Assembly (NCBI RefSeq): GCF_003813775.1 | Contig: NZ_RPDH01000003.1 | Coordinates: 620,001 to 684,000 of the forward strand | Length of the DNA: 64,000 nucleotides | DNA from: Chitinophaga lutea | Lineage (GTDB): Bacteria > Bacteroidota > Bacteroidia > Chitinophagales > Chitinophagaceae | Direction: 5' to 3' | In this document: piece after piece, positions 1 through 64,000 of the stretch | Numbering within the stretch: position 1 is the first letter of the stretch | Layout: the number at the start of each line of letters is the position of its first letter | Position numbers and translations under genes: made by a program | Notes under the pieces: model-generated | Told to the model about the DNA's origin: nothing | Database searches by the model: none | The model's input: only the letters and a program-made list of their open reading frames with translations

Positions 1-1
1 T

Positions 2-154
2 TGCCTGGATTGTGATTTTTCAGCTGCTACTTATTACAGAAAGGTATCCAGCCTTAAATATGCTAACCTCACCAGGGCAGAAAGGGACAGGATACTGGAA
101 ATAGCAGAATATGTTGTAGGCAAGCTCAATGATTGTATCAGTTCATACAAGTAA
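2..154 (+). CDS. C-terminal fragment of an unrecognised protein at the window edge
   Basis: An open frame runs from the window edge to a TAA at 152-154 and gives about 50 residues ending in NDCISSYK. The tail is rich in charged residues and looks helical (around RAERDRILEIAEYV). I do not recognise the family. It reads towards the tRNA-Pro-like 3' end at 271-300 and is more AT-rich than the genes to its right, so it is probably cargo or a recombination-associated gene of an element integrated at that tRNA. The start and most of the protein lie outside the window. It could also be a chance open frame, since only 50 codons are visible. Confidence 0.45.
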   Translation, partial: CLDCDFSAATYYRKVSSLKYANLTRAERDRILEIAEYVVGKLNDCISSYK

Positions 155-158
155 GGGG

Positions 159-194
159 CTTTGGCACCCATTTATACACCCACTTTGGCACCCA
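159..194. repeat. 12-bp direct repeat next to the attachment site
   Basis: CTTTGGCACCCA occurs at 159-170 and again at 183-194, 24 bp apart in the same orientation, between the fragmentary gene and the tRNA-like end. Arm-type direct repeats near attachment sites can bind integrase or excisionase. That role is inferred from position only. Confidence 0.4.
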
Positions 195-256
195 AGTGGA
201 AGATGAACAAGAGTTGAGGGTATAAAAGTTTGAAAAATAGTTAGTTATGGTGTATT

Positions 257-300
257 GGGATGATTGGAAAGGTCGCAAGTTCGAATCCAGTCATCCCGAC
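257..300. other. Attachment site (attL/attR) matching the 3' end of a tRNA-Pro gene
   Basis: Positions 279-300 read as the 3' part of a tRNA: the T-loop TTCGAAT at 280-286, the 3' T-stem CCAGT, then CATCCCG followed by A, which would be the acceptor strand and discriminator base. CATCCCG-A fits bacterial tRNA-Pro genes that begin CGGGATG. No tRNA body lies upstream: there is no anticodon arm, and the 5' T-stem is GCAAG, which cannot pair with CCAGT. This is the signature of an element that integrated at a tRNA 3' end and left a duplicated end. An imperfect inverted repeat surrounds the junction: GGGATGATTGGA at 257-268 against TCCAGTCATCCC at 286-297. The intact tRNA should lie to the left, outside the window. 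Confidence 0.6.
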
Positions 301-311
301 AAAACTGGTAT

Positions 312-343
312 AAAAAAGCCCCGGCTATTGCCGGGGCTTTTTC
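312..343. terminator. Bidirectional intrinsic terminator after the tRNA-like end
   Basis: The stem GCCCCGGC (318-325) pairs perfectly with GCCGGGGC (330-337) around the loop TATT, with an A-run before it and a T-run after it. It probably terminated the original tRNA transcript and can also stop transcripts from the oxidoreductase gene on the minus strand. Confidence 0.8.
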
Positions 344-431
344 TTTATTCAATTGACTTGCTATTAAAGCGAGTTGCAATAAACTGTGTTGAATAATATC
401 AGACTTTCCGGAACCGTGAGCGTCTCTATTC

Positions 432-1772
432 CTAGAAAGTCCGGTATTCGCCCGATAGATATTTATTCGCTTCGTCTTCTTTGAAGCGGGCATTTTCGCC
501 ATCCCAGTTAAGCGTTTGGTTCGGGAAGCGCGCTGCGATAACGCCGAGTAGAATTACTTCCGTAAGTTTCGCCGCATAAGAGAACGGCGCGCTGCATTTA
601 GATTTGCCGAGACAGGCGTCTACAAATTCGTGATAGTGTTTATCTCCCTCAATATCGTAGCTGACAGTGGGTTTACCGGCTTTTCCACCGGGGTCGAATT
701 TGTTAAGGTTTATTTTTTCGTATTTATTGTTGACAATCAATTTGGGCAGCTGCATGAAATGGGGGAGCAGTAAGCGTTGGCCATTTTCACCGATAAACAT
801 GGCTCCCTGATCAGGCAGCGCTTCTCCACCGGGCAGCGTCAGCTCGTCCTGCAGTTCCGGCGCTCCTTTGCCGTCATACCAAACCCACTCCAGGGTTTTG
901 GCGGTATATTCCGTTCCGGGGAAAACGTAAGTCACATGATTTTTTTCGGCATGCCCAAAGTCGTTGGGCTGACGACATTCATTTTTCACCGTTAAAGGAA
1001 CCCCTAACTTCAACGCATTGTACGGAGTGTCGAAGATGTGAACGCCCATATCTCCTAAAGTGCCGCAACCATAGTCAACACAGCGGCGCCAGTTGCCCGG
1101 ATGATAGAATTCTTTTTTATAAGGCCGTTCTTTGGCCGTACCCAGCCACAGGTTCCAATCCAGCCCTTCAGGCACGGGATCGCTTCCTTCGGGCACCGGG
1201 CCATCATAGCCCCATACTTTTGGCGACCATGCGATTACTTTTTTTACCTTTCCGATAATTCCTTTTTGAATGAGAATGGTAGCCAGTTTGTAATCATAGA
1301 AAGAGTGCACCTGGATGCCCATTTGTGTGATCAGTTTCTTCTCGGCGGCTACTGCCTCCATTTTACGGGACTCTGAAATATAGTGTGTAAGCGGCTTCTG
1401 GCAATAGACATTTTTATTCATCTCCATCGCCATCAGTGATACGGGCGCATGCGCGTGATCGGGGGTTGAAACGACAACGGCGTCGATATCCCCTCCCATA
1501 CTCCTGAACATTTCCCTGTAGTCCGAAAATATTTTGGCGTTAGGGTATTTCGCCTTGATGGCCGTCAGCTTACTGGCGTCAACATCACAAAGCGCAACCA
1601 CATCTACAGAAGGGTGGGAGGCTATGCTTTTCAGATCATTAACGCCCATTGCGCCCAGGCCTACCTGTGCGATCCTCAATTTCTTGTCGGAGCCGAATGC
1701 CAGCGACCTGAGCGGCAGTAAAAAAGCCAGACTTCCGGCTGCTGTGTTTTTAAGGAAACTTCTTCTATTCAT
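432..1772 (-). CDS. Gfo/Idh/MocA-family oxidoreductase, Tat-exported
   Basis: This 446-residue protein is a predicted NAD(P)-dependent sugar or cyclitol dehydrogenase of the Gfo/Idh/MocA family. It starts with a twin-arginine signal (MNRRSFLKNTAAG) and a hydrophobic stretch to about residue 26. The Rossmann motif GLGAMG is at 38-43, and QKP, the family's EKP-type motif, is at about 125-127. The C-terminal half is the substrate-binding domain and contains GDMGVHIFDTPYNALKLG. Periplasmic members of this kind are abundant in glycan-degrading Bacteroidota and are often annotated as secreted glycosyl-hydrolase-like dehydrogenases. No sugar-use operon surrounds it here, so the substrate cannot be named. 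It is transcribed alone towards the tRNA terminator. Confidence 0.88.
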   Translation of the reverse strand: MNRRSFLKNTAAGSLAFLLPLRSLAFGSDKKLRIAQVGLGAMGVNDLKSIASHPSVDVVALCDVDASKLTAIKAKYPNAKIFSDYREMFRSMGGDIDAVVVSTPDHAHAPVSLMAMEMNKNVYCQKPLTHYISESRKMEAVAAEKKLITQMGIQVHSFYDYKLATILIQKGIIGKVKKVIAWSPKVWGYDGPVPEGSDPVPEGLDWNLWLGTAKERPYKKEFYHPGNWRRCVDYGCGTLGDMGVHIFDTPYNALKLGVPLTVKNECRQPNDFGHAEKNHVTYVFPGTEYTAKTLEWVWYDGKGAPELQDELTLPGGEALPDQGAMFIGENGQRLLLPHFMQLPKLIVNNKYEKINLNKFDPGGKAGKPTVSYDIEGDKHYHEFVDACLGKSKCSAPFSYAAKLTEVILLGVIAARFPNQTLNWDGENARFKEDEANKYLSGEYRTF

Positions 1773-1805
1773 GATCCGTAATTTTTATTGATTTTGGCGA
1801 TTCCC

Positions 1806-1838
1806 CAAATATAATAAAGTAGAAAGAAAAAATACAAT
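1806..1838 (-). promoter_or_regulatory. Candidate promoter of the Gfo/Idh gene
   Basis: Read on the minus strand, TATATTTG (plus 1806-1813) fits the Bacteroidota -7 box TAnnTTTG. ATTG (plus 1835-1838) lies 21 bp upstream as a weak -33 box. The spacing is close to the usual 19-20 bp. The start codon is 34 bp downstream of the -7 box. Confidence 0.45.
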
Positions 1839-2101
1839 TAACTAATATGTATTTGTCACCTGCCGGGTTAAACAATCGTTGAGAAGTGTCCCCAAAGGAA
1901 AGTCATCCCGGAATTAACTGTTATTTGCATTTCCCCGCCTAGTCGCAAATAGCCCCCAGATTGTCGGATCCACCCACCATGCGCATCAAATTTTCACCCC
2001 ATCTTTGTAGGGCTGAAGTTAATCTTCAGGTGGAGCAGCCACCACTACAAAACGGGCGGAACCGAAAAGCCAGATGAGTAGGAAACCAAAAAAAATATTT
2101 T
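1839..2101. other. Intergenic region with paired small hairpins before the SRPBCC gene
   Basis: No gene is visible here. Just upstream of the plus-strand SRPBCC gene two perfect small hairpins share one base: CTGAAG/CTTCAG at 2013-2029 and GGTGG/CCACC at 2029-2043. They would lie in the 5' leader of that gene. No convincing -33/-7 pair was found for it. Confidence 0.3.
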
Positions 2102-2554
2102 ATGTCTGAGAATAGCGTTTCATTACACAGGGTGCTTAAAGCATCTCCGGAAAAGGTATACCGTGCATTCACCGAAGCCCTCGCCATTGCTTCCTGGATT
2201 CCGCCATACGGGTTTTTGTGCACGGTTCATGAAATGAACGTAAAGCCTGGCGGCACGTATAAAATGTCGTTTCAGAATTTTTCCACCGGCAGCAGCCATT
2301 CTTTCGGCGGAAAGTATGTGGAGATCAAACCCAATGAGTTCCTCAAGTATACCGATCAATTCGATGATCCCAACCTGCCCGGTGAAATGGTTACGACAGT
2401 GTGGCTTCGGAAAACCATGGTAGGCACGGAATTAAAGGTTACCCAGGAAGGAATTCCCGCCGTAATACCCGCGGAAATGTGTTATCTGGGCTGGCAGGAG
2501 TCGCTGGACAAGCTGACCAGGCTGGTAGAGCCCGAAATCCCGGATGCTATATAA
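2102..2554 (+). CDS. SRPBCC (AHSA1-like) domain protein
   Basis: This 150-residue protein consists of one SRPBCC/START-like domain of the AHSA1 type. These are small helix-grip folds that bind hydrophobic ligands or act in stress-related roles. The typical opening is HRVLKASPEKVYRAFTEALA, followed by a tryptophan (SWIPPYGF) and the GGTYKMSF strand. The end carries the family's helical motif GWQESLDKLTRLVEPEIPDA. It has no signal peptide and should be cytoplasmic. It is a single-gene unit closed by a terminator. Another functional copy lies at 4266-4733 and a decayed copy at 3362-3773, so the region holds three related genes. The ligand cannot be predicted. Confidence 0.85.
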   Translation: MSENSVSLHRVLKASPEKVYRAFTEALAIASWIPPYGFLCTVHEMNVKPGGTYKMSFQNFSTGSSHSFGGKYVEIKPNEFLKYTDQFDDPNLPGEMVTTVWLRKTMVGTELKVTQEGIPAVIPAEMCYLGWQESLDKLTRLVEPEIPDAI

Positions 2555-2580
2555 GAGCCGGTGAAACATCGCAAATAAAA

Positions 2581-2610
2581 AAAAGATAGCTGTTATGGCT
2601 ATCTTTTTTA
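2581..2610. terminator. Intrinsic terminator after the SRPBCC gene
   Basis: AGATAGC (2584-2590) pairs with GCTATCT (2598-2604) around a 7-base loop, with an A-run before and six T after. It ends the 2102-2554 transcript. Confidence 0.75.
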
Positions 2611-2686
2611 TTTCACAAAGATATCAGCTGCAGCACTGCCGGATGGTCTTGGCGGTTTTCCGTAACTTTACTGCAAAATTACAACC

Positions 2687-2944
2687 ATGGACACCCGGCA
2701 AACCCTCCCTCCCAAAGGCTCCTTTCAAAACCTGCTGGAAGATATTTTCCGGAACAACCAGGAAGCGGGCATTCTTTACGAAGACAATGGCGTAACGCGC
2801 GCCAACGGCTTTATCAAATCACTTTACGAGAAAGACGGGAAGCATTGGGTGCAGCTGGACGCAAAGGAAGGCATGATCGATATTCCCATCGATACGTTGT
2901 ACGCCGTTAATGGCACCTTCACGTCCGACTATTCCGAATGCTGA
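2687..2944 (+). CDS. Small conserved-looking protein of unknown function
   Basis: This 85-residue cytoplasmic protein has no signal or membrane segment. I do not recognise the family. After a short N-terminal helix (about residues 12-24) the rest reads as alternating beta strands: GILYEDNGVTRANGFIKSL, then KHWVQLDAKEGMIDIPIDTL. This is reminiscent of small Sm- or SH3-like barrels, but that is only an impression from strand pattern. The protein is acidic. Its stop codon is only 4 bp from the stop of the convergent SnoaL-like gene, and there is no terminator between them, so the two transcripts must overlap at their 3' ends. The ATG at 2687 is the only sensible start. Confidence 0.6.
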   Translation: MDTRQTLPPKGSFQNLLEDIFRNNQEAGILYEDNGVTRANGFIKSLYEKDGKHWVQLDAKEGMIDIPIDTLYAVNGTFTSDYSEC

Positions 2945-2948
2945 CGGC

Positions 2949-3329
2949 TCAATAGAAGAATTGCTCCGATATGATCTGCCCGTCTTTCACTTCATACAGC
3001 ATGATCTGTTTGATCTGTATTCTCCCGTGCGGCCGTACGGTGATGTCCTTCTCCCGCACCACTGCAAAATGATTGCCGGTCACAAGCGGTTCGGAGGTAT
3101 AAAGGCTGTGTGCCGCCTCTATACGGCCAACAAAATCTTCCCCTTTTTTTCGAACCTCCGCTTTGCCTTCCGCATACCCGAAATACGGGGAATGGGAGGG
3201 GTCGATGCTTTTTACGTTTTCCGCGAAAAATTCATCCTGGATCTCGAACCATTTCTCCTGCTGTGCCAGCTCATGGAACCGTGCGGCTACTTCCGCGGTT
3301 GTTAACGTCTTTTTTTGTTCTTTGATCAT
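2949..3329 (-). CDS. SnoaL/NTF2-like domain protein
   Basis: This 126-residue protein has a nuclear-transport-factor-2-like fold of the SnoaL kind. The core reads EVAARFHELAQQEKWFEIQD, then a central stretch with YFGYAEGKAEVRKKGEDFVG, and a final strand pair (IQIKQIMLYEVKDGQIISEQ). Such cone-shaped barrels act as small-molecule isomerases, hydrolases or binding proteins, and the ligand is unknown here. The frame is open upstream to 3392. I place the start at the ATG at 3327-3329 because the upstream extension runs into the 3' end of a decayed SRPBCC gene on the same strand and matches nothing in the family. Confidence 0.75.
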   Translation of the reverse strand: MIKEQKKTLTTAEVAARFHELAQQEKWFEIQDEFFAENVKSIDPSHSPYFGYAEGKAEVRKKGEDFVGRIEAAHSLYTSEPLVTGNHFAVVREKDITVRPHGRIQIKQIMLYEVKDGQIISEQFFY

Positions 3330-3361
3330 TGTTAATGTTTTTTTGGGTGAATGAGGTTTGC

Positions 3362-3773
3362 TTAACGAGGCTCTCCCGTGTCTGTTTCGCAAAAGGATTT
3401 CAGACTTTTCATAAATATCGCCCGGTCATAACTGCAACCGGCGAACGTATCCGTCACCGCCTCCAGCCTCCGTGCGGAAACCGTAAAACGGTGTGCCCGT
3501 TTTTTTCTTCCAGGGGCGAAAGATATGCTGGTCCCGATCCGCTCTTCTATGGAGGCGATACACTCCCATTCCGCCTTTTCCGTTGGGCGACAGGGTGATT
3601 ACCTTCATTTCGTTCCTGAATTCCCCGAAAACCAACACATTAGTGAACCCTGACGCCGGTTTCTCCGTTGTCTGTTTGCACCACCACGATTCGATGCCTT
3701 CCTGTGTTGTAACAGCTTTATATACTTATTCTGGTGATGCCCTGATGACCAGTTTGTGCCGGATGTCTGCCAT
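3362..3773 (-). pseudogene. Decayed SRPBCC (AHSA1-like) gene
   Basis: Read on the minus strand from an ATG at 3773, the sequence begins MADIRHKLVIRASPE and then hits TAA where the family normally has lysine (SPEK). The same frame continues with VYKAVTTQEGIESWWCKQTT and VLVFGEFRNEMKV. It then loses register after LSPNGK. Other frames carry the rest: EWECIASIEE, then LEEKNGHTVLRFPHGGW, then AVTDTFAGCSYD and IFMKSLKSFCETDTG before a TAA at 3362. That is one nonsense change plus at least three frameshifts in a gene of normal length (about 135 codons). The remains lie just upstream of the SnoaL gene on the same strand and beside a live ArsR-SRPBCC operon. A TATCTTTG -7 box (plus 3804-3811) still sits upstream. 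Sequencing error cannot explain several independent lesions easily. Confidence 0.8.
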
Positions 3774-3884
3774 AGATTTGTTTAAAGGGGTGAGGATATG
3801 TTCCAAAGATACTGTCCAAATACTGCTCCTGAGGGGTGGGAGATGGACATTATAGGGGTGTATTTGGTCATTCTCAAAAATAAA
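3774..3884. other. Divergent gap between the SRPBCC pseudogene and the arsR promoter
   Basis: Apart from the pseudogene's TATCTTTG box (minus strand, plus 3804-3811) and a TAAATTTG-like word at 3881-3888 that contains the arsR -33 box, nothing is visible here. Confidence 0.3.
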
Positions 3885-3931
3885 TTTGCGTAGTTAAGTA
3901 ACTACACATATATTTGTAGTCAAATAGCTAC
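3885..3931 (+). promoter_or_regulatory. arsR-operon promoter with twin palindromic operators
   Basis: A near-ideal Bacteroidota promoter is visible: TTTG at 3885-3888, 20 bp, then TATATTTG at 3909-3916. Two 16-bp dyads of the same design sit on it. GTAGTTAAGTAACTAC at 3890-3905 is a perfect palindrome between the boxes. GTAGTCAAATAGCTAC at 3916-3931 begins at the last base of the -7 box and ends 3 bp before the ATG at 3935. Their centres are 26 bp apart. ArsR-family repressors bind such dyads, so self-repression that covers the whole operon is the simple reading. Confidence 0.75.
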
Positions 3932-3934
3932 ACA

Positions 3935-4258
3935 ATGAATCTGAGACGCGACGTTTTCCAGGCTATCGCAGACCCGACCAGGAGGGCCATCCTGCTGTTG
4001 GTAGCATCACAATCCATGACGGCAGGTGCAATTGCCGCAAACTTCGACACGGCCCGGCCGACGGTTTCAAAGCACCTCCAGATACTCACCGAATGCGAAC
4101 TGCTGAAACAGGAGCAAAACGGCAGGGAAATGATTTATCACTTAAACCCCCATAAAATGAAAGAGATAGCAGACTTCCTCGAACCGTTTCGCAAAATGTG
4201 GGACGACCGGTTTAACAAACTGGAAGACATCATGAAAAAGTATAAACCTAAAAAATAA
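3935..4258 (+). CDS. ArsR-family transcriptional regulator
   Basis: This 107-residue winged-helix repressor is nearly all DNA-binding domain. It starts with [18 protein letters not shown], the standard first helices of ArsR proteins linked to SRPBCC genes. The recognition region is [19 protein letters not shown], followed by the beta-wing [12 protein letters not shown]. The CxC metal site of metal-sensing ArsR members is absent, so it probably responds to a non-metal signal. It is the first gene of a tight operon with an SRPBCC protein, a DoxX-like protein and a YdeI-like protein (gaps of 7, 6 and 2 bp). Two matching 16-bp palindromes overlap its own promoter. Confidence 0.9.
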
Positions 4259-4265
4259 CATCTAT

Positions 4266-4733
4266 ATGGAACGAAAAACCAAACTAAATGCTGAAGAAGG
4301 CAAACACGACATCCTGGTGACCCGGGAATTCGACCTGCCGCTGGAACTGCTCTTTAAAGCTTATGAAGATCCCGAAATCGTTGAACAGTGGATGGGCACG
4401 AAAGTGCTGAAACTCGAGAACAAACAGCACGGCGGCTGGCAGTACGAAACCAAAGACCCGCAGGGGAACGTGGTGTTCCGCGCCAATGGGACCATTCATG
4501 AGTTTGTTCCCAACCAGAAAATCATACGGACGTTCCAGATGGAGAATACGCCGTATCCCGTTCAGCTGGAGTTCCTCGAGTTTGAAAAATTAACGGACGA
4601 CACCAGCAAACTGAGTATGCAGATCGTGTACCGGTCGGTGGCGGACAGGAACGAAATGCTGAAACTGCCGTTTGCGTACGGCATCAATATGGCACATGAT
4701 CTTTTACAAAAAATTGTTGGCAAACTAAAATAA
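4266..4733 (+). CDS. SRPBCC (AHSA1-like) protein of the ArsR operon
   Basis: This 155-residue SRPBCC domain protein opens with ILVTREFDLPLELLFKAYED, the usual first strand and helix. It continues with a strand containing GGWQYETKDPQGNVVFRANG and ends in the long C-terminal helix (GINMAHDLLQKIVGKLK). It lacks a signal peptide. Its place directly behind an ArsR gene is a very common pairing in bacteria, in which the SRPBCC protein is the regulated product. The ligand is unknown. It is intact, unlike the decayed relative at 3362-3773. Confidence 0.88.
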   Translation: MERKTKLNAEEGKHDILVTREFDLPLELLFKAYEDPEIVEQWMGTKVLKLENKQHGGWQYETKDPQGNVVFRANGTIHEFVPNQKIIRTFQMENTPYPVQLEFLEFEKLTDDTSKLSMQIVYRSVADRNEMLKLPFAYGINMAHDLLQKIVGKLK

Positions 4734-4739
4734 TGTACC

Positions 4740-5129
4740 ATGTCAAAAAGAAATAAAATCATCTATTGGATCGCCACCATCTGGCTTTCATTGGGCATGT
4801 TGTCGACCGGGATTGTACAGGTGCTGAATAAGGAGTCTGAAATGGAGTTTATCGTACGCCTTGGTTATCCCACCTATTTCCTGGCCATCCTGGGTATCTG
4901 GAAAATCCTGGGTGTGGTGGCGATATTGATTCCCCGGTATCCGCTGCTGAAAGAATGGGCCTATGCCGGTTTCTTCTTTTCCATGACCGGAGCGATCTTT
5001 TCGCACATTGCGGCCGGGACCCCGGGTGAAATGTTCCCGTCCGTGCTGCTGCTGGCCCTCACGATTTTATCCTGGTATTTCAGGCCGGCCGAAAGGAAAC
5101 TCGTTTTGTTGAACGTTAAAAACCAATAA
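4740..5129 (+). CDS. DoxX-like integral membrane protein
   Basis: The 129-residue protein has four hydrophobic segments (about residues 8-28, 45-64, 75-93 and 98-115) in a DoxX-like arrangement. The motif NKESEMEFIVRLGYPTYFLA between helices 1 and 2 and the GIWKILGVVAILIPRYPLLKEW stretch (residues about 58-78) are characteristic of this subfamily. DoxX-like proteins are four-helix inner-membrane proteins tied to redox or stress responses, and the exact function is unsettled. It is third in the ArsR operon and presumably repressed with it. Confidence 0.85.
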   Translation: MSKRNKIIYWIATIWLSLGMLSTGIVQVLNKESEMEFIVRLGYPTYFLAILGIWKILGVVAILIPRYPLLKEWAYAGFFFSMTGAIFSHIAAGTPGEMFPSVLLLALTILSWYFRPAERKLVLLNVKNQ

Positions 5130-5131
5130 CC

Positions 5132-5713
5132 ATGAATCCTGCAGTTGATTTCTTCTTCGACAAAGCCAAAAAGTGGCAGAAAGAACTGGAGCAATTGAGA
5201 AAGATCATGCTGGCCTGCGGGCTTACGGAAGAGCTGAAATGGGGTGTGCCCTGTTACACCCACCAGGGCAGCAACATCGTTTTGATACACTCGTTTAACG
5301 ATTACTGCGCGCTGCTGTTTTTCAAGGGCGCCCTGCTGAACGATACCGAGGGTATTTTAATCCAGCAAACGGAAAATGTACAGGCGGCGCGCCAGATCAG
5401 GTTTACCGGCCTCAAGGAAATCGTCAGTATGGCGCCTGTGCTGAAGACCTATGTGTATGAAGCCATTTCGGTGGAAGAAGCCGGGCTGACGGTGAAGATG
5501 AAAAAGACGGCGGAGTTCAATGTTCCGGAAGAGTTCCAGGAGAGGCTGGATAAAATGCCCGCATTGAAAACCGCTTTCGAGGGATTGACACCGGGACGGC
5601 AGAGAGGGTACCTGCTTTATTTTTCTTCGGCCAAACAATCCAAAACCCGGATATCCAGGGTAGAGAAATATATGCAGCAAATCCTTGACGGAAAGGGGCT
5701 GGAAGATAAATAA
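5132..5713 (+). CDS. YdeI-like protein with DUF1801 domain
   Basis: The 193-residue protein has a DUF1801 domain at its N-terminus (FDKAKKWQKELEQLRKIMLA, then ELKWGVPCYTHQGSNIVLIH and a hydrophobic strand with CALLFFKGALL). A C-terminal YdeI/OmpD-associated segment contains ALKTAFEGLTPGRQRGYLLY and SAKQSKTRISRVEKYMQQIL. Proteins of this type are found near ArsR/SRPBCC genes and have been linked to antimicrobial-peptide or envelope stress in other bacteria, without a known reaction. It ends the four-gene operon and is followed by a strong hairpin. Confidence 0.85.
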   Translation: MNPAVDFFFDKAKKWQKELEQLRKIMLACGLTEELKWGVPCYTHQGSNIVLIHSFNDYCALLFFKGALLNDTEGILIQQTENVQAARQIRFTGLKEIVSMAPVLKTYVYEAISVEEAGLTVKMKKTAEFNVPEEFQERLDKMPALKTAFEGLTPGRQRGYLLYFSSAKQSKTRISRVEKYMQQILDGKGLEDK

Positions 5714-5719
5714 ACACGT

Positions 5720-5741
5720 GTGCGGGGTGAAAGCCCCGCAC
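5720..5741. terminator. GC-rich hairpin between convergent genes
   Basis: GTGCGGGG (5720-5727) pairs with CCCCGCAC (5734-5741) around a 6-base loop. There is no T-run on the plus side, so termination efficiency is uncertain. Its position just after the YdeI stop codon and 20 bp from the convergent S41 stop fits a shared terminator. Confidence 0.5.
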
Positions 5742-5761
5742 GCCATTTATGCCGAAGCCCG

Positions 5762-7174
5762 CTAGCGAATAGTCCCCAGAATGTACTCCACCGTCTTGTC
5801 TCTGCCTGAAATATCATCCTGCAGCGTATTCCCCGCCATAACATCCGGTTGAACCGGCCCGTTTTTCTTCCGATGGCAATCCGCTCCTGTACTGAGTGAA
5901 GTGGTAGACTGTATCCTGATTTTGCTGTTCGGCAGTGTTATTACAAACGCTTCTCCAAAGTCTTTTACATTTTCTCCCGTAGGCTGGCCCACGATAGTGC
6001 CGAGCCCGTAGGTCTTAACAACGTCCGCAACGGCCATCGCACTGGAAAAGGTGAACGGGCCCGTGATGAAGTAAATTTTTCCTTTGAATCGAATGTTGTT
6101 CCCGAAGGGATTTTCTTTTGGGAGGCAGCTGTTTTCGCTGGCCCATACAGCGCCGTTGGTTTTTTGCAGGTAGGCTGAGGTGGTGTCGCCACCCGCTTTC
6201 AACTGGTCTTTATATGGCTGGCTGATTTTCCAGTGTTTGGTGCCCCAGGTATATTTTTTATCGCTGATATAGCTGAACAGCAAATCGCCCAGGTCGGTGT
6301 TCCCTCCGCTGTTTTGCCGGAGGTCGATGGCGAGGTGCTGGATACCGGCTTCGTTGAACTGCCGGAAACTGGTGTCGAGGAAAGCCCTGAATTGATCTAT
6401 GTCGCCACTCAGGCTCCGGATATCGATGTACCCCAGTTTTTGTTGCAGGATCTGGTGGGTATACGGCTGAACGATATGCGGCATGGACGCCGATAAGGCT
6501 TTTTTAAATGTGACGCCTGCGATGGGGGCGCTTTTTCCCGCCATGCCGTTTCTGTTTTTGTAGCCCAGCACGAAGGGGGGGCGGATGTTCCTGAGAAACA
6601 GGAAATAGCTGAAGAGCCTGCCCGCCGCTTCTTCACGGAAAGACGGCAATCCCGCTATGCCGGCTTCCGCCTGCCGGAAAAGTGTATTGATATTTTCGCC
6701 GTTGATATCCGTGATCGCCGCACCGGCGGGAATACCGAGGTCCTTTGCGAGACTGGCCGGTACATACAATTGGTGACTGTTGGCCAGCAACCGGTAAGGA
6801 AAAAACTGTTCCTTCCCGAATTCTTCCCTGAACACCGGTTGCCCCGGTACGGGCGTGCTATGGGCGTCGCCCAGCAGCGCCGTAACCTGGTAAAACAGGG
6901 ATACGAAGTCACGGATACCGATGGAATCGCCCATGGAATGTTTGATGGCTGCAATCCGGTTATCATACGCTTTCTCCGTGATGTGCAGGAAAGGCTGGTA
7001 GTGAGATGCCTTCACCGTACGGACGTAAAAATCAATGTCTTCCTCCGCCTGCTGCCGTGTAAGGGCCGTTTGTGCCCAACCGTTCCCTGGATGCAGGATG
7101 AAGGCACACACGATTATCAGGGCAGCTTTTACCGGGAGGAGCTTGAAGCATGCAGGTATTCCGTTTCGAACCAT
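5762..7174 (-). CDS. Secreted S41-family serine peptidase
   Basis: This 470-residue protein has a Sec signal peptide (hydrophobic KAALIIVCAFIL, cleavage near GWAQ). A PDZ-like region contains KDLGIPAGAAITDINGENIN. The S41 catalytic domain contains LAIDLRQNSGGNTDLGDLLF and the nucleophile region GPFTFSSAMAVADVV, with Ser377 or Ser378 as nucleophile. VGQPTGENVKDFGEAFVITL completes the fold. Members process or degrade periplasmic proteins. The frame is open to 7399, but that start would overlap the divergent esterase gene by over 90 bp and would put the signal peptide 75 residues inside. The ATG at 7172-7174 is therefore preferred. No inhibitor or dedicated substrate gene is adjacent. Confidence 0.85.
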   Translation of the reverse strand: MVRNGIPACFKLLPVKAALIIVCAFILHPGNGWAQTALTRQQAEEDIDFYVRTVKASHYQPFLHITEKAYDNRIAAIKHSMGDSIGIRDFVSLFYQVTALLGDAHSTPVPGQPVFREEFGKEQFFPYRLLANSHQLYVPASLAKDLGIPAGAAITDINGENINTLFRQAEAGIAGLPSFREEAAGRLFSYFLFLRNIRPPFVLGYKNRNGMAGKSAPIAGVTFKKALSASMPHIVQPYTHQILQQKLGYIDIRSLSGDIDQFRAFLDTSFRQFNEAGIQHLAIDLRQNSGGNTDLGDLLFSYISDKKYTWGTKHWKISQPYKDQLKAGGDTTSAYLQKTNGAVWASENSCLPKENPFGNNIRFKGKIYFITGPFTFSSAMAVADVVKTYGLGTIVGQPTGENVKDFGEAFVITLPNSKIRIQSTTSLSTGADCHRKKNGPVQPDVMAGNTLQDDISGRDKTVEYILGTIR

Positions 7175-7307
7175 TATTTGAGCCGGTATGATTCTTTTAT
7201 GAACGACCGACCGGCAAGTATAATTATTTTTCCGGAGACGGCGGCCGGCGCACAGCATATGATCTCCCGAACTTTCATTGTATCTTGGGTGAATGATACG
7301 CCCCGCT

Positions 7308-8474
7308 ATGAAAACGATATCCATCCTCTCCGTCTGTATCTTATCTGCCTGGTTCTCCGCCGGCGCACAGATCGACACCACCCTGTTGTGCCGCGGCAAC
7401 TATTACACAGAAGCCGAAGGAAAGGCCGCACTTGAAAAAGCGGCCGCTACCTGGCACAACCGGCAAACCTGGGAGCAGCGGGCCGCCCGCATCCGGCGCG
7501 GCATCCTGGAAGGGGCGGGGATGAACCGTTTCCCCGGTGATGCGCCCCTGAAGCCCATTATCCGCAGCAAAAAAACGTTCGACGGCTACACCGTTGAGAA
7601 CGTCGCTATAGAAAGCATGCCGGGTTTCTTCGTCACGGGCAATCTTTACAAACCCACGGCCAGGCGGAAGTCGTATCCTGCCGTACTGTCGCCGCATGGC
7701 CACGCCAAAGAACCTCCCCGCTTCACCGAAGGGGTACAGAAGCGTTGTGCGACCCTCGCACGGATGGGGGCGATCGTGTTCGTGTATGATATGATCGGGG
7801 TGGGGGAATCCGACCAATGCTCGCACAAACACCCGCAAGGCGTGGCGCTTCAGCTCCACAACAGCAAACGGGCGCTGGACTTCCTCAGCTCATTACCCGA
7901 AGTGGATAAAAAACGGATCGCAATGACGGGGGAGTCCGGCGGCGGTACGCAGACGTTCCTGCTGGCTGCGACAGACGACCGTATTGCGGTGTCGGTGCCG
8001 GTGGTGATGGTGTCTGCACACTTTTTCGGAGGATGCATTTGCGAAAGCGGGATGCCGGTGCACAAAAGCAAAGATCATCAAACCAGCAATGTGGAGATCG
8101 CCGCGCTTTTCGCACCCAAACCAATGCTGCTGATCTCCGATGGAAAAGACTGGACAAAGAATACCCCTGGCGTCGAATACCCCTACATACGGAGCGTTTA
8201 CCGTTTGTACGGCCGCGAAAGGAACATCGAAAATCTCCATCTCCCCGATGAGGGACACGACTACGGATTCTCAAAACGAAAAGGCGCTTATGCGTTCCTG
8301 GCCAAACACCTCGGGCTTTCATTGAAACCGGTAACGGACACCGCCGGCGTGGTAAACGAGGATTCTGTCACGATTCAGACGCGGGATGAGCTGGCTGTAT
8401 TCGATGCCCGGCATCCGCGGCCGGCTTATGCGGTGAAGGGAGACGATGCGGTGATCGGGTTGTTGAGGCGGTAG
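7308..8474 (+). CDS. Secreted alpha/beta-hydrolase, acetylxylan-esterase-like
   Basis: The protein has 388 residues from the ATG at 7308, or 393 if the ATG at 7293 is used. A Sec signal (MKTISILSVCILSAWFSAGA) precedes the mature chain. The alpha/beta-hydrolase features are clear: a strand and loop PAVLSPHGHAKE, the nucleophile elbow GESGGG (serine in AMTGESGGGTQTF), an acid region around LLISDGKDWTKNTPGVEYPY and the catalytic histidine in LPDEGHDYG. This arrangement is typical of the large acetyl-xylan-esterase-type hydrolases of Bacteroidota that deacetylate plant glycans. The substrate is inferred from family only, and no xylanase is adjacent. It is transcribed divergently from the S41 peptidase. 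Confidence 0.82.
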   Translation: MKTISILSVCILSAWFSAGAQIDTTLLCRGNYYTEAEGKAALEKAAATWHNRQTWEQRAARIRRGILEGAGMNRFPGDAPLKPIIRSKKTFDGYTVENVAIESMPGFFVTGNLYKPTARRKSYPAVLSPHGHAKEPPRFTEGVQKRCATLARMGAIVFVYDMIGVGESDQCSHKHPQGVALQLHNSKRALDFLSSLPEVDKKRIAMTGESGGGTQTFLLAATDDRIAVSVPVVMVSAHFFGGCICESGMPVHKSKDHQTSNVEIAALFAPKPMLLISDGKDWTKNTPGVEYPYIRSVYRLYGRERNIENLHLPDEGHDYGFSKRKGAYAFLAKHLGLSLKPVTDTAGVVNEDSVTIQTRDELAVFDARHPRPAYAVKGDDAVIGLLRR

Positions 8475-8559
8475 CGGTATTTCGTTTGCGTACTCAGCCG
8501 TCTATTGTAATGTACTGGGGCTCATCATCTTTAAAGACCTTCATCGTGGATTGTCGTAT

Positions 8560-10080
8560 TCAACGCTTCTTCACCTCGGCCACTTCTTCCCTGATCTTCG
8601 CATTCACATCCACCTTCGCGCCGCTGAACGCTACAATCGTGGTGCCGCGCTCCCGGGCGAAGCGGTTCGTGAGCGAATCCGCCACTACAACGGTATCGAA
8701 ATACGGGCTGATGTCCCGTAACTCCTGTTCCACTTCATCGTAAGAGATTACCCGCACGAGATTGCGGTAGGGACGGCTCAGCTCGAACCATTCTACATAA
8801 TCCGCGTTGAAGGAAACGGCGCGCACTTTCCCGTTCGTATAATAATTGATCGCGCCGGCCTGACCGTAGTTATCGCAAAGCACAAGCGTATTGCCGGGGT
8901 CGGGGTAGGCGGCATGCACCTTCGCCACTTTCTGCGCCAGCTCTTTCCAGCCCTGCATATCCGCGAAGTCCTGCGGGAGGGAGTGGTCCTTCCCGTCTTC
9001 CCAGCGCAGCAGGCCAAGGGCTTTGTAGCGGTCGCCGTTTTGTTCGATATAAGCGGGACTTTTATTCGGGAATACCACGCTGTACATGGGCAGGAAAAGC
9101 AGCACCGGTATGGCGACGGCTACCGGCTGCAGGTATCGTTTCCAGCCTTCCTGCAACAGTACGCCGAGGTATGCCGCGCCGAACGCGATGTAAACCGGAT
9201 AGAGGCCGATCGCGTAATAATCCTTCGCCTTGAAATAGATAAAAGTGGCCAATGTGAACACCAATGCCCAAAAGAAAAGCCGGTATTTCCGGAAGGGAGC
9301 GTAAGCCCATAAAGCATAGAGCCCGGCCAGGATGATGAACAGCGCCCCCAAAAAAAACAGCAACTGCGTTTTCAGAAAGTCTACCCGGTCCACATTCACC
9401 AGCTGCGTTTTGGCCAGTTCCTTCATGTGCCACACCACGGGGAAGTTGTTCGAATATTGCCAGACGAGGTTGGGCGCGATCAGCACGAGCCCTGTAAGAA
9501 TGGCGAAATAAAAATGCCTGTTCGTGAAAATCCGCCGGTGCTCCGTCAGCAGAATGGCCGGCAGTAGCCCGATGAGCTGGAATACGACGTTGTATTTGTT
9601 CAGGAACCCGATGGCGAACACCACGGCGCCGATGTATAACCACCTGGGATGTTCGTTCTGGATGTAGCGTATCAGCGCGTAATAAAATGCCGTCCAGCAT
9701 AACACGTCCAGCGAGTTGGGCTGGTACAGGATGTTTAACCTCAACAGCACGGAAAACAGCACCCCGGTAGCGCCTAATATTAAAGCGAAGAGGTTTCCTT
9801 TCAGTGATTCGATGGCTTTCCAGACTACCACCATGGTCAGCGCGCCGAAAAGTGCGGGGAAGAACTTTACCCAGAAAATACCATTGCCCAGCAGGCCTAC
9901 GATCCGGGAGAGCCAGGCGGTGAGCGGCGGAACGGAAATGTATCCCCAGGCCGGGTGGCGCGCCTGGTCGAGGTAAAGGAATTCATCACGGTGGAGCTCG
10001 TATTCCGGGCCGATCAGCGAGTAATGCAAAATGAATTTAAGAAGAACGAACCCGGCTAAAATGAGATGCTTTTTGTTCAT
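8560..10080 (-). CDS. ArnT-like GT-C family glycosyltransferase
   Basis: The 506-residue integral membrane protein belongs to the PMT_2/GT39-like group, which transfers sugars from a lipid-phosphate donor on the outer side of the inner membrane. The diagnostic first periplasmic loop has GPEYELHRDEFLYLDQARH, with the catalytic Asp32-Glu33 pair. About ten to twelve hydrophobic helices follow up to roughly residue 350. A soluble C-terminal domain of about 150 residues ends the protein (DMQGWKELAQKVAKVHAAYP and onward). The acceptor (lipid A, protein or glycan) cannot be told. The gene stands alone, with 113 bp to queG upstream. It ends convergently with the esterase gene without an obvious terminator. 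Confidence 0.87.
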   Translation of the reverse strand: MNKKHLILAGFVLLKFILHYSLIGPEYELHRDEFLYLDQARHPAWGYISVPPLTAWLSRIVGLLGNGIFWVKFFPALFGALTMVVVWKAIESLKGNLFALILGATGVLFSVLLRLNILYQPNSLDVLCWTAFYYALIRYIQNEHPRWLYIGAVVFAIGFLNKYNVVFQLIGLLPAILLTEHRRIFTNRHFYFAILTGLVLIAPNLVWQYSNNFPVVWHMKELAKTQLVNVDRVDFLKTQLLFFLGALFIILAGLYALWAYAPFRKYRLFFWALVFTLATFIYFKAKDYYAIGLYPVYIAFGAAYLGVLLQEGWKRYLQPVAVAIPVLLFLPMYSVVFPNKSPAYIEQNGDRYKALGLLRWEDGKDHSLPQDFADMQGWKELAQKVAKVHAAYPDPGNTLVLCDNYGQAGAINYYTNGKVRAVSFNADYVEWFELSRPYRNLVRVISYDEVEQELRDISPYFDTVVVADSLTNRFARERGTTIVAFSGAKVDVNAKIREEVAEVKKR

Positions 10081-10126
10081 GGCGTGAAATGTTAGTGAGA
10101 CGGTTGATCACATTTCCAGTCCTCGT

Positions 10127-10141
10127 CGGGCGCCGCGCCCG
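10127..10141. terminator. Small GC-rich hairpin between queG and the glycosyltransferase gene
   Basis: CGGGCG (10127-10132) pairs with CGCCCG (10136-10141) around CCG. It lies 53 bp after the queG stop codon on the minus strand and has no T-run. It is a possible weak terminator. Confidence 0.3.
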
Positions 10142-10193
10142 GTGAATTTATTTCATTTTCGGGAATCCCTGGCCTGTCCGGTAAAACGCCGGG

Positions 10194-11114
10194 CTACCCC
10201 TGCAGAAACTTCAGGTTCCGCCGTATTCCCGCGTATTTGCTCCGCTTCAGGGGTGAATGCCGGAAGATGCGTTTGAATTCCTCTTCCGTCAGTTCTTCCC
10301 ATTGGGCGGTGGTGAAATCGAGCACTTCGGGTATGGGTGTAAACGTGGTATTGGGAGAAGAAAAGCGGTTCCAGGGGCAAACATCCTGGCAGATATCGCA
10401 GCCGAACATCCAGTTGTCGAATTTTCCTTCCATCTGCCCGGGGATAAGGGCGTCTTTCAGTTCGATGGTGTAATAGGAAATACACCGGCTGCCGTCTACC
10501 ACTGTTGGCGATACCAATGCGCCGGTGGGGCAGGCGTCGAGGCAGCGGGTGCAGCTGCCGCAATAGTCGCCGGTAGGGGCATCGTAGAGCAGGGGCACGT
10601 CTACGATCAGGGTGGCGATAAAGAAGAAGGAACCGGCCTGTTTATGGATGAGGTTCCCGTTTTTGCCGATCCACCCGAGGCCGCTCCGCTGCGCCCAGCT
10701 GCGTTCCAGTACGGGGGCGGAGTCCACGAAACCACGGCCCTGGATATCGCCCAGGAAACCGCGCAGTTCGGCCAGGAATTCGTTCAGCTTGCCGCGTATG
10801 ACCTCGTGATAATCAGCGCCATATGCGTATTTGGCAATCTTCGGCGCGTCCGGCTGCTGGGTGGCGGAAGGATAGTAGTTCAGCAGCAGCGTGATCACGC
10901 TTTGGGCGCCCTCTACCAGCTTGCGGGGGTCTATCCGCTTGTCGAAGTAGTTGGCCATATACCCCATATTGCCGTGCATGCCTTTGTTGAGCCATTGCTC
11001 CAGCCGGAAGGCGTCTTCGGTTAACTCCTCCGCTTTGGCGATGCCGCAATGGTCAAAGCCCAGGGCACGGGCCTTTTCTTTGACCAACCGCGTATTTTTC
11101 TCTAAAAGCTGCAT
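10194..11114 (-). CDS. queG: Epoxyqueuosine reductase QueG
   Basis: QueG performs the last step of queuosine synthesis, cobalamin-dependent reduction of epoxyqueuosine in the anticodon loop of GUN tRNAs. The 306-residue length fits the compact form of the enzyme. DSAPVLERSWAQRSGLGWIG carries the catalytic Asp131. The bacterial-ferredoxin-like [4Fe-4S] part has Cys185, Cys188, Cys191 and Cys195 (CGSCTRCLDACP), then Cys239, Cys242 and Cys246 (CDICQDVCPW), as expected for two clusters. It is cytoplasmic. No other queuosine gene is nearby. The start is the first ATG of the frame, directly before the conserved N-terminus. Confidence 0.95.
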   Translation of the reverse strand: MQLLEKNTRLVKEKARALGFDHCGIAKAEELTEDAFRLEQWLNKGMHGNMGYMANYFDKRIDPRKLVEGAQSVITLLLNYYPSATQQPDAPKIAKYAYGADYHEVIRGKLNEFLAELRGFLGDIQGRGFVDSAPVLERSWAQRSGLGWIGKNGNLIHKQAGSFFFIATLIVDVPLLYDAPTGDYCGSCTRCLDACPTGALVSPTVVDGSRCISYYTIELKDALIPGQMEGKFDNWMFGCDICQDVCPWNRFSSPNTTFTPIPEVLDFTTAQWEELTEEEFKRIFRHSPLKRSKYAGIRRNLKFLQG

Positions 11115-11190
11115 TTGTGTGCAAGTTACACCTATGTGTCATAAAAATGTATACTTTTAGGCCTAGTTTCGAATCCCTCAATACCTTTCA

Positions 11191-13221
11191 ATGCAGATTA
11201 AAACTTACACCCTGCTGTTTGGAGCCTTCTGTTTGTCCCTTTGCGCCGTTGCCCAGGACAAAAGTTCAGCCCGTTTCGGGAAAATCACACCCGAAGATTT
11301 TAAAACCGATGCATACAAGATCGACACCGGCACCAGCGCCGTCATCGTAGCCGATATCGGCTCTTCTTCCTTTGAATCCGGCACCGACTGGTTCATCCAG
11401 GTGTACAAACGGTACAAAAGGATTCACATCCTGAATAAAAACGGCTACGACGAAGCTAATGTCTCCATTTACCTCCACCAGGAAGGCTCACGCGAAGAGC
11501 GAGTCAGCAACCTGAAAGCGGTGACCTACAACCTGGAAGACGGCAAAGTGGTGGAAACCAAACTCGAGAGCAAGGGTGTGTTTACCGACAAATACGACGA
11601 AAACACCGTGCTGAAAAAATTCACCCTGCCGGCCGTGAAAGAAGGGTCGATCATTGAATTTTCCTACACCATCAATTCCGAATTCTTTTCCCGCCTGCGG
11701 CCCTGGGCTTTCCAGGACGCCGAGCATCCCGTACTGTGGAGTGAATATGAGATCACCCTGCCGGAATATTACGAATATATCTTCCTCAGCCAGGGTTATC
11801 ATCCGTTCCATATCAAAGACAGCGAAAACAGCCGCAAGAACTTTTCTTTCCGGATGGCTGCAGACGGGCCGTATGGCTCCAGCACCGGGCGTTCCGAAAC
11901 GGTGTCCGTCAATCCCGGTGTTACCCGCCACCGCTGGGTCATGAAGGATGTGGCGCCGCTGAAAGAAGAAGGTTTTGTGACTACTCTGTCCAATCACGTT
12001 TGTTATATCGAATTCCAGCTGGCGGCGGAACGGTTCCCGAACCAGCCGGTGCGCAACCACATGAATACCTGGCCGAAGTTTATGGAAACGATGATGAAGG
12101 CCGAATATTACGGCGCGGCGCTCGATAAAAACAACAACTTCATGAGCGATGAAGTAAAGACATTGACGGCCGGCGCTGCTACCGAAAAGGAGAAAGCGGA
12201 AAAGGTCTTCGCCTACGTGCGCGATAACTTCACCTGCACGGATTATTCCATCCGCTATGCGGACCAGTCCCTGAAAACCACCTTCACCAAAAAAAGCGGC
12301 TCGGTGACGGAGATCAACCTCGTGCTGGTGGCGATGCTGCGGCAAGCCGGTTTGCAGGCGGCGCCGGTGCTGCTGAGCACCCGTAATCACGGTAAAGTAT
12401 ACGCGCTGTATCCTATCGCATCGCGGTTTAATTATACCATCGCCAGCGTACAGGCAGACGGTGCGGAATATACGCTCGACGCCACCCGCCCTTATCTCGG
12501 GTTCGGTAAACTGCACGCTTCGTGTTACAACGGCCATGCGAGACTGGTAACAGTCGATGCGGGCGCCCTGGCATTTGAAGCGGATTCACTGAGAGAATAC
12601 AAAGTGACCGGGATCTTTATTGCTCCCGATGAGAAAGGTGTGCTGACGGGCCACTTCCAGCAGCAACCCACCTATTTTGAATCGTACGACCTGCGCGCGA
12701 AAATCAAGGAGAAAGGCGAAGAAACCTATTTTAAAGACATCGCCAAAGGGTACTCTACCGACATCAACCTGAAAAACGGTAAAATCGACAAACTGAAAGA
12801 TTATGCCGAGCCCGTGCTCGTGGAATATGATTTTACGCTAAACACAGACTCAGATAACGGAATGATTTACCTGCACCCGATGTTCTCCGAGTCGCTGCGC
12901 AGCAACCCTTTCAAATCGGCCGTACGCGCCTATCCCGTTGAGATGCCGGCCGTGCCTGATGCGAATTTCACCCTCAGCATCCAGCTGCCGGACAACTATA
13001 CGGTGGAAGAAATTCCCAAGTCCACCATCGTTAAATACAACGACGGCGAAGGGCTGTTCCAGTTCCTCGTACAGCAAACCGGGAATATGATCCAGCTGCG
13101 TTCCCGCGTGAAACTCACCCGCGCCAATTACCTGCCGGAGGAATACGACAGCCTGCGCGAATTCTACGACGTGATCGTGAAAAAACATGCGGAACAGATT
13201 GTTTTAAAGAAAAAAAGCTGA
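11191..13221 (+). CDS. DUF3857/transglutaminase-like secreted protein lacking catalytic residues
   Basis: The 676-residue protein has a Sec signal peptide (LLFGAFCLSLCAVAQ). An N-terminal DUF3857 domain contains RYKRIHILNKNGYDEANVSI and the strand KEGSIIEFSYTI. A transglutaminase-like domain spans about residues 310-440, followed by a C-terminal beta region. The transglutaminase triad is broken: the Cys position is Val372 (SGSVTEIN), the His position is Tyr415 (FNYTIAS), and only Asp430 remains (LDATRP). It is therefore probably a non-enzymatic binding protein. The downstream paralogue starts 2 bp after its stop codon and keeps the Cys and His, so the two are co-translated and may act together in the periplasm. 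The function of DUF3857 proteins is not known. Confidence 0.85.
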   Translation: MQIKTYTLLFGAFCLSLCAVAQDKSSARFGKITPEDFKTDAYKIDTGTSAVIVADIGSSSFESGTDWFIQVYKRYKRIHILNKNGYDEANVSIYLHQEGSREERVSNLKAVTYNLEDGKVVETKLESKGVFTDKYDENTVLKKFTLPAVKEGSIIEFSYTINSEFFSRLRPWAFQDAEHPVLWSEYEITLPEYYEYIFLSQGYHPFHIKDSENSRKNFSFRMAADGPYGSSTGRSETVSVNPGVTRHRWVMKDVAPLKEEGFVTTLSNHVCYIEFQLAAERFPNQPVRNHMNTWPKFMETMMKAEYYGAALDKNNNFMSDEVKTLTAGAATEKEKAEKVFAYVRDNFTCTDYSIRYADQSLKTTFTKKSGSVTEINLVLVAMLRQAGLQAAPVLLSTRNHGKVYALYPIASRFNYTIASVQADGAEYTLDATRPYLGFGKLHASCYNGHARLVTVDAGALAFEADSLREYKVTGIFIAPDEKGVLTGHFQQQPTYFESYDLRAKIKEKGEETYFKDIAKGYSTDINLKNGKIDKLKDYAEPVLVEYDFTLNTDSDNGMIYLHPMFSESLRSNPFKSAVRAYPVEMPAVPDANFTLSIQLPDNYTVEEIPKSTIVKYNDGEGLFQFLVQQTGNMIQLRSRVKLTRANYLPEEYDSLREFYDVIVKKHAEQIVLKKKS

Positions 13222-13223
13222 AG

Positions 13224-15128
13224 ATGATCAAAAGAAGCCTTTGCCTGTTGCTGCTCAGCGCCACCGCCTATGCCGGCGACCCGAAATACCCGGTAAGCGC
13301 CATTCCGGCGGACCTGCTGAAAAATGCCCATGTGGTTACCCGGCTGGAGGAAATCACCGTTAAGATGCACAGCCTGAAAGACCTCCGCGTCATCGAAAAA
13401 AGAGTGCTTACCATTCTCGACGAAAACGGGGAAGAACATGCCGGTTTTCATGAGTTTTATGATAAAGACAAAGACATCCGCGACATCAGCGGCGTCTTGT
13501 ACGATGCGCAGGGCAACGTGGTGCGCAAACTGAAGAAAAGCGAAGTGACCGACCTGAGCGCGGTGGGAGAGAGCCTGATGGACGACAGCCGCGTCAAAAC
13601 GCACGACTTTCACCACCGGATCTATCCTTACACCGTGGAGTATGAAGTGGAAACCTCGCGCAGCTTCACCGCCTTTTTACCCGGCTGGCTGCCCCAGCCC
13701 GACGAAGGTTTCGCGGTGGAACAAAGCCGCCTGTCGGTAACCGTGCCGGAGGATTACAAACTCCGCTACCGCCAGTTCAACTACAAAGGAGAGCCTGTAC
13801 AGGCCGTTAATAAGGGCGACAAGACCTTTACCTGGGAAGTACGCAACCTGGCGGCCCTGGAGCCGGAAAGCATGACGTTGCCCATCCAGCAGCGCACCAC
13901 CGCGGTGTTTACCGCCCCCAGCGACTTTTCGTACGGCAGCTACACCGGTAACATGAACACCTGGAACGATTTCGGGAAGTTCATCCTCACCCTCAACGCC
14001 GGCCGCGACCAGTTGCCGGATAAAGTGAAAGCGGAAGTGCACGCCCTCACCGACGGGCTTAAAACCCCGGAAGAGAAAATCAGGACGCTTTATCAGTACC
14101 TGCAGAAGAATACCCGTTACATCAGCATCCAGCTGGGCGTGGGCGGCTGGCAGACCTTCGATGCGGCCTATGTGGCCAACAAAGGCTACGGCGATTGCAA
14201 GGCCCTGAGCAACTATATGTTCTCGCTGCTGAAGGAAGCGGGCATCCGTTCGCATTATACCATCGTACGCTCCGGCGACGATGCGCCCGATATCATCGAA
14301 GATTTCAGCATGAACCAGTTCAACCACATCATCCTCTGCGTGCCGCTGGGGAAAGACACGACCTGGCTCGAATGCACCAGCCAGACGCTGCCGGCGGGCT
14401 ACCTGAGCGATTTTACCTGCAACCGGGCGGTGCTGCTGATCGACGAAACGGGCGGCAAACTGGCCCGCACGCCACGGTACGCCATGCAGCAGAACCAGCA
14501 GCTGCGCAACATCAAAGCGAGCATCAACCCTGCCGGCGACATGAGCGGGCAGGTGCAGACGGTGTATACGGGGCTGCAGCAGGACTGGTGCCACAAACTC
14601 GTCAACAACCTGAAACCCGAAAAACAGCTGGAATCCCTGAAAAGGATGTTCAATCTGCCGAGCTACGATATCGCCAAATACAACTACACCGCCAAATCCG
14701 CCGCCGGCGTGGTGCCGGAAATGGGGGAGGTGCTCGATATCACGGCCAGCAGCTACGCGTCCGTGAGCGGCAAACGCATTTTCGTAACGCCCAACGTGCT
14801 CAACCGCAGCGGCACCAAGCTCGATCCCGAAAAGAAACGGCTGTCGCCCATCCAGCTCAGTTATCCCTGGAAAGATGTGGACACCGTGCAGCTCACCATT
14901 CCGGAAGGTTATAAACTGGAGTCCATCTTTCAGGAGGTGAAGCTGGAAGAAAAGTACGGCAGGTATTCGGCCAAAGCCACGGTGAACGGGAACCAGATCA
15001 CATATGTACGGGTGATGGAAAAGAACGACGGGGTATTCCCGGCCACGGAATACGAAAAGCTGGCAAAGTTTTACAACGATATTTACAAGGCGGACCGCAA
15101 CCGCATCGTGTTCGTCAAAGCGGAATAA
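13224..15128 (+). CDS. DUF3857 plus transglutaminase-like domain protein, catalytic Cys and His present
   Basis: This 634-residue secreted protein (signal LCLLLLSATAYAG) is a paralogue of its upstream neighbour. DUF3857 is at about residues 50-220 (KRVLTILDENGEEHAGFHEF and onward). The transglutaminase-like core is at about 270-390. It keeps the nucleophile Cys325 in KGYGDCKALSNYM and His368 in QFNHIILCV. The acidic third position is Glu383 (WLECTS) rather than Asp, which is unusual for a classical triad but may still work. The natural reaction is unknown: peptide hydrolysis and cross-linking are both possible for this fold. A strong terminator follows, so the pair forms a two-gene operon. 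Confidence 0.85.
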   Translation: MIKRSLCLLLLSATAYAGDPKYPVSAIPADLLKNAHVVTRLEEITVKMHSLKDLRVIEKRVLTILDENGEEHAGFHEFYDKDKDIRDISGVLYDAQGNVVRKLKKSEVTDLSAVGESLMDDSRVKTHDFHHRIYPYTVEYEVETSRSFTAFLPGWLPQPDEGFAVEQSRLSVTVPEDYKLRYRQFNYKGEPVQAVNKGDKTFTWEVRNLAALEPESMTLPIQQRTTAVFTAPSDFSYGSYTGNMNTWNDFGKFILTLNAGRDQLPDKVKAEVHALTDGLKTPEEKIRTLYQYLQKNTRYISIQLGVGGWQTFDAAYVANKGYGDCKALSNYMFSLLKEAGIRSHYTIVRSGDDAPDIIEDFSMNQFNHIILCVPLGKDTTWLECTSQTLPAGYLSDFTCNRAVLLIDETGGKLARTPRYAMQQNQQLRNIKASINPAGDMSGQVQTVYTGLQQDWCHKLVNNLKPEKQLESLKRMFNLPSYDIAKYNYTAKSAAGVVPEMGEVLDITASSYASVSGKRIFVTPNVLNRSGTKLDPEKKRLSPIQLSYPWKDVDTVQLTIPEGYKLESIFQEVKLEEKYGRYSAKATVNGNQITYVRVMEKNDGVFPATEYEKLAKFYNDIYKADRNRIVFVKAE

Positions 15129-15165
15129 AAAAAGGGTGTATCGGTTTTGATACACCCTTTTTTTA
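15126..15165. terminator. Strong bidirectional terminator between convergent genes
   Basis: AGGGTGTATC (15133-15142) pairs with GATACACCCT (15149-15158) around GGTTTT. A seven-A run lies before and a seven-T run after. It serves both the DUF3857 operon and the OmpA gene. Confidence 0.9.
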
Positions 15166-15177
15166 TTGACTGATTAC

Positions 15178-16449
15178 TTATTTCTCGCGTACGCTCACGG
15201 ATATTCTCCTGTCTTTTTTCCTTTCTTCGTCAGGGGCATCGGCCGGCGCTTTTGCAAATTCAGATCCATATCCTTCCGCACCCAATAGCTGCACCGGTTT
15301 CACGTGTGCCGCCGTCAATGCGCTGACTACGGATTCCGCGCGTTGCTGCGACAGTTTCTGGTTGGCCTTGGGGTCGCCCACGGCATCGGTATATCCGCCG
15401 ATTTTGATTTTTGTTTTCGGGAAAGCGTTGAGGATGGCCACGAGGTTTTTCACCTGTGCCTGGCTTTCTTCGGTCAGTTCCGCGCTGCCGGTTTTGAAGT
15501 TGAGGTTATCGAAGTCGAACCACTGGTCTTTCCCGCCCTGGGTGCTGGGGTCTTTCAGGAAGGTCACGAGCTGGTCTTCGATACCGCCTTTATACGCGTC
15601 GAGCACCGTACCGTCCGGCAGCGTCACCTTGATGGATTCGCGTGTAACCGTGGGTGTGGTGGCCGGCTCGGTCACATGGGAGATGGCCGTGTCTTCCATA
15701 TGCGACACCGTTACGGAATCCGTCACCGCATGCCCGCCGGGCTGGTTGCCGCAGCCGCGCAGCAGGAACCAGAGCAGCAGGATGAGCGCGATGACGGCGA
15801 TGAGTATCCACAGCCAGCGGTTACCGCCTGTTTTTTCGGCGGCGTGGCTTACGGAGTTGGCGGTATGTTTCACCCCGCCGCCGATGCCGGAAATAAGCCC
15901 GCTCAGCTTGTTGCCGATGTCGCCCAGGCTGCCGGCGCCCAGCAGGCCGGCGAGGCCCAGCCCGGAAGGAACGGCGGCCAGGATTTTATCTTTCTGGCTG
16001 TTCAGGAAACCCAGCAGCCCCGGACCACTGTCGACCTGCTGGCCGATCACCCCCAGCGAAGCCGGAGCGGCGGTTTGCAGCAGCGTTTCGGCGCTTTGGG
16101 GCTTGATGCCTGCATAAGAAGCGATCGCATTGGTAATATCCCCGGCTTTGTTGCCGAACAGCGACCGCAGGATGTCTGCGCCTTTGGCCAGCAACCCGGC
16201 GGGCAAAGCCCCTGCGAGGTTGCCCAGGTTGGAGAAGTTGCCGGAAGCCGCATCCTTGATCAGCCCCAGTAAATTGCCCGCTTCCCCGGGCGTAGAGGCC
16301 TTGTTCAACAGCCCGGTCAATACGGTGGGAATAATACCGCCCAGCGCTTTCTGCACGTTGCCTTCACTTTCTCCCAGCTGGGTAGCTGCTGTCCGTGAAA
16401 AATCGTTGTTAAAGAGGTTTTTCAGCGTGTCAAGCAGGTCGAATGCCAT
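15178..16449 (-). CDS. DUF937 and OmpA-like domain membrane protein
   Basis: The 423-residue protein joins three parts. Residues 1-190 form a glycine- and alanine-rich DUF937 (YidB-like) region opening with MAFDLLDTLKNLFNNDFSRT. One transmembrane helix lies at 212-230 (WLWILIAVIALILLLWFLL). A C-terminal OmpA/MotB-like peptidoglycan-binding domain spans about 305-423, with FKTGSAELTEESQAQVKNLV and KIKIGGYTDAVGDPKANQKL. With no signal peptide, the N-terminal part is probably cytoplasmic and the OmpA part periplasmic. This makes it an inner-membrane anchor to peptidoglycan rather than an outer-membrane porin. Its role is unknown. Confidence 0.85.
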   Translation of the reverse strand: MAFDLLDTLKNLFNNDFSRTAATQLGESEGNVQKALGGIIPTVLTGLLNKASTPGEAGNLLGLIKDAASGNFSNLGNLAGALPAGLLAKGADILRSLFGNKAGDITNAIASYAGIKPQSAETLLQTAAPASLGVIGQQVDSGPGLLGFLNSQKDKILAAVPSGLGLAGLLGAGSLGDIGNKLSGLISGIGGGVKHTANSVSHAAEKTGGNRWLWILIAVIALILLLWFLLRGCGNQPGGHAVTDSVTVSHMEDTAISHVTEPATTPTVTRESIKVTLPDGTVLDAYKGGIEDQLVTFLKDPSTQGGKDQWFDFDNLNFKTGSAELTEESQAQVKNLVAILNAFPKTKIKIGGYTDAVGDPKANQKLSQQRAESVVSALTAAHVKPVQLLGAEGYGSEFAKAPADAPDEERKKDRRISVSVREK

Positions 16450-16720
16450 AGTGGTAGGTTTTGGAGGTGATTGAATTGATGATGCATTTATAGAATGACT
16501 TACAACAGACCTATATAACAGGGAATAATCAGCTTAAGTTCATTACCGGGAGGGACAAAAAGACAAAATAGCAGATTATTTATATGTTAACTGAAAATAA
16601 TGCAGGCCCGGCGGCCCTTTTCTGCCATATTAACGGCTGTAAAGGGGCTGGTTCGACATTTGCACAACCTGAACAAATCAAAAATCCAATCGTTAACCTA
16701 AAAGAGACAAAAGAAGATAT
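16450..16720. other. Divergent intergenic region before clpB
   Basis: This region should carry the promoters of the OmpA gene and of clpB. I found no CIRCE-type inverted repeat (TTAGCACTC-N9-GAGTGCTAA) and no convincing TTTG/TAnnTTTG pair. The only repeated word is GTTAAC, at about 16584 and 16692. Nothing else is evident. Confidence 0.3.
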
Positions 16721-19321
16721 ATGAACCTGAACAATTTCACCATAAAATCACAGGAAACGCTGCAACAGGCGCAGCAGCTGGCGTTCAATCACCGCAACCA
16801 GGCGATTGAAACGGGCCATATTCTGAAAGCGCTGCTGCAGGACGACGATAACAGCATTGAATACCTGCTGAAGAAAAACGGTGTCAACACCGGTTTTATC
16901 GACGGGAAACTCAACGAACAGCTGCAGCAGTACGCTACCATCGGTTCCGGCGAAGGCGGCCAGGTATTGAGCCGCGAGGCCAATAACGCCCTGCTCCGCG
17001 CCGGTTCCAGCATCAAGGAATTTAAAGACGAATTCGTGAGCGTGGAGCATATCCTGCTCGGCCTGCTGGGCGGCAGCGACGATTCCGCCAAACTGCTGAA
17101 AGCCGCCGGATTAACCGAAAAAGGCCTTAAAGCGGCCATCACCGAACTTCGTAAAGGCGGCACCGTTAATTCACAAACGGCCGACGCACAATATAACAGC
17201 CTCGAAAAATACTCCAAGAACCTCAACGAACTGGCGCGTGCCGGTAAACTGGACCCGGTGATCGGGCGCGACGAGGAAATCCGCAGAACGCTGCACATCC
17301 TTTCCCGCCGCTCCAAAAACAACCCGATACTGGTGGGTGAGCCCGGCGTAGGTAAAACCGCCATCGCGGAAGGCCTGGCGCACCGTATCATCAACGGCGA
17401 CGTGCCGGACAACCTGCATAACAAGATCATCTACGCCCTCGATATGGGCGCACTGATGGCCGGCGCCAAATACCGCGGCGAGTTCGAAGAAAGGCTCAAG
17501 GCCGTGGTGAAGGAAGTGAGCGAAAGCAACGGGGATATCATCCTGTTTATCGACGAGATTCACACCCTCATCGGCGCCGGCGCCATGGAAGGGGCGATGG
17601 ATGCCGCCAACATCCTGAAACCCGCACTGGCCAGAGGGGAACTGCGTGCCATCGGCGCCACCACCCTCAACGAATACCAGAAATACTTTGAAAAAGATAA
17701 AGCCCTGGAGCGCCGCTTCCAGAAAGTGCTGATCGACGAGCCCAGCGTGGAAGACGCCATCAGCATCCTGCGCGGCCTCAAGGAAAGATATGAGAACCAC
17801 CACCATGTACTGATCCGCGACGAAGCGATCATCGCGGCCGTGGAATTATCGCACCGCTATATCACCGACCGTTTTCTGCCGGACAAGGCCATCGACCTGA
17901 TCGACGAAAGCGCGGCCAAACTGCGCCTCGAAATGAACTCCATGCCCGAAGAGCTGGATGAGCTCGAGCGCCGCATCCGCCAGCTGGAAATCGAAAGGGA
18001 AGCCATCAAGCGTGAAAACGACGAAGAGAAGCTCCGCGAACTGGGCGCCGAAATCGCCCGCCTGAGCGAAGAGCGTAACACCTTCAAATCGAAATGGCAG
18101 CAGGAAAAAGAGCTGGTCGATAAAGTGCAGAACGCCAAAGCCGCCATCGAAGACCTGAAACTGGAGGCCGAACAGGCCGAACGTAACGGCGACTTCGGAA
18201 AAGTAGCCGAAATACGCTACGGCAAAATCAAGGAACAGGAAAAAAACGTGGCCGAACTCACGGCCGAACTGAGCAGCCACTCCGCCAGTCATAAGAGATT
18301 GTTAAAAGAAGAAGTAGATGCGGAAGATATTGCCGAAAACGTGGCAAAAGCTACCGGTATCCCCGTAACGAGGATGCTGCAAAGCGAAAGGGAAAAGCTC
18401 CTGCACCTCGAAGACGAGCTGCATAAGCGCGTAGTGGGGCAGGACGAAGCAATCGTGGCCGTGGCGGACGCCATCCGCAGAAGTCGCGCCGGCCTGCACG
18501 ATCCCCGGCGGCCGATCGGTTCCTTCATCTTCCTCGGTACCACCGGTGTGGGTAAAACGGAACTGGCCAAAGCGCTGGCGGATTACCTCTTCGACGATGA
18601 AAGCATGATGACGCGGATAGACATGAGCGAATACCAGGAAAAACACGCGGTGAGCCGTCTTGTAGGCGCGCCTCCGGGTTATGTGGGATACGATGAGGGT
18701 GGCCAGCTCACCGAAGCCGTGCGCCGCAAGCCTTACAGCGTGGTGCTGCTCGACGAGATCGAAAAAGCGCACCCGGATGTGTTCAACATCCTGCTGCAGG
18801 TGCTCGACGATGGACGCCTTACCGATAATAAAGGCCGTGTGGTGAATTTCAAGAACACCATCATTATCATGACCAGCAACATGGGTAGTCACATTATCCA
18901 GGAAAACTTCGAGAAAATCAATGAAGGCAACCGCGATGAAATAGTGGATGCCACCAAGGAAGAAGTGATGGGCCTGCTGAAACAGACCATCCGTCCCGAG
19001 TTCCTGAACCGGGTGGACGAAGTGATTATGTTCCAGCCGTTGATGCGCTCCGAAGTACGCGGAATAATTAACATACAATTACAACAACTGAGGGAGCTGG
19101 TAGCTAAAAATGGCATGATATTGGAATTCTCTGATTATGCGCTGGATTACCTGGCAGAACAGGGTTACGATCCGCAGTTTGGTGCAAGACCGCTGAAGCG
19201 CCTGATTCAGAAACAGATCGTGAACCTGCTCAGTAAAAAGATACTCGGCGGCGAAATCGACAAAACCAAACCCGTACTCGTGGATGTGTTCGACGGGGTG
19301 GTAGTGATCAGGAATACTTAA
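16721..19321 (+). CDS. clpB: ATP-dependent disaggregase ClpB
   Basis: ClpB is the Hsp100 chaperone that works with DnaK to rescue aggregated proteins in the cytoplasm. The 866 residues match the family length. The N-terminal Clp repeat domain ([20 protein letters not shown]) is followed by the first AAA module with Walker A GEPGVGKT near residue 206. The long ClpB-specific coiled-coil M domain is at about 405-530 ([20 protein letters not shown] and onward), and the second AAA module has GTTGVGKT near 606. The end ([20 protein letters not shown]) is canonical. The M domain and the lack of a ClpP-binding IGF loop distinguish it from ClpA and ClpC. It is a monocistronic gene with its own terminator. 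Confidence 0.97.
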
Positions 19322-19363
19322 CCTTTCTATTCTAAATACGACGATATACAGTTACAGGTAAAC

Positions 19364-19393
19364 ACCCGGATGAGTCTTCATCCGGGTTTTTTT
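19364..19393 (+). terminator. Intrinsic terminator of clpB
   Basis: ACCCGGATGA (19364-19373) pairs perfectly with TCATCCGGGT (19378-19387) around GTCT, followed by six T. Confidence 0.9.
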
Positions 19394-19664
19394 ATGCTTC
19401 CAAGATGATCATAACCAACCGGTTGTCAAACCAAACGAATTAAAACTTTGTTTAATGTAATTATCCTCTTATCTTGGGTTGTTGTGATGTTAGGAAATGG
19501 GGGTTAAAAGGCCTGCAGGAGGGGCGTGGGGCGGCCTGCCCTGCGCCTTTGCCTGTACGGTGATGCTTCCTCTCTGCGCTCCGCGTTTGCGGGGCGCAGG
19601 GCCAGGGGCATTGTGCGTATAAAACAATACTTTTGTATGGACCGTTATACAAAAAAGCATTGTT
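19394..19664. other. Intergenic region with a GC-rich inverted repeat and guaD leader hairpin
   Basis: After the clpB terminator lies an AT-rich stretch and then a very GC-rich block (19510-19610). The block holds the perfect inverted repeat GCCCTGCGCC (19538-19547) and GGCGCAGGGC (19593-19602), 45 bp apart. Downstream is a -7-like box TACTTTTG (19628-19635) without a good -33 partner. A second perfect dyad, TTTTGTAT (19631-19638) and ATACAAAA (19647-19654), would form a hairpin at the start of the guaD transcript or an operator. No open frame here looks real. Confidence 0.45.
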
Positions 19665-20150
19665 ATGTACCAGATCGGAGAAAGAGAAAAGAAGTTTATG
19701 GCGATGGCCGTCGAATTGTCGAAGAAAGGCATGCAGGGCGGCGACGGCGGCCCCTTCGGCGCGATTGTGGTGCAGGGCGACGAGATCGTGGGGGAGGGCT
19801 GGAACCAGGTTCTGGCGCACAACGACCCCACGGCCCACGCGGAAGTGGTGGCTATCCGTAACGCCTGCACGAAACTGCGGACTTTCCAGCTGACGGACTG
19901 CGAAATATTCACTTCCTGCGAGCCCTGCCCGATGTGCCTCGGCGCCATCTACTGGGCCCGCCCCCAAAGGGTGTTCTTCGCCAATACCAAAGAAGAAGCC
20001 GCCGCCATCGCATTCGACGACTCGTTCATTTACCGCGAAATAGAAGTGCCTCACCACGATAAAAAAATCCCTTTCATCCCCATGCCTACCGAATCGGCAA
20101 GGGAAGTGTTTAAATTATGGGAAGGGAAGGGGGATAAACATTTGTATTGA
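19665..20150 (+). CDS. guaD: Guanine deaminase, cytidine-deaminase fold
   Basis: The 161-residue zinc enzyme hydrolyses guanine to xanthine and ammonia in purine salvage. The zinc site is complete: His58 and Glu60 in TAHAEV, Cys88 and Cys91 in SCEPCPMCLGAIYWARP. The segments GDGGPFGAIVVQGDEIV and FDDSFIYREIEVP, plus the aromatic C-terminal tail, match the short Bacillus-type GuaD rather than tRNA adenosine deaminase TadA. TadA lacks the DDSFIY block. It is cytoplasmic and stands alone. Confidence 0.85.
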   Translation: MYQIGEREKKFMAMAVELSKKGMQGGDGGPFGAIVVQGDEIVGEGWNQVLAHNDPTAHAEVVAIRNACTKLRTFQLTDCEIFTSCEPCPMCLGAIYWARPQRVFFANTKEEAAAIAFDDSFIYREIEVPHHDKKIPFIPMPTESAREVFKLWEGKGDKHLY

Positions 20151-20295
20151 AGCGGATATTGAACATGGTTGCTGACTCCGTCATTGCAGCCCCGGGGTAA
20201 TCACGAAGAGATTGAAACCCCTTTTTTTGCATGTGGTGGTGAATGGAAGGAAGTTGGGGGAAAACTAAGCTAACCGAATATTAAAGACGCTTTCC

Positions 20296-20838
20296 ATGAA
20301 TTGTCTTACCGACTTTCAGAATATTCTAAAAAATAATGGAATCGCTGCTAACCCGCCTGTTGATAAATATCAGATTACTGCATTTGAATCCCAAAACAAT
20401 GTAAAGATTCCACATGACTTTGGGCTTTATCTGACTACAATGAATGGATTTCGCGAGGGAGAGATGTGGGGACTGTCAAATCTTTGGCCACTGCACAGGA
20501 TAATTCCACTGACCAGGCTTGCAAGCCTGAAGGAAGCCCTGTCAACCAACATCAAAGATGCGCTTGAAAAAAGCTGCTTATATGACTCAAGTGCGTCGGC
20601 AGAAAATAAAATTGTAAACCCTTCGAATAACTGGTCACTTCCCAACGCCGATTCTTTTTTCATATTTGGCGACTATAACGTCAATAGCTGTTATTGGGCT
20701 ATTAAGCTGTCAAATAGTAGAGGGGGCAACAATATCATATGTATTTACGATTGGGGAAATACTTATCATACTGTTGCAGGATCCTTTTCAGACTTCATAG
20801 GTAAAATCGTCACCGAAGGGGGAGAATCGTTGATTTAG
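20296..20838 (+). CDS. SMI1/KNR4-family protein, possible orphan immunity gene
   Basis: The 180-residue protein has the SMI1/KNR4 (SUKH) opening: YQITAFESQNNVKIPHDFGL, then LYLTTMNGFREGEM and the LWPLHRIIPL strand. SUKH proteins often neutralise secreted polymorphic toxins in bacteria, though some have other roles. The gene is visibly more AT-rich than its neighbours and has no toxin, secretion or Rhs gene beside it. An orphan immunity gene gained by transfer is therefore a reasonable reading. It has no signal peptide. It ends 40 bp from the convergent anti-sigma gene, with no terminator in between. Confidence 0.8.
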   Translation: MNCLTDFQNILKNNGIAANPPVDKYQITAFESQNNVKIPHDFGLYLTTMNGFREGEMWGLSNLWPLHRIIPLTRLASLKEALSTNIKDALEKSCLYDSSASAENKIVNPSNNWSLPNADSFFIFGDYNVNSCYWAIKLSNSRGGNNIICIYDWGNTYHTVAGSFSDFIGKIVTEGGESLI

Positions 20839-20878
20839 CCAGTTCGTAATCTGCGAATTCATGTTCCCCATTGAAATG

Positions 20879-21226
20879 CTACCGCGAAAAATGATACGCC
20901 CAGTACAACCCTATCGCCAGCAGGATAATCACCAGCGCCACGATGCCGATGAACAAATAAAAATCCTGCTTCCGGCGTTTGTGGTTTTTGCGGCGCAGTT
21001 TCTTCAGCACGTTCCATTTGGCTTCCCGCAGCCAGCCGGGTATCTTGTCTTTCTCCTGAATGGCCGATAAACCTTCTACCGCTTCGCTGCACAGGTCGCA
21101 GTCCTGCAGGTGCAGCTCCACGTTGTGGCGCTCGGCGGGACTGAGCTTGCCTTCTACGTAAGCCAGCAGCTGGTCCTGCGAGGGGCAGGCGGTTTCGGTG
21201 AAGATGTCGGCGAAATGATCGTTCAT
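20879..21226 (-). CDS. zf-HC2 anti-sigma factor, single membrane helix
   Basis: The 115-residue membrane protein has an N-terminal zinc-binding anti-sigma domain with the HxxxCxxC motif in LHLQDCDLCSEAVEGL, preceded by PSQDQLLAYVEGKLSPAERH. A basic stretch (RRKNHKRRKQ) precedes one transmembrane helix at about 92-112. Only a few residues remain on the far side, so any signal input must come through a partner. It lies 23 bp downstream of the ECF sigma gene and is very probably its inhibitor. Confidence 0.82.
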   Translation of the reverse strand: MNDHFADIFTETACPSQDQLLAYVEGKLSPAERHNVELHLQDCDLCSEAVEGLSAIQEKDKIPGWLREAKWNVLKKLRRKNHKRRKQDFYLFIGIVALVIILLAIGLYWAYHFSR

Positions 21227-21249
21227 AATTATGCTTTCGCTAATGCAAG

Positions 21250-21816
21250 TTAGCGTTTATTTTTACTGTACTTTTCCAATAATAATTTCAGGTTGCGTTT
21301 TCCGTTCTGGATGTAACTTTTAACCTGTAACAGGCTGTACCCCGTTTCGTCCGCGATTTCCTGGTAGCTTTTTTTGTCGAGGTAAAACAATTGCACGCAG
21401 CGGCGCTGTTCTTCGTTCAGCATGCCCATGGCCGCCTGCATGTTTTCGAGCAGCAGGTCTTTCTGCACATGACCGGAATGGTCTTCGATTTCGGCGGTGC
21501 CGGGCATGTGGTTCTCTTTCAGTTCCACTTCTTTATGATGCCGCAGCTGCATCAGGGAATGGTTCCTTGCCACCTGGTAAATCCAGGCTTTGAAATACAC
21601 CACATCGTGTTTATGGATGTCTGACAATACTTTGAGGAATATCTGCTGCACGCTGTCGCGGGCGTCTTCTTCATTCTTCAGGTACTTCATGCACAGGCCC
21701 AGTAGCAGTATAGCGTATCGGTCGAAAAGAATGCCTATCCATTTGCTGTTGCCATCGGTTTTATACCGTTGCAACAGGTCCTGGTCCGTTAGTTGTTGTT
21801 CGCTGGGATAGTTCAC
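21250..21816 (-). CDS. ECF-type RNA polymerase sigma factor
   Basis: The 188-residue sigma-70 family protein has region 2 at about residues 22-92 (WIGILFDRYAILLLGLCMKY, DSVQQIFLKVLSDIHKH and the -10-recognition helix FKAWIYQVARNHSLMQLRH). Region 4 is at about 128-180, with NEEQRRCVQLFYLDKKSYQE and IADETGYSLLQVKSYIQNGK. There is no region 1 or 3, as expected for the extracytoplasmic-function group. It precedes a zf-HC2 anti-sigma gene on the same strand. The regulon is not visible. Confidence 0.93.
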   Translation of the reverse strand: MNYPSEQQLTDQDLLQRYKTDGNSKWIGILFDRYAILLLGLCMKYLKNEEDARDSVQQIFLKVLSDIHKHDVVYFKAWIYQVARNHSLMQLRHHKEVELKENHMPGTAEIEDHSGHVQKDLLLENMQAAMGMLNEEQRRCVQLFYLDKKSYQEIADETGYSLLQVKSYIQNGKRNLKLLLEKYSKNKR

Positions 21817-21871
21817 AGTGTAAAGATAGCGTTCAACTGTTAAGATGCAGCTTCACGCCGATTCCATAAAA

Positions 21872-22924
21872 TTAATTCATGTTATTGAGCGCGGCCTGTG
21901 CCTGGGGTTTGAGGTTGCCGTCCATTTTGACGATCTCCCGGAAAAGGCGGCGGGCTTTCCCGTTCTGGCCTTTGCTGCGGTAGAGCAGTGCCAGCTGGTA
22001 TTTGGCGCGTTCGGAGTACTTATCGTTATCCGACAGTTTTTTGAACTGGCTGATGGCCTCGTTCACATCGCCTTCCTGCTGCCTTTGTACGGCGGAGCGG
22101 TACAGGGCTTCATCCCCGGAAACGGGGGCGGGTTTGGGCGCTTCTTCCTTTTTCTCCTCTTTGGGAGGGGCTTTTTCTTCTTCTTTTTCCTGCTGGATGG
22201 GGGTGGTGTTCACCGCCAGTTTTTCCTCTTTGGCTTTAGGCGTGTCTTTGGCCACGGGCGGCTGCGGCGCCTTCAGCGCAACGCGTGTATTCGAGTCCGT
22301 TATCGCCTTGCGGATGCTGTCTCTGGCCGGTTTCTTTTTCAGCAGGGCGGAGTCTTTTGCGCTTAACGCAACATGCCGCCGGGTGGTATCGCGGGTGCTG
22401 TATTGCGTCTGGATAACGGGTGTTTTTTCGGGCGGTGTTTCCGTTACAACGGTGGCAGCCGTTTGCGGAGCAGGCGGCACGGTCAGCGCATTGGCGGCGC
22501 GCACTGGGATGGTGGCCAGCGCGGGCCTGTTTTTCAGGTGCTCCTGTAACAGGAATATACTGCCGCCGCCGATCACGAGGAACATGATCACCCAGAAGTA
22601 CGACAGCAGGCTTTCCCGGCTCATCACCTGGCGGGCGGGTTTTACCTGCTGCTTCTGCTGTTTTACCGGCGACTCGTATTCGCGTTGGATGAACAGGCTG
22701 AGCTGGTGGCTGAGCCTTTCAAACGGTTCGTGATGTTTCGGATTTTCCAATGCCAGCACCGCATCGTGGCACAGATCGCATTCCACGAGGTGTTGCTCGA
22801 TGAGGTGTTTTTCCACATCAGTCATCTGGCCGCGCTGGTAACGCAGCAGCTGGTCCCTGTTCACACAGCGCACAGGGGTAAAGATCTTCAAGATCCGTTC
22901 TTGCCTCGGAGTATCATTATTCAT
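21872..22924 (-). CDS. zf-HC2 anti-sigma-like membrane protein with periplasmic TPR tail
   Basis: The 350-residue protein begins with a zinc anti-sigma domain (RDQLLRYQRGQMTDVEKHLI, then HLVECDLC). One transmembrane helix lies at about 110-132 (LSYFWVIMFLVIGGGSIFLL), followed by a long proline-, lysine- and glutamate-rich linker. The C-terminal tetratricopeptide region (about 265-345) contains EALYRSAVQRQQEGDVNEAI and YQLALLYRSKGQNGKARRLF. Linker and TPR would be periplasmic and could sense or scaffold envelope partners. Its start overlaps the end of the upstream sigma-like gene by 8 bp, which implies translational coupling. Confidence 0.82.
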   Translation of the reverse strand: MNNDTPRQERILKIFTPVRCVNRDQLLRYQRGQMTDVEKHLIEQHLVECDLCHDAVLALENPKHHEPFERLSHQLSLFIQREYESPVKQQKQQVKPARQVMSRESLLSYFWVIMFLVIGGGSIFLLQEHLKNRPALATIPVRAANALTVPPAPQTAATVVTETPPEKTPVIQTQYSTRDTTRRHVALSAKDSALLKKKPARDSIRKAITDSNTRVALKAPQPPVAKDTPKAKEEKLAVNTTPIQQEKEEEKAPPKEEKKEEAPKPAPVSGDEALYRSAVQRQQEGDVNEAISQFKKLSDNDKYSERAKYQLALLYRSKGQNGKARRLFREIVKMDGNLKPQAQAALNNMN

Positions 22925-23480
22925 AAGCCTCGTCCATCAAATGAGTAGCTATTTTCTTCCGCACATGCTTCAGACTATTCCTGATCTTATCGGTCGTTGT
23001 ATGTTGCGCCCTCGCCAGTTCCTGCAGGGGGCGGTGCTCCAGGTAAAAACGGGTAACCAGTTGCCGCTCGTCGGCCGCGAGGGCTTCGAATGCTTTTTCA
23101 AGCCGCGCTGCAATGGCATTTTTTTCTATCGGGTTGTTACCGGCCAGCTCTACCCGGGTTTCCAGCCGCTGGATGGCGGCGGGCGTCGTTGGCTGATAAG
23201 GGTAGGCCGTTTTGCCGCCTTTGTGGAAGTAATACTGCACCATTTCATAAATGGTTTCGCTGACTTTGCCGTAGGCGGATTGCAGGCGTGTAAAAAGTTG
23301 GCGGGTTAACGCGGGAAACGCTTCTTCTGCCGTTTTTTCGGACGACAACCGGGGCAGGCTCACCGCCACCAGCAAGTGGCTGTACCGGCTGAGCAATACG
23401 CCCGCCGCCTCCCGGTCCTGCAGCTTGCGGATGCGCAGGAGGAGCTCTTTGTCGTTCAGGTTATTTAGCAAAAGGTGCAT
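22917..23480 (-). CDS. Highly diverged sigma-70-like protein
   Basis: The 187-residue protein sits where a sigma factor is expected, directly before and overlapping a zf-HC2 protein. Its C-terminal third is a recognisable region-4-like helix-turn-helix: RLEKAFEALAADERQLVTRF, then RPLQELARAQHTTTDKIRNS. The N-terminal part (NDKELLLRIRKLQDREAAGV and onward) has the length of region 2. However, it lacks the usual core-binding and -10-recognition motifs, such as the W-x-x-x-V-A-x-N-x-x helix found in the neighbouring sigma at 21250. It may be a specialised sigma factor, or a regulator that has lost promoter-melting ability. Confidence 0.7.
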   Translation of the reverse strand: MHLLLNNLNDKELLLRIRKLQDREAAGVLLSRYSHLLVAVSLPRLSSEKTAEEAFPALTRQLFTRLQSAYGKVSETIYEMVQYYFHKGGKTAYPYQPTTPAAIQRLETRVELAGNNPIEKNAIAARLEKAFEALAADERQLVTRFYLEHRPLQELARAQHTTTDKIRNSLKHVRKKIATHLMDEAYE

Positions 23481-23554
23481 AAGCTTATTACATTATATTT
23501 ACGCATTTTCGTGGCAAAAGTTCATCCACAAGTCATATTATTTAAACAATTAAC

Positions 23555-24316
23555 ATGCCATTCGCAATTGTAACCGTGCCCGTGATGCCCATGCGGGCGG
23601 AACCGGCCCACCGCAGCGAGATTATTTCCCAGGCGCTGTTCGGAGAATGTGTTGAAACCGAAACAGTTAATGCGGAGGGCTGGATCAGGGTGCGCCTCCA
23701 GGCGGACGGGTACGAGGGCTGGGTCACCAATTCCCACCTGGAAACCATCACCCCTGCAATTTTTAACGCGCCGCCCACGCATATAGTTACAGGGTGGACA
23801 GGGGAGCTGACCATCAACCGGCAGCCGATGCACATCCCTTACGGCTGCCTGCTGAAACTGGGCGATCCGCAATGGGGCAACTGGCAGGTAACGCCCGTGG
23901 CCGGTATTGCACCCTGGCAGCCGCCTGTTTCGCCCCAAGCGGCCTGGCAGGATATAGCGCAGCAGTTTCTGAATACAGCCTATTTATGGGGCGGAAAAAG
24001 CGTTTTCGGGATCGATTGCTCCGGATTTACACAATCCGTGTATAAAATCCTCGGCATTTCCCTGCTGCGGGACGCCTACCAGCAGGCCACCCAGGGAACG
24101 GACGTAAGCCTCCTGCAGGAAGCGCAACCCGGCGACCTGGCTTTTTTCGACAACGAAGCCGGCCGTATTACCCACGTGGGCCTGTTGCTCAACGGCCACC
24201 GGATCATCCATTCCGCCGGCAAGGTCCGCATCGATCCGATTGACCATCAGGGTATTGTCAACGCCGATACCGGCCTGCGGACCCATCAGCTGCGGCTCAT
24301 CAAACGCTTCTTCTGA
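23555..24316 (+). CDS. NlpC/P60 (C40) cysteine peptidase with SH3-like domains
   Basis: The 253-residue enzyme is predicted to cut peptidoglycan stem peptides. The N-terminal SH3-like part spans about residues 1-125 (VPVMPMRAEPAHRSEIISQA, GWIRVRLQADGYEGWVTNSH). The NlpC/P60 domain follows from about 130. The catalytic set is visible: Cys155 in FGIDCSGF, His207 in RITHVGLLL and His219 in HRIIHS. No Sec signal is present, because the protein starts directly in the first SH3 strand. It may therefore act on imported muropeptides in the cytoplasm, like the tripeptide-recycling YkfC enzymes, or use another export route. It is transcribed away from the sigma cluster. Confidence 0.87.
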   Translation: MPFAIVTVPVMPMRAEPAHRSEIISQALFGECVETETVNAEGWIRVRLQADGYEGWVTNSHLETITPAIFNAPPTHIVTGWTGELTINRQPMHIPYGCLLKLGDPQWGNWQVTPVAGIAPWQPPVSPQAAWQDIAQQFLNTAYLWGGKSVFGIDCSGFTQSVYKILGISLLRDAYQQATQGTDVSLLQEAQPGDLAFFDNEAGRITHVGLLLNGHRIIHSAGKVRIDPIDHQGIVNADTGLRTHQLRLIKRFF

Positions 24317-24415
24317 GCCGCCTCCAGCACGGAATTATTGTGAAACAGGCAGAAAATGGCCGGAAAACAGGCGCTGATCAGGCCACCACAAAGGGTTTCA
24401 TTAGAGGATCGATAC

Positions 24416-24498
24416 CCATACGCCACCCATACGCCATCTATACGCCACCTATACGTTACCTCTTATAGGGGTAACGTATCCCTATCGGAAGGGTATCG
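24416..24498. repeat. 11-bp tandem repeats running into a perfect inverted repeat
   Basis: Four 11-bp units stand head to tail at 24416-24459: CCATACGCCAC, CCATACGCCAT, CTATACGCCAC, CTATACGTTAC. The last unit begins the perfect dyad ATACGTTACC (24451-24460) and GGTAACGTAT (24470-24479). An outer pair, CGATACCC (24410-24417) and GGGTATCG (24491-24498), encloses everything, so the whole block can fold into a nested hairpin. It lies between the 3' ends of two convergent genes. A locus with the same design but another sequence is at 37352-37494. Confidence 0.75.
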
Positions 24499-24589
24499 AA
24501 GAGGTGAGGTTCGCCGGGGTTTCATCAATAGGGTGGCTTATCCGGCTATAGATTTACACCGCTATTCGGGAAGTTTGACATGGGTTGCC

Positions 24590-24793
24590 CATGTCCTGAA
24601 CAGGGTTTACAGCCTTTTTGGTGCAAACACGACCCGGATTTATGCAGTTCGCCCAAGCCGGTCAGGGTGAAACAACTCATTGAATTTGCTGGTCCATCCG
24701 GGATGCAAACAGGCTTGTTTGCATTACGTCTGTGCCGTATGCCAACAGTTTTGTCTGAATCGCCTGATACTTTCCGGCAAAGGGGGAAACGAC
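24590..24793. other. Non-coding stretch with further perfect hairpins
   Basis: No open frame here resembles a protein. ATGCAAACA (24703-24711) pairs perfectly with TGTTTGCAT (24716-24724) around GGCT. CCCGGAT near 24635 is complementary to ATCCGGG near 24697. The stretch may be a structured 3' region or a small RNA. I see no promoter. Confidence 0.35.
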
Positions 24794-24820
24794 GAAGCCC
24801 CGGCAAAGTGCCGGGGCTTC
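24794..24820. terminator. Terminator hairpin of ppa
   Basis: GAAGCCCCGGC (24794-24804) pairs perfectly with GCCGGGGCTTC (24810-24820) around AAAGT. It lies 22 bp beyond the ppa stop codon on the minus strand. The T-run on that strand is short (TTT after a few bases). Confidence 0.65.
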
Positions 24821-24841
24821 GGAATATGGTCTGTTCAGCGA

Positions 24842-25387
24842 TTATTGTTTACCGCCGAAAGTGGTGTCGTACAATTTGAAAGCGTCGATGATGATCTGTT
24901 CCGCCTTTGCCTTGTTCTGGAACTCTTCCACCTTTACGGTTTTGTTTTCCAGTTTTTTGTATTCTTCGAAGAAGTGGCGCATCTCGTCGATGAAGTGCGG
25001 GGGCAGTTCGGAGATGTCGTTGATGTGGTTCACGCTCATGTCGTGTGCGGCCACGGCAATGATCTTGTCGTCCGCTTCGCCGCCGTCGATCATCTGCATA
25101 ACGCCGATCACTTTGGCGTCCATGATGCAGAGGGGCACGCAGTCTATCTGGGAGAGGATGAGAATGTCCAGCGGGTCATTGTCATCGCAATACGTTTTCG
25201 GAATAAAACCGTAGTTGGCCGGGTAGTATACGGAAGAATACAATACACGGTCGAGTTTCAGCAATCCGCTTTCCTTATCCAGCTCGTATTTGGCACGGGA
25301 GCCTTTCGGTATTTCAATAATACCGGTCACTACATGCGGGGCGTTATCACCGGGGCTCACGTTGTGCCAGGGATTCGTTGTCGTCAT
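24842..25387 (-). CDS. ppa: Inorganic pyrophosphatase, family I
   Basis: The 181-residue cytoplasmic enzyme hydrolyses pyrophosphate to two phosphates and pulls biosynthetic reactions forward. Family I features are in order: [40 protein letters not shown], the metal-binding [11 protein letters not shown] loop and [20 protein letters not shown] with later aspartates. Length and motif spacing match bacterial Ppa. A lone -7-like TAATTTTG (plus 25487-25494) about 100 bp upstream may be its promoter. Confidence 0.95.
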
Positions 25388-25570
25388 TCAATCTTCATTT
25401 AAAAAAGTATACAATCTCGTACAGCAGGGCCTTGCAGGAGCTTGTCGGTTTGATCAGGAATGCCCTGCCCGGTTTGCTGACGGCGGCAAAATTAAGGAAC
25501 AAACCCCGGAATTGCTATAAAAAATGTGAAATGCAGTATGCTTTACCGTTAAAATGTGCGTGGCATATAG

Positions 25571-26032
25571 TCATTTAGCAGCTGTAGAATCCGTGGCGGC
25601 CGGCGCCATATTGTTCATGTCCATTGCGCCGGGCGCTACATAGGTAGGAAGGATGCTTTCGAGTGTCAGGGATATTTTCCACTGTCCGCTTTCTTTGACC
25701 AGTTGCAGGGTTTCCTGCTGGCTGGCGGAAGAATTGAGAATGGTTACCGTGGCTTTGTCGCCCTCTTCTTTATGATCTACTACTTCCAGCTGGGCGTTCT
25801 TGATTTTTTCGCGCTCGTTTTCGTTGCGCTTGCCGTCAAAAATGGAGTACAGCAGTATAACCTGTTGGGATTCTTTGGTAGCATATTCCTTGGCACGTTC
25901 GAAGTTCGATTCCTGGATGGCGTGCATGAATTCGAGGGCCACCTCCTGCGGTTCAGGCCGTTTTTTACAGCCGCTGAAGATGATCGCCCCCGAAACGCAC
26001 ACCAAAAATACAATTCGCCTGTAATAGCTCAT
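25571..26032 (-). CDS. DUF4878-type lipoprotein
   Basis: The 153-residue protein begins with a lipoprotein signal (IVFLVCVSGAIIFSGC, with Cys22 as the acylated residue). The mature part resembles the DUF4878 cystatin- or NTF2-like fold: PEPQEVALEFMHAIQESNFE, then a curved sheet with VVDHKEEGDKATVTILNSS and a final strand WKISLTLE. A low-complexity tail rich in Met, Asn and Ala ends it. Such lipoproteins are common in Bacteroidota and their function is unknown. It is likely anchored in a periplasm-facing membrane. Confidence 0.75.
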   Translation of the reverse strand: MSYYRRIVFLVCVSGAIIFSGCKKRPEPQEVALEFMHAIQESNFERAKEYATKESQQVILLYSIFDGKRNENEREKIKNAQLEVVDHKEEGDKATVTILNSSASQQETLQLVKESGQWKISLTLESILPTYVAPGAMDMNNMAPAATDSTAAK

Positions 26033-26064
26033 GTGGTTGATAGGTTAAAGTTAATTGTCATTAT

Positions 26065-26096
26065 CAAAATTAGCAGGAATCGCTCAATTGCGCAAC
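26065..26096 (-). promoter_or_regulatory. Candidate promoter of the DUF4878 lipoprotein gene
   Basis: Read on the minus strand, TAATTTTG (plus 26065-26072) is an exact TAnnTTTG box. GTTG (plus 26093-26096) lies 20 bp upstream as the -33 element. The start codon is 33 bp downstream of the -7 box. Confidence 0.45.
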
Positions 26097-26122
26097 TTAC
26101 AATAACGGCTGTTAATATACTG

Positions 26123-27085
26123 TTAATTGTGCTCTTCCTTGTTTGCGTCGTAAGCCTTGATGATGGCCTTTACCAGCCTGTGCCGAACCACATCTTCCTC
26201 GTCCAGTTCCAGGTACCCGATACCGTCGATATTCCGGAGAATACGGGTGGCTTTGCCCAGCCCGCTTTTCTGGTTTTTGGGCAGGTCGATCTGGGTAAGG
26301 TCGCCGGTAATGATGGCCTTGGCGGACGACCCGATACGGGTCAGGAACATCTTCATCTGGAGGTCGGTGGAGTTCTGCGCCTCATCCAGGAGAATAAAGG
26401 CATTGTCCAGCGTACGGCCGCGCATGTAAGCCAGCGGGGCGATCTCGATGATGCGGTTGGTCATGAAATAACTGAGCTTGTCGGCCGGGATCATGTCGTC
26501 CAGCGCATCGTACAGGGGGCGCAGGTAGGGATCGATCTTTTCCTTCAGATCGCCGGGCAGGAAACCGAGGCTTTCGCCGGCTTCCACCGCGGGGCGGGTT
26601 AAAATGATCTTTCTGACAGCCTTGTTTTTGAGGGCTCTTACGGCCAGGGCCACCGCGGTATAGGTTTTACCGGTACCGGCAGGGCCGATGGCGAAAACGA
26701 TGTCGTTTTTATCCGCCAGGGCCACCATCTTTTTCTGGTTGGCCGTTTTCGCCCTTACCGTTCGTCCGTTGGGGCCGAATACCAGCACCTCGTTCGGGTT
26801 ACGGTCTTTAAAATGGTCGATGCCTGTTCCTTCTTCGTCACCCAGTATCTGCTCGAAATAATTTTCGCTGAGGTGGCCGTTCCGTTCCAGGTAACTGACA
26901 ATCTGCCCTATTTTTTCTTTCGCCGTGGCCACCTCTTCAGGGGCGCCGGACAGCTTGATCTGCGTGCCCCGGCTTAAGATTTTCAACAATGGGAACTTCT
27001 TTTTCAACAAGTCCAGTTTTCCGTTGTTCACCCCGAAAAATTCAATGGGGTTCACATTCTCAAGGTTAATGATCGATTCTGTCAA
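26123..27085 (-). CDS. PhoH-family ATPase (YbeZ/PhoL type)
   Basis: The 320-residue cytoplasmic protein is a PhoH-like P-loop ATPase of the YbeZ type, implicated in RNA metabolism and ribosome-associated functions alongside YbeY. An N-terminal KH-like region spans about residues 1-75. The ATPase core follows: Walker A GPAGTGKT at 134-141, LTRPAVEAGESLGFLPGDLK, and Walker B FILLDEAQNST near 231. GDLTQIDLPKNQKSGL completes the core. The ybeY gene is not adjacent. It follows purE by 78 bp on the same strand, with a GC-rich hairpin between them. Confidence 0.92.
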   Translation of the reverse strand: MTESIINLENVNPIEFFGVNNGKLDLLKKKFPLLKILSRGTQIKLSGAPEEVATAKEKIGQIVSYLERNGHLSENYFEQILGDEEGTGIDHFKDRNPNEVLVFGPNGRTVRAKTANQKKMVALADKNDIVFAIGPAGTGKTYTAVALAVRALKNKAVRKIILTRPAVEAGESLGFLPGDLKEKIDPYLRPLYDALDDMIPADKLSYFMTNRIIEIAPLAYMRGRTLDNAFILLDEAQNSTDLQMKMFLTRIGSSAKAIITGDLTQIDLPKNQKSGLGKATRILRNIDGIGYLELDEEDVVRHRLVKAIIKAYDANKEEHN

Positions 27086-27132
27086 GTGCGGTTCGATTTA
27101 AGTTTCTGCATTTCGGATCTGAACATGATGAA

Positions 27133-27152
27133 CCGGGCGGGAGCCCGCCCGG
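27133..27152. terminator. GC-rich hairpin between purE and the phoH-like gene
   Basis: CCGGGCGG (27133-27140) pairs with CCGCCCGG (27145-27152) around GAGC. There is no T-run on the minus strand. It may attenuate read-through from purE. Confidence 0.45.
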
Positions 27153-27163
27153 GAAAAGATGTC

Positions 27164-27619
27164 CTAAATCCGGTATCCGTTCTGTTTGAACGCTTCTACG
27201 CGTTCGGCAACCTTTGCGTCGCTGAGAGCGAGTATACGTGCGGCCAGTACTGCTGCGTTCCTGGCGCCGGCCTTTCCTACTGCCAGGGTGCCAACAGGCA
27301 GGCCGGCGGGCATTTGTACAATTGAATAAAGGGCGTCGATGCCTCCGGGCAGTCCACCGTCGAGGGGAACACCCAGTACGGGAAGGGAGGTGTAAGCCGA
27401 TACAACACCCGGTAAGGCTGCCGCCATACCAGCTGCCGCAATAATCACACCATACCCCTGGGGCTGTGCGTTGATCACCAGCTCACGCACCTTGTCCGGG
27501 TTGCGGTGGGCGGATGCCACGATCAGTTCACTTTCAATACCGAAAAACTGTAAATAATTCTGAGATTCCTGCATTACGGGTTTGTCGCTCTCGGAGCCCA
27601 TGAGTATTAATACTTTCAT
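27164..27619 (-). CDS. purE: N5-carboxyaminoimidazole ribonucleotide mutase PurE
   Basis: The 151-residue enzyme converts N5-CAIR to CAIR in purine synthesis. The class I signature is clear: ILMGSESDKPVMQESQNYL for the phosphate loop, VASAHRNPDKV with the catalytic histidine, and AAAGMAAALPGVVSAYTSLP. AVGKAGARNAAVLAARILAL ends the fold. In most bacteria this form works with PurK, which is not in the window. It is cytoplasmic. Confidence 0.95.
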   Translation of the reverse strand: MKVLILMGSESDKPVMQESQNYLQFFGIESELIVASAHRNPDKVRELVINAQPQGYGVIIAAAGMAAALPGVVSAYTSLPVLGVPLDGGLPGGIDALYSIVQMPAGLPVGTLAVGKAGARNAAVLAARILALSDAKVAERVEAFKQNGYRI

Positions 27620-27683
27620 CCTGTTACTTGATTTTTAACCTGCTATAATTTAACGTAAAAAATGGTCTGTTTGTTTCCTGGTC

Positions 27684-27715
27684 CAAAGATATTTAAAGTA
27701 GGCACGCTCCCCAAG
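27684..27715 (-). promoter_or_regulatory. Candidate purE promoter
   Basis: Read on the minus strand, TATCTTTG (plus 27684-27691) fits TAnnTTTG. CTTG (plus 27712-27715) lies 20 bp upstream as a weak -33 box. The leader to the ATG would be about 60 nt. Confidence 0.45.
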
Positions 27716-27831
27716 AATACCCGTGTGAATTTTTTGAAATACTGCGAATCTCCCATTGATAACATGATTTTGTATAATATAATTGTTATTTTTGGCGGCA
27801 TCCAAGTGCCTATGCCAAATTGAAGCGTTCC

Positions 27832-30441
27832 ATGAACAATGCCCTGCTACACCAGGTAGTGGAGGCCCTGCCGGACCCGGTGGTCGTTTTCGACCCGCAG
27901 CTCCGGCTCGTTTCCGTCAACCGCGCCTTCGCAGAAGACCATCAACAACACCTGGGAGTCGAACTGAAGGAGGGGGACAGCCTGCACGTCATCTGTGACG
28001 CTCATCCCCGTCTCGCCGAACTATTGCTGCTTAACTGTCAACGCGCCCTTACCGGCGAGCGTTTCAATATCACTTTGGCGTTCGGGAGCCCCCTGGTCCA
28101 TTACCAGGTGAGTTTCAGCCCGCTCTGCTGCGAAAACGGCCGTACGGAAATGGTGCTGATGATCATCCGGAACGTACAGCAGGAAGTGGAAGCCCGCGAA
28201 AACGAACGGTTTTTCCGCAGCGTGCTGGAAAACCTCCCCCTGGGCCTCCACGAACTGACGCCGGAAGGCAGCCACCGGAATATGAACGAAGCCCAGCGCC
28301 GCATCCTGGGCAGCGATCACCCGGCCGTCAACGGTCAGCCCTATAATGTCTTTGCGGACCCCATCAATGCCCGCAACGGCCTGAACGACCTGCTGGCGGA
28401 AGTGAAGCGCCTCAAAACGCCGGTCAAAAAGGAAATGTACCTGCAGTACCGCGAAGTGGTGTACGGGAACGTGACCCGCATCCAGCCCCTGTATTACGAA
28501 ACCACCGGCTTCCCCGTGCTCGACGGCAAGGGGGAGGTATCCTGCCTGTTCCTCACCCTCAACGAAATCACCGACCGGAAGCTGGCCCAGCTCAGCCTCG
28601 AAAAAAGCGAGCGTATGCTGCAGGCCATCGTGGAGCATCTGCCGGTAGGATATATCCAGTTCGACAGCTTCGGGTTCATCCGCCGGGTGAACCAGACGCA
28701 GCGCCGCTTTTTCCACCACGAAGCGCCCGGCCAGGGCATGGGGGGAAGCCTCAATCACGACGCGTTTTCAAAGCTGTTTGAGCTCGACCGCCTCTTCGCC
28801 CAGGTGCTGCAGCACGGCAAAATGGTGCGGCTGGAAAAGAAAATCGACTTCCTGCCGCCCCACCCGGGCAGCCACGAAGGGGAAGTGTTCCTCGACCTCA
28901 CCATGTTCCCCGTGGAAGACCCGGTAGACAAAGACCAGATCGTGGTGGCGCTGGTGAACGACATCACGGAAAAGAAACGCCAGGAGCTGGAAAACAACAA
29001 AACGCACGAGTTCCTGACGCAGACCGGTGAGATCGGCAAGATCGGGGGCTGGGAAGTGGACATGCTCACCCGCAACATGCGGTGGAGCGCGCAGACGTAC
29101 AAAATCCACGAACTGCCGCCCTACGCCGCCATGACCATGGAAAAGGCGCTGTCGTTCTTCACGGAAGTATCGCGCATCAAGATCGAACAGGCCTTCAAAG
29201 CCTGTATGGAGCGCGGCAAGGCCTTCGACCTGCAGGTGACCGTGCACACCGCCCGCAACAACCTGCTGCAGGCCCGCATCATCGGTAAACCGGAATACCG
29301 CAACGGCCGCATCATCCGCATTTACGGGGTGATACAGGACATCACCGAACAATACAAGATCAAACACCAGCTCACGCGCAACACCGAGCTGATGCGGCTC
29401 TTTTTCGACACGATCGATATGGGGTACGCCGTGATGGATAAAGACGGCAAGGTGAACTTCATCAACCGCAAGGCCCAGGAAATCGTGGACCACGGCAAGG
29501 TGATCGGCCGGAACATTTTTGAAGTGTTCCCCATGCTGGTGGGCTCCACCTTCCATGCGCGCGTGCAGCAGTGCATGGAGCTGCAGGCGCCCGTATCGTT
29601 TTCCAACTACCTGCCCGCGCCGGACAAATGGTACGAATTCCTGCTGGCGCCGATGCAGGACGGGAACATCTCGATCTTCACCCGCAACATCACCGACAGT
29701 AAAAAGATGCAGCGGGAGCTGCGCAAGGCCAACGACCAGCTTTCGTCGCTGAACAAGTACCTCGTGAACCAGAACAAACAGCTCGAGGATTTCGCGCACA
29801 TCACGTCCCACAACCTGCGCGCGCCTATCGCGAACCTGAAGGCGCTCATGCAGATCATGCATGAAACGGACGGGGAGGAGGAAAAAGAGCTGTACCGCAA
29901 CATGTTCGGGGAAGTGATCCGCAACATCGACGAAACGCTGAACGACCTGATAGAGATCGTGCAGATACGGAAAGACCTCAACGTGGAACGGGAACGTCTG
30001 GCTTTTTCGGACCGGCTGCAGAAGGTGAAAGACATCCTGTTCGTAGACATCGAAACCAGCGGCATCCGCATCACCACGGATTTCACGGAGGCGCCGGACC
30101 TGGAGTATCCCCGCATCTACCTCGACAGCATCCTGCAGAACCTGCTGACCAACGCGATCAAGTACCGTTCGCCGGAACGCAAGGCCACCGTGCATTTCAG
30201 GAGCAAGGTGTGCGACGGAGGGGTGGTGCTGACGGCGGAAGACAACGGTATCGGCATCGACATGGAACGGTACGGGAACAAATTATTCGGGTTCAGAAAA
30301 ACATTTCATAAAAACAGGGATGCGAAAGGAATAGGACTTTTTATCACCAAAAGCCAGATTGAAGCGATGGGCGGTAACATCACCGCCGAAAGCAGTCTGG
30401 GGCAAGGAACCAAATTTATCATTACCTTCAGACCCGAATAG
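27832..30441 (+). CDS. Soluble multi-PAS sensor histidine kinase
   Basis: The 869-residue kinase has no transmembrane helix. About five PAS/PAC units fill residues 1-620; examples are EALPDPVVVFDPQLRLVSVN at the start and FFDTIDMGYAVMDKDGKVNF near 525. A phospho-acceptor helix follows, with His660 in ITSHNLRAPIANLK. The catalytic domain has NLLTNAIKYRSPERKATV, the G1 box EDNGIGIDMERYGN and a G2 box in DAKGIGLFITKSQIEAMGGN. It should sense a cytoplasmic or diffusible signal. The frame could start at TTG 27820, but the ATG at 27832 is preferred. A TATTTTTG -7-like box (27787-27794) lies upstream of both. A one-domain response regulator follows after 7 bp. Confidence 0.9.
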   Translation: MNNALLHQVVEALPDPVVVFDPQLRLVSVNRAFAEDHQQHLGVELKEGDSLHVICDAHPRLAELLLLNCQRALTGERFNITLAFGSPLVHYQVSFSPLCCENGRTEMVLMIIRNVQQEVEARENERFFRSVLENLPLGLHELTPEGSHRNMNEAQRRILGSDHPAVNGQPYNVFADPINARNGLNDLLAEVKRLKTPVKKEMYLQYREVVYGNVTRIQPLYYETTGFPVLDGKGEVSCLFLTLNEITDRKLAQLSLEKSERMLQAIVEHLPVGYIQFDSFGFIRRVNQTQRRFFHHEAPGQGMGGSLNHDAFSKLFELDRLFAQVLQHGKMVRLEKKIDFLPPHPGSHEGEVFLDLTMFPVEDPVDKDQIVVALVNDITEKKRQELENNKTHEFLTQTGEIGKIGGWEVDMLTRNMRWSAQTYKIHELPPYAAMTMEKALSFFTEVSRIKIEQAFKACMERGKAFDLQVTVHTARNNLLQARIIGKPEYRNGRIIRIYGVIQDITEQYKIKHQLTRNTELMRLFFDTIDMGYAVMDKDGKVNFINRKAQEIVDHGKVIGRNIFEVFPMLVGSTFHARVQQCMELQAPVSFSNYLPAPDKWYEFLLAPMQDGNISIFTRNITDSKKMQRELRKANDQLSSLNKYLVNQNKQLEDFAHITSHNLRAPIANLKALMQIMHETDGEEEKELYRNMFGEVIRNIDETLNDLIEIVQIRKDLNVERERLAFSDRLQKVKDILFVDIETSGIRITTDFTEAPDLEYPRIYLDSILQNLLTNAIKYRSPERKATVHFRSKVCDGGVVLTAEDNGIGIDMERYGNKLFGFRKTFHKNRDAKGIGLFITKSQIEAMGGNITAESSLGQGTKFIITFRPE

Positions 30442-30448
30442 AAACTCT

Positions 30449-30841
30449 ATGAAGCCGTTACGCTCGATCTTTATAGTCGACGACGACCCCATTCACCAGC
30501 AGATCACCGAGATCATGCTGCAGCGACTGAACATATCCGAATCCGTGAGCCGGTTTTCCGACGCACAGGATGCGCTGGACTATATCAGCTCCAACCTGCA
30601 CGACCCCATGGCACTTCCCGACCTCATCCTGCTCGATCTGAACATGCCGGTGATGGATGGCTGGGAATTCCTGGAAGCGTTTGCTGCGGTGCGCGACAAA
30701 CTGCCCGGTAAAATCAGGGTGTACGTATTGACTTCCTCTATCGATGAAAAAGACCGGGAGCGGGTCAACGCTTTCTCTTTTGTGGACGGTTATCTCACCA
30801 AACCGCTGAGCAAGGACGTTATTTTACAGCTGGCGAAGTAA
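30449..30841 (+). CDS. Single-domain response regulator
   Basis: The 130-residue CheY-like receiver has no output domain. The acidic pocket is Asp11-Asp12-Asp13, the phosphorylation site Asp63 (LLDLNMPVMDGWEF), the switch Thr95 (VLTSS) and Lys118 (YLTKPL). It lies 7 bp behind the multi-PAS kinase and is almost certainly its phosphoacceptor. The signal must continue by protein contact or phosphorelay. The frame is open from 30359 inside the kinase gene, but the receiver fold starts at the ATG at 30449. Its last 23 bp overlap the 3' end of rpe on the other strand. Confidence 0.92.
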   Translation: MKPLRSIFIVDDDPIHQQITEIMLQRLNISESVSRFSDAQDALDYISSNLHDPMALPDLILLDLNMPVMDGWEFLEAFAAVRDKLPGKIRVYVLTSSIDEKDRERVNAFSFVDGYLTKPLSKDVILQLAK

Positions 30842-31523
30842 TCACGTTTTTCAGTGCGCTGATGGCGGCGATGGGGTCTTTGGCGCCGAATACGGAACTG
30901 CCGGCCACCAGTACGTCGGCGCCCGCTTCCACGATGGCGGCCGCATTGCCGAGGGTTACGCCGCCGTCTATTTCGATGAGGGCCTTCGAGCCCGATTCAT
31001 CGATCATTTTCCTCACCTGCCTTATTTTCGTGTATGTATGTTCGATATAGTGCTGGCCGCCGAAGCCGGGGTTCACGCTCATGAGCAGCACCACGTCCAC
31101 GTCGCCGATGATATCTTCGAGAAGGTGAATGGGCGTATGCGGGTTCACGGCCACGCCCGCCTTCATGCCCAGCCCCTTTATCTGCTGGATGTTGCGGTGC
31201 AGGTGGCGGCAGGCCTCTATATGCACGGACAGGATCTGAGCGCCCGCTTTAGCGAAATCCGCCGCATACTTTTCAGGTTCTTCGATCATCAGGTGCACAT
31301 CACAGACCTTTTTGCAGACTTTGGACAGCTGCGCGATCACCGGCAGGCCGAAACTGATGTTGGGCACAAAGCGGCCGTCCATCACGTCGAGGTGCAGCCA
31401 GGCGGCCTCGCTGTGATTGATCATGTCTACTTCCTTTCCCAGTTCGAGAAAATTGGCGGCAAGCAGGGAGGGTGCGATAACAGGTGTTTTCTTTTCCAAG
31501 GGCTGATGATTTATGCTATGCAA
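30819..31523 (-). CDS. rpe: Ribulose-phosphate 3-epimerase
   Basis: The 234-residue TIM-barrel enzyme interconverts ribulose 5-phosphate and xylulose 5-phosphate in the pentose phosphate pathway. All signatures are present: IAPSLLAANFLELGKEV, LHLDVMDGRFVPNISFG with the metal-binding residues, CDVHLMIEEPEKY, LLMSVNPGFGGQHYIEHTY and IEIDGGVTLGNAAAIVEAGA. It starts 2 bp after the TPR lipoprotein gene's stop codon and is the last gene of the thr-region transcript. Its 3' end overlaps the response-regulator gene by 23 bp. Confidence 0.95.
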   Translation of the reverse strand: MHSINHQPLEKKTPVIAPSLLAANFLELGKEVDMINHSEAAWLHLDVMDGRFVPNISFGLPVIAQLSKVCKKVCDVHLMIEEPEKYAADFAKAGAQILSVHIEACRHLHRNIQQIKGLGMKAGVAVNPHTPIHLLEDIIGDVDVVLLMSVNPGFGGQHYIEHTYTKIRQVRKMIDESGSKALIEIDGGVTLGNAAAIVEAGADVLVAGSSVFGAKDPIAAISALKNVITSPAVK

Positions 31524-31525
31524 AC

Positions 31526-32347
31526 TTACTGAATATTGTTGGCCACCGCGGAATCGAGCAAGGCTTTTGCGGCCGGGAAGTTTTTCCGGAACGAGAGCGC
31601 TTTGGTGAGGTCGTCGAGACCGGCGGGGCGGTTGCCGGCCGCCAGCAGGGTTCTGCCGCGATGATAAAATGCGTCGGCGTCCGTCGGATCCGCTTTGGCC
31701 GCCTGGTTAAAATAATGCAGCGCGGCTTCCGCGCGGCCTTTCGCTTCTTCCTGCAACCCCAGCGCAATATAAGCGGGGCTGTACGCAGGGTTGCGGAGGA
31801 TGGCCTGCTGGTAGGCGGCAGCCGCTTTCGCCGGATTGTGGAGCTGTTCGAAACATTTCCCCGTTCCGTACAGCGCTTCCGCCGATGCGGAATCGATCGT
31901 GCCGGCAAGCTGGTAGTATGGCAAGGCGTCTTTGGCGGCGCCTTTCGCCAGCTGCAGGTCGGCGTTCATCATCACGGCCTCGTATTCGCTGGCTTTGCCT
32001 TTGAGCGTGATGACGGCGGAGAGGTGGCGGATGGATGCGGCGGTATCTTTCTGTTGCAGGGCGATGAAGGCGCGCACGTAATGCGCCTGGAAACCCTGGG
32101 CGCTGTCCTGCTCCAGCAGGGCCGCCACACTGTCGGCCGCGGCATATTCGCCGTGCTCGGCCAGCGCATTGGCAAGGTAGAGGCGCAGTTCCGGATCGCC
32201 GGGTTTTACCTGCAGATCGGCTTTGATATTGTTGATGGCGGTGGCGAGGGAGTCGGTATCGGGGATGGTGTTTTTTTGCTCCTGCACAGCGGGCTGGCAG
32301 GACGCAAAAAACACCAGTAATATCCATAAAGCGGGTAAGTATTTCAT
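31526..32347 (-). CDS. Tetratricopeptide-repeat lipoprotein
   Basis: The 273-residue protein has a lipoprotein signal (LPALWILLVFFASC). It is then made almost entirely of TPR-type helical pairs, for example DPELRLYLANALAEHGEYAA, DALPYYQLAGTIDSASAEAL and AEAALHYFNQAAKADPTDAD. TPR proteins act as scaffolds and the partner is unknown. The frame opens at a TTG (32356), but the ATG at 32345-32347 starts a proper signal peptide. It lies 25 bp after thrC and 2 bp before rpe on the same strand, so it is probably co-transcribed with both, although a link to threonine synthesis is not evident. Confidence 0.85.
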   Translation of the reverse strand: MKYLPALWILLVFFASCQPAVQEQKNTIPDTDSLATAINNIKADLQVKPGDPELRLYLANALAEHGEYAAADSVAALLEQDSAQGFQAHYVRAFIALQQKDTAASIRHLSAVITLKGKASEYEAVMMNADLQLAKGAAKDALPYYQLAGTIDSASAEALYGTGKCFEQLHNPAKAAAAYQQAILRNPAYSPAYIALGLQEEAKGRAEAALHYFNQAAKADPTDADAFYHRGRTLLAAGNRPAGLDDLTKALSFRKNFPAAKALLDSAVANNIQ

Positions 32348-32372
32348 TACCCGCAAACATATAAAAGAAACT

Positions 32373-33677
32373 TCAATCCGCCTGCATGAGCCAGGCCTTC
32401 ATTTTATTGTAATCGGCATCCATCCGCACCGATTTTTTTTCCAGGCTGAACAGTTGCTGCACGCGGGCGGGCACCTCCACTTTCTCTTTCAGGCTGTCGG
32501 GCATCACGTTCGTGAATTTCACGGGGTGTGCCGTTTCGAGGAAGATGCCGGTATGGCCGGGATGCTGCTGCATGTATTTTTTAAGCCCGAGGTAGCCCAC
32601 GGCGCCGTGCGGTTCCAGCAGGTACTGGCGCTCGGCGAACACTTTTTCCATGACGGCCACGGTTTCGGCATCGGTGAAGCTGTAGGCGGTAAGGCTGGCT
32701 TTCAGCGCGCGCTCGTTTTGCGCGAACAGCTGGAGGATGCGCACGAAATTGCTGGGGTCCGCCACATCCATGGCGTTAGACAGGGTGGGGATGGCGGCCA
32801 GCGGCTCGTATTCGCCGTTCCGGAAGAAGCGCGGCACGGTGTCGTTGACGTTGGTGGAAGCGATGAAGTGCGCTACGGGCAGGCCCATGGCAGCGGCCAT
32901 CATGCCGGCGCAGATATTGCCGAAGTTGCCGCTGGGCACGGATATCACGGCTTCTTTTTTCCACTGTTTTACCTTGCGGTACGCCATAAAATAATAAAAC
33001 ATCTGCGGCAGCCAGCGGGCCACGTTGATGGAATTGGCGGAAGTGAGGGGGCGGTGGGCCTGCAACTCATCGTCGAGGAAAGCGGTTTTGACCATCCGCT
33101 GGCAATCGTCGAAGCTGCCGTTTATTTCCAGCGCACGGATGTTGCGGCCCAGGGTGGTGAGCTGTTTTTCCTGCAGCTCGCTCACTTTGCCGGAAGGGTA
33201 GAGGATCACCACTTCCACGCCCGGCACGTCGTAAAAGCCCGCCGCCACGGCGCCGCCGGTATCGCCGGAAGTGGCTACCAGCACGGTGACGGGTTGTTCG
33301 TCGCCACGGCGGAAATAACCCAGGCAGCCGGCCATAAAACGGGCGCCCACATCCTTGAACGCGAGGGTAGGCCCGTGGAATAACTCCAGTGCATACACGT
33401 TTTCCTCCACTTCGCGCAGCGGGAAGGGAAACGACAGGGTGTCGCGGATGATCTGTTTGAGGTGGTGCTCCGGGATGTCGTCGCCCACGAAAGGCTGTAT
33501 GACTTTACAGGCAATGTACAGCGGGTCGTATTCTTCCAGCCGCTCTATAAAATTCGCCTTGCCCAGTTTGGGTATCTCCACGGGGAAGTACAGGCCTTTA
33601 TCGGGCGCGAGGCCGCGGATGACGGCTTCCCGGAACGAAACCTGGTGCTGGTGGTTCTGTAAGCTGTAGTACTGCAT
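32373..33677 (-). CDS. thrC: Threonine synthase
   Basis: The 434-residue PLP enzyme converts O-phosphohomoserine to threonine. It has the N-terminal signature MQYYSLQN and VSFREAVIRGLAPDKGLYFP, then the cofactor lysine Lys108 in GPTLAFKDVGARFM. The phosphate-binding region is VLVATSGDTGGAVAAGFYDV, and ISVPSGNFGNICAGMMAAAM is a further core segment. It is the E. coli-like class with the long N-terminal domain. It starts 1 bp after the thrB stop codon, so the two are translationally coupled. Confidence 0.95.
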   Translation of the reverse strand: MQYYSLQNHQHQVSFREAVIRGLAPDKGLYFPVEIPKLGKANFIERLEEYDPLYIACKVIQPFVGDDIPEHHLKQIIRDTLSFPFPLREVEENVYALELFHGPTLAFKDVGARFMAGCLGYFRRGDEQPVTVLVATSGDTGGAVAAGFYDVPGVEVVILYPSGKVSELQEKQLTTLGRNIRALEINGSFDDCQRMVKTAFLDDELQAHRPLTSANSINVARWLPQMFYYFMAYRKVKQWKKEAVISVPSGNFGNICAGMMAAAMGLPVAHFIASTNVNDTVPRFFRNGEYEPLAAIPTLSNAMDVADPSNFVRILQLFAQNERALKASLTAYSFTDAETVAVMEKVFAERQYLLEPHGAVGYLGLKKYMQQHPGHTGIFLETAHPVKFTNVMPDSLKEKVEVPARVQQLFSLEKKSVRMDADYNKMKAWLMQAD

Positions 33678-33678
33678 G

Positions 33679-34617
33679 TTACATTTCTTTTACACCGGAA
33701 GTGCTTATCCGGGACACATAAATTTTATAATCCACACCCAGCGGGGCGTAAATCTGTTCCATCATGGCCGCCACGTTGCGGGCGTTTTCTTCGCCTTTAC
33801 TGAGCATGAACACGGAAGGCCCGCTGCCGGAGATGCCGCCGCCGAGCGCGCCCGCTTCCCTGCACCGCAGTTTCAGGTCGTAAAAAGCGGGTATCAGGAT
33901 GGCGCGGATAGGCTCCACGATCACGTCTTCGAGGGAACGGCTGATGAGCTGGTAGTCTTCGCGGTAGAGGCCGGCCACGAGTGCGCCTACGTTGCCCCAC
34001 TGGCGGATGGCGTCTTTCAGCAGCACCTGCTGTTTGAGGATGCCGCGGGCGTCGGAAGTTTTTACCTCGATCTGCGGATGGATAACGGTTACCCACAGAT
34101 CGGCCGGCGTATGCAGGCGGATCACGTCCAGCGGCTGGTAGCTGCGCACGAGGGTGAAGCCGCCCATGATGGCGGGGGCCACATTGTCCGCATGCGGTGT
34201 GCCGCAGGCGAGGCGTTCGCCTTCCATGGCAAAGGGCACCAGTTCTTCGGGGGAAAAGTGGTTGCCGAGCAATATGTTGGCGCCGGCTACCGCGCCGGCC
34301 GCGCTGGCTGCGCTGGAACCGATGCCGCTGCCGGGCTGGATGCGCTTGCGTATCACCACTTCGATGCCCGTTTCCGGCTGCCCGTATTCCTGCAGCATGG
34401 CCAGCAGGGCTACGCCGGCCACGTTCTGCGCGGCTTCCAGCGGAAGGTCGGCGCCTTCGATGGCGGTGATGCGCACGCCGGGCGTATCGCCGAGGCGGAG
34501 CTCCATTTCGTCGCCCACCCCGTCGAGGGCCAGGCCTATGATGTCAAAACCGCAGGCTACATTGGCCACAGTGGCGGGCGCAAATACCTTCACGGATTTT
34601 TTGTGTTGTTGGCTCAT
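33679..34617 (-). CDS. thrB: Homoserine kinase
   Basis: The 312-residue GHMP kinase phosphorylates homoserine. It shows APATVANVACGFDIIGLALD at the N-terminus, the ATP-binding loop PGSGIGSSAASAAGAVAGAN and the C-terminal motif ALGGGISGSGPSVFML. The frame is open to 34653, but the ATG at 34615-34617 gives the family's normal start and leaves a 7-bp gap to thrA instead of an overlap. It is the second gene of the thrABC operon. Confidence 0.94.
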   Translation of the reverse strand: MSQQHKKSVKVFAPATVANVACGFDIIGLALDGVGDEMELRLGDTPGVRITAIEGADLPLEAAQNVAGVALLAMLQEYGQPETGIEVVIRKRIQPGSGIGSSAASAAGAVAGANILLGNHFSPEELVPFAMEGERLACGTPHADNVAPAIMGGFTLVRSYQPLDVIRLHTPADLWVTVIHPQIEVKTSDARGILKQQVLLKDAIRQWGNVGALVAGLYREDYQLISRSLEDVIVEPIRAILIPAFYDLKLRCREAGALGGGISGSGPSVFMLSKGEENARNVAAMMEQIYAPLGVDYKIYVSRISTSGVKEM

Positions 34618-34624
34618 ATGGTTT

Positions 34625-37066
34625 TTATCGAACGGTTCTGATAATGTCTGCAAATATGCCGGAGGCGGTAACGTCCGCGCCGGCGCCGGCGCCTTTCACG
34701 ATCAAAGGCTGCGCGGAATAACGGCTGGTGGTAAACAGCACGATGTTGTCTTTTCCTTCCAGCTGGTAAAACGGGTGCTGGGGGCCTACCGACTGCAGGC
34801 CTACAGATGCCTCGCCGTTATGGTACCGCGCCACGAATTTGAGGCGCTCGCCCTTTTCGGCGGCCGCTTTCAGCAGGTTGTTGAAATGGTCCGCATGCAC
34901 GCTGAGCTGCTCGTAGAAAGCCGGAACGTCTTTCACGTCGAGGCTGCCGGCGGGCAGGAAAGAATGATTGGTGATATCGTCCATCTCCAGCACGGCGCCG
35001 CTTTCACGGGCGAGGATGAGGATCTTGCGCATCACGTCTTTCCCGCTCAGGTCGATGCGCGGGTCCGGCTCGGTATACCCTTCGTCCTGCGCCGCTTTCA
35101 CCACTTCGCGGAAGCTGGCGCCGTTCACGAAATGGTTGAACACGAAGTTGAGGCTGCCGCTCAGCACGGCTTCGATGGTCTGCACCTTGTCGCCGCTGCG
35201 GATGAGGTCGTTTAGTGTGTTGATCACCGGCAGGCCTGCGCCTACGTTGGTTTCAAAGAGGAACGACGCGTTGAACTTGCGGGCGAGGTCTTTCAGTTTT
35301 TTATAATTGTTATACTCGGACGAGCAGGCGATCTTGTTACAGGTCACCACCGAAATGCCATGCTGCAGGAAAGTACTGTAAACGCCTGCAACGGTTTCGC
35401 TGGCGGTATTGTCCACGAACACGCTGTTGCGCAGGTTCATGCTTTGCACGCGCTGCATGAACTGTTCCAGGTCCATCTCATGTCCGGCTTCCAGTTCTTC
35501 TTTCCAGTTATCGAGCTGGATGCCGCTTTCGGAAAACCGCATTTTGCGGCTGTTGGCCAGGGCGATGATGCGCACCTGAAGGCCGAGTTCCTTGAGCAGG
35601 TAAGCCTGCTGCAATTGCAGCTGTTCCAGGAGCTTGCCGCCCACGTTGCCGGTGCCGGCCACGAACACGTTGATCTGGCGGGTTTCGGTTTCGAAGAACA
35701 CCTCGTGTATCACGTTGAGCGCTTTGCGCACGTCGTTTTTGCTGATCACGGCGGAGATGTTCTTTTCGGTGCTGCCCTGTGCGATGGCGCGCACGTTGAT
35801 GGCGTTGCGGCCCAGTGCGCCGAACAGCTTGCCGCTCATGCCGTGGTGGTTCTTCATGTTATCGCCCACTACCGCTACGATAGCAAGGTCTTTTTCCACG
35901 ATGAGGGGCTCGATGCGCTTGTCGTGTATTTCCTGCACGAACTCGCTGTCGATGCCCACCTTGGCTTTCAGCATATCGTCTTCATGCACGCCTACGGTAA
36001 TGGAATGCTCGGACGAGCTTTGGGTGATGAGGATGACGTTTACTTTTTCGCGGAGCAGGGCGTCGAAGAGGCGTTTGGAAAAGCCGGGAATACCCACCAT
36101 GCCGCTGCCTTCGAGGGTGAGCAGCGCTATTTTCTGGATGCCGGAAATGCCGGTCACCGGGAAGGTTTTTTCGCCGTTGTCCTGTATCAGCGTGCCGTAA
36201 TCGTCCGCCGCGAAAGTGTTTTTGATCCAGATGGGAATGCGGCGGTTCATCACCGGTTGAATGGTGGGCGGATAGATCACTTTGGCGCCGAAGTGCGACA
36301 GTTCCATGGCCTCTTCATAAGAAATGCGGGGGATGGGAATGGCCTGCGGCACGAGGCGCGGGTCGGCGGTCATCATACCGCTCACGTCGGTCCATATTTC
36401 AAGTACGCTGGCGTCCATGGCTGCGGCCACGATGGCGGCGGTATAATCGGAGCCGCCGCGGCCGAGGGTGGTGGTTTCCTTGCCGGCGGATGCGGCGATG
36501 AATCCCGGCAATACCACTACGGCGGCGTTCTGATGCTGGAAGTAACTGGTAACCTGGTGGTCGGTGGTATCGAAGTCTACGAGGGCGTGCCCGAACTGCG
36601 CGTCGGTGGCGATCAGCTCGCGGCTGTCTTTCCATGCGGCGGAAATACCCAGCTGTTTGAGTTTCTCCGCGATCATCCAGGACGATAACAGTTCACCGAA
36701 GCTCATGATCTTGTCGAGGGAGCGCGCGCTCAGCTCGCCTACCTGAAAAATGCCGTCGCACAGGCTTTCCAGCTGGTTGAGCTGTTTTTTCACCTGGCTC
36801 AGCAGGCTGCTTTGCATGGTGATAGGGAAGAGGCCGCGGATGGTATCGAGGTGGCGGTCTTCGATCTCCTGCAATAAACTTTTGTATTGTTCCTGCTGGA
36901 GGCCGGCCAGCTGGCCGCATTGTATCAGTTTGTCGGTGGTGCCGCTCATGGCGGATACCACCAGCGCGAGGGTTCCTTTGCGTTTATAGTTGGCGACGAT
37001 CTGGCAAACCTGTTCTATGGCCTGGGTACTGCCTACGGAAGTACCGCCGAATTTTAAAACTTGCAT
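34625..37066 (-). CDS. thrA: Bifunctional aspartate kinase / homoserine dehydrogenase
   Basis: The 813-residue fusion catalyses the first and third steps from aspartate towards threonine. The aspartate kinase part (about 1-290) opens with MQVLKFGGTSVGSTQAIEQV and has GRGGSDYTAAIVAAAM. ACT regulatory segments follow (about 310-450; for example GSGMVGIPGFSKRLFDALLR and HHGMSGKLFGALGRNAINVR), the likely site of threonine feedback. The homoserine dehydrogenase part starts near 465 with VFVAGTGNVGGKLLEQL and contains EAVLSGSLNFVFNHF and the catalytic region DPRIDLSGKDVMRKILILAR. It is preceded by a Thr/Ile-rich leader peptide and a terminator hairpin. Confidence 0.96.
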   Translation of the reverse strand: MQVLKFGGTSVGSTQAIEQVCQIVANYKRKGTLALVVSAMSGTTDKLIQCGQLAGLQQEQYKSLLQEIEDRHLDTIRGLFPITMQSSLLSQVKKQLNQLESLCDGIFQVGELSARSLDKIMSFGELLSSWMIAEKLKQLGISAAWKDSRELIATDAQFGHALVDFDTTDHQVTSYFQHQNAAVVVLPGFIAASAGKETTTLGRGGSDYTAAIVAAAMDASVLEIWTDVSGMMTADPRLVPQAIPIPRISYEEAMELSHFGAKVIYPPTIQPVMNRRIPIWIKNTFAADDYGTLIQDNGEKTFPVTGISGIQKIALLTLEGSGMVGIPGFSKRLFDALLREKVNVILITQSSSEHSITVGVHEDDMLKAKVGIDSEFVQEIHDKRIEPLIVEKDLAIVAVVGDNMKNHHGMSGKLFGALGRNAINVRAIAQGSTEKNISAVISKNDVRKALNVIHEVFFETETRQINVFVAGTGNVGGKLLEQLQLQQAYLLKELGLQVRIIALANSRKMRFSESGIQLDNWKEELEAGHEMDLEQFMQRVQSMNLRNSVFVDNTASETVAGVYSTFLQHGISVVTCNKIACSSEYNNYKKLKDLARKFNASFLFETNVGAGLPVINTLNDLIRSGDKVQTIEAVLSGSLNFVFNHFVNGASFREVVKAAQDEGYTEPDPRIDLSGKDVMRKILILARESGAVLEMDDITNHSFLPAGSLDVKDVPAFYEQLSVHADHFNNLLKAAAEKGERLKFVARYHNGEASVGLQSVGPQHPFYQLEGKDNIVLFTTSRYSAQPLIVKGAGAGADVTASGIFADIIRTVR

Positions 37067-37140
37067 GAATGGAAATATTGAATCAGAAGATGAGGCAACC
37101 TTGCCTGAAGAGTACCAGTTACCTGGCCGGTGGACGATAT

Positions 37141-37252
37141 GAGAAAATTAACCCCGCGATGGGGTTGTAATCGTGGTGGTCGTAATAGTGCGGGCAGCTC
37201 CGGTGGAGATGGAAGCATTACGGATAATATGTGAATTGTGTATACGCACTAT
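37141..37252 (-). promoter_or_regulatory. Transcription attenuator of the thr operon
   Basis: On the minus strand AACCCC (plus 37161-37166) pairs with GGGGTT (plus 37150-37155) around a 5-base loop, followed by AATTTTCTC. This is a short intrinsic terminator covering the last leader codons. ATAGTGCG at the leader start (plus 37245-37252) is perfectly complementary to CGCACTAT just before and within the Thr codons (plus 37185-37192). A ribosome stalled on the Thr/Ile run would change both pairings. Confidence 0.65.
37148..37249 (-). CDS. thrL: Threonine-operon leader peptide (thrL-like)
   Basis: A 33-codon frame starts with GTG at 37249 and ends at TAA 37148-37150. Codons 21-29 read Thr-Ile-Thr-Thr-Thr-Thr-Ile-Thr-Thr, seven threonines and two isoleucines in nine codons, followed by PSRG and stop. 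This matches the logic of enterobacterial thrL: ribosomes stall at these codons when charged tRNA-Thr or tRNA-Ile is scarce. The frame lies between the thr promoter and thrA, 81 bp before the thrA ATG. A terminator-like hairpin overlaps its last codons. The sequence has no in-frame ATG, so GTG is the only plausible start. Confidence 0.85.
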   Translation of the reverse strand: MRIHNSHIIRNASISTGAARTITTTTITTPSRG

Positions 37253-37274
37253 CGTTTTTATGACTTTTGCATTA

Positions 37275-37306
37275 CAAAGGTGCAAAATTTAAAACGAAAA
37301 TACAAA
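37275..37306 (-). promoter_or_regulatory. Promoter of the thr operon
   Basis: On the minus strand TTTG (plus 37303-37306) is followed after 20 bp by CACCTTTG (plus 37275-37282), close to TAnnTTTG. Transcription would start about 20 nt before the leader-peptide GTG. Confidence 0.5.
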
Positions 37307-37351
37307 CGGTATTGTAAAAAATTAGAAAATTTCTAAACGGAGGGGTGTCTT

Positions 37352-37494
37352 ATCCTCCTGCCATCCTCCTGTGATCCTCCTGTGTTTGTCCTGTCATTGT
37401 CCTGTGATTCTCCTGTGCTGTTCACGACCCTGGCGGATTTGAAGGTGTTTGACAGGAGGATCACAGGAGGATGGGTGAAGGATCGGAGGAGGAT
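37352..37494. repeat. 11-bp tandem repeats with an inverted 11-bp repeat arm
   Basis: Six 11-bp units stand in tandem at 37352-37417: ATCCTCCTGCC, ATCCTCCTGTG twice, then TTTGTCCTGTC, ATTGTCCTGTG and ATTCTCCTGTG. After 33 bp, four 11-bp units of the opposite orientation follow at 37451-37494 (GACAGGAGGAT, CACAGGAGGAT, GGGTGAAGGAT, CGGAGGAGGAT). A 22-bp stretch (37362-37383) is perfectly complementary to 37452-37473, giving a long potential hairpin. The block lies between the 3' end of a membrane-protein gene and the thr promoter. It shares its architecture, but not its sequence, with 24416-24498. Confidence 0.85.
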
Positions 37495-37599
37495 GGCGGG
37501 TTTCGGGGGATGGCCGAAAAAGGTCAAATGCCAGGCGAGAGGTGTTTTGGGCCCCAAAAGCATCATTCAGCGGACGGGATGCAGGCATCGGGACTCGTT

Positions 37600-38442
37600 C
37601 TATTCCTCTCCGATATCGAGGACGTCTTCATCCTGCGTGAATATCCTGTAAACGAGAAAACTCACGAATAGTACGGCATTTACATAGATAAACGCTCTCA
37701 CTACCGTTGTGATGGTGAAATTTACCCATATATTGCCCGTCAATATGAGCACGGGCTGCAGCAGCAGCTTGTATATAACCAGGTAGGCCGAGCCAATGAG
37801 CAGATGGCAGGCGTACCCGGCGACGAGCAGCGTGAAGAATGCAGGACGGTATATTATTGAAACCGGCAGGCGGCTGGTTCTGAAATACAGCATTCCGGCA
37901 AAAAAACATAATAACAACGAATAGGTAACGTCCGCAATATTGCTTAACCAGGGTTTGAACGCGCTTGCGCTGATATTCCTGAAAACACCGGCGCTCTCTT
38001 CTTCGCCAGGTCTGAACCGGTTAAAGCTTATTTCTTGGTTGAAGTAGTAAATAACGGTGACAGTGAGGACCGCTACCAGGTACAGATTCCAGGTTGCTCC
38101 CGGGATGGATTTCGATATGGATTCAAAAGAAGTGAACGGCCTGCCATTCTTCAACTGAGGGCGGATGCAGCCAGCCAGTATGCCCGCACTCATAAACAGG
38201 ATGCCGAAACCCAGGTTGACCGCATGTTCTATCGAGCCCATCAGGGTGTAGCCTTCTCCGGGGATATTCAGCCATTCGGGCTCAAATACAACGGCAAGGC
38301 CAAAAAAGATAATAAATGAAAAAACGGCGCCCAGCACCAGGAAAACACGGCTGAAAACGAGACTGGCGCCGCTCCATTCTTTATAGTAGCGGTTGCATAA
38401 CTCCAGGGTTCCGGAAAAGGCATGGTAGAGGCGTTTCCACAT
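37600..38442 (-). CDS. Integral membrane protein of unknown function
   Basis: The 280-residue protein has about six hydrophobic helices (near residues 30-52, 70-90, 118-136, 170-188, 200-222 and 245-268). It has no signal peptide and no motif I recognise. The N-terminus WKRLYHAFSGTLELCNRYYKE is amphipathic and basic, and the C-terminus is acidic (DEDVLDIGEE). Two long hydrophobic stretches flank a loop with GEGYTLMGSIEHAVNLGFGI. It is transcribed alone, away from hmgA, and its 3' end is followed by the 11-bp repeat block. Confidence 0.65.
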   Translation of the reverse strand: MWKRLYHAFSGTLELCNRYYKEWSGASLVFSRVFLVLGAVFSFIIFFGLAVVFEPEWLNIPGEGYTLMGSIEHAVNLGFGILFMSAGILAGCIRPQLKNGRPFTSFESISKSIPGATWNLYLVAVLTVTVIYYFNQEISFNRFRPGEEESAGVFRNISASAFKPWLSNIADVTYSLLLCFFAGMLYFRTSRLPVSIIYRPAFFTLLVAGYACHLLIGSAYLVIYKLLLQPVLILTGNIWVNFTITTVVRAFIYVNAVLFVSFLVYRIFTQDEDVLDIGEE

Positions 38443-38694
38443 AATACAGGTATTGGGTTGCAGTCAAATTACAAAAAATTGTATCGCTGTTTCAAAAAAT
38501 ACCCTAATTTTAACGCAGGTTTTCATCATGCATTCCTCGCTGACATATAAAAACCAGAGCAATTATTGCTTCCTCATGGCCACCCTGGCCATGGATTCGA
38601 CGTTGTAACCCGTCCGTCCTCCCTTTTATAACAATCTTGTTACCTTTTTCCTGCATCCATTCGGGCAGTTATTTGTTGTATTCAAAACGTTATT

Positions 38695-39852
38695 ATGCCT
38701 CACTACCATACACTCGGGCAGATTCCGCACAAGCGGCATACGCAGTTCCGTAAGCCCGATGGCCAACTGTATTCCGAACAGCTTTTTTCGACGGAGGGTT
38801 TTTCTTCGCACTATTCCTTATTGTATCACTGCCACCCGCCCACTGAAATCGTGAAAGTAGGGGAGCCGTATGCCGTGATGCCGGAAGTGGCGGAAGAAAA
38901 GATGCTGAAACACCGCAGCTTCCAGGGCTTTTCTATCCAGCCGGAGGCGGATTATCTGAAAAGCCGCAAACCGGTGCTGGTGAACAGCGACTGCCATATT
39001 TCACTGGCGGCGCCGCAGCAAAGCACAAAAGACTATTTCTATAAAAACGCGGATGCGGACGAACTGCTGTTCGTGCACGAAGGCAGCGGCATCCTGCATA
39101 CACAATACGGCCGCCTGGAATTCGGGTATGGCGATTATCTCCTGATCCCGCGCGGCACCATCTACCAGCTGGAGTTTTCGAATACGCAGAACCGGCTGTT
39201 CATCGTGGAATCGTTCAGTCCTATCCGTTTCCCGAAACGGTACCTGAGCCCCTACGGGCAGCTGCTGGAGAATTCGCCGTTCTGCGAGCGCGACATCCGG
39301 CAGCCGAAAGACCTTGAAACGATCGACCGGGCGGGCGACTTCATCATCCTCATCAAAAAGAAGGGCATCATGTATCCCATCCATTACGGCCATCACCCCT
39401 TCGATGTGGTGGGCTGGGACGGCTGCGAGTATCCCTTCGCGTTATCCATCCACGATTTCGAGCCCATCACCGGGCGCGTGCACCAGCCGCCGCCGGTGCA
39501 CCAGACATTCGAAGGCCACAACTTCGTGGTATGTTCTTTTTGCCCGCGCCTGTTCGATTACCACCCGCTGGCCGTACCCGCCCCGTACAACCACAGCAAC
39601 ATCGACAGCGATGAGGTGCTGTATTATGTGGACGGCGATTTTATGAGCCGTAAACACGTGACCCGCGGCATGATCACGCTGCACCCGGCCGGCATCCCGC
39701 ACGGGCCGCATCCCGGCGCGGTGGAGAAAAGCCTCGGCGCCAAAGAAACGAAAGAGCTCGCGGTGATGGTGGATACCTTCCATCCCCTGCAGATCACACG
39801 GCAGGCGCTGGACATCGAAGACAAACAATACGTGATGAGCTGGGCGGAATAA
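38695..39852 (+). CDS. hmgA: Homogentisate 1,2-dioxygenase
   Basis: The 385-residue non-haem iron enzyme opens the ring of homogentisate to maleylacetoacetate in tyrosine and phenylalanine breakdown. It starts with MPHYHTLGQIPHKRHTQFRK. The cupin part holds the iron ligands His300 and an acidic residue about seven positions later (NHSNIDSDEVLYYVDG), and His336 in HPAGIPHGPHPGA. The region YHRNCMSE of animal enzymes corresponds to this NHSNIDSDE segment. The length is that of the shorter bacterial form. It leads a cluster with an aldo/keto reductase (22 bp later) and hppD. Confidence 0.93.
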   Translation: MPHYHTLGQIPHKRHTQFRKPDGQLYSEQLFSTEGFSSHYSLLYHCHPPTEIVKVGEPYAVMPEVAEEKMLKHRSFQGFSIQPEADYLKSRKPVLVNSDCHISLAAPQQSTKDYFYKNADADELLFVHEGSGILHTQYGRLEFGYGDYLLIPRGTIYQLEFSNTQNRLFIVESFSPIRFPKRYLSPYGQLLENSPFCERDIRQPKDLETIDRAGDFIILIKKKGIMYPIHYGHHPFDVVGWDGCEYPFALSIHDFEPITGRVHQPPPVHQTFEGHNFVVCSFCPRLFDYHPLAVPAPYNHSNIDSDEVLYYVDGDFMSRKHVTRGMITLHPAGIPHGPHPGAVEKSLGAKETKELAVMVDTFHPLQITRQALDIEDKQYVMSWAE

Positions 39853-39874
39853 ATCTTATACCAATATAACAAGC

Positions 39875-40867
39875 ATGGAATACAGACAATTAGGAGAAAG
39901 CAACCTGCAGGTATCGGCCATCACATTCGGCGCCTGGGCTATCGGCGGATGGATGTGGGGCGGCGCGGAGCGAAAAGACGCTACCGAAGCCATCCGCGCA
40001 TCGATCGATCAGGGTGTAACCTCGATCGACACGGCACCCATTTACGGCCAGGGCACCAGCGAGGAAATCGTGGGGGAAGCCTTGCAGGGCATCGCCCGGG
40101 ACAAAGTACAGATCCTCACCAAATTCGGCCTTACCTGGGAAGGCACCAAAGGCCAGTTTTATTTCAAAAGCAAAAACAATAGCAACCAGGACATCGATAT
40201 CTATAAATATTCCGGTAAAGAAAGCGTGATACGCGAGTGCGAAGACAGCCTCCGCCGCCTGCGCACGGACTATATCGACCTGTATCAGATCCACTGGGCC
40301 GACGAAACCACCCCCATCGAAGAAACCTTCGAAGCGGTGCTGCGGTTGCAGGAACAGGGCAAGATACGCGCCGCCGGCGTTTGCAATTACAACGTTGAGC
40401 AGATGAAGCGGGCGGACAGTGTGGTGAAACTCGCCTCCAACCAGGTGCCGTTCAGCATGGTGGAAAGGACCATCGAAAAGGAAGTGGTGCCGTATTGCAT
40501 CGACAACAAAAAAGGCATCCTCGCCTACAGCCCGCTGCAGCGCGGCATCCTCACCGGCAAGATCAAACCGGGCCATGCCTTCGGCGAAGGCGATCACCGC
40601 CCAGGCACAAAGTTCTACCAGCCCGATAACATCGCCCGCATCAATGCCTTCCTGGCACTGATCAAACCGCTGGCGGAAAAGAAAAACGCCACCCTGGCGC
40701 AGCTCGTTATCCGCTGGACCATCGAACGCCCCGGCATCACCGTGGCCCTGGTAGGCGCGCGCAACGCGGAACAGGCCGTGCAGAACGCCAAAGCCATCGA
40801 CGTACAACTGGCGCCGGAAGAAATCGATTTTATCAATAAACATTTATACGCTTTGCAGTTAGTGTAA
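39875..40867 (+). CDS. Aldo/keto reductase
   Basis: The 330-residue NADPH-dependent TIM-barrel oxidoreductase shows the catalytic tetrad Asp52 and Tyr57 (SIDTAPIYG), Lys83 (LTKFG) and His140 (YQIHWAD). The C-terminal nucleotide-binding part has ITVALVGARNAEQAVQNAKA. It resembles the YajO/general-stress-protein-69-like group. It sits between hmgA and hppD on the same strand, 22 bp after hmgA and 75 bp before hppD. It is therefore likely co-expressed with tyrosine catabolism, but no aldo/keto reductase step belongs to the standard route. It may reduce an aldehyde by-product. The substrate is unknown. Confidence 0.88.
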   Translation: MEYRQLGESNLQVSAITFGAWAIGGWMWGGAERKDATEAIRASIDQGVTSIDTAPIYGQGTSEEIVGEALQGIARDKVQILTKFGLTWEGTKGQFYFKSKNNSNQDIDIYKYSGKESVIRECEDSLRRLRTDYIDLYQIHWADETTPIEETFEAVLRLQEQGKIRAAGVCNYNVEQMKRADSVVKLASNQVPFSMVERTIEKEVVPYCIDNKKGILAYSPLQRGILTGKIKPGHAFGEGDHRPGTKFYQPDNIARINAFLALIKPLAEKKNATLAQLVIRWTIERPGITVALVGARNAEQAVQNAKAIDVQLAPEEIDFINKHLYALQLV

Positions 40868-40942
40868 GGCGATGAAGGATACAACAACATCAACACCAAA
40901 CAATCGTTCAAAAACCATCATTACCAAAACAATCTTACCATT

Positions 40943-42073
40943 ATGAACAGTGCAGTCGTAATACCCAGGCCTGCGCAAAACCAGCAGGATTTTCTGCCGC
41001 TGAACGGCACCGACTACGTGGAGTTTTACGTAGGGAACGCCAAGCAGGCGGCGCATTTTTACAAAACGGCATTCGGTTTTCAGTCGCTCGCCTACGCCGG
41101 CCCTGAAACCGGTGTGAAAGACCGCGCCTCTTACGTACTGGTGCAGAACAAACTCCGTTTTGTGCTCACCACGCCGCTGCGCCCCGGCAACGATATTGCC
41201 CGGCACATCGATGCGCACGGCGACGGGGTGAAGGTACTGGCCATCTGGGTGGACGATGCCCGCCTGGCTTTCGAGGAAACGGTGAAAAGGGGCGCCAAAC
41301 CCTACATGGAACCGGTTGTCGAAAAAGACGAGCACGGCGAGGTGGTGCGCAGCGGCATCCACACCTATGGGGATACCGTGCACATCTTCGTGGAAAGGAA
41401 AAACTACAAAGGACTGTTCCTGCCCGGCTACCGCGAGTGGAAGAGCAGCTACAATCCCGAAGAAACGGGCCTGCAGTACGTAGATCATTGCGTGGGCAAC
41501 GTGGGCTGGAATGAAATGAACACCTGGGTGGACTTCTACGCCAGAACGATGGGCTTCCACAACCTGGTGTCGTTCGACGACAAGGATATTTCCACCGAAT
41601 ATTCCGCGCTGATGAGCAAGGTGATGAGCAACGGCAACGGGCGCATCAAATTTCCCATCAACGAACCGGCCGAAGGCAAGAAAAAATCACAGATCGAGGA
41701 ATACCTCGAGTATTACGGTGCGCCCGGCGTACAGCACGTGGCCATCGCCACCAACGACATCGTGCACACCGTGAGCGAATTGCAGAAGAGGGGCATCGAG
41801 TTCCTGACCGTCCCCGATTCTTATTATCAAACCCTGCTCGAGCGCGTCGGCAAGATCGACGAAGACATCCAGCCCCTGCAAAAACTGGGCATCCTGGTAG
41901 ACCGCGACGACGAGGGGTACCTGCTGCAGATCTTCACCAAACCGCTGCAGGACAGGCCCACCGTGTTTTTCGAGATCATCCAGCGCAAAGGCGCAAAATC
42001 TTTCGGTAAAGGCAACTTCAAGGCGCTGTTCGAATCCATTGAAAGGGAACAGGCGCTGCGGGGAAATTTATAA
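40943..42073 (+). CDS. hppD: 4-Hydroxyphenylpyruvate dioxygenase
   Basis: The 376-residue enzyme converts 4-hydroxyphenylpyruvate to homogentisate, the substrate of HmgA. Two vicinal-oxygen-chelate domains are visible. The iron ligands are His182 (YVDHCVGNV), His265 (GVQHVAIAT) and Glu344 (VFFEIIQRKGAKSFGKGNFK), all in the expected context. It is cytoplasmic. It closes the tyrosine-degradation cluster and is followed by a terminator. Fumarylacetoacetase and maleylacetoacetate isomerase, needed to finish the pathway, are not in this window. Confidence 0.95.
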   Translation: MNSAVVIPRPAQNQQDFLPLNGTDYVEFYVGNAKQAAHFYKTAFGFQSLAYAGPETGVKDRASYVLVQNKLRFVLTTPLRPGNDIARHIDAHGDGVKVLAIWVDDARLAFEETVKRGAKPYMEPVVEKDEHGEVVRSGIHTYGDTVHIFVERKNYKGLFLPGYREWKSSYNPEETGLQYVDHCVGNVGWNEMNTWVDFYARTMGFHNLVSFDDKDISTEYSALMSKVMSNGNGRIKFPINEPAEGKKKSQIEEYLEYYGAPGVQHVAIATNDIVHTVSELQKRGIEFLTVPDSYYQTLLERVGKIDEDIQPLQKLGILVDRDDEGYLLQIFTKPLQDRPTVFFEIIQRKGAKSFGKGNFKALFESIEREQALRGNL

Positions 42074-42117
42074 TCTCAGACGACTGAACGTTACAACAAC
42101 TACACGAATCGATCAAT

Positions 42118-42146
42118 ACGCCCGGATTTTTCCGGGTGTTTTTTTG
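42118..42146 (+). terminator. Terminator of the hmgA-hppD cluster
   Basis: ACGCCCGGA (42118-42126) pairs with TCCGGGTGT (42131-42139, one G-U pair) around TTTT, followed by a run of T. Confidence 0.85.
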
Positions 42147-42242
42147 CCCGGACTTTTGTATCTTACTGTTATCCCGTGCTTTTGCAGACAGTGAACATTT
42201 TCAGGTTTAAACCCTTTATTACCCAAATCAAAACCCGTAGTT

Positions 42243-42632
42243 ATGAAAAGAATGTTGTCCCTTGCAGCCATGGCTGTGGCCCTGCTGTGTTTTTCCTCGT
42301 TTGCCCCTTTGCTCCGTGCCTGTTCCTTTAACGCCGTGCCCAACTGGGAACTGATCAGCGGCAGTATCGCTTCCAACGGCGCCACGACCACGTACAGCAA
42401 CCTGGTGGTGAAGAATACGAATCATTCCGGCCCCTGGTCTTACACCCGCATCGCCACTATTTCCGGCGGCTGCCTGCCCACGGCGGGCGAATACAATTTT
42501 TTCAGCGAATCCGGCCGAAGCTGGGTGGCCACGGTAACGCCCGACGGTGATGTGCTGCTGACCCTGCTCAGCGGGCCGTCGCCTTCGCTGAATACGACGA
42601 TCTCCATCCCGGCCGATTCGTATCCGAACTGA
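42243..42632 (+). CDS. Small secreted protein of unknown function
   Basis: The 129-residue protein has a Sec signal peptide (residues about 1-26, LSLAAMAVALLCFSSFAPLL). The short mature domain is rich in Ser, Thr and Asn, with two cysteines (RACSFNAV and GGCLPTAG) that could form a disulfide. I do not recognise the family. The mature part looks all-beta. It is a single-gene unit closed by a strong shared terminator. Confidence 0.6.
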   Translation: MKRMLSLAAMAVALLCFSSFAPLLRACSFNAVPNWELISGSIASNGATTTYSNLVVKNTNHSGPWSYTRIATISGGCLPTAGEYNFFSESGRSWVATVTPDGDVLLTLLSGPSPSLNTTISIPADSYPN

Positions 42633-42746
42633 CCGGCTGGCGTTTTGTAAAAAGCCGGGATGCATTGGCGGGGAAGGAGCCGGTCGCAACAGTTTTTGCT
42701 GATGATGCAGGCGCAGATTATTCTTTGCCCCGCAATGCCTTGCATA

Positions 42747-42779
42747 AAAAAAAGGACCGGTGCGATCCGGTCCTTTTTT
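42747..42779. terminator. Bidirectional terminator
   Basis: AAAGGACCGG (42751-42760) pairs perfectly with CCGGTCCTTT (42767-42776) around TGCGAT, with long A- and T-runs. It serves the small secreted protein and the convergent GH16 gene. Confidence 0.92.
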
Positions 42780-42794
42780 ACGTTTATAGAGATC

Positions 42795-43643
42795 TTATTT
42801 TTTCTGGAACACCCGCACATAATCCACGAGCATCTGTGACGGCAGGTGGCTGTCGGGGATTTCTTCGCCGCTCTGCCCGAGGGCTACATTGAGCAGGAGG
42901 TAGAAGTTTTCGTGGAAGGGGTTGTTCCCTTGTTTTTGATTCGTGGTTTGGGTGAGGTCGATGGTATTGAGCTCGAGGCCGTCTACCGAAATCACCATTT
43001 GCTGTTCGTTCCATTCCAGCACCCATTCGTGAAAAGCCGCCGCCCAGGTTTCGCCGCCCCATTTATCCACGGGCCATTGCTGCATATCCCAGGCCGGTTC
43101 TTTACTGCCTTCCCAGCAGGCGTTGGCCAGCAGGTGGCCGCGGTAAAACTCCATGATGTCTACCTCGCCGCAAGCCGGCCAGTGCATGGGGCCGCGGTTG
43201 CTGCCCAGCATCCAGAAGGCGGGCCACATGCCTTTGCGCACATCTATTTTGGCGCGCATCACTACTTTGCCGTAGCGGAAGTCGTATTTCCCCTTTGTGA
43301 TGAGGCAGGAGGAGGTATATTCCGCATACTCGCGGTTGCGCCGCCAGTCTGTGCTGCCGGCCTCGTAGCCGGGGTTTTTATGTTTCTCCCTGCGGGCTTC
43401 AATGATCAGTAAGCCGTTTTTGCAGGAGGCATTCTCCGGCTGGTACCACTGCGGTTCCCGGTTGCGGACAAAGCCGTGCTCATAGTCCCATTTGGCGGGA
43501 TCGGGCCTGCCGTCCGTATTGAATTCATCGGCCCATACCAGTTGATAGGCGGTGCTGTTGGTAGCGGGAGGGAGGCCGGGGGAAGGGGTGGCCTGACTGA
43601 AAACCATCCCGGCTGCGGCGATGGTGAAACAAAGTCTGATCAT
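42795..43643 (-). CDS. GH16-family endo-glucanase, laminarinase-like
   Basis: The 282-residue secreted enzyme has a signal peptide (IRLCFTIAAAGMVFSQA) and a single GH16 jelly-roll. WADEFNTDGRPDPAKWDYEH opens the fold. The catalytic motif ACGEVDIMEFYRG carries Glu160 (nucleophile), Asp162 and Glu165 (acid/base). The inserted residue (E-x-D-x-x-E) is typical of laminarinase-type members, which cut beta-1,3-glucan. The final strands include LLLNVALGQSGEE and MLVDYVRVFQKK. The frame extends to 43697, but the ATG at 43643 starts the signal peptide. No SusC/SusD pair is adjacent. Confidence 0.9.
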   Translation of the reverse strand: MIRLCFTIAAAGMVFSQATPSPGLPPATNSTAYQLVWADEFNTDGRPDPAKWDYEHGFVRNREPQWYQPENASCKNGLLIIEARREKHKNPGYEAGSTDWRRNREYAEYTSSCLITKGKYDFRYGKVVMRAKIDVRKGMWPAFWMLGSNRGPMHWPACGEVDIMEFYRGHLLANACWEGSKEPAWDMQQWPVDKWGGETWAAAFHEWVLEWNEQQMVISVDGLELNTIDLTQTTNQKQGNNPFHENFYLLLNVALGQSGEEIPDSHLPSQMLVDYVRVFQKK

Positions 43644-43783
43644 GCGATACAAAATAGTAAAAAATCGATAGCGGAAAGGTGGGAGGAGAGGGCTCACACG
43701 TTGGTGTCAAATGATCGGCCTGTGGCGGTCCCGGCGCTGGAATAGGCCCTTACGGCCGTTTAAAAATCAAATTTTTACCCTGT

Positions 43784-43819
43784 TTTGGGCCGCTTTACCC
43801 ACTAAAATCGTTAAATTTG
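43784..43819 (+). promoter_or_regulatory. Candidate promoter of the small membrane protein gene
   Basis: TAAATTTG (43812-43819) matches the -7 consensus. TTTG (43784-43787) lies 24 bp upstream, wider than usual. The ATG at 43832 is 12 bp downstream, which argues against the TTG at 43817 as start codon. Confidence 0.4.
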
Positions 43820-43831
43820 ACGTTAATATTT

Positions 43832-44020
43832 ATGGATTTAAGAGAATTATTCGGGTATTTATTCATTTTGGCAGGACTTTTTCAGTTATTGACCGCCTAC
43901 CTGGTGTTCGCAGGCCAGCAGCATTATATTTTGCGTATTGCAAACAGGAAGGTCGGGTCGATATTATATGTTGTTTTTGCATTTGTATTATTCTACCTGG
44001 CATATTATTTCCTGGTATAA
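43832..44020 (+). CDS. Small two-helix membrane protein
   Basis: This 62-residue protein has two hydrophobic helices (about residues 7-26 and 41-60) joined by a short basic loop around YILRIANRKVG. I do not recognise it. The second helix (LYVVFAFVLFYLAYYFLV) runs to the C-terminus. It lies 21 bp before the YafK-like gene on the same strand and may be its accessory. The start is the ATG at 43832. Confidence 0.55.
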   Translation: MDLRELFGYLFILAGLFQLLTAYLVFAGQQHYILRIANRKVGSILYVVFAFVLFYLAYYFLV

Positions 44021-44041
44021 TTTTTAGGAAAGTATCAGTAT

Positions 44042-44848
44042 ATGAAGCGTATTATTATTGGCATTTTATCCCTCATGGCCGCTATGAATGTTCAGGCTCA
44101 ACAGTCGTTCCTCGATAACCAGAAAATGTTCCCGAGGGTAGGCGTAGCGTTCCGTGAGAAAGAAGAAAACATTAAACAGGAGTTTGCGAAAAAAGGCATC
44201 GCTTATCCGGCAAAACAGATATACATCCGTTCCTTCAAGCTCGACAGCGAGCTGGAGATCTGGGTGCGTAACAACGTGACCGATACTTTCAAACTGCTGA
44301 AGACCTACCGCGTTTGTTCGCTATCCGGCCGGATGGGGCCGAAAAGGAAAGAAGGCGACCGCCAGGTGCCGGAAGGGTTCTATTATATCAACGATTTTAA
44401 CCCCAACAGCAGCTTCCACCTTTCACTTGGTATCAACTATCCGAACTATTCCGATAAAATCCTCAGCGACCAGAAAAAGCCCGGCGGCGATATTTATATC
44501 CACGGCAGCTGCCTGACCATCGGGTGTATCCCGCTGACCGACGATTTTATCGAAGAAGTATACCTGCTGGCCGTGCATGCCAAAAACAACGGACAGGATT
44601 TTATTCCCGTGCATGTGTTCCCGGTGCGCTTCGGCAATTCCCGCTCGATGGATTACCTCGGCAGCGTATCGCTGGCCGATAACGAATCGCAGAAATTCTG
44701 GCTGAACCTGAAAGCCGCGTACGACTACTTCGAAAAACACCGCAAACTGCCGGTGGTGATGGTGAACGGCCAGGGCAAATACGTGTACACCTCGCCGCAG
44801 CAAAACGCGCCGCACCTGGCGCAGGGTAAAACCGCCTCCGGCAACTAA
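44042..44848 (+). CDS. YafK/DpaA-like L,D-transpeptidase-fold protein
   Basis: The 268-residue protein has a Sec signal peptide (IIIGILSLMAAMNVQAQQ) and a YkuD-type catalytic domain. GGDIYIHGSCLTIGCIPLTD carries His154 and the nucleophile Cys162. The region LLKTYRVCSLSGRMGPKRKE and the motif EGDRQVPEGFYYINDFNPNS place it near E. coli YafK (DpaA/LdtF), which removes Lpp from peptidoglycan instead of forming 3-3 cross-links. Whether this one links or cleaves cannot be told, and Bacteroidota lack a classical Lpp. It is followed by a long perfect terminator stem. Confidence 0.85.
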   Translation: MKRIIIGILSLMAAMNVQAQQSFLDNQKMFPRVGVAFREKEENIKQEFAKKGIAYPAKQIYIRSFKLDSELEIWVRNNVTDTFKLLKTYRVCSLSGRMGPKRKEGDRQVPEGFYYINDFNPNSSFHLSLGINYPNYSDKILSDQKKPGGDIYIHGSCLTIGCIPLTDDFIEEVYLLAVHAKNNGQDFIPVHVFPVRFGNSRSMDYLGSVSLADNESQKFWLNLKAAYDYFEKHRKLPVVMVNGQGKYVYTSPQQNAPHLAQGKTASGN

Positions 44849-44866
44849 GCTTAAAAAATATTATCC

Positions 44867-44908
44867 AAACAGAAAGAGACGCAAATATTGGCGTCTCTTT
44901 CTGTTTTA
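44867..44908. terminator. Long-stem terminator
   Basis: AAACAGAAAGAGACGC (44867-44882) pairs perfectly with GCGTCTCTTTCTGTTT (44891-44906) around an 8-base loop. It ends the YafK-like transcript. Confidence 0.88.
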
Positions 44909-45019
44909 GGCCTGCTTCGTGTTAATTTTACACATTAATGTTCTCCGGGGGGCAAATTATTTTGGATTCTCGATTTTTTTTCGAAACTTACCGGGAAGGT
45001 CAAATCAACTTACCAAATT

Positions 45020-45589
45020 ATGAACAGAAGAGACGCTATCAGGAATGTGGCTATCCTTATGGGAACAGCGCTTTCCGCTTCCACGTTAGCGGCACTGGAG
45101 GGTTGTAGCTCCGGGCCCAAGAACTATACGCTGCAAACGCCTGAAACCAAGGCTTTGCTGGCTGAGATCGCCGAAACAATCATTCCGGAAACGTCTACGC
45201 CCGGCGCCAAAGCGGCCAAGGTGGATGAGTTTATACTGGTAATGGTGGGCGACTGCTACGATGAAAAAGCCCAGAAAGTTTTCACCGACGGCCTCGACAA
45301 AATCAACGACGAGAGCAAAAAACGCTTCTCCAAAGGGTTTGTCGACATTACGCCGGAGCAGCGCACCGAATTGCTGACCGCCATCGATAAGGAGCGGGTG
45401 GACTACAACAAACGCAAAGACAAAAAGGAAGGTGACCCTGTGCATTATTTCCAGTACCTGAAGGAGCTCACGCTGCTGGGCTACTTTACGTCCGAGCCCG
45501 GCGCCACCAAAGCGCTGCGCTACGTGAAAGTACCCGGAAAGTACGAAGGTTGTGTGCCTTATAAAAAAGGCGACAAGGCATGGGCTTAA
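45020..45589 (+). CDS. Gluconate 2-dehydrogenase subunit 3-like protein, Tat-exported
   Basis: The 189-residue protein has a twin-arginine leader (MNRRDAIRNVAILMGTALSA) and a lipobox-like ALEGC. The mature part matches the gluconate-dehydrogenase subunit 3 family: ALLAEIAETIIPETSTPGAK, then KRFSKGFVDITPEQRTELL and LKELTLLGYFTSEPGATKAL with a GCVPYK end. This small subunit pairs with a GMC flavoprotein in membrane-bound sugar or alcohol dehydrogenases and supplies the export signal. It lies 28 bp before the first of two GMC genes. No cytochrome c subunit is present, so electrons must leave by another carrier. Confidence 0.88.
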   Translation: MNRRDAIRNVAILMGTALSASTLAALEGCSSGPKNYTLQTPETKALLAEIAETIIPETSTPGAKAAKVDEFILVMVGDCYDEKAQKVFTDGLDKINDESKKRFSKGFVDITPEQRTELLTAIDKERVDYNKRKDKKEGDPVHYFQYLKELTLLGYFTSEPGATKALRYVKVPGKYEGCVPYKKGDKAWA

Positions 45590-45617
45590 TTTTTCCAACT
45601 TCTTAAACGTAACAGTA

Positions 45618-47312
45618 ATGAACCTGAATATAAAAGCGCAGGACCAGAACACGTATGATGCCATCGTGATCGGTTCCGGTGTCAGCGGCGGCTGGGCTGC
45701 CAAAGAGCTGACCGAAAAAGGCCTCAAAGTGTTGATGCTCGACCGTGGTAAAGACCTCAAACACGGCCAGTACGAAACCGCCAACAAAGATCCCTGGGAA
45801 TTCGCCCACCGCGGCCGGATCACCGAAGAACAGAAAAAAACGCACGAAAAGCTGCAGCGCGATTACCCGTACAGCGAGCACAACGAAAAATACTGGATCA
45901 AAGACAGTGATAGCCCTTACAAGGAAGATAAACGCTTCGACTGGTACCGTCCCGATATCGTAGGCGGCAAGTCGATCATGTGGGGCCGCCAGAGTTACCG
46001 CCTCAGCGACCTCGACTTCGAAGCCAACGCCAAGGACGGTATTGCCGTAGACTGGCCTATCCGCTACAGCGACATCGCGCCCTGGTACGATTACGTGGAG
46101 CGCTTCGCCGGCATCAGCGGCCAGAAAGAAGGGCTGCCGCATCTTCCGGACGGGCAGTTCATGCCTGCCATGGAAATGAACTGCGTGGAAAAAGATGTAA
46201 AGGCGAGGATCGAAGCGGCATTCAAAGGCCGTATCATGACCATCGGCCGTGTGGCCAACATCACGCAACCGCTGCCCGGCCGTACCAACTGCCAGTACCG
46301 CAACCTGTGCAGCAGGGGCTGTCCCTTCGGCGCTTATTTCAGCACGCAGTCGTCGACCCTGCCCGCCGCCATGGCAACCGGCAACCTGACGCTGCGTCCC
46401 GATTCCATCGTGAACTCCGTGATCTACGACGAGAAGCTGGGCAAAGCCACCGGCGTTCGTGTGATCGACAAGGTGAGCAAACAAATGGTGGAATACCATG
46501 CGAAGATCATCTTCATCAACGGCTCCACCCTGGGTTCTACTTTCGTGATGCTCAACTCCACTTCCAGCCGCTTCCCCAACGGGCTCGGCAACGACAGCGG
46601 GGTGCTGGGCAAATACCTGATGGACCACCACTTCCGCAACGGCGCGTCCGGCATCGCGGAAGGGTACGATGATAAATACTTCTACGGCCGACGTGCGAAC
46701 GGCATCTACATTCCCCGTTTCCGCAACATCGGCAACGACAAACGCGATTACCTGCGCGGCTTCGGCTACCAGGGCGGCGCGAGCCGTTCCGGATGGAGCA
46801 GGGGCGTGGCTGAACTGGGTGTGGGCAAAGACTTCAAGGAAATGCTTACCGAGCCCGGCCAGTGGAGCATGGGCATCGGCGGTTTCGGGGAGTGCCTGCC
46901 TTACGAAGACAACTACGTGGCGCTCGATACATCCGTGAAAGACGCATGGGGCCAGCCGGTGCTGCGCTTCCACGCCGAGTTCAAGGAGAACGAAATGAAG
47001 ATGCGGAAAGACATGATGAACGATGCTGCCGAAATGCTGGAAGCTGCCGGTATCAAGGATGTGAAAACATACGACAGGGGCTCATATCCCGGTATGGCCA
47101 TCCACGAAATGGGCACCGCGCGGATGGGCCGAGACCCGAAAACGTCCGTGCTCAACGGCTGGAACCAGATGCACGCCGTGAAGAACGTGTTCGTAACCGA
47201 CGGCGCCGCCATGACCTCCGCTTCCTGCGTGAACCCTTCCCTCACTTACATGGCCCTCACAGCCCGCGCTGCGGACTACGCCGTGAAAGAACTGAAGAAA
47301 GGCAATATCTGA
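45618..47312 (+). CDS. GMC-family FAD oxidoreductase, copy 1
   Basis: The 564-residue flavoprotein has the FAD-binding dinucleotide motif GSGVSGG (residues 19-25) and a conserved GGKSIMWGRQSYRLSD loop. A cysteine pair stands in CQYRNLCSRGCPFGAYF. The GMC C-terminus is HEMGTARMGRDPKTSVLNGW, followed by ASCVNPSLTYMALTARAAD with the active-site Asn. There is no signal peptide, so export probably depends on the Tat signal of the subunit-3 protein just upstream. The frame extends to 45552, but the ATG at 45618 starts the conserved MNLNIKA shared with copy 2. A terminator separates it from copy 2. Confidence 0.9.
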   Translation: MNLNIKAQDQNTYDAIVIGSGVSGGWAAKELTEKGLKVLMLDRGKDLKHGQYETANKDPWEFAHRGRITEEQKKTHEKLQRDYPYSEHNEKYWIKDSDSPYKEDKRFDWYRPDIVGGKSIMWGRQSYRLSDLDFEANAKDGIAVDWPIRYSDIAPWYDYVERFAGISGQKEGLPHLPDGQFMPAMEMNCVEKDVKARIEAAFKGRIMTIGRVANITQPLPGRTNCQYRNLCSRGCPFGAYFSTQSSTLPAAMATGNLTLRPDSIVNSVIYDEKLGKATGVRVIDKVSKQMVEYHAKIIFINGSTLGSTFVMLNSTSSRFPNGLGNDSGVLGKYLMDHHFRNGASGIAEGYDDKYFYGRRANGIYIPRFRNIGNDKRDYLRGFGYQGGASRSGWSRGVAELGVGKDFKEMLTEPGQWSMGIGGFGECLPYEDNYVALDTSVKDAWGQPVLRFHAEFKENEMKMRKDMMNDAAEMLEAAGIKDVKTYDRGSYPGMAIHEMGTARMGRDPKTSVLNGWNQMHAVKNVFVTDGAAMTSASCVNPSLTYMALTARAADYAVKELKKGNI

Positions 47313-47340
47313 TCATAACGGCTTGATAATACCATTTACG

Positions 47341-47377
47341 AAAGAGCCGCGCTGTTTGCTGCGGCTCTTTTCTTTTA
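47341..47377. terminator. Terminator between the two GMC genes
   Basis: AAAGAGCCGC (47341-47350) pairs perfectly with GCGGCTCTTT (47361-47370) around a 10-base loop, followed by TCTTTT. It should make copy 2 less expressed than copy 1, or dependent on its own promoter. Confidence 0.85.
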
Positions 47378-47411
47378 ACCCGCGCTTAGCCGCCCATAAA
47401 ATTGAAAACAG

Positions 47412-49106
47412 ATGAACCTGAACATCAAAGCAGACCAACAGAACACCTATGACGCCATTGTCGTGGGCTCCGGCATCAGCGGCGGCTGGGCCGCGAAGGA
47501 ACTGTGCGAAAAGGGGCTCAAAACCATCGTGCTGGAAAGAGGCAGGAACGTGGAGCACGTGAAAGACTATACGACCGCCAATCTTGCTCCCTGGGAAGTG
47601 GAGCATCGTGGCTGGCAGACCAATGAGATGAAAGAAAAACATCCCATCCAGAGCCGCTGCTACGCTTTCGACGAAACCACCCAGCACTTCTGGGTGAACG
47701 ACAAGGAAAATCCGTACAACGAAATAAAACCCTTCAACTGGCTGCGCGGCAACCACGTTGGCGGCCGCTCGCTCATGTGGGGCCGGCAGGTGTACCGCTG
47801 GAGCGACATCGATTTTGAAGCGAACGCCAAAGACGGGCACGGCGTAGACTGGCCCATCCGTTACAAAGACATTGCGCCCTGGTACAGCTACGTGGAAAAA
47901 TTCGCCGGCGTGAGCGGGCAGGCGGAAGGTTTGCCCCAACTGCCTGACGGCGAGTTCCTGCCGCCGATGGAAATGAACGCACTCGAAAAACACGTGGCGG
48001 CGCGCATCAAAGAAAAATACAAGGACCGTATCATGACGATTGGCCGTGCCGCGCATCTCACCAAGGGGCTGCACGACCGCGGTCCCTGCCAGTACCGCGA
48101 CCTTTGCGCCCGCGGATGCCCGTTCACCGGGTATTTCAGCAGCAACGGCGTAACGCTGCCGGCGGCCGCGAAAACGGGCAATCTCACCCTCCGCCCGTAT
48201 TCCATCGTACTCGAAGTGATCTACGACGAAAGCACGCAAAAAGCCAAAGGCGTACGCATCATGGATGCGGAAACCAAACAGGTGATGGAATACTACGCCA
48301 GGATCATTTTCATCAATGCATCCACATTAGGCACTACCGCCATACTGCTCAACTCCGTCAGCAATCGCTTCCCGACGGGGCTGGGGAACGACAGCGACCA
48401 GGTGGGCCGCAACCTGATGGACCACCACTTCGGCGTAGGCGCGGGGGGCTCGTTCGACGGGCTGCAGGACCAATACGTGTACGGCAGAAGGGCCAACGGT
48501 ATTTACATCCCGCGTTTCCGCAACATCAGCGACAGCACGCGCCGCAAAGATTACGTGCGCGGTTTCGGTTACCAGGGCGGCGCAAGCCGTGGCCGTGCGG
48601 GCCAGATGGACGGCATCGGCGCCGCGTTTAAAGACGGTCAGCTGGAGCCCGGTAACTGGGGGATGTGGATTGGCGCCTGGGGCGAGCACCTGCCCTACGA
48701 AGACAACACCGTGCGCCTCAATAAAGAGAAAAAAGACGTGTATGGCCTGCCTACGCTCGATATTGATTGCAATTTCCGTGAGAATGAAATGGCGATGCGT
48801 AAAGACATGCTTGAAAGCGCGAAGGAAATGCTCGAAGCCGCAGGCCTGCAAAACGTGGGCGGCAGCGACGATATGCCGCCTCCGGGCCATTGCATCCACG
48901 AAATGGGCACCGCGCGCATGGGCCGCGACCCGAAAACCTCCGTGCTCAATGGTTTTAACCAGGTGCATGCGGTGAAGAACGTGTTCATCACAGACGGCGC
49001 GTGCATGACATCTTCCGCCTGCCAGAACCCGTCCATCACCTACATGGCGTTGACGGCGCGTGCGGCAGATTATGCGGTGAGCGAATTGAAGAAGAATAAT
49101 ATCTGA
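47412..49106 (+). CDS. GMC-family FAD oxidoreductase, copy 2
   Basis: This 564-residue paralogue has the same length and the same landmarks as copy 1: GSGISGG near 19-25, GGRSLMWGRQVYRWSD, CQYRDLCARGCPFTGYF and HEMGTARMGRDPKTSVLNGF. The middle and substrate-side segments differ, for example AFKDGQLEPGNWGMWIGAWG against EMLTEPGQWSMGIGGFG, so the two probably differ in substrate. It has no small subunit of its own and may share the one at 45020. Substrates are probably sugars, polyols or related alcohols, by family only. Confidence 0.9.
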   Translation: MNLNIKADQQNTYDAIVVGSGISGGWAAKELCEKGLKTIVLERGRNVEHVKDYTTANLAPWEVEHRGWQTNEMKEKHPIQSRCYAFDETTQHFWVNDKENPYNEIKPFNWLRGNHVGGRSLMWGRQVYRWSDIDFEANAKDGHGVDWPIRYKDIAPWYSYVEKFAGVSGQAEGLPQLPDGEFLPPMEMNALEKHVAARIKEKYKDRIMTIGRAAHLTKGLHDRGPCQYRDLCARGCPFTGYFSSNGVTLPAAAKTGNLTLRPYSIVLEVIYDESTQKAKGVRIMDAETKQVMEYYARIIFINASTLGTTAILLNSVSNRFPTGLGNDSDQVGRNLMDHHFGVGAGGSFDGLQDQYVYGRRANGIYIPRFRNISDSTRRKDYVRGFGYQGGASRGRAGQMDGIGAAFKDGQLEPGNWGMWIGAWGEHLPYEDNTVRLNKEKKDVYGLPTLDIDCNFRENEMAMRKDMLESAKEMLEAAGLQNVGGSDDMPPPGHCIHEMGTARMGRDPKTSVLNGFNQVHAVKNVFITDGACMTSSACQNPSITYMALTARAADYAVSELKKNNI

Positions 49107-49140
49107 TGATATCAAGCCGTTAAACACGGCGGAACATTGT

Positions 49141-49180
49141 TACCCGGGTTGCTGGAAGATGCGGCCCGGGTATTGTTTTT
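49141..49180 (+). terminator. Terminator after the second GMC gene
   Basis: TACCCGGG (49141-49148) pairs with CCCGGGTA (49165-49172) around a 16-base loop, followed by TTGTTTTT. Confidence 0.75.
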
Positions 49181-49292
49181 GTGCGCTGTGATTAGACGTA
49201 CATGCCGGGAACCAGCGGCCCGTGTATTGCTTTGTGCATAGCGGGGTGGGGGATGGTGTCTTAGCGGTATTTCGCGCGATATAATGCAATGA

Positions 49293-49658
49293 TCATGATT
49301 TGCCTTTCAGCAACGATTCCCTGTAAGCAATGCCCCATTTGGCCATTTCGTCGATAATAGGTTTGAGCGTTTGGCCCAGCGGCGTTACTTCATACACCAC
49401 CGTGATAGGTTTGGTGTTGAGCACCGTACGGCTGACCAGCCTGTTGACCTCCATGTCCTGCAATTCCTTCGACAGCATTTTGGCGCCGATGCCCTCCACT
49501 TCCCGCAGCAGGTCCATAAACCGGATCTTTTCCGTTTGAAGCAGCGTGCCGAGGATGTGAAACTTCCATTTGCCGGACAAGACGTCCATCGTATCATTGA
49601 TGGCCGTGATCCTTGCTTTGCAACATCCGCTGCCATTTACTTCCGCGTGTTTTTTCAT
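49293..49658 (-). CDS. HxlR-family transcriptional regulator
   Basis: The 121-residue winged-helix protein shows the HxlR core NDTMDVLSGKWKFHILGTLL, then RFMDLLREVEGIGAKMLSKE and the wing NTKPITVVYEVTPLGQTLKP. Cys12 and Cys13 (GSGCCKARI) stand before the core. In several HxlR relatives an N-terminal cysteine senses electrophiles or oxidants, so redox sensing is plausible. It is divergent from the yceI-like gene. Two matching dyads lie in the shared control region. Confidence 0.92.
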   Translation of the reverse strand: MKKHAEVNGSGCCKARITAINDTMDVLSGKWKFHILGTLLQTEKIRFMDLLREVEGIGAKMLSKELQDMEVNRLVSRTVLNTKPITVVYEVTPLGQTLKPIIDEMAKWGIAYRESLLKGKS

Positions 49659-49675
49659 GTGGCAAAATTCCGGTA

Positions 49676-49706
49676 CAAAATTAGGAAATATACCGCCCTT
49701 TCCAAT
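49676..49706 (-). promoter_or_regulatory. hxlR promoter
   Basis: On the minus strand TAATTTTG (plus 49676-49683) is an exact -7 box, with ATTG (plus 49703-49706) 19 bp upstream as -33. The -33 box lies inside the first operator dyad. Confidence 0.6.
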
Positions 49707-49732
49707 AGGAAACTAGTTTCCAAAAGGAAACT
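49699..49732. promoter_or_regulatory. Twin operators for the HxlR regulator
   Basis: TTTCC-AATA-GGAAA (49699-49712) and AGTTTCC-AAAA-GGAAACT (49715-49732) are two perfect dyads of the same design, 18 bp centre to centre. Their inner halves also join into the palindrome GGAAACTAGTTTCC (49708-49721). They overlap the hxlR -33 box and lie upstream of the -7-like TAATTTTG (49759-49766) of the yceI-like gene. One regulator could thus control both genes. Confidence 0.75.
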
Positions 49733-49809
49733 GATGGCTTTTGTATACTACAGTTCATTAATTTTGCCCCGTGATTTTTCACCAAACCAAAAATTTTAAT
49801 TCATCGACA

Positions 49810-50487
49810 ATGAAAAAGCTGTCTATTGCGCCCCTTGCGGCTGTATTTTTTTTAATCTCATGCGGAGGCTCTACGGGCGATAAAGCCGCTACTGCCTCAG
49901 AGCAGCAGGTAGCGGAGCAAAAAGGCGCCACCTATACCGTAGATGCGGCCCAAAGCACGCTGAAATGGACAGGGTACCATAAAGGCGGCCTGAACCCCCG
50001 GTTTGGCACTTTGAAAGGCTCCGGCACACTGGCTGTTGAAAACAACGCTATTACCGGCGGTACCTTTACCATCGACGTTGCTTCCCTCACCACCGACTCT
50101 GCTTCCGTAGATCCGGCCAGCTCCGGCGGTAAAAAATCAACCGACCTGGACGGTCACCTGAAGACGGCCGACTTTTTTGAAGTGGAAAAATACCCCACGG
50201 CAAAGTTCGAGATCACCGGCGTTACCGCCTTTGACGCAGCCACCACCAAGAGCGTAGTGGAAGGCGCCACCAATACCATCAGCGGTAACCTTACCATCAA
50301 GGACAAAACCGTGAACGTGACTTTCCCTGCGAAAGTGACTTTCAGCGGCGATGAAACAACCGTTGAATCCAAATTTACCATCAACCGCCAGGACTGGGGC
50401 CTCACTTACGGTACCGAAGGCAATCCGAAAGACTGGATGATTTCCCAGGAAGTTGATATTGCGCTGAACATAAAAGCCAAAAAATAA
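49810..50487 (+). CDS. YceI-family lipocalin-like lipoprotein
   Basis: The 225-residue protein starts with a lipoprotein signal (LSIAPLAAVFFLISC, acylated Cys). The YceI beta-barrel follows: YTVDAAQSTLKWTGYHKGGL, GTFTIDVASLTTDSASVDPA, DLDGHLKTADFFEVEKYPTA and NRQDWGLTYGTE. YceI proteins bind polyisoprenoids or amphiphiles in the periplasm. The start at the ATG 49810 begins the signal peptide, although the frame is open to 49771. It is divergent from hxlR across the twin operators and is the likely regulated target. Confidence 0.93.
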   Translation: MKKLSIAPLAAVFFLISCGGSTGDKAATASEQQVAEQKGATYTVDAAQSTLKWTGYHKGGLNPRFGTLKGSGTLAVENNAITGGTFTIDVASLTTDSASVDPASSGGKKSTDLDGHLKTADFFEVEKYPTAKFEITGVTAFDAATTKSVVEGATNTISGNLTIKDKTVNVTFPAKVTFSGDETTVESKFTINRQDWGLTYGTEGNPKDWMISQEVDIALNIKAKK

Positions 50488-50528
50488 TCCTGCGCCGGCA
50501 GCCGTCGGAAAACAGTTGCAGCCATTTG

Positions 50529-50557
50529 AAAAGCGGAGCCGTTGGTTCCGCTTTTTT
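50529..50557 (+). terminator. Terminator of the yceI-like gene
   Basis: AAAAGCGGA (50529-50537) pairs with TCCGCTTTT (50547-50555) around a 9-base loop, ending in a run of T. Confidence 0.85.
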
Positions 50558-50636
50558 CGTTGAAGGCAGTTCTCCCCGCAGAAAATAGCACAATATTCAG
50601 TAGGTTTACGTACTTAAACATGTCATTAAAGTTTGT

Positions 50637-52451
50637 ATGAAAAAGCTACTCCTCACCGCCGGTCTGGCGCTGTGTTGTTATGTTTCACAGGCACAGGCCG
50701 TTAAAAAAGCGCACACGTTTACATTGGGCCAGTCGGAGTTTCTGCTCGACGGCAAACCTTACCAGATCATCAGCGGGGAAATGCACCCTGCCCGCATCCC
50801 GAAAGAATACTGGCGTCACCGCATCCAGATGACCAAAGCGATGGGCTGTAATACCATTGCGGCGTACATCTTCTGGAACTACCACGAAAAAACGGAAGGC
50901 ACGTTCGACTTCGCCACCGACAACCGCAACATCGCGGAGTTCGTGCGCATCTGCCAGGAAGAAGGCATGTGGGTGCTGTTCCGGCCGGGCCCTTACGTTT
51001 GTGCGGAATGGGAATTCGGCGGCCTGCCGCCTTACCTGCTGCGCATCCCTGATATCAAGGTGCGCTGTATGGATCCGCGGTACATGGCGGCGGTGGAACG
51101 GTATGTGAAGGCGCTGGCCAAAGAAGTGAAAGACCTGCAGGTGACCAAAGGCGGGCCTATCCTGATGGTGCAGGTGGAAAACGAATACGGCAGCTTCGGC
51201 AACGATAAGAATTACCTCCTCCGTTTGAAACAATTGTGGGACGACAACGGCATCGACGTACCGTATTACACGGCCGACGGCCCCACCGCCCATATGCTGG
51301 AAGCGGGCTCGATCCCCGGTGCGGCCATCGGCCTTGATTCAGGCGGGTCCGACGCCGACTTCGCGGCCGCTGCCAGACAGAATCCCAATGTTCCTTCTTT
51401 CAGCAGCGAGTCGTATCCCGGCTGGCTCACCCACTGGGGCGAAAAGTGGGCGAGGCCCGGCATTCCCGGTATCGTGAAGGAGATCAAATACCTGATGGAC
51501 AATAAAAAGTCCTTCAACTTCTACGTGATACATGGTGGCACGAACTTCGGTTTCACGGCCGGCGCCAACTCCGGCGGCAAAGGCTATGAGCCCGATCTGA
51601 CGAGCTACGATTACGACGCGCCCATCAACGAGCGCGGCGACACCACGGCCAAATACATGGCGCTGCGCAACCTCATCGCGTCGTACCTCCCCAAAGGGAA
51701 AAAACTCCCGAAAATACCGGCCGCCATGCCCGTGATCAGCTTCCCGGCGGTGCAGCTGCAACCGCTTACCAGCATCTGGGAGCACCTGCCGCAGCCGGTG
51801 GCGTCGGTACAGCCGAAAACGTTCGAAGCATACGGACAGGATTACGGTTTCATGCTCTATAAAACCACGCTCATCGGTCATAAAAGCGGCAAGCTCACCA
51901 TCACCGACCTGCACGATTACGCGACCATCTATCTCAACGGGCAATACATCGGCAAGCTCGACCGCAGGCTGGGCGAGCGTACCATCGACCTGCCGAAGAC
52001 CGAAGTGAAAGATCCCGTGCTGGAAATTCTTGTGGAAGGCATGGGCCGCATCAACTTCGCGCAATACCTCATAGACCGTAAAGGCATTACCGACCGCGTT
52101 ACCCTGAACGGCATGACGCTTATGAACTGGGACGTATACGGCCTGCCGATGACGGAAGAGGCCGTGACGAAACTGACCCCTTCCAAAGCCTCGCCCGACA
52201 AACGTGCGCAGTATTTCAAAGGGCGTTTTCAGCTGGATGCGACAGGGGATACCTTCATCGATATGACCGGCTACAAAAAGGGCATCGTATGGGTGAACGG
52301 CCACAACCTCGGCCGCTACTGGGAAATCGGCCCGCAGAAACGGTTGTACTGTCCCGCTACATGGCTGAAAAAAGGAGAAAACGAAATCATCGTGTTCGAC
52401 CAGCATCAGACCACTGCAGCGACAATAACAGGGGAGAAAACAATGGAGTAA
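50637..52451 (+). CDS. GH35 beta-galactosidase, secreted
   Basis: The 604-residue glycosidase has a Sec signal (LLLTAGLALCCYVSQAQA) and a GH35 TIM barrel. GKPYQIISGEMHPARIPKEY and the RPGPYVCAEWEFGGLPPYLL loop are canonical. The acid/base is Glu183 (VQVENEYGSFG) and the nucleophile Glu258 (FSSESYPGWL). C-terminal beta-sandwich domains follow from about residue 375 and include WVNGHNLGRYWEIGPQKRLY. It releases terminal beta-galactose from glycans in the periplasm or outside. No SusC/D genes adjoin it. A terminator follows. Confidence 0.93.
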   Translation: MKKLLLTAGLALCCYVSQAQAVKKAHTFTLGQSEFLLDGKPYQIISGEMHPARIPKEYWRHRIQMTKAMGCNTIAAYIFWNYHEKTEGTFDFATDNRNIAEFVRICQEEGMWVLFRPGPYVCAEWEFGGLPPYLLRIPDIKVRCMDPRYMAAVERYVKALAKEVKDLQVTKGGPILMVQVENEYGSFGNDKNYLLRLKQLWDDNGIDVPYYTADGPTAHMLEAGSIPGAAIGLDSGGSDADFAAAARQNPNVPSFSSESYPGWLTHWGEKWARPGIPGIVKEIKYLMDNKKSFNFYVIHGGTNFGFTAGANSGGKGYEPDLTSYDYDAPINERGDTTAKYMALRNLIASYLPKGKKLPKIPAAMPVISFPAVQLQPLTSIWEHLPQPVASVQPKTFEAYGQDYGFMLYKTTLIGHKSGKLTITDLHDYATIYLNGQYIGKLDRRLGERTIDLPKTEVKDPVLEILVEGMGRINFAQYLIDRKGITDRVTLNGMTLMNWDVYGLPMTEEAVTKLTPSKASPDKRAQYFKGRFQLDATGDTFIDMTGYKKGIVWVNGHNLGRYWEIGPQKRLYCPATWLKKGENEIIVFDQHQTTAATITGEKTME

Positions 52452-52493
52452 AAAATATCAATTGTAAAGCGTTAAATTATAACGCCGGCAGTG

Positions 52494-52528
52494 AAAAGGA
52501 AAAAGTTCTTCGGGGCTTTTTCCTTTTT
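52494..52528 (+). terminator. Terminator of the GH35 gene
   Basis: AAAAGGAAAAAG (52494-52505) pairs perfectly with CTTTTTCCTTTT (52516-52527) around a 10-base loop. Confidence 0.8.
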
Positions 52529-52611
52529 ACTGTTTGCTATTCCCGATAAAAAAAAGTAACTTAAAGTAGTGATTCCACACTCGTATTGTTTAACACTTAA
52601 TACAGCTTACC

Positions 52612-53055
52612 ATGGGGAGAGTCAGAAATATCTTGGTGGGCAAAGGTCATGCAGTTTATTCCGTACATCCGGACAGTACCGTTTATGAAGCCCTTAAAGT
52701 ACTGGTAGACCGGAACGTTGGCGCCCTTGTCGTAGTCGACGAGGGAGAGCGCTTCCTGGGAATATTTTCCGAGCGTGACTATGCGAGAAGGGTGATCCTG
52801 AAAGGACGCGCTTCCAAAGAAACAACTATCCGTGAGATAATGACGGAGCATCCAATTACTGTTACAGAAGACGAAACGATTGAAAACTGCATGTGCAAGA
52901 TGACTGATAAAAGAATCAGGCACCTGCCGGTAGTAGACGATAACGGGCGGCTGATCGGTCTCATTTCCATTGGTGACGTAGTAAAGTACATCATGGACGA
53001 GCAAAAACACATCATCGAAAACCTCGAATGCTATATTCACGGCACTCATCACTAG
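52612..53055 (+). CDS. CBS-domain-pair protein
   Basis: The 147-residue cytoplasmic protein is a single Bateman module of two CBS domains. The first is at about residues 8-65 (HAVYSVHPDSTVYEALKVLV, GIFSERDYARRVILKG), the second at 74-135 (IREIMTEHPITVTEDETIEN, LPVVDDNGRLIGLISIGDVV). Such modules bind adenine nucleotides and regulate partner enzymes or transporters, and no partner is fused here. It stands alone between the GH35 gene and the nuo operon, and the 223 bp that follow contain no gene. Confidence 0.9.
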   Translation: MGRVRNILVGKGHAVYSVHPDSTVYEALKVLVDRNVGALVVVDEGERFLGIFSERDYARRVILKGRASKETTIREIMTEHPITVTEDETIENCMCKMTDKRIRHLPVVDDNGRLIGLISIGDVVKYIMDEQKHIIENLECYIHGTHH

Positions 53056-53278
53056 CCTGGCACTACAATTAAAAGGCATTTTCCGGTATCCGGCAATAAC
53101 TGGTTTGAAAAGGGCCTGTACGCTATGTTGTACAGCTGAGCCATTATTCAAAGGCGGTTGTATTGCCTGTTTGTTTTATTGTTTATACGGAAGAACGGTA
53201 TCGTCTCGTGTTGCACTGCAATAAAACAATTGATCGGAGAACAGCATCACATCACTGCAAACAATAAAACGAACTGCC

Positions 53279-53719
53279 ATGAACCCTGCCTGGCCTTTCC
53301 TTGTATTTGGAGCCATCGTACTGGTACTGGTGACTGCCATATTGGGCCTGTCCTACGTATTGGGGCAGCGCCACAACGACCGTTCCACGGGTGAAGCCTA
53401 CGAAGCCGGCATCCTGTCTACCGGCTCTGCGCGAATGCGCTTTCCATCCCAGTTTTATCTTGTAGCCATGTTATTTGTGATCTTCGACATCGAAACGGTG
53501 TTCGTGATCTCCTGGGCCATCGCTTTCGATGAGCTGGGGTGGGCGGGCTTTATCGGCGCCGCCGTTTTTATTTTTATACTTCTCGTAGTGCTCATTTACG
53601 AATGGCGCAACGGGGCGCTCGACTTCGGGCCCGACGGTAAAAAGATCCTGCGGGCCTACAAAAAGATGCGGAAAGAACAAACCATAAAACATATACCCGA
53701 TGAAGTGGTGGTTAACTGA
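53279..53719 (+). CDS. nuoA: NADH-quinone oxidoreductase subunit A
   Basis: NuoA is a small membrane-arm subunit of respiratory complex I. The 146-residue protein has three transmembrane helices (about 6-28, 61-82 and 90-112). The conserved stretch [20 protein letters not shown] and [20 protein letters not shown] carries the usual acidic residues. It opens the nuo operon, and its last 20 bp overlap nuoB. I could not identify a convincing promoter in the 223 bp before it. Confidence 0.95.
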
Positions 53720-54338
53720 ACCGAAAGAAGCCGCGCCGCAGCATTCCGGCAATTTTTCCATGGAAGAGTCCGTGGGGCAGAGCGTAATGCTGACGTCTGT
53801 GGAGCGCCTGGTGGCATGGGGCCGCAAAAACTCCATGTGGCCTTTCCACTTCGGTCTTTCGTGCTGCTTCGTGGAAATGGCTACCGGCATGACGCCCAAG
53901 TACGACCTCGCCCGCTTCGGCGCGGAAGTGATACGGGGCACGCCCCGCGAAGCGGACGTGATGATCATCGCCGGCACCGTGTTCATCAAGATGGCGCCCA
54001 TCATCAAACGCCTCTATGAACAGATGATGGAACCCCGCTGGGTGATTTCGATGGGCTCCTGCGCCAATTCCGGCGGGATGTACGATATTTACAGCGTAGT
54101 GCAGGGCGTCGACAAGTTTCTCCCGGTAGATGTATATGTACCCGGTTGCCCGCCCCGGCCCGATGCGTTCATGCACGGTCTGGTGCTGCTGCAGCAGTCC
54201 GTGGGCAAGGAAAAACGCCCCCTCAGCTGGACCATCGGGGACCAGGGCGTGATCAAACCGGAGAAAATTTCGATGCAGGAAGTGCATAAGGAGAAGCGAA
54301 ACAATATGACCGATTTCAAAACAACCGACGAGATATAA
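53700..54338 (+). CDS. nuoB: NADH-quinone oxidoreductase subunit B
   Basis: NuoB carries the terminal iron-sulfur cluster N2 next to the quinone site. The ligands are Cys55 and Cys56 (GLSCCFVEM), Cys121 ([10 protein letters not shown]) and Cys150 ([15 protein letters not shown]), all present in the 212-residue protein. The frame overlaps nuoA by 20 bp, which suggests translational coupling. The C-terminal tail beyond about residue 180 is longer than usual and hydrophilic. Confidence 0.96.
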
Positions 54339-54356
54339 CTAAAATCAAAGGCATCT

Positions 54357-55145
54357 ATGAAAATCAGGAGAATCACAGCAAACGTTTATGAGCTGCCGTT
54401 AGGGATGGTGAATGCGTTCATCGTGGAAGACGATGCGCTGACGCTGATCGACACGGGCGCTCCCGGCAGTACGGGTAAAATACTGGCGGCCGTTCGCGAA
54501 ATAGGCCGTGCTCCTGAAGATATCCAGCACATCCTGCTCACCCATGCCCACCCGGACCACGCAGGCAGCGTAGCGGAACTGAAACGGGCAACGCCCGCCA
54601 AAGTATGGATGCATGCTGCGGAAGCGCCCCACCTGGCCGAAGGTTTCATCCCCAAACCACCGGAACCCGTGTTTACCAGCTTCCTGAACAAAACGCTTTA
54701 CAACCTCTTCGTCAAAAAAGCCTCCAGCGAAATACCCCCGGCCAATGCCGACGAACTGATGGAAGACGGCGACTGGCTGCCCATGGCGGGCGGCATGCAT
54801 GTCATCCACATCCCGGGGCATAGTCCCGGTCAGCTCGCGTTCTTTCTGCCCGGCCAGAAAAACGTGATGTTCGCCGCCGATGCGGCGGACAATATGTTCG
54901 GGCTGAGTTACGCCTGTTTTTACGAAAACCTGGTGGAAGCCCGGCATAGCCTGGAACGCCTCGCCACGTTCGATTTCGATATCGCCTGTTTCGGCCACGG
55001 CCGCAGCATTCTAAGCAATGCCGCCGCCCGTTTCCGCAAAAGGTTCATACACCCTGCGGCACATACGGCGAAAGACCAGCAACAGTGGATTGCCGTGGAA
55101 AAGGAAGCCATCGTGCGTTTGCAGGAACCCGGAGAAAAATTGTAA
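54357..55145 (+). CDS. Metallo-beta-lactamase-fold hydrolase inside the nuo operon
   Basis: The 262-residue protein has the MBL metal motif His63, His65, Asp67 and His68 (LTHAHPDHAG). HIPGHSPGQLAF supplies the next histidine, an aspartate follows in MFAADAAD, and the last histidine is in IACFGHGRS. It has no signal peptide. The family includes thioesterases, lactonases and glyoxalase-II-like hydrolases, and the substrate is open. It is not a complex I subunit, yet it sits on the same strand 18 bp after nuoB and 106 bp before nuoCD, splitting the usual nuoB-nuoC junction. It must be transcribed with the operon unless nuoCD has its own promoter. Confidence 0.88.
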   Translation: MKIRRITANVYELPLGMVNAFIVEDDALTLIDTGAPGSTGKILAAVREIGRAPEDIQHILLTHAHPDHAGSVAELKRATPAKVWMHAAEAPHLAEGFIPKPPEPVFTSFLNKTLYNLFVKKASSEIPPANADELMEDGDWLPMAGGMHVIHIPGHSPGQLAFFLPGQKNVMFAADAADNMFGLSYACFYENLVEARHSLERLATFDFDIACFGHGRSILSNAAARFRKRFIHPAAHTAKDQQQWIAVEKEAIVRLQEPGEKL

Positions 55146-55251
55146 TTAACACCATAACGGTCAAACTGATACAAGAGCTCATTACAGCAAGGGATTAAAA
55201 GCTTGGAAAAGCTAGGCAGCATGGCGCATTGATACAATTAAAACTGTTATC

Positions 55252-56991
55252 ATGCCTGCGAGCATCTTTCAAACCCTCTGCTCCCGCTTCGGTGAGAATA
55301 TTTTCCACGAACAGCTCACCCGGGATGAGACGCCCACCATCTGGACGCCGCAAGGGAAGATTATTGCCGTATTGGAGTACCTCCGCAGTGATGTGGAACA
55401 ACCTTACCGCATGCTCTATGACCTCACGGCCATCGATGAGCGTGCCTTAAAAAGTAAGTACAACGGCACCGGCGATTTTACCCTTGTTTATCATCTCTTT
55501 TCTTTCGAGCGTAACGCGTTAATCCGCCTCAAAGTAGTGCTCCGCGGAGAATACCCCGTGACCCCCAGCATCACGCATTTATGGCCCGCCGCCAACTGGT
55601 ACGAACGCGAAGTGTACGATATGTTCGGCATCCGCTTCGACGGCCACCCTTTGCTCAAACGTATCCTCATGCCGACCACCTGGGAGGGGCACCCGCTCCG
55701 CAAGGAGCATCCCGCACGGGCCACCGAAATGGGACCTTTCCGGCTCTTTGACGAGAAGGAAGACAGGGAGCAGGCCGCGCTCCAGTTCAACCCTGAAGAA
55801 TGGGGCCTCCAGCGGCAGAGCGAAGATTCCGATTACATGTTCCTCAACATCGGCCCCCAGCACCCCGGCACCCACGGCGTGCTCCGCATCATCCTGCAGC
55901 TCGACGGGGAAGACATCGTGGATGCGGTGCCGGATATCGGCTTCCACCACCGCGGCGCGGAAAAAATGGGCGAGCGCCAGAGCTGGCATACCTACATTCC
56001 TTACACCGACCGTATCGATTACCTCGGCGGCGTCAACAACAACCTGGCCTACCTGCTGTCTGTCGAAAAACTGGCCGGCATCAAAATACCGCAACGCGCG
56101 GAAGTGATCCGCGTGATGCTCTGTGAGCTGTTCCGTATCGCGAGCCACCTCGTGTGGTACGGCACCTTCGCGCAGGACGTGGGCCAGCTGAGCCCTGTGT
56201 TTTATATGTTCACCGATCGCGAACGCATCTTCGAGATCATCGAAGCCATCTGTGGTGGCCGCATGCATCCCAACTGGTTCCGCATCGGCGGCGTGGCGCA
56301 GGACCTGCCAAGGGGCTGGGACAAGCTGGTGCGTGAGTTTGTGAGCTATTTCCCGAAAAAACTGAAAGAATACGATAAGATGGTGATGCGCAACAGCCTG
56401 TTTAAAGCGCGCACCGTTGGTATCGGCGTGTTTACGCAGGAAGAGGCGATCGACTGGGGCGTAACCGGCCCCGGCCTTCGCGCCTGTGGCCTCGCCTGGG
56501 ATATGCGTAAAAAGCAGCCTTACAGCGGCTATGAAAATTACGAATTCGACATTCCCGTGGCGGAGAACGGGGATTGTTACGCCCGTGCCCAGGTGCGCGT
56601 GAACGAAATGTGGCAGAGCCTCCGCATCGTCGAGCAATGCCTGAACAACATGCCCGAAGGCCCTTACAAATCCGATCATCCGCTTACCACGCCGCCGCTG
56701 AAACAGTTTACGATGGAAGACATCGAAACCCTCATCCATCACTTCCTCAACGTCAGCTGGGGCCCGGTAATGCCGGCGGGGGAATCGCTCGTGATCACGG
56801 AAGCGACGAAGGGCTGGAACAGTTATTACGTTACGAGCGACGGCAACACCTCGCCGTACCGCGTCCGCGTCCGCACCCCGTCGTTCGCGCACATGCAGAT
56901 GATCCCGTATATCAGTCGCGGTTACACCGTAGCCGACCTGTTATCCATACTCGGCGCGATGGATTACGTGCTGGCCGACATTGACCGTTAA
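55252..56991 (+). CDS. nuoCD: NADH-quinone oxidoreductase fused subunits C and D
   Basis: The 579-residue fusion joins NuoC (about 1-185) and NuoD (about 195-579), peripheral-arm subunits at the quinone site. NuoC shows [20 protein letters not shown] and [14 protein letters not shown]. NuoD shows [40 protein letters not shown] and the C-terminal CADIL-like end [20 protein letters not shown]. The fusion state matches E. coli and many Bacteroidota. It follows the MBL gene and precedes nuoE by 13 bp. Confidence 0.96.
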
Positions 56992-57004
56992 AACAGAACA
57001 GACT

Positions 57005-57469
57005 ATGCTCACCATTGCAGAAAAGGAACAAATCGAACACGAGATCCGGCAGGTGCCGGTGAAAAAGGCGGCCTGCATAGAGGCGTTGAAGATCGTACAG
57101 GGGCATCGCCGGTGGGTGTCTGACGAAGGCATCCGCGATGTAGCGGATATCCTCGAGATGAGCCCCGAGGAGGTAGACAGCGTAGCGACATTTTACAATC
57201 TCATTTTCCGCCAGCCCGTTGGCCGTCATATCATTCTGCTGTGCGACAGCATCAGCTGTTATGTGATGGGCCTCCGCGCGCTGCATCAGCAGCTGGTGCA
57301 GCTGCTTGGCATACAATACGGTCAAACCACGCCGGATGGCCGCTTCACGTTATTGCCCAATCCCTGCCTCGGTACCTGCGATCATGCGCCTGCCCTCATG
57401 GTAGACGATGATCTGTACCGTGATCTGAGTGCGGACGACCTGGAAGCCATTCTTGCTAAATATACCTGA
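57005..57469 (+). CDS. nuoE: NADH-quinone oxidoreductase subunit E
   Basis: The 154-residue thioredoxin-like subunit carries the [2Fe-2S] cluster N1a. The cysteines are in LLCDSISCYVMG and NPCLGTCDHAPALMV. The helical N-terminus contains CIEALKIVQGHRRWVSDEGI and LEMSPEEVDSVATFYNLIF. The frame is open to 56981 inside nuoCD, but the ATG at 57005 starts the normal N-terminus. It overlaps nothing and is followed by nuoF after 2 bp. Confidence 0.95.
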   Translation: MLTIAEKEQIEHEIRQVPVKKAACIEALKIVQGHRRWVSDEGIRDVADILEMSPEEVDSVATFYNLIFRQPVGRHIILLCDSISCYVMGLRALHQQLVQLLGIQYGQTTPDGRFTLLPNPCLGTCDHAPALMVDDDLYRDLSADDLEAILAKYT

Positions 57470-57471
57470 TC

Positions 57472-58737
57472 ATGGAACGTCCCTTAACACAACATATCAC
57501 CTTTCCGCCACTGGGCCTGCGCCAGTACGAAGCCGTCGGCGGTTACCAGGCTGTGCGCAAAGCCGTGCGGCACATGGAGCCGAAAGACGTGACGGCGCTG
57601 GTGAAGGAAGCGAATATGCGCGGCCGGGGAGGAGCGGGATTCAGCACCGGCATGAAGTGGAGCTTCGTGCCCATGGATGTGCCCGGGCCCAAATACCTCG
57701 TGGCCAACGCCGACGAAATGGAGCCCGGCACGTTCAAAGACCGCTGGCTGCTCGAAGGTAATCCCCACCAGCTCATCGAAGGCATGATCGTGTCGGCATA
57801 CGCGATCCAGGCCACCGAATCCTTCGTGTTCCTGCGCTGGGCGTACAAACAGGCGGCGGTGGAGATCCGCAAAGCTATCGCGGAAGCCTACGATGCCGGT
57901 TATCTCGGCAAAAACATCCTCGGCACGGATTATTCCCTGGAGATGCACCTGCACACCGGTGTGGGCCGGTACATGTGCGGCGAAGAAACGGCGCTGCTCA
58001 ATTCACTCGAGGGCAAACGCGCCACGCCCCGCGCCAAACCGCCCTTCCCGCAGGTGAGCGGATTGTTCGGCCGGCCTACGATCGTCAATAATGTTGAAAC
58101 ACTCAGTTATATCCCGCACATCGTCAATCACGGCGTTGCCTGGTTCCAGTCGCTCAGCCGCACTGCGGACGGCGGTACCAAAATTTACGGTGTAAGCGGC
58201 CGGGTCAATAAACCGGGCGCCTGGGAACTGCCGATGGGCGTTACCATGCGTGAACTCATTGAAGAGCATGCGGGCGGCATGCAAAACGGTTACCGCTTTC
58301 GCGGGGTATTACCGGGTGGGGCCTCTACCGATTTTCTCGTGGAAGAGCATATGGATGTGCAGATGGATTTTACCGGTGTGGCCGCCGCCGGCAGCCGTCT
58401 CGGTACGGGCACCATGGTGGTGCTCGACGACCGTACCTGCCCCGTTGGTTTCGTGCACAACCTCGAGCACTTTTTTTCGCAGGAGAGCTGCGGTTTCTGC
58501 ACGCCCTGCCGCGAAGGCCTGCCGTGGACGGAGAAACTCCTGTGGGCCATCGAACAGGGGAAGGGCAGGGAAGAAGACCTGGCGCTGCTGGCCTCGCACG
58601 CCACGCTGCTGGGCCCCGGCAACACGTTCTGCGCGCTGGCCCCCGGCGCCATGGAGCCGCTGCAAAGCGCGCTGAAATATTTCAAGGAAGATTTCGAACA
58701 GCATATCAAACACAAGAAGTGCCCGTATCATGATTGA
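57472..58737 (+). CDS. nuoF: NADH-quinone oxidoreductase subunit F
   Basis: NuoF binds NADH and FMN and oxidises NADH. The 421-residue protein has the NADH/FMN signature MRGRGGAGFSTGMKWSFVP and the FMN region GAYICGEETA-like GRYMCGEETALLNSLEGK. The N3 [4Fe-4S] ligands are in ESCGFCTPCREG plus a distal cysteine near the end (NTFCALAPG). Length and order fit the family. It overlaps neither neighbour; nuoG follows after 70 bp. Confidence 0.96.
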   Translation: MERPLTQHITFPPLGLRQYEAVGGYQAVRKAVRHMEPKDVTALVKEANMRGRGGAGFSTGMKWSFVPMDVPGPKYLVANADEMEPGTFKDRWLLEGNPHQLIEGMIVSAYAIQATESFVFLRWAYKQAAVEIRKAIAEAYDAGYLGKNILGTDYSLEMHLHTGVGRYMCGEETALLNSLEGKRATPRAKPPFPQVSGLFGRPTIVNNVETLSYIPHIVNHGVAWFQSLSRTADGGTKIYGVSGRVNKPGAWELPMGVTMRELIEEHAGGMQNGYRFRGVLPGGASTDFLVEEHMDVQMDFTGVAAAGSRLGTGTMVVLDDRTCPVGFVHNLEHFFSQESCGFCTPCREGLPWTEKLLWAIEQGKGREEDLALLASHATLLGPGNTFCALAPGAMEPLQSALKYFKEDFEQHIKHKKCPYHD

Positions 58738-58807
58738 AGGAAACAATGCGGCGGTTTCGGCATAAACAACAACGGAAGAAGCGACACCCTCAACTGAATA
58801 TTTCATT

Positions 58808-61531
58808 ATGGCTACGATATTCATAGACAACAAACCCTACGAGGTAAAAGACGGGAAGAACCTGCTGGAGGTTTGTCTGCAGCTGGGCCTGAACCTGCCT
58901 TACTTCTGCTGGCATCCGTCCCTTGGCTCCGTGGGAGCCTGCCGCCAGTGTGCCATCAAGAGCTTTAAAGACGAAGACGACACCAAAGGCAGGATAGTCA
59001 TGAGTTGTATGGAGCCCGTGCGCGACAAAATGCGGATATCCGTGGAAGATAAAGACGCCACCTCTTTTCGCGAACATGTGATCGGCTGGCTGATGACCAA
59101 CCACCCGCACGATTGCGCGGTGTGCGACGAAGGCGGCTCCTGCCATTTGCAGGACATGACGGTGATGACGGGCCACAGCTACCGCGATTATCGCTTCACC
59201 AAACGCACGTACAACAACCAGGACCTCGGCCCCTTCCTCAACCACGAAATGAACCGCTGCATCCAGTGTTACCGCTGTGTGCGTTTTTATAAGGATTATG
59301 CCGGCGGAAAAGACCTGAACGTGTTCGCGGCCCACAACCATGTATATTTCGGCCGGCAGCAGAGCGGCACGCTGGAAAGCGAGTTCAGCGGCAACCTGGC
59401 GGAAGTTTGTCCTACCGGTGTGTTCACCGACAAAACTCTCAAATCGCATTATACCCGCAAATGGGACATGACCTATGCGCCGTCTGTTTGCCAGGGCTGC
59501 TCCCTGGGCTGCAATATCAGCGCCGGCGAGCGGTATGGCTCTATCCGCCAGATCGTGAACCGTTACAACGGCGATGTGAACGGCTATTTCCTGTGCGACC
59601 GCGGGCGGTACGGGTATGAGTTCGTCAACAGCGATCAGCGCATCGTGCATCCCGCCATCCGGCCGCATCACAACGGGACCTCTTCCCGCGAGTACATCAT
59701 CCAGGAAGTAGCCGCCAAACTCCGCAACGGCAAAACCATCGGTATCGGTTCCCCCCGCGCCAGCCTCGAATCGAACTTCGTGTTGCGGCAGCTGGTAGGC
59801 GCGGAACATTTTTACCTCGGCATGTCAGACACCGATCACGATCATACCAACATCGCGTTGAAGATCCTGCGCGACGGGCCGGTGCGCACCCCATCGCTGC
59901 ACGAGGCCGAACAGGCGGACATGGTGCTGATACTGGGTGAAGACCTCACCAATACCGCGCCGATGCTGGCGTTGGCCGTGCGGCAGGCGGTAAGGCAGGT
60001 GCCCATGCACGAGGCCATGGAGCAGGTGCATCTCGCCGCGTGGCATGATGCAGCGCTGAGAGAAGCCATGCAGGAAACGAAAGGCCCGCTTTTCATCCTC
60101 CATACGTTCCCCACCAAACTCGACGAGCTGGCCACGGGCATCCACCGCGATGCGCCGGAGAACCTCGCCCGTATAGCTTACGCCGTTAGCCGGCAGCTGG
60201 GTGCGCCGGTAACGGAAGTCAAAAACCTGAACGATACGGAACAGGCGCTGGTAGACCAGATCACTGCCGCGCTCAAAGCGGCGAAACGCCCGCTGATCAT
60301 CGGTGGTTACGGCACAGGCTACGACCATTTGATGAAAGCGGCCGCCAATATCAGCTGGGCGTTGATGCAGGGCGGCGCACAGCCCATGCTGAGCCTCACC
60401 CTGCCGGAATGCAACAGCCTCGGCCTCGAAATGCTCGGCGGCCACCGCCTCGATTCCGCGGTGGATGCGCTCAAAAACGGCGAAGCCGATACGGTGATCG
60501 TGCTGGAGAACGATCTCTACCGGCGCGCGGACAAACATGTGATAGACGAGATTTTCCGGCATGCGAAAGACGTGATACTGGCCGATCATCTATATAACCC
60601 CACCGCCGAAAAAGCCACCGTGCTGCTGCCGGTGGGCACCTTTGCGGAGGCGGACGGCACCATCGTGAACAACGAAGGCCGCGCGCAACGGTATTACCAG
60701 GTATATGTGCCGAAAGGGGAGATACAGGAAAGCTGGCGCTGGTTTTTGCAGATCGCCGAAAAAGCGGGTGTAGAACGGCTGCATGGCCTTCATTTGCTCG
60801 ACGATGTGGTGTGGGCGATGACCACCACCATTCCCGCGCTGGCCGCCGTGGCGCACCTGGCGCCGACCGCGGATTTCAGGATGGCCGGGCAGAAAATTCC
60901 CCGCGAACCGCACCGCTACAGCGGCCGCACGGCGATGCTGGCCAATGAAAACGTAAGCGAGCCCAAACCGCCGGAAGACGAGGATACGCCGCTGTCTTTT
61001 ACCATGGAAGGTTTCCGGGGAGAAGCGCCCGCGCCGCTGATTCCATTCTTCTGGACGCCGGGATGGAACTCCGTGCAGTCTGTCAACAAGTACCAGTCCG
61101 AAATAGGCGGTCACCTGCACGGCGGCGACCCGGGCAAACGCCTGCTCGAGCCGCATGTCAACGGCAGCATTCCATTCTTTACGGAAACGCCGCAGCCGTA
61201 CCTGCCCATGCCCGGCCACCTGCACGTAATGCCGGTATTCAGCATTTTCGGCTCCGACGAACTGAGCATGCATACGCCCGGCATCGCATCGCGGGCGCAG
61301 GACTTTTTCTGCATTTACATGAACCCGGAAGACCTTCATGCATGGGACATTACGCCCGGCAGCTGGGTGAATTTTCATATACAGGGGCACGCCTACCTGT
61401 TGTCGGCCGTGCCCAACAACTGGCTGCCGCGCGGCATTGCGGCGATGAACGCCGGGCTGCCCGGCTCGCAGATCATCGACCTGCCGCAGTGTATCCGGTT
61501 CAATAACAGCGAGGTTCCTTCAACCACTTAA
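58808..61531 (+). CDS. nuoG: NADH-quinone oxidoreductase subunit G
   Basis: The 907-residue subunit holds most of the electron-wire clusters. The N-terminal ferredoxin part has CWHPSLGSVGACRQCAIK for the [2Fe-2S] cluster. HDCAVCDEGGSCHLQD and RCIQCYRCVRFYKDYAGG follow, and CQGCSLGCNISAG provides the additional [4Fe-4S] ligands. From about residue 215 the protein is a molybdopterin-oxidoreductase-like domain that, as in other NuoG proteins, probably lacks the cofactor. The length is near that of the E. coli subunit. nuoH follows after 10 bp. Confidence 0.95.
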   Translation: MATIFIDNKPYEVKDGKNLLEVCLQLGLNLPYFCWHPSLGSVGACRQCAIKSFKDEDDTKGRIVMSCMEPVRDKMRISVEDKDATSFREHVIGWLMTNHPHDCAVCDEGGSCHLQDMTVMTGHSYRDYRFTKRTYNNQDLGPFLNHEMNRCIQCYRCVRFYKDYAGGKDLNVFAAHNHVYFGRQQSGTLESEFSGNLAEVCPTGVFTDKTLKSHYTRKWDMTYAPSVCQGCSLGCNISAGERYGSIRQIVNRYNGDVNGYFLCDRGRYGYEFVNSDQRIVHPAIRPHHNGTSSREYIIQEVAAKLRNGKTIGIGSPRASLESNFVLRQLVGAEHFYLGMSDTDHDHTNIALKILRDGPVRTPSLHEAEQADMVLILGEDLTNTAPMLALAVRQAVRQVPMHEAMEQVHLAAWHDAALREAMQETKGPLFILHTFPTKLDELATGIHRDAPENLARIAYAVSRQLGAPVTEVKNLNDTEQALVDQITAALKAAKRPLIIGGYGTGYDHLMKAAANISWALMQGGAQPMLSLTLPECNSLGLEMLGGHRLDSAVDALKNGEADTVIVLENDLYRRADKHVIDEIFRHAKDVILADHLYNPTAEKATVLLPVGTFAEADGTIVNNEGRAQRYYQVYVPKGEIQESWRWFLQIAEKAGVERLHGLHLLDDVVWAMTTTIPALAAVAHLAPTADFRMAGQKIPREPHRYSGRTAMLANENVSEPKPPEDEDTPLSFTMEGFRGEAPAPLIPFFWTPGWNSVQSVNKYQSEIGGHLHGGDPGKRLLEPHVNGSIPFFTETPQPYLPMPGHLHVMPVFSIFGSDELSMHTPGIASRAQDFFCIYMNPEDLHAWDITPGSWVNFHIQGHAYLLSAVPNNWLPRGIAAMNAGLPGSQIIDLPQCIRFNNSEVPSTT

Positions 61532-61541
61532 AACAGGTGTT

Positions 61542-62492
61542 ATGAACTACTGGTGGATTATAGGAGGCGTTTTATTCGTGCTGCTCAACACGGCGGCCGG
61601 CCTCATATGGCTCGAACGCAGGTTGCTGGCGCTCTGGCAGGACCGTTACGGCCCCAACCGCGCGGGCCCCTTCGGCATCCTGATTGTGCTGGCGGATACG
61701 CTGAAGCTGTTTTTCAAGGAAGACTGGATACCCCCCTTCGCCGATAAAGTCGTATTCGTATTTGCGCCTGCCGTGGTGGTGATCAGCGTGCTGATGAGCT
61801 TTACCGTAATCCCTTTCGGGCCTGACATCATGGTGGCCGATCTCAATATCGGGCTGCTGTTTTTCCTGGCCATGTCGTCGCTCGGCGTATACAGCATCGT
61901 GCTCGGCGGATGGGCGTCCAACAACAAATATGCGTTGCTCGGGGCGATGCGGGGGGCTTCGCAGATGATCAGCTACGAAGTGTTCATGGGCATGGCGCTG
62001 ATGGGCGTGGTGATACTGAGCGGCAGCTTTAACCTCCGCGAGGTGGTGGAAGCGCAGCGGGGCATGTGGTTCATCGTTCCACAGTTTTTGGGGTTCGTGA
62101 TATTTCTCATTGCGGGCATTGCGGAAACGCACCGCCTGCCCTTCGATATTCCCGAAGCGGAAAGTGAGCTGGTGGCCGGTTTTCATGCCGAATATTCCGG
62201 GATGAAATTCGGGATGTTTTTCATCGGCGAGTACCTCGGCGTTACGCTCATTTCGTCGATGCTGGTGACGCTGTATTTCGGCGGCTGGCTGGGCCCCGCG
62301 TTTCTGCCGGGCGTGGTATGGTTCGTGCTGAAAACCTTCGTGTTCATCGCGCTGTTCATCCTGCTGCGCGCCTCCATGCCGAGGCCGCGCTACGACCAGC
62401 TGATGGAATACGGATGGAAAGTATTGTTCCCGCTGTCGCTCCTGAACCTGCTGGTCACGGCGGCGATCGTACTGAGTATGAAATCTGCATAG
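61542..62492 (+). CDS. nuoH: NADH-quinone oxidoreductase subunit H
   Basis: NuoH links the peripheral and membrane arms and forms part of the quinone chamber. The 316-residue protein has about eight transmembrane helices. The signatures ERRLLALWQDRYGPNRAGPF and ETHRLPFDIPEAESELVAGF, then EYSGMKFGMFFIGEYLG, carry the conserved acidic and arginine residues. RASMPRPRYDQLMEYGWKVL is the C-terminal block. Confidence 0.96.
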   Translation: MNYWWIIGGVLFVLLNTAAGLIWLERRLLALWQDRYGPNRAGPFGILIVLADTLKLFFKEDWIPPFADKVVFVFAPAVVVISVLMSFTVIPFGPDIMVADLNIGLLFFLAMSSLGVYSIVLGGWASNNKYALLGAMRGASQMISYEVFMGMALMGVVILSGSFNLREVVEAQRGMWFIVPQFLGFVIFLIAGIAETHRLPFDIPEAESELVAGFHAEYSGMKFGMFFIGEYLGVTLISSMLVTLYFGGWLGPAFLPGVVWFVLKTFVFIALFILLRASMPRPRYDQLMEYGWKVLFPLSLLNLLVTAAIVLSMKSA

Positions 62493-62526
62493 GCAGCTGT
62501 TATAAAGTCATAGAAAAACACGCATT

Positions 62527-63042
62527 ATGTTCAGTTTAATCAGAAGCATGTGGCTGGTATTCCTTCACGCTTTTCACAAAAGGGAAACCTTCCAGTACCC
62601 GGAAGAAAAAGCGCCATTGCCGGCCCGCTGGCGCGGCCGCATCGTGCTTACCCGCGACCCTGATGGCGGGGAGCGCTGCGTGGGATGCTACCTCTGCGCG
62701 GCGGCCTGCCCGGTAGACTGCATCTCGCTGCAGGCAGCCGAAGCGCCGGACGGAAGAAGGTACCCCAGCTTTTTCCGCATCAATTTTTCCCGCTGCATAT
62801 TCTGCGGTTTTTGTGAAGAAGCCTGTCCTACTTACGCCATCCAGCTCATACCCGATTTCGAAATGGCCGAATACGACCGCCAGAACCTCGTGTATGAGAA
62901 GGAAGCGCTGCTGATCAACAGCGAGGGGAAATACCCCGGTTATAATTATTACAAGGTGGCCGGTATGTCTATCGCCGGGAAAGACAAGGGCGACGCGCAG
63001 AAAGAAGAACCGCCGGTAGACATCAAAAGCCTCCTGCCTTAA
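62527..63042 (+). CDS. nuoI: NADH-quinone oxidoreductase subunit I
   Basis: The 171-residue ferredoxin-like subunit carries clusters N6a and N6b. The two motifs are [19 protein letters not shown] and [19 protein letters not shown]. The N-terminal basic helix and the segment [16 protein letters not shown] are family-typical. The C-terminal tail after residue 150 is hydrophilic and less conserved. Confidence 0.96.
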
Positions 63043-63053
63043 AACGCCGCATT

Positions 63054-63584
63054 ATGGGACCTGCATTCTATATCGCCGCCGGTGTGGCCATATTTTCCAC
63101 CATCATGGTGATCACGCGCTACAATATCATGCACGCGCTGCTGTACCTCATCGTATCGCTGCTGAGCGTGGCTGTGATATTTTTCCTGTACGGCGCGCCG
63201 TTCATGGCCGCGCTGGAAGTGATCATCTATGCCGGCGCTATCATGGTGCTGATGATATTTTTTGTGATGATGCTCAATCTCGGCCCGCAGACCGCGGGAG
63301 ACGAGCGGCACTGGCTGAGCCCGCGCATATGGATCGGCCCGGCCGTGCTTTGCGCGGTGCTGCTCATAGAGCTGGGTTACCTCATCCTGCAGCCGCCGGT
63401 ATTGCCGGCGGGTGAGATCGTGATGGTGGACCCGAAAGCCGTGGGGAAAAGCCTGTTCGGGCCCTATGTGCTGGCCGTTGAACTGGCCGGCATGCTGCTG
63501 ATGGCGGGCATCGTAGGTGCTTATCACCTCGGCCGGCAGAAGAAAAAAATCACCCATCGATTCCTTGAAAGAACCGCACAATGA
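63054..63584 (+). CDS. nuoJ: NADH-quinone oxidoreductase subunit J
   Basis: The 176-residue membrane subunit has five hydrophobic helices (about 3-22, 28-48, 53-76, 90-110 and 136-158). The third contains the conserved [20 protein letters not shown] block with its glycine-tyrosine pi-bulge region. Its stop overlaps the nuoK start as ATGA at 63581-63584. Confidence 0.95.
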
Positions 63585-63886
63585 TAATATCCACTACAGC
63601 AGGCCTGGTGCTTGCAGGCATATTGTTCGTATTGGGACTGGTGAGCATGCTCATCCGGCGCAACATCATTTTTATGCTGGTGTCTGTCGAAATCATGCTC
63701 AATGCGGCGGGCCTGGCATTCATCGTGGCCGCCTCACGCTGGGGGCAGCCGGAAGGGCAGGTGATGTTCATGTTTATCCTCGCCATGGCGGCGGCGGAAG
63801 TGTCGGTGGGCCTGGCATTGATATTACAGCTCTATCATCAGCTCAAAACGCTCGACAGTGACGAAGCCAGTAAAATGAACGGATAA
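63581..63886 (+). CDS. nuoK: NADH-quinone oxidoreductase subunit K
   Basis: The 101-residue Mrp-like membrane subunit has three helices. The conserved glutamates are in [17 protein letters not shown] and [15 protein letters not shown], which belong to the proton path. Its start overlaps the nuoJ stop by 4 bp, indicating coupled translation. nuoL follows after 15 bp. Confidence 0.96.
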
Positions 63887-63901
63887 CTTAAATGTAATGT
63901 T

Positions 63902-64000
63902 ATGAACTGGATTTACCTGGTACCGGCCATGCCCTTTCTGGGCGCCCTGTTACTGGTGCTGCTTTCCAGGAAGATCGGGAAGGCAGGCGTAGCCGCCATC
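63902..64000 (+). CDS. nuoL: NADH-quinone oxidoreductase subunit L, N-terminal fragment
   Basis: The window ends 33 codons into this gene. The visible part, MNWIYLVPAMPFLGALLLVL followed by a basic KIGK turn, is the first helix of an antiporter-like complex I subunit. The place directly after nuoK makes nuoL the natural assignment. nuoM and nuoN are expected to the right. Confidence 0.85.
   Translation, partial: MNWIYLVPAMPFLGALLLVLLSRKIGKAGVAAI

Follow-up and report, generated by a model that had tools for sequence, protein, structure and literature searches.

An 11-bp phased foldback repeat in the thrA spacer of Chitinophaga lutea and its relation to other intergenic 11-bp arrays of the genus

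We analysed a stretch of 64,000 nucleotides, the window, that corresponds to C3:620001-684000 of the 6.6-Mb genome of Chitinophaga lutea. On its minus strand thrA (34625-37066) is separated by a spacer of about 530 bp from a gene (37600-38442, minus strand) for a 280-aa protein that has no Pfam or NCBIfam match. The spacer holds a foldback repeat, locus 2, which begins with six direct 11-bp units of the ATCCTCCTGTG type (37352-37417, plus strand; 6.0 copies with 0 indels in Tandem Repeats Finder). A middle part of 34 bp (37418-37451) follows that, according to core comparison, contains the core of a repeat family named F2 (AACACC-TCAAATCCGCCAGGGT on the minus strand). The element continues with four inverted 11-bp units of the ACAGGAGGATC type (37452-37495, plus strand), seen in the sequence, in the arms and with Tandem Repeats Finder, which read ACAGGAGGATC, ACAGGAGGATG, GGTGAAGGATC and GGAGGAGGATG. 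The F2 end anchor, GAAACCCGC on the minus strand, was located at 37496-37504 by anchor comparison. The earlier note on this DNA had claimed six direct and four inverted units with 22 bp of perfect complementarity. The units were confirmed at 37352-37495, and the perfect arm exists but measures 23 bp, one more than claimed, with its 5' half at 37361-37383 (plus strand) pairing with 37452-37474; with mismatches allowed, the arms reach 32 nt at 91%. Shuffled sequences never attained the scores of the locus: the lag-11 score was 32.5, where 1000 dinucleotide shuffles of 37300-37540 rose no higher than 10.0 (0/1000 reaching it), and the hairpin score was 24.5, with 12.5 as the best of 300 shuffles (0/300). 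Folded as RNA, both strands of locus 2 were stabler than all 200 of 200 shuffles (z -4.9 and -6.9).

Two other features of the window were observed on the way. Between the hairpin and thrA there is a leader frame on the minus strand (37149-37191) with a Thr/Ile run (ARTITTTTITTPSRG, then a stop) that ends in a CCCC..GGGG stretch, and a similar Thr/Ile run was present in four of the four other Chitinophaga displayed (L042, L043, L046 and L047); from its letters, this leader looks like thr-operon attenuation in Bacteroidota. A scan of the 64-kb window with Rfam returned one match, unrelated to the repeats, namely a DUF805 RNA (RF03081) at 2025-2088 on the plus strand with 62.8 bits versus a gathering score of 51.1.

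Locus 2 and another array of the window, locus 1, are copies of dispersed families and not single sites. With up to 3 mismatches, a 20-mer of the F2 unit gave 33 matches in nine loci of the genome, and the reversed control gave 0. The F2 element is about 150 bp long with 11-bp inner steps, and all nine own copies carry the core AACACCNTCAAATCCGCCAGGGT (0-5 mismatches) with, by eye, three or four units on one side. In all seven copies of the nine where it could be measured, the distance from anchor to core was 35 or 46 bp, values one 11-bp unit apart. The unit variants TCCTGTG, TTCGGTG, TATAGCG and TTGTGTG recur among the copies, and in two of them (C2:2338251 and C2:476376) the TTGTG variant was seen by eye at matching places of both arms. 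Searched at up to 2 mismatches in 39 relatives (24 congeners), the F2 unit had a match in one, a relative from another family, at a single site with no surrounding repeat. The nearest named relative found is the sister species C. alhagiae, whose ThrA is 94% identical; it holds one F2 relative (L269:4107-4214), with 7 mismatches in the core and the TTCGG type in both arms.

Locus 1 is a family F1 array of the ACCTATACGCC type (24414-24461, plus strand, Tandem Repeats Finder), and F1 comprises four loci, the other three being C2:1573784, C2:1867247 and C3:554220, a count that omits two further matches at 3 mismatches. Locus 1 had been described as having the same plan as locus 2; its 11-bp array is real, yet the inverted arms, being short, score less than the hairpin threshold of 13, so that the likeness in plan is weaker there. 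That the two loci have the unit length in common and not the sequence was borne out, and several families share the length of 11. A third family, F3 (ACGAACCTACA), has 69 matches in 27 places, 15 of these at no more than 1 mismatch as counted by eye; 4 of 11 F3 loci passed the core pattern, so 4 were aligned. To the right of several F3 copies, not all, an extra repeat TCTGCACTCATGCACATTTT occurs one to several times (L201/L145, L194, L199, L126).

The lack of further loci had been named in the earlier note as what would speak against its proposal. Such loci were found, and lag 11 was the commonest tandem lag both here and in the other Chitinophaga sampled. A census at score 14 of 864 kb (40 stretches plus the window) of the 911 kb of the own contig, C3, gave 10 arrays at lag 11 and at most one at every other lag from 7 to 25, except 21 (3) and 22 (9, a harmonic). 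The block-shuffled control (300-bp blocks) gave 0 arrays at every lag from 5 to 25 at scores of 15 and 18. The nine long hairpins of C3 (arm of at least 22) had a lag-11 identity of 0.67 versus 0.13-0.25 at lags 9, 10, 12 and 13. Contig C9 of C. alhagiae (784 kb) contained nine lag-11 segments, or seven arrays after merging of neighbours, and 38 thrA regions (828 kb), labelled or placed as Chitinophaga with two carrying other names, contained 15 lag-11 arrays, above every other lag. The array units differ between Chitinophaga species. Outside Chitinophaga, 3 lag-11 arrays were detected in 783 kb (two in Niastella and one poly-A run), and 315 kb of other genera of the order gave 0. The 11-bp class is not uniform over the genus Chitinophaga. 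In the 30 long hairpins of the 38 thrA regions lag-11 identity was 0.30, no higher than at other lags, because many of them belong to other hairpin kinds, and three of seven long hairpins were phased in genome G048 (400 kb sampled).

The arrays could be ordinary minisatellites that slip at any period, in which case 11 would be chance or a habit of the lineage. Lag 7 and its multiples were indeed the commoner kind in the non-Chitinophaga DNA sampled, so lineages differ in the period that they favour. However, lag 11 leads not just in the own genome but also in the sister species and the remaining regions of Chitinophaga, the units being different, and inverted partners, dispersal and co-varying arms are unexpected of simple slippage, and we regard this explanation as very improbable.

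The rule proposed in the earlier note had included reverse-complement units, and this part was not borne out. Among 30 arrays from samples that were not chosen by an array, an inverted partner was present in 14 at hairpin score 13, as compared to 15 of 300 in a random intergenic control; the common feature is therefore the 11-bp phasing and not the hairpin. A-form RNA has 11 bp per turn, and RNA geometry as the reason for 11 is weakened by the arrays, about half, that lack an inverted partner. A consensus 11-mer shared across families was also considered and rejected. The first pass gave 6.29 bits (77 arrays) versus 4.50-4.95 in 20 shuffles, and the signal was gone after removal of near-duplicates (56 to 18 units; 6.58 bits versus null means of 6.91 and 6.93), a harsh test since this removal discards real relatives too.

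Classification of the arrays by position relative to genes, as the earlier note had suggested, placed 17 of 17 between genes (10/10 in C3 and 7/7 in C9 of C. alhagiae), as called by a home-made gene finder with an intergenic fraction of 13.7%. Convergent spacers made up 5 of the 17 array spacers versus 30 of the 227 spacers that measure 250 bp or more, which are small numbers. When C3 was compared with C9, seven of 11 array sites had matching flanks. Five of these seven C. alhagiae spacers had no array; for the site in the window, the two species also have different neighbouring genes. In the five, the extra own DNA is larger than the array, and inspection by eye revealed no terminal inverted repeats flanked by a target duplication, such as would enclose a complete MITE. 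In the other two, arrays of another unit replace those of C3: C. alhagiae has AAGCGAACGAG units instead of F1 at the locus 1 site, and at the C3:394813 site it has copies of a motif M, described below, with a ACCCATATCCC-type array, versus three M motifs with F3 in C3. At the seven matching spacers, the arrays thus account for part of the intergenic difference between the two sister species. Conservation of array positions between them is no more than suggestive: by gene-pair count one position was shared over 158 spacers (P 0.05, and P 0.17 over 45 large spacers), and a second was found by inspection alone. The region upstream of thrA is free of arrays in C. alhagiae; in several other species it holds, judged by eye, arrays of 11-bp or foldback type that are unrelated.

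The two arms of a hairpin were compared in 17 copies of the family in genome G048, found with a pattern that leaves the variable places free. In these copies 95.8% of cells were paired, a fraction that is partly built in since the search pattern fixes much of both arms, so that the free places are the informative ones. Fifteen cells had changed on both sides versus 4.4 expected, and 0 of 500 shuffles were as high; when the partner was slid by one to three columns, pairing fell to 29-37%. Two further measures of co-variation in G048 were not above the shuffles (87 and 121 of 500). In this family, the one tested, the arms co-vary. Compensatory changes of this sort would be expected from template switching and equally from selection for a folded RNA or DNA.

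The arrays might be selected binding sites or RNA structures, serving a nucleoid protein, a regulator, a terminator or an sRNA, in which the 11-bp phasing would turn identical letters towards one side of the helix. Such a role would suit the compensatory changes, the phasing at roughly one turn that is shared by families whose units differ, the intergenic position of all 17 arrays, the strong RNA folding of locus 2 and the share of convergent spacers. Against it stand the presence of arrays, which is not conserved at most matching spacers, the absence of a unit consensus once near-duplicates are removed and the roughly half of arrays that have no inverted partner. We consider selected sites of this kind improbable.

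Some arrays, locus 1 included, are adjoined by a motif that is absent from the earlier note, motif M (GTGTAAACCTNNNTCAGGAC), which is an IS3-family end. At locus 1 one copy with 4 mismatches (24540-24559, minus strand) points at the array and a second one with 2 mismatches (24593-24612, minus strand) has the same direction. IS3-family elements are marked by OrfA and OrfB with a DDE core, TG..CA ends and a short target duplication. In G048, M is the end of a 1493-bp insertion sequence encoding OrfA (138 aa) and OrfB (303 aa), of which OrfB matched the IS3 family with 238 bits and OrfA weakly matched IS3 with 26 bits versus a cut-off of 160; the array neighbour in G048 is by these marks an IS3-family insertion sequence. 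It lies at or just inside the hairpin foot. In all four G048 copies that were read through, a 3-bp target duplication brackets the insertion sequence alone and leaves the array outside. When the empty sites were joined, a longer hairpin formed across the insertion in two of the four and a longer array in a third, which indicates that the array there preceded the insertion sequence.

The orientation of M relative to the arrays was counted in two genomes. In G048, the hairpin lay outward at nine of nine exact M sites (7/9 by lag-11 score), and in G020 an outward lag-11 array was found at 13 of 13 sites with at most 1 mismatch, compared with 5 of 1000 stretches in a random control for an outward array. 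Combined at up to 1 mismatch, the M end faced an array or hairpin at 22 of 24 sites. Both misfits are one-mismatch sites of G048: L375 has no array; at L376 the hairpin lies inward of M and is faced there, as judged by eye, by a second M of degenerate sequence. A G048 site with two mismatches, L377, has an outward array. Inward lag-11 arrays were found at 0 of 22 distinct M sites, a control weaker than the outward one because 17 of the 22 sites covered 75-133 bp inward as compared to 300 bp outward. M matches at up to 2 mismatches numbered 19 in G020 and 21 in G048, of which 13 and 12 were examined for facing; other ends of the insertion sequence are outside this count.

Over the genus, M occurs in 67 of 79 Chitinophaga genomes (up to 2 mismatches) and in 43 of 298 genomes of the order (up to 1 mismatch), four Chitinophaga among them. 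In the own genome there are nine M sites at up to 1 mismatch, and seven of them are located at an array or a locus of F1 or F3. In thirty genomes of the genus, represented by one M locus each (of the 67), an outward lag-11 array with a score of at least 9 was present in 13 of the 19 loci with up to 1 mismatch. The six misses were L163, L166, L171, L177, L179 and L182; at L163 an array can be made out by eye, and L166 has an inner one. Of 20 M sites picked from ten genomes of other genera, 0 had a lag-11 array, three being at heptamer arrays and 17 at neither kind, from which it follows that the insertion sequence does not bring the array along. The IS end stands beside 7-bp tandem arrays with scores up to 127.5 at L355, L366 and L367, all outside the genus, and in two of them these are of the CCCTCCA type. 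As a universal partner of the arrays M was rejected, as 6 of the 30 arrays of the unbiased sample have it within 250 bp at up to 4 mismatches.

Copies of M often stand in tandem at 31-32 bp in G020, F1 and F3, and tandem copies at about 29-32 bp, near three helical turns, were also observed in L141 (15017-15100), L065 (1935-2015), L348 and L352. When compared by eye, the copies beside the own F3 look like the opposite end of the G048 insertion sequence. In G020, M, a linker and the array are conserved together as two families of 9 and 4 copies, which has the appearance of one combined mobile unit and speaks against the reading favoured below. No transposase match was obtained in the stretches tested, namely two 3-kb stretches of G020 and the joined C3, and M motifs without a transposase may represent ends that have decayed or a mobile unit shared with the array. 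Short elements of two M-like ends placed back to back with almost nothing between were seen in L233 (about 1858-1940), L375 and L376; the pair in L233 sits between a AAGTAACCCTT array and an F2 hairpin. In L229, a G046 hairpin is faced by the IS end from both sides.

These associations bear on the possibility that an IS3-family transposase moves a non-autonomous mobile element in trans and that the arrays belong to this element, the hairpin being a by-product. The M repeats about 31 bp apart (three turns) together with the 11-bp array would then form a helically phased binding region for the transposase or an accessory protein. The tandem M copies, 31-32 bp apart, that accompany F3 and occur in several species, the G020 composites conserved as two families, the facing of M towards the array in 11 of 12 cases of the unbiased sample and the back-to-back pair between two arrays in L233 are all in line with a mobile element. 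On the other hand, M is near few of the unbiased arrays and occurs at up to 1 mismatch in one of the nine F2 loci, the 3-bp duplications of the four G048 copies leave the array outside, and no 11-bp array stands beside the IS end at any of the 20 sites from other genera. Taken with its binding region, the mobile element is in our view unlikely, while having some weight.

As far as comparison of sequences can tell, Chitinophaga has many sequence families of this class, and F2, to which locus 2 belongs, is among them. We favour a reading, to which we give an even chance, in which locus 2 is an F2 copy within a REP-like class of non-coding intergenic foldback minisatellites whose 11-bp steps are maintained by slippage and arm-to-arm correction and which an insertion sequence uses. 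The arrays would lengthen and shorten by slippage of one 11-bp unit, and template switching in the course of replication would rewrite each arm from the other, which would let the unit sequence drift as a block with its period kept. The 11-bp step, which is close to one helical turn, would most simply be a geometric constraint or an inherited period, and the insertion sequence would be a user of the arrays and not their maker. One helical turn is a natural guess for the period of 11, and the M spacing of 31-32 bp (three turns) agrees with it. Slippage plus template switching had been put forward in the earlier note; the unit-step differences in length and the matched changes in the arms fit it, but by itself it does not explain a period of 11 in unrelated families. 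Arm correction, moreover, cannot explain the direct-only arrays, given that 14 of 30 have a partner. Repeats that share a period and not a sequence separate what is copied from what is constrained, which as a rule go together. They offer a natural system for asking if the unit length of bacterial minisatellites is dictated by helical geometry, by what means the arms of palindromes are corrected in nature, and whether an IS3-family transposase can recognise a target from its architecture instead of its letters.

A more speculative proposal, and one that we think rather unlikely, is that a dedicated Chitinophaga process, a DNA-binding or nuclease/polymerase activity acting once per helical turn, would write, keep or use 11-bp arrays regardless of their sequence, with insertion sequences docking on the products. 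If true, the period would be inherited by mechanism and the letters would be free to change.

The favoured reading, slippage and arm correction in REP-like minisatellites, was compared with known systems. The earlier note knew of no named repeat family of this kind, and we likewise found no described family in Rfam or in the literature, mostly open-access; a description of 11-bp phased repeats in Chitinophaga was not found in the literature either, which here means mostly open-access titles and abstracts. The main text of a survey from 2026, which covers hairpins in 118,019 genomes, is without the words Chitinophaga, Bacteroid- and periodic- (PMC13155455). Template switching is reported, in the text available, to create and maintain hairpins (PMC8794818, and PMC7202029 on E. 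coli), and the quasipalindromes corrected in this way resemble ours in that the arms are kept alike with paired changes; the available text of these papers, in contrast, has nothing on 11-bp phased arrays. BrickBuilt of Porphyromonas gingivalis is described in the accessible text as a MITE that holds a minisatellite with a 23-nt unit and has small terminal inverted repeats (PMC4596501). Like our arrays, it is an intergenic multi-copy minisatellite in a member of the Bacteroidota, inside a small mobile-looking element, but it is one family with a 23-nt unit and small terminal inverted repeats, and arms made of repeat units are not described in that text. The arrays here have 11-bp units, and no 23-bp lag array, as a BrickBuilt-type unit with inverted leader and tail ends would give, was present in the own C3.

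According to the accessible part of one report, REPs are targets of insertion sequences of five families, IS3 among them, with IS1397, ISKpn1 and ISPsy8 (IS3 family) inserting into REPs, and ISPsy8 makes a 3-bp duplication and inserts at the symmetry axis of the hairpin (PMC1525189). The G048 case is similar in its IS3-family transposase, its palindromic intergenic target and a 3-bp duplication as in ISPsy8; it is unlike those described there in that the target units differ and that the insertion is at or near the hairpin foot with a fixed facing end. Mobilisation by a RAYT was rejected for the own genome, with 0 matches to the Y1 REP-associated transposase (PF01797); among 15 congeners searched, G001 had 2 matches and G015 had 1. 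REP/BIME elements are described, in the text available, as having a unit of 20-40 bp with a tagged end (PMC3733652), and F2, of about 150 bp with 11-bp inner steps, is not such a unit. Like the REP/BIME and REPIN sequences of enterobacteria and pseudomonads, the foldback repeats are short palindromic intergenic elements dispersed within a species. They differ in having arms of 11-bp tandem steps and several families per genome, with about half of the arrays direct only. F2 and F3 are palindromic, intergenic and present in many dispersed copies, as REP/BIME elements are, and the direct-only arrays do not fit that description. The best reading of this comparison is that the foldback minisatellites described here resemble REPs as a class.
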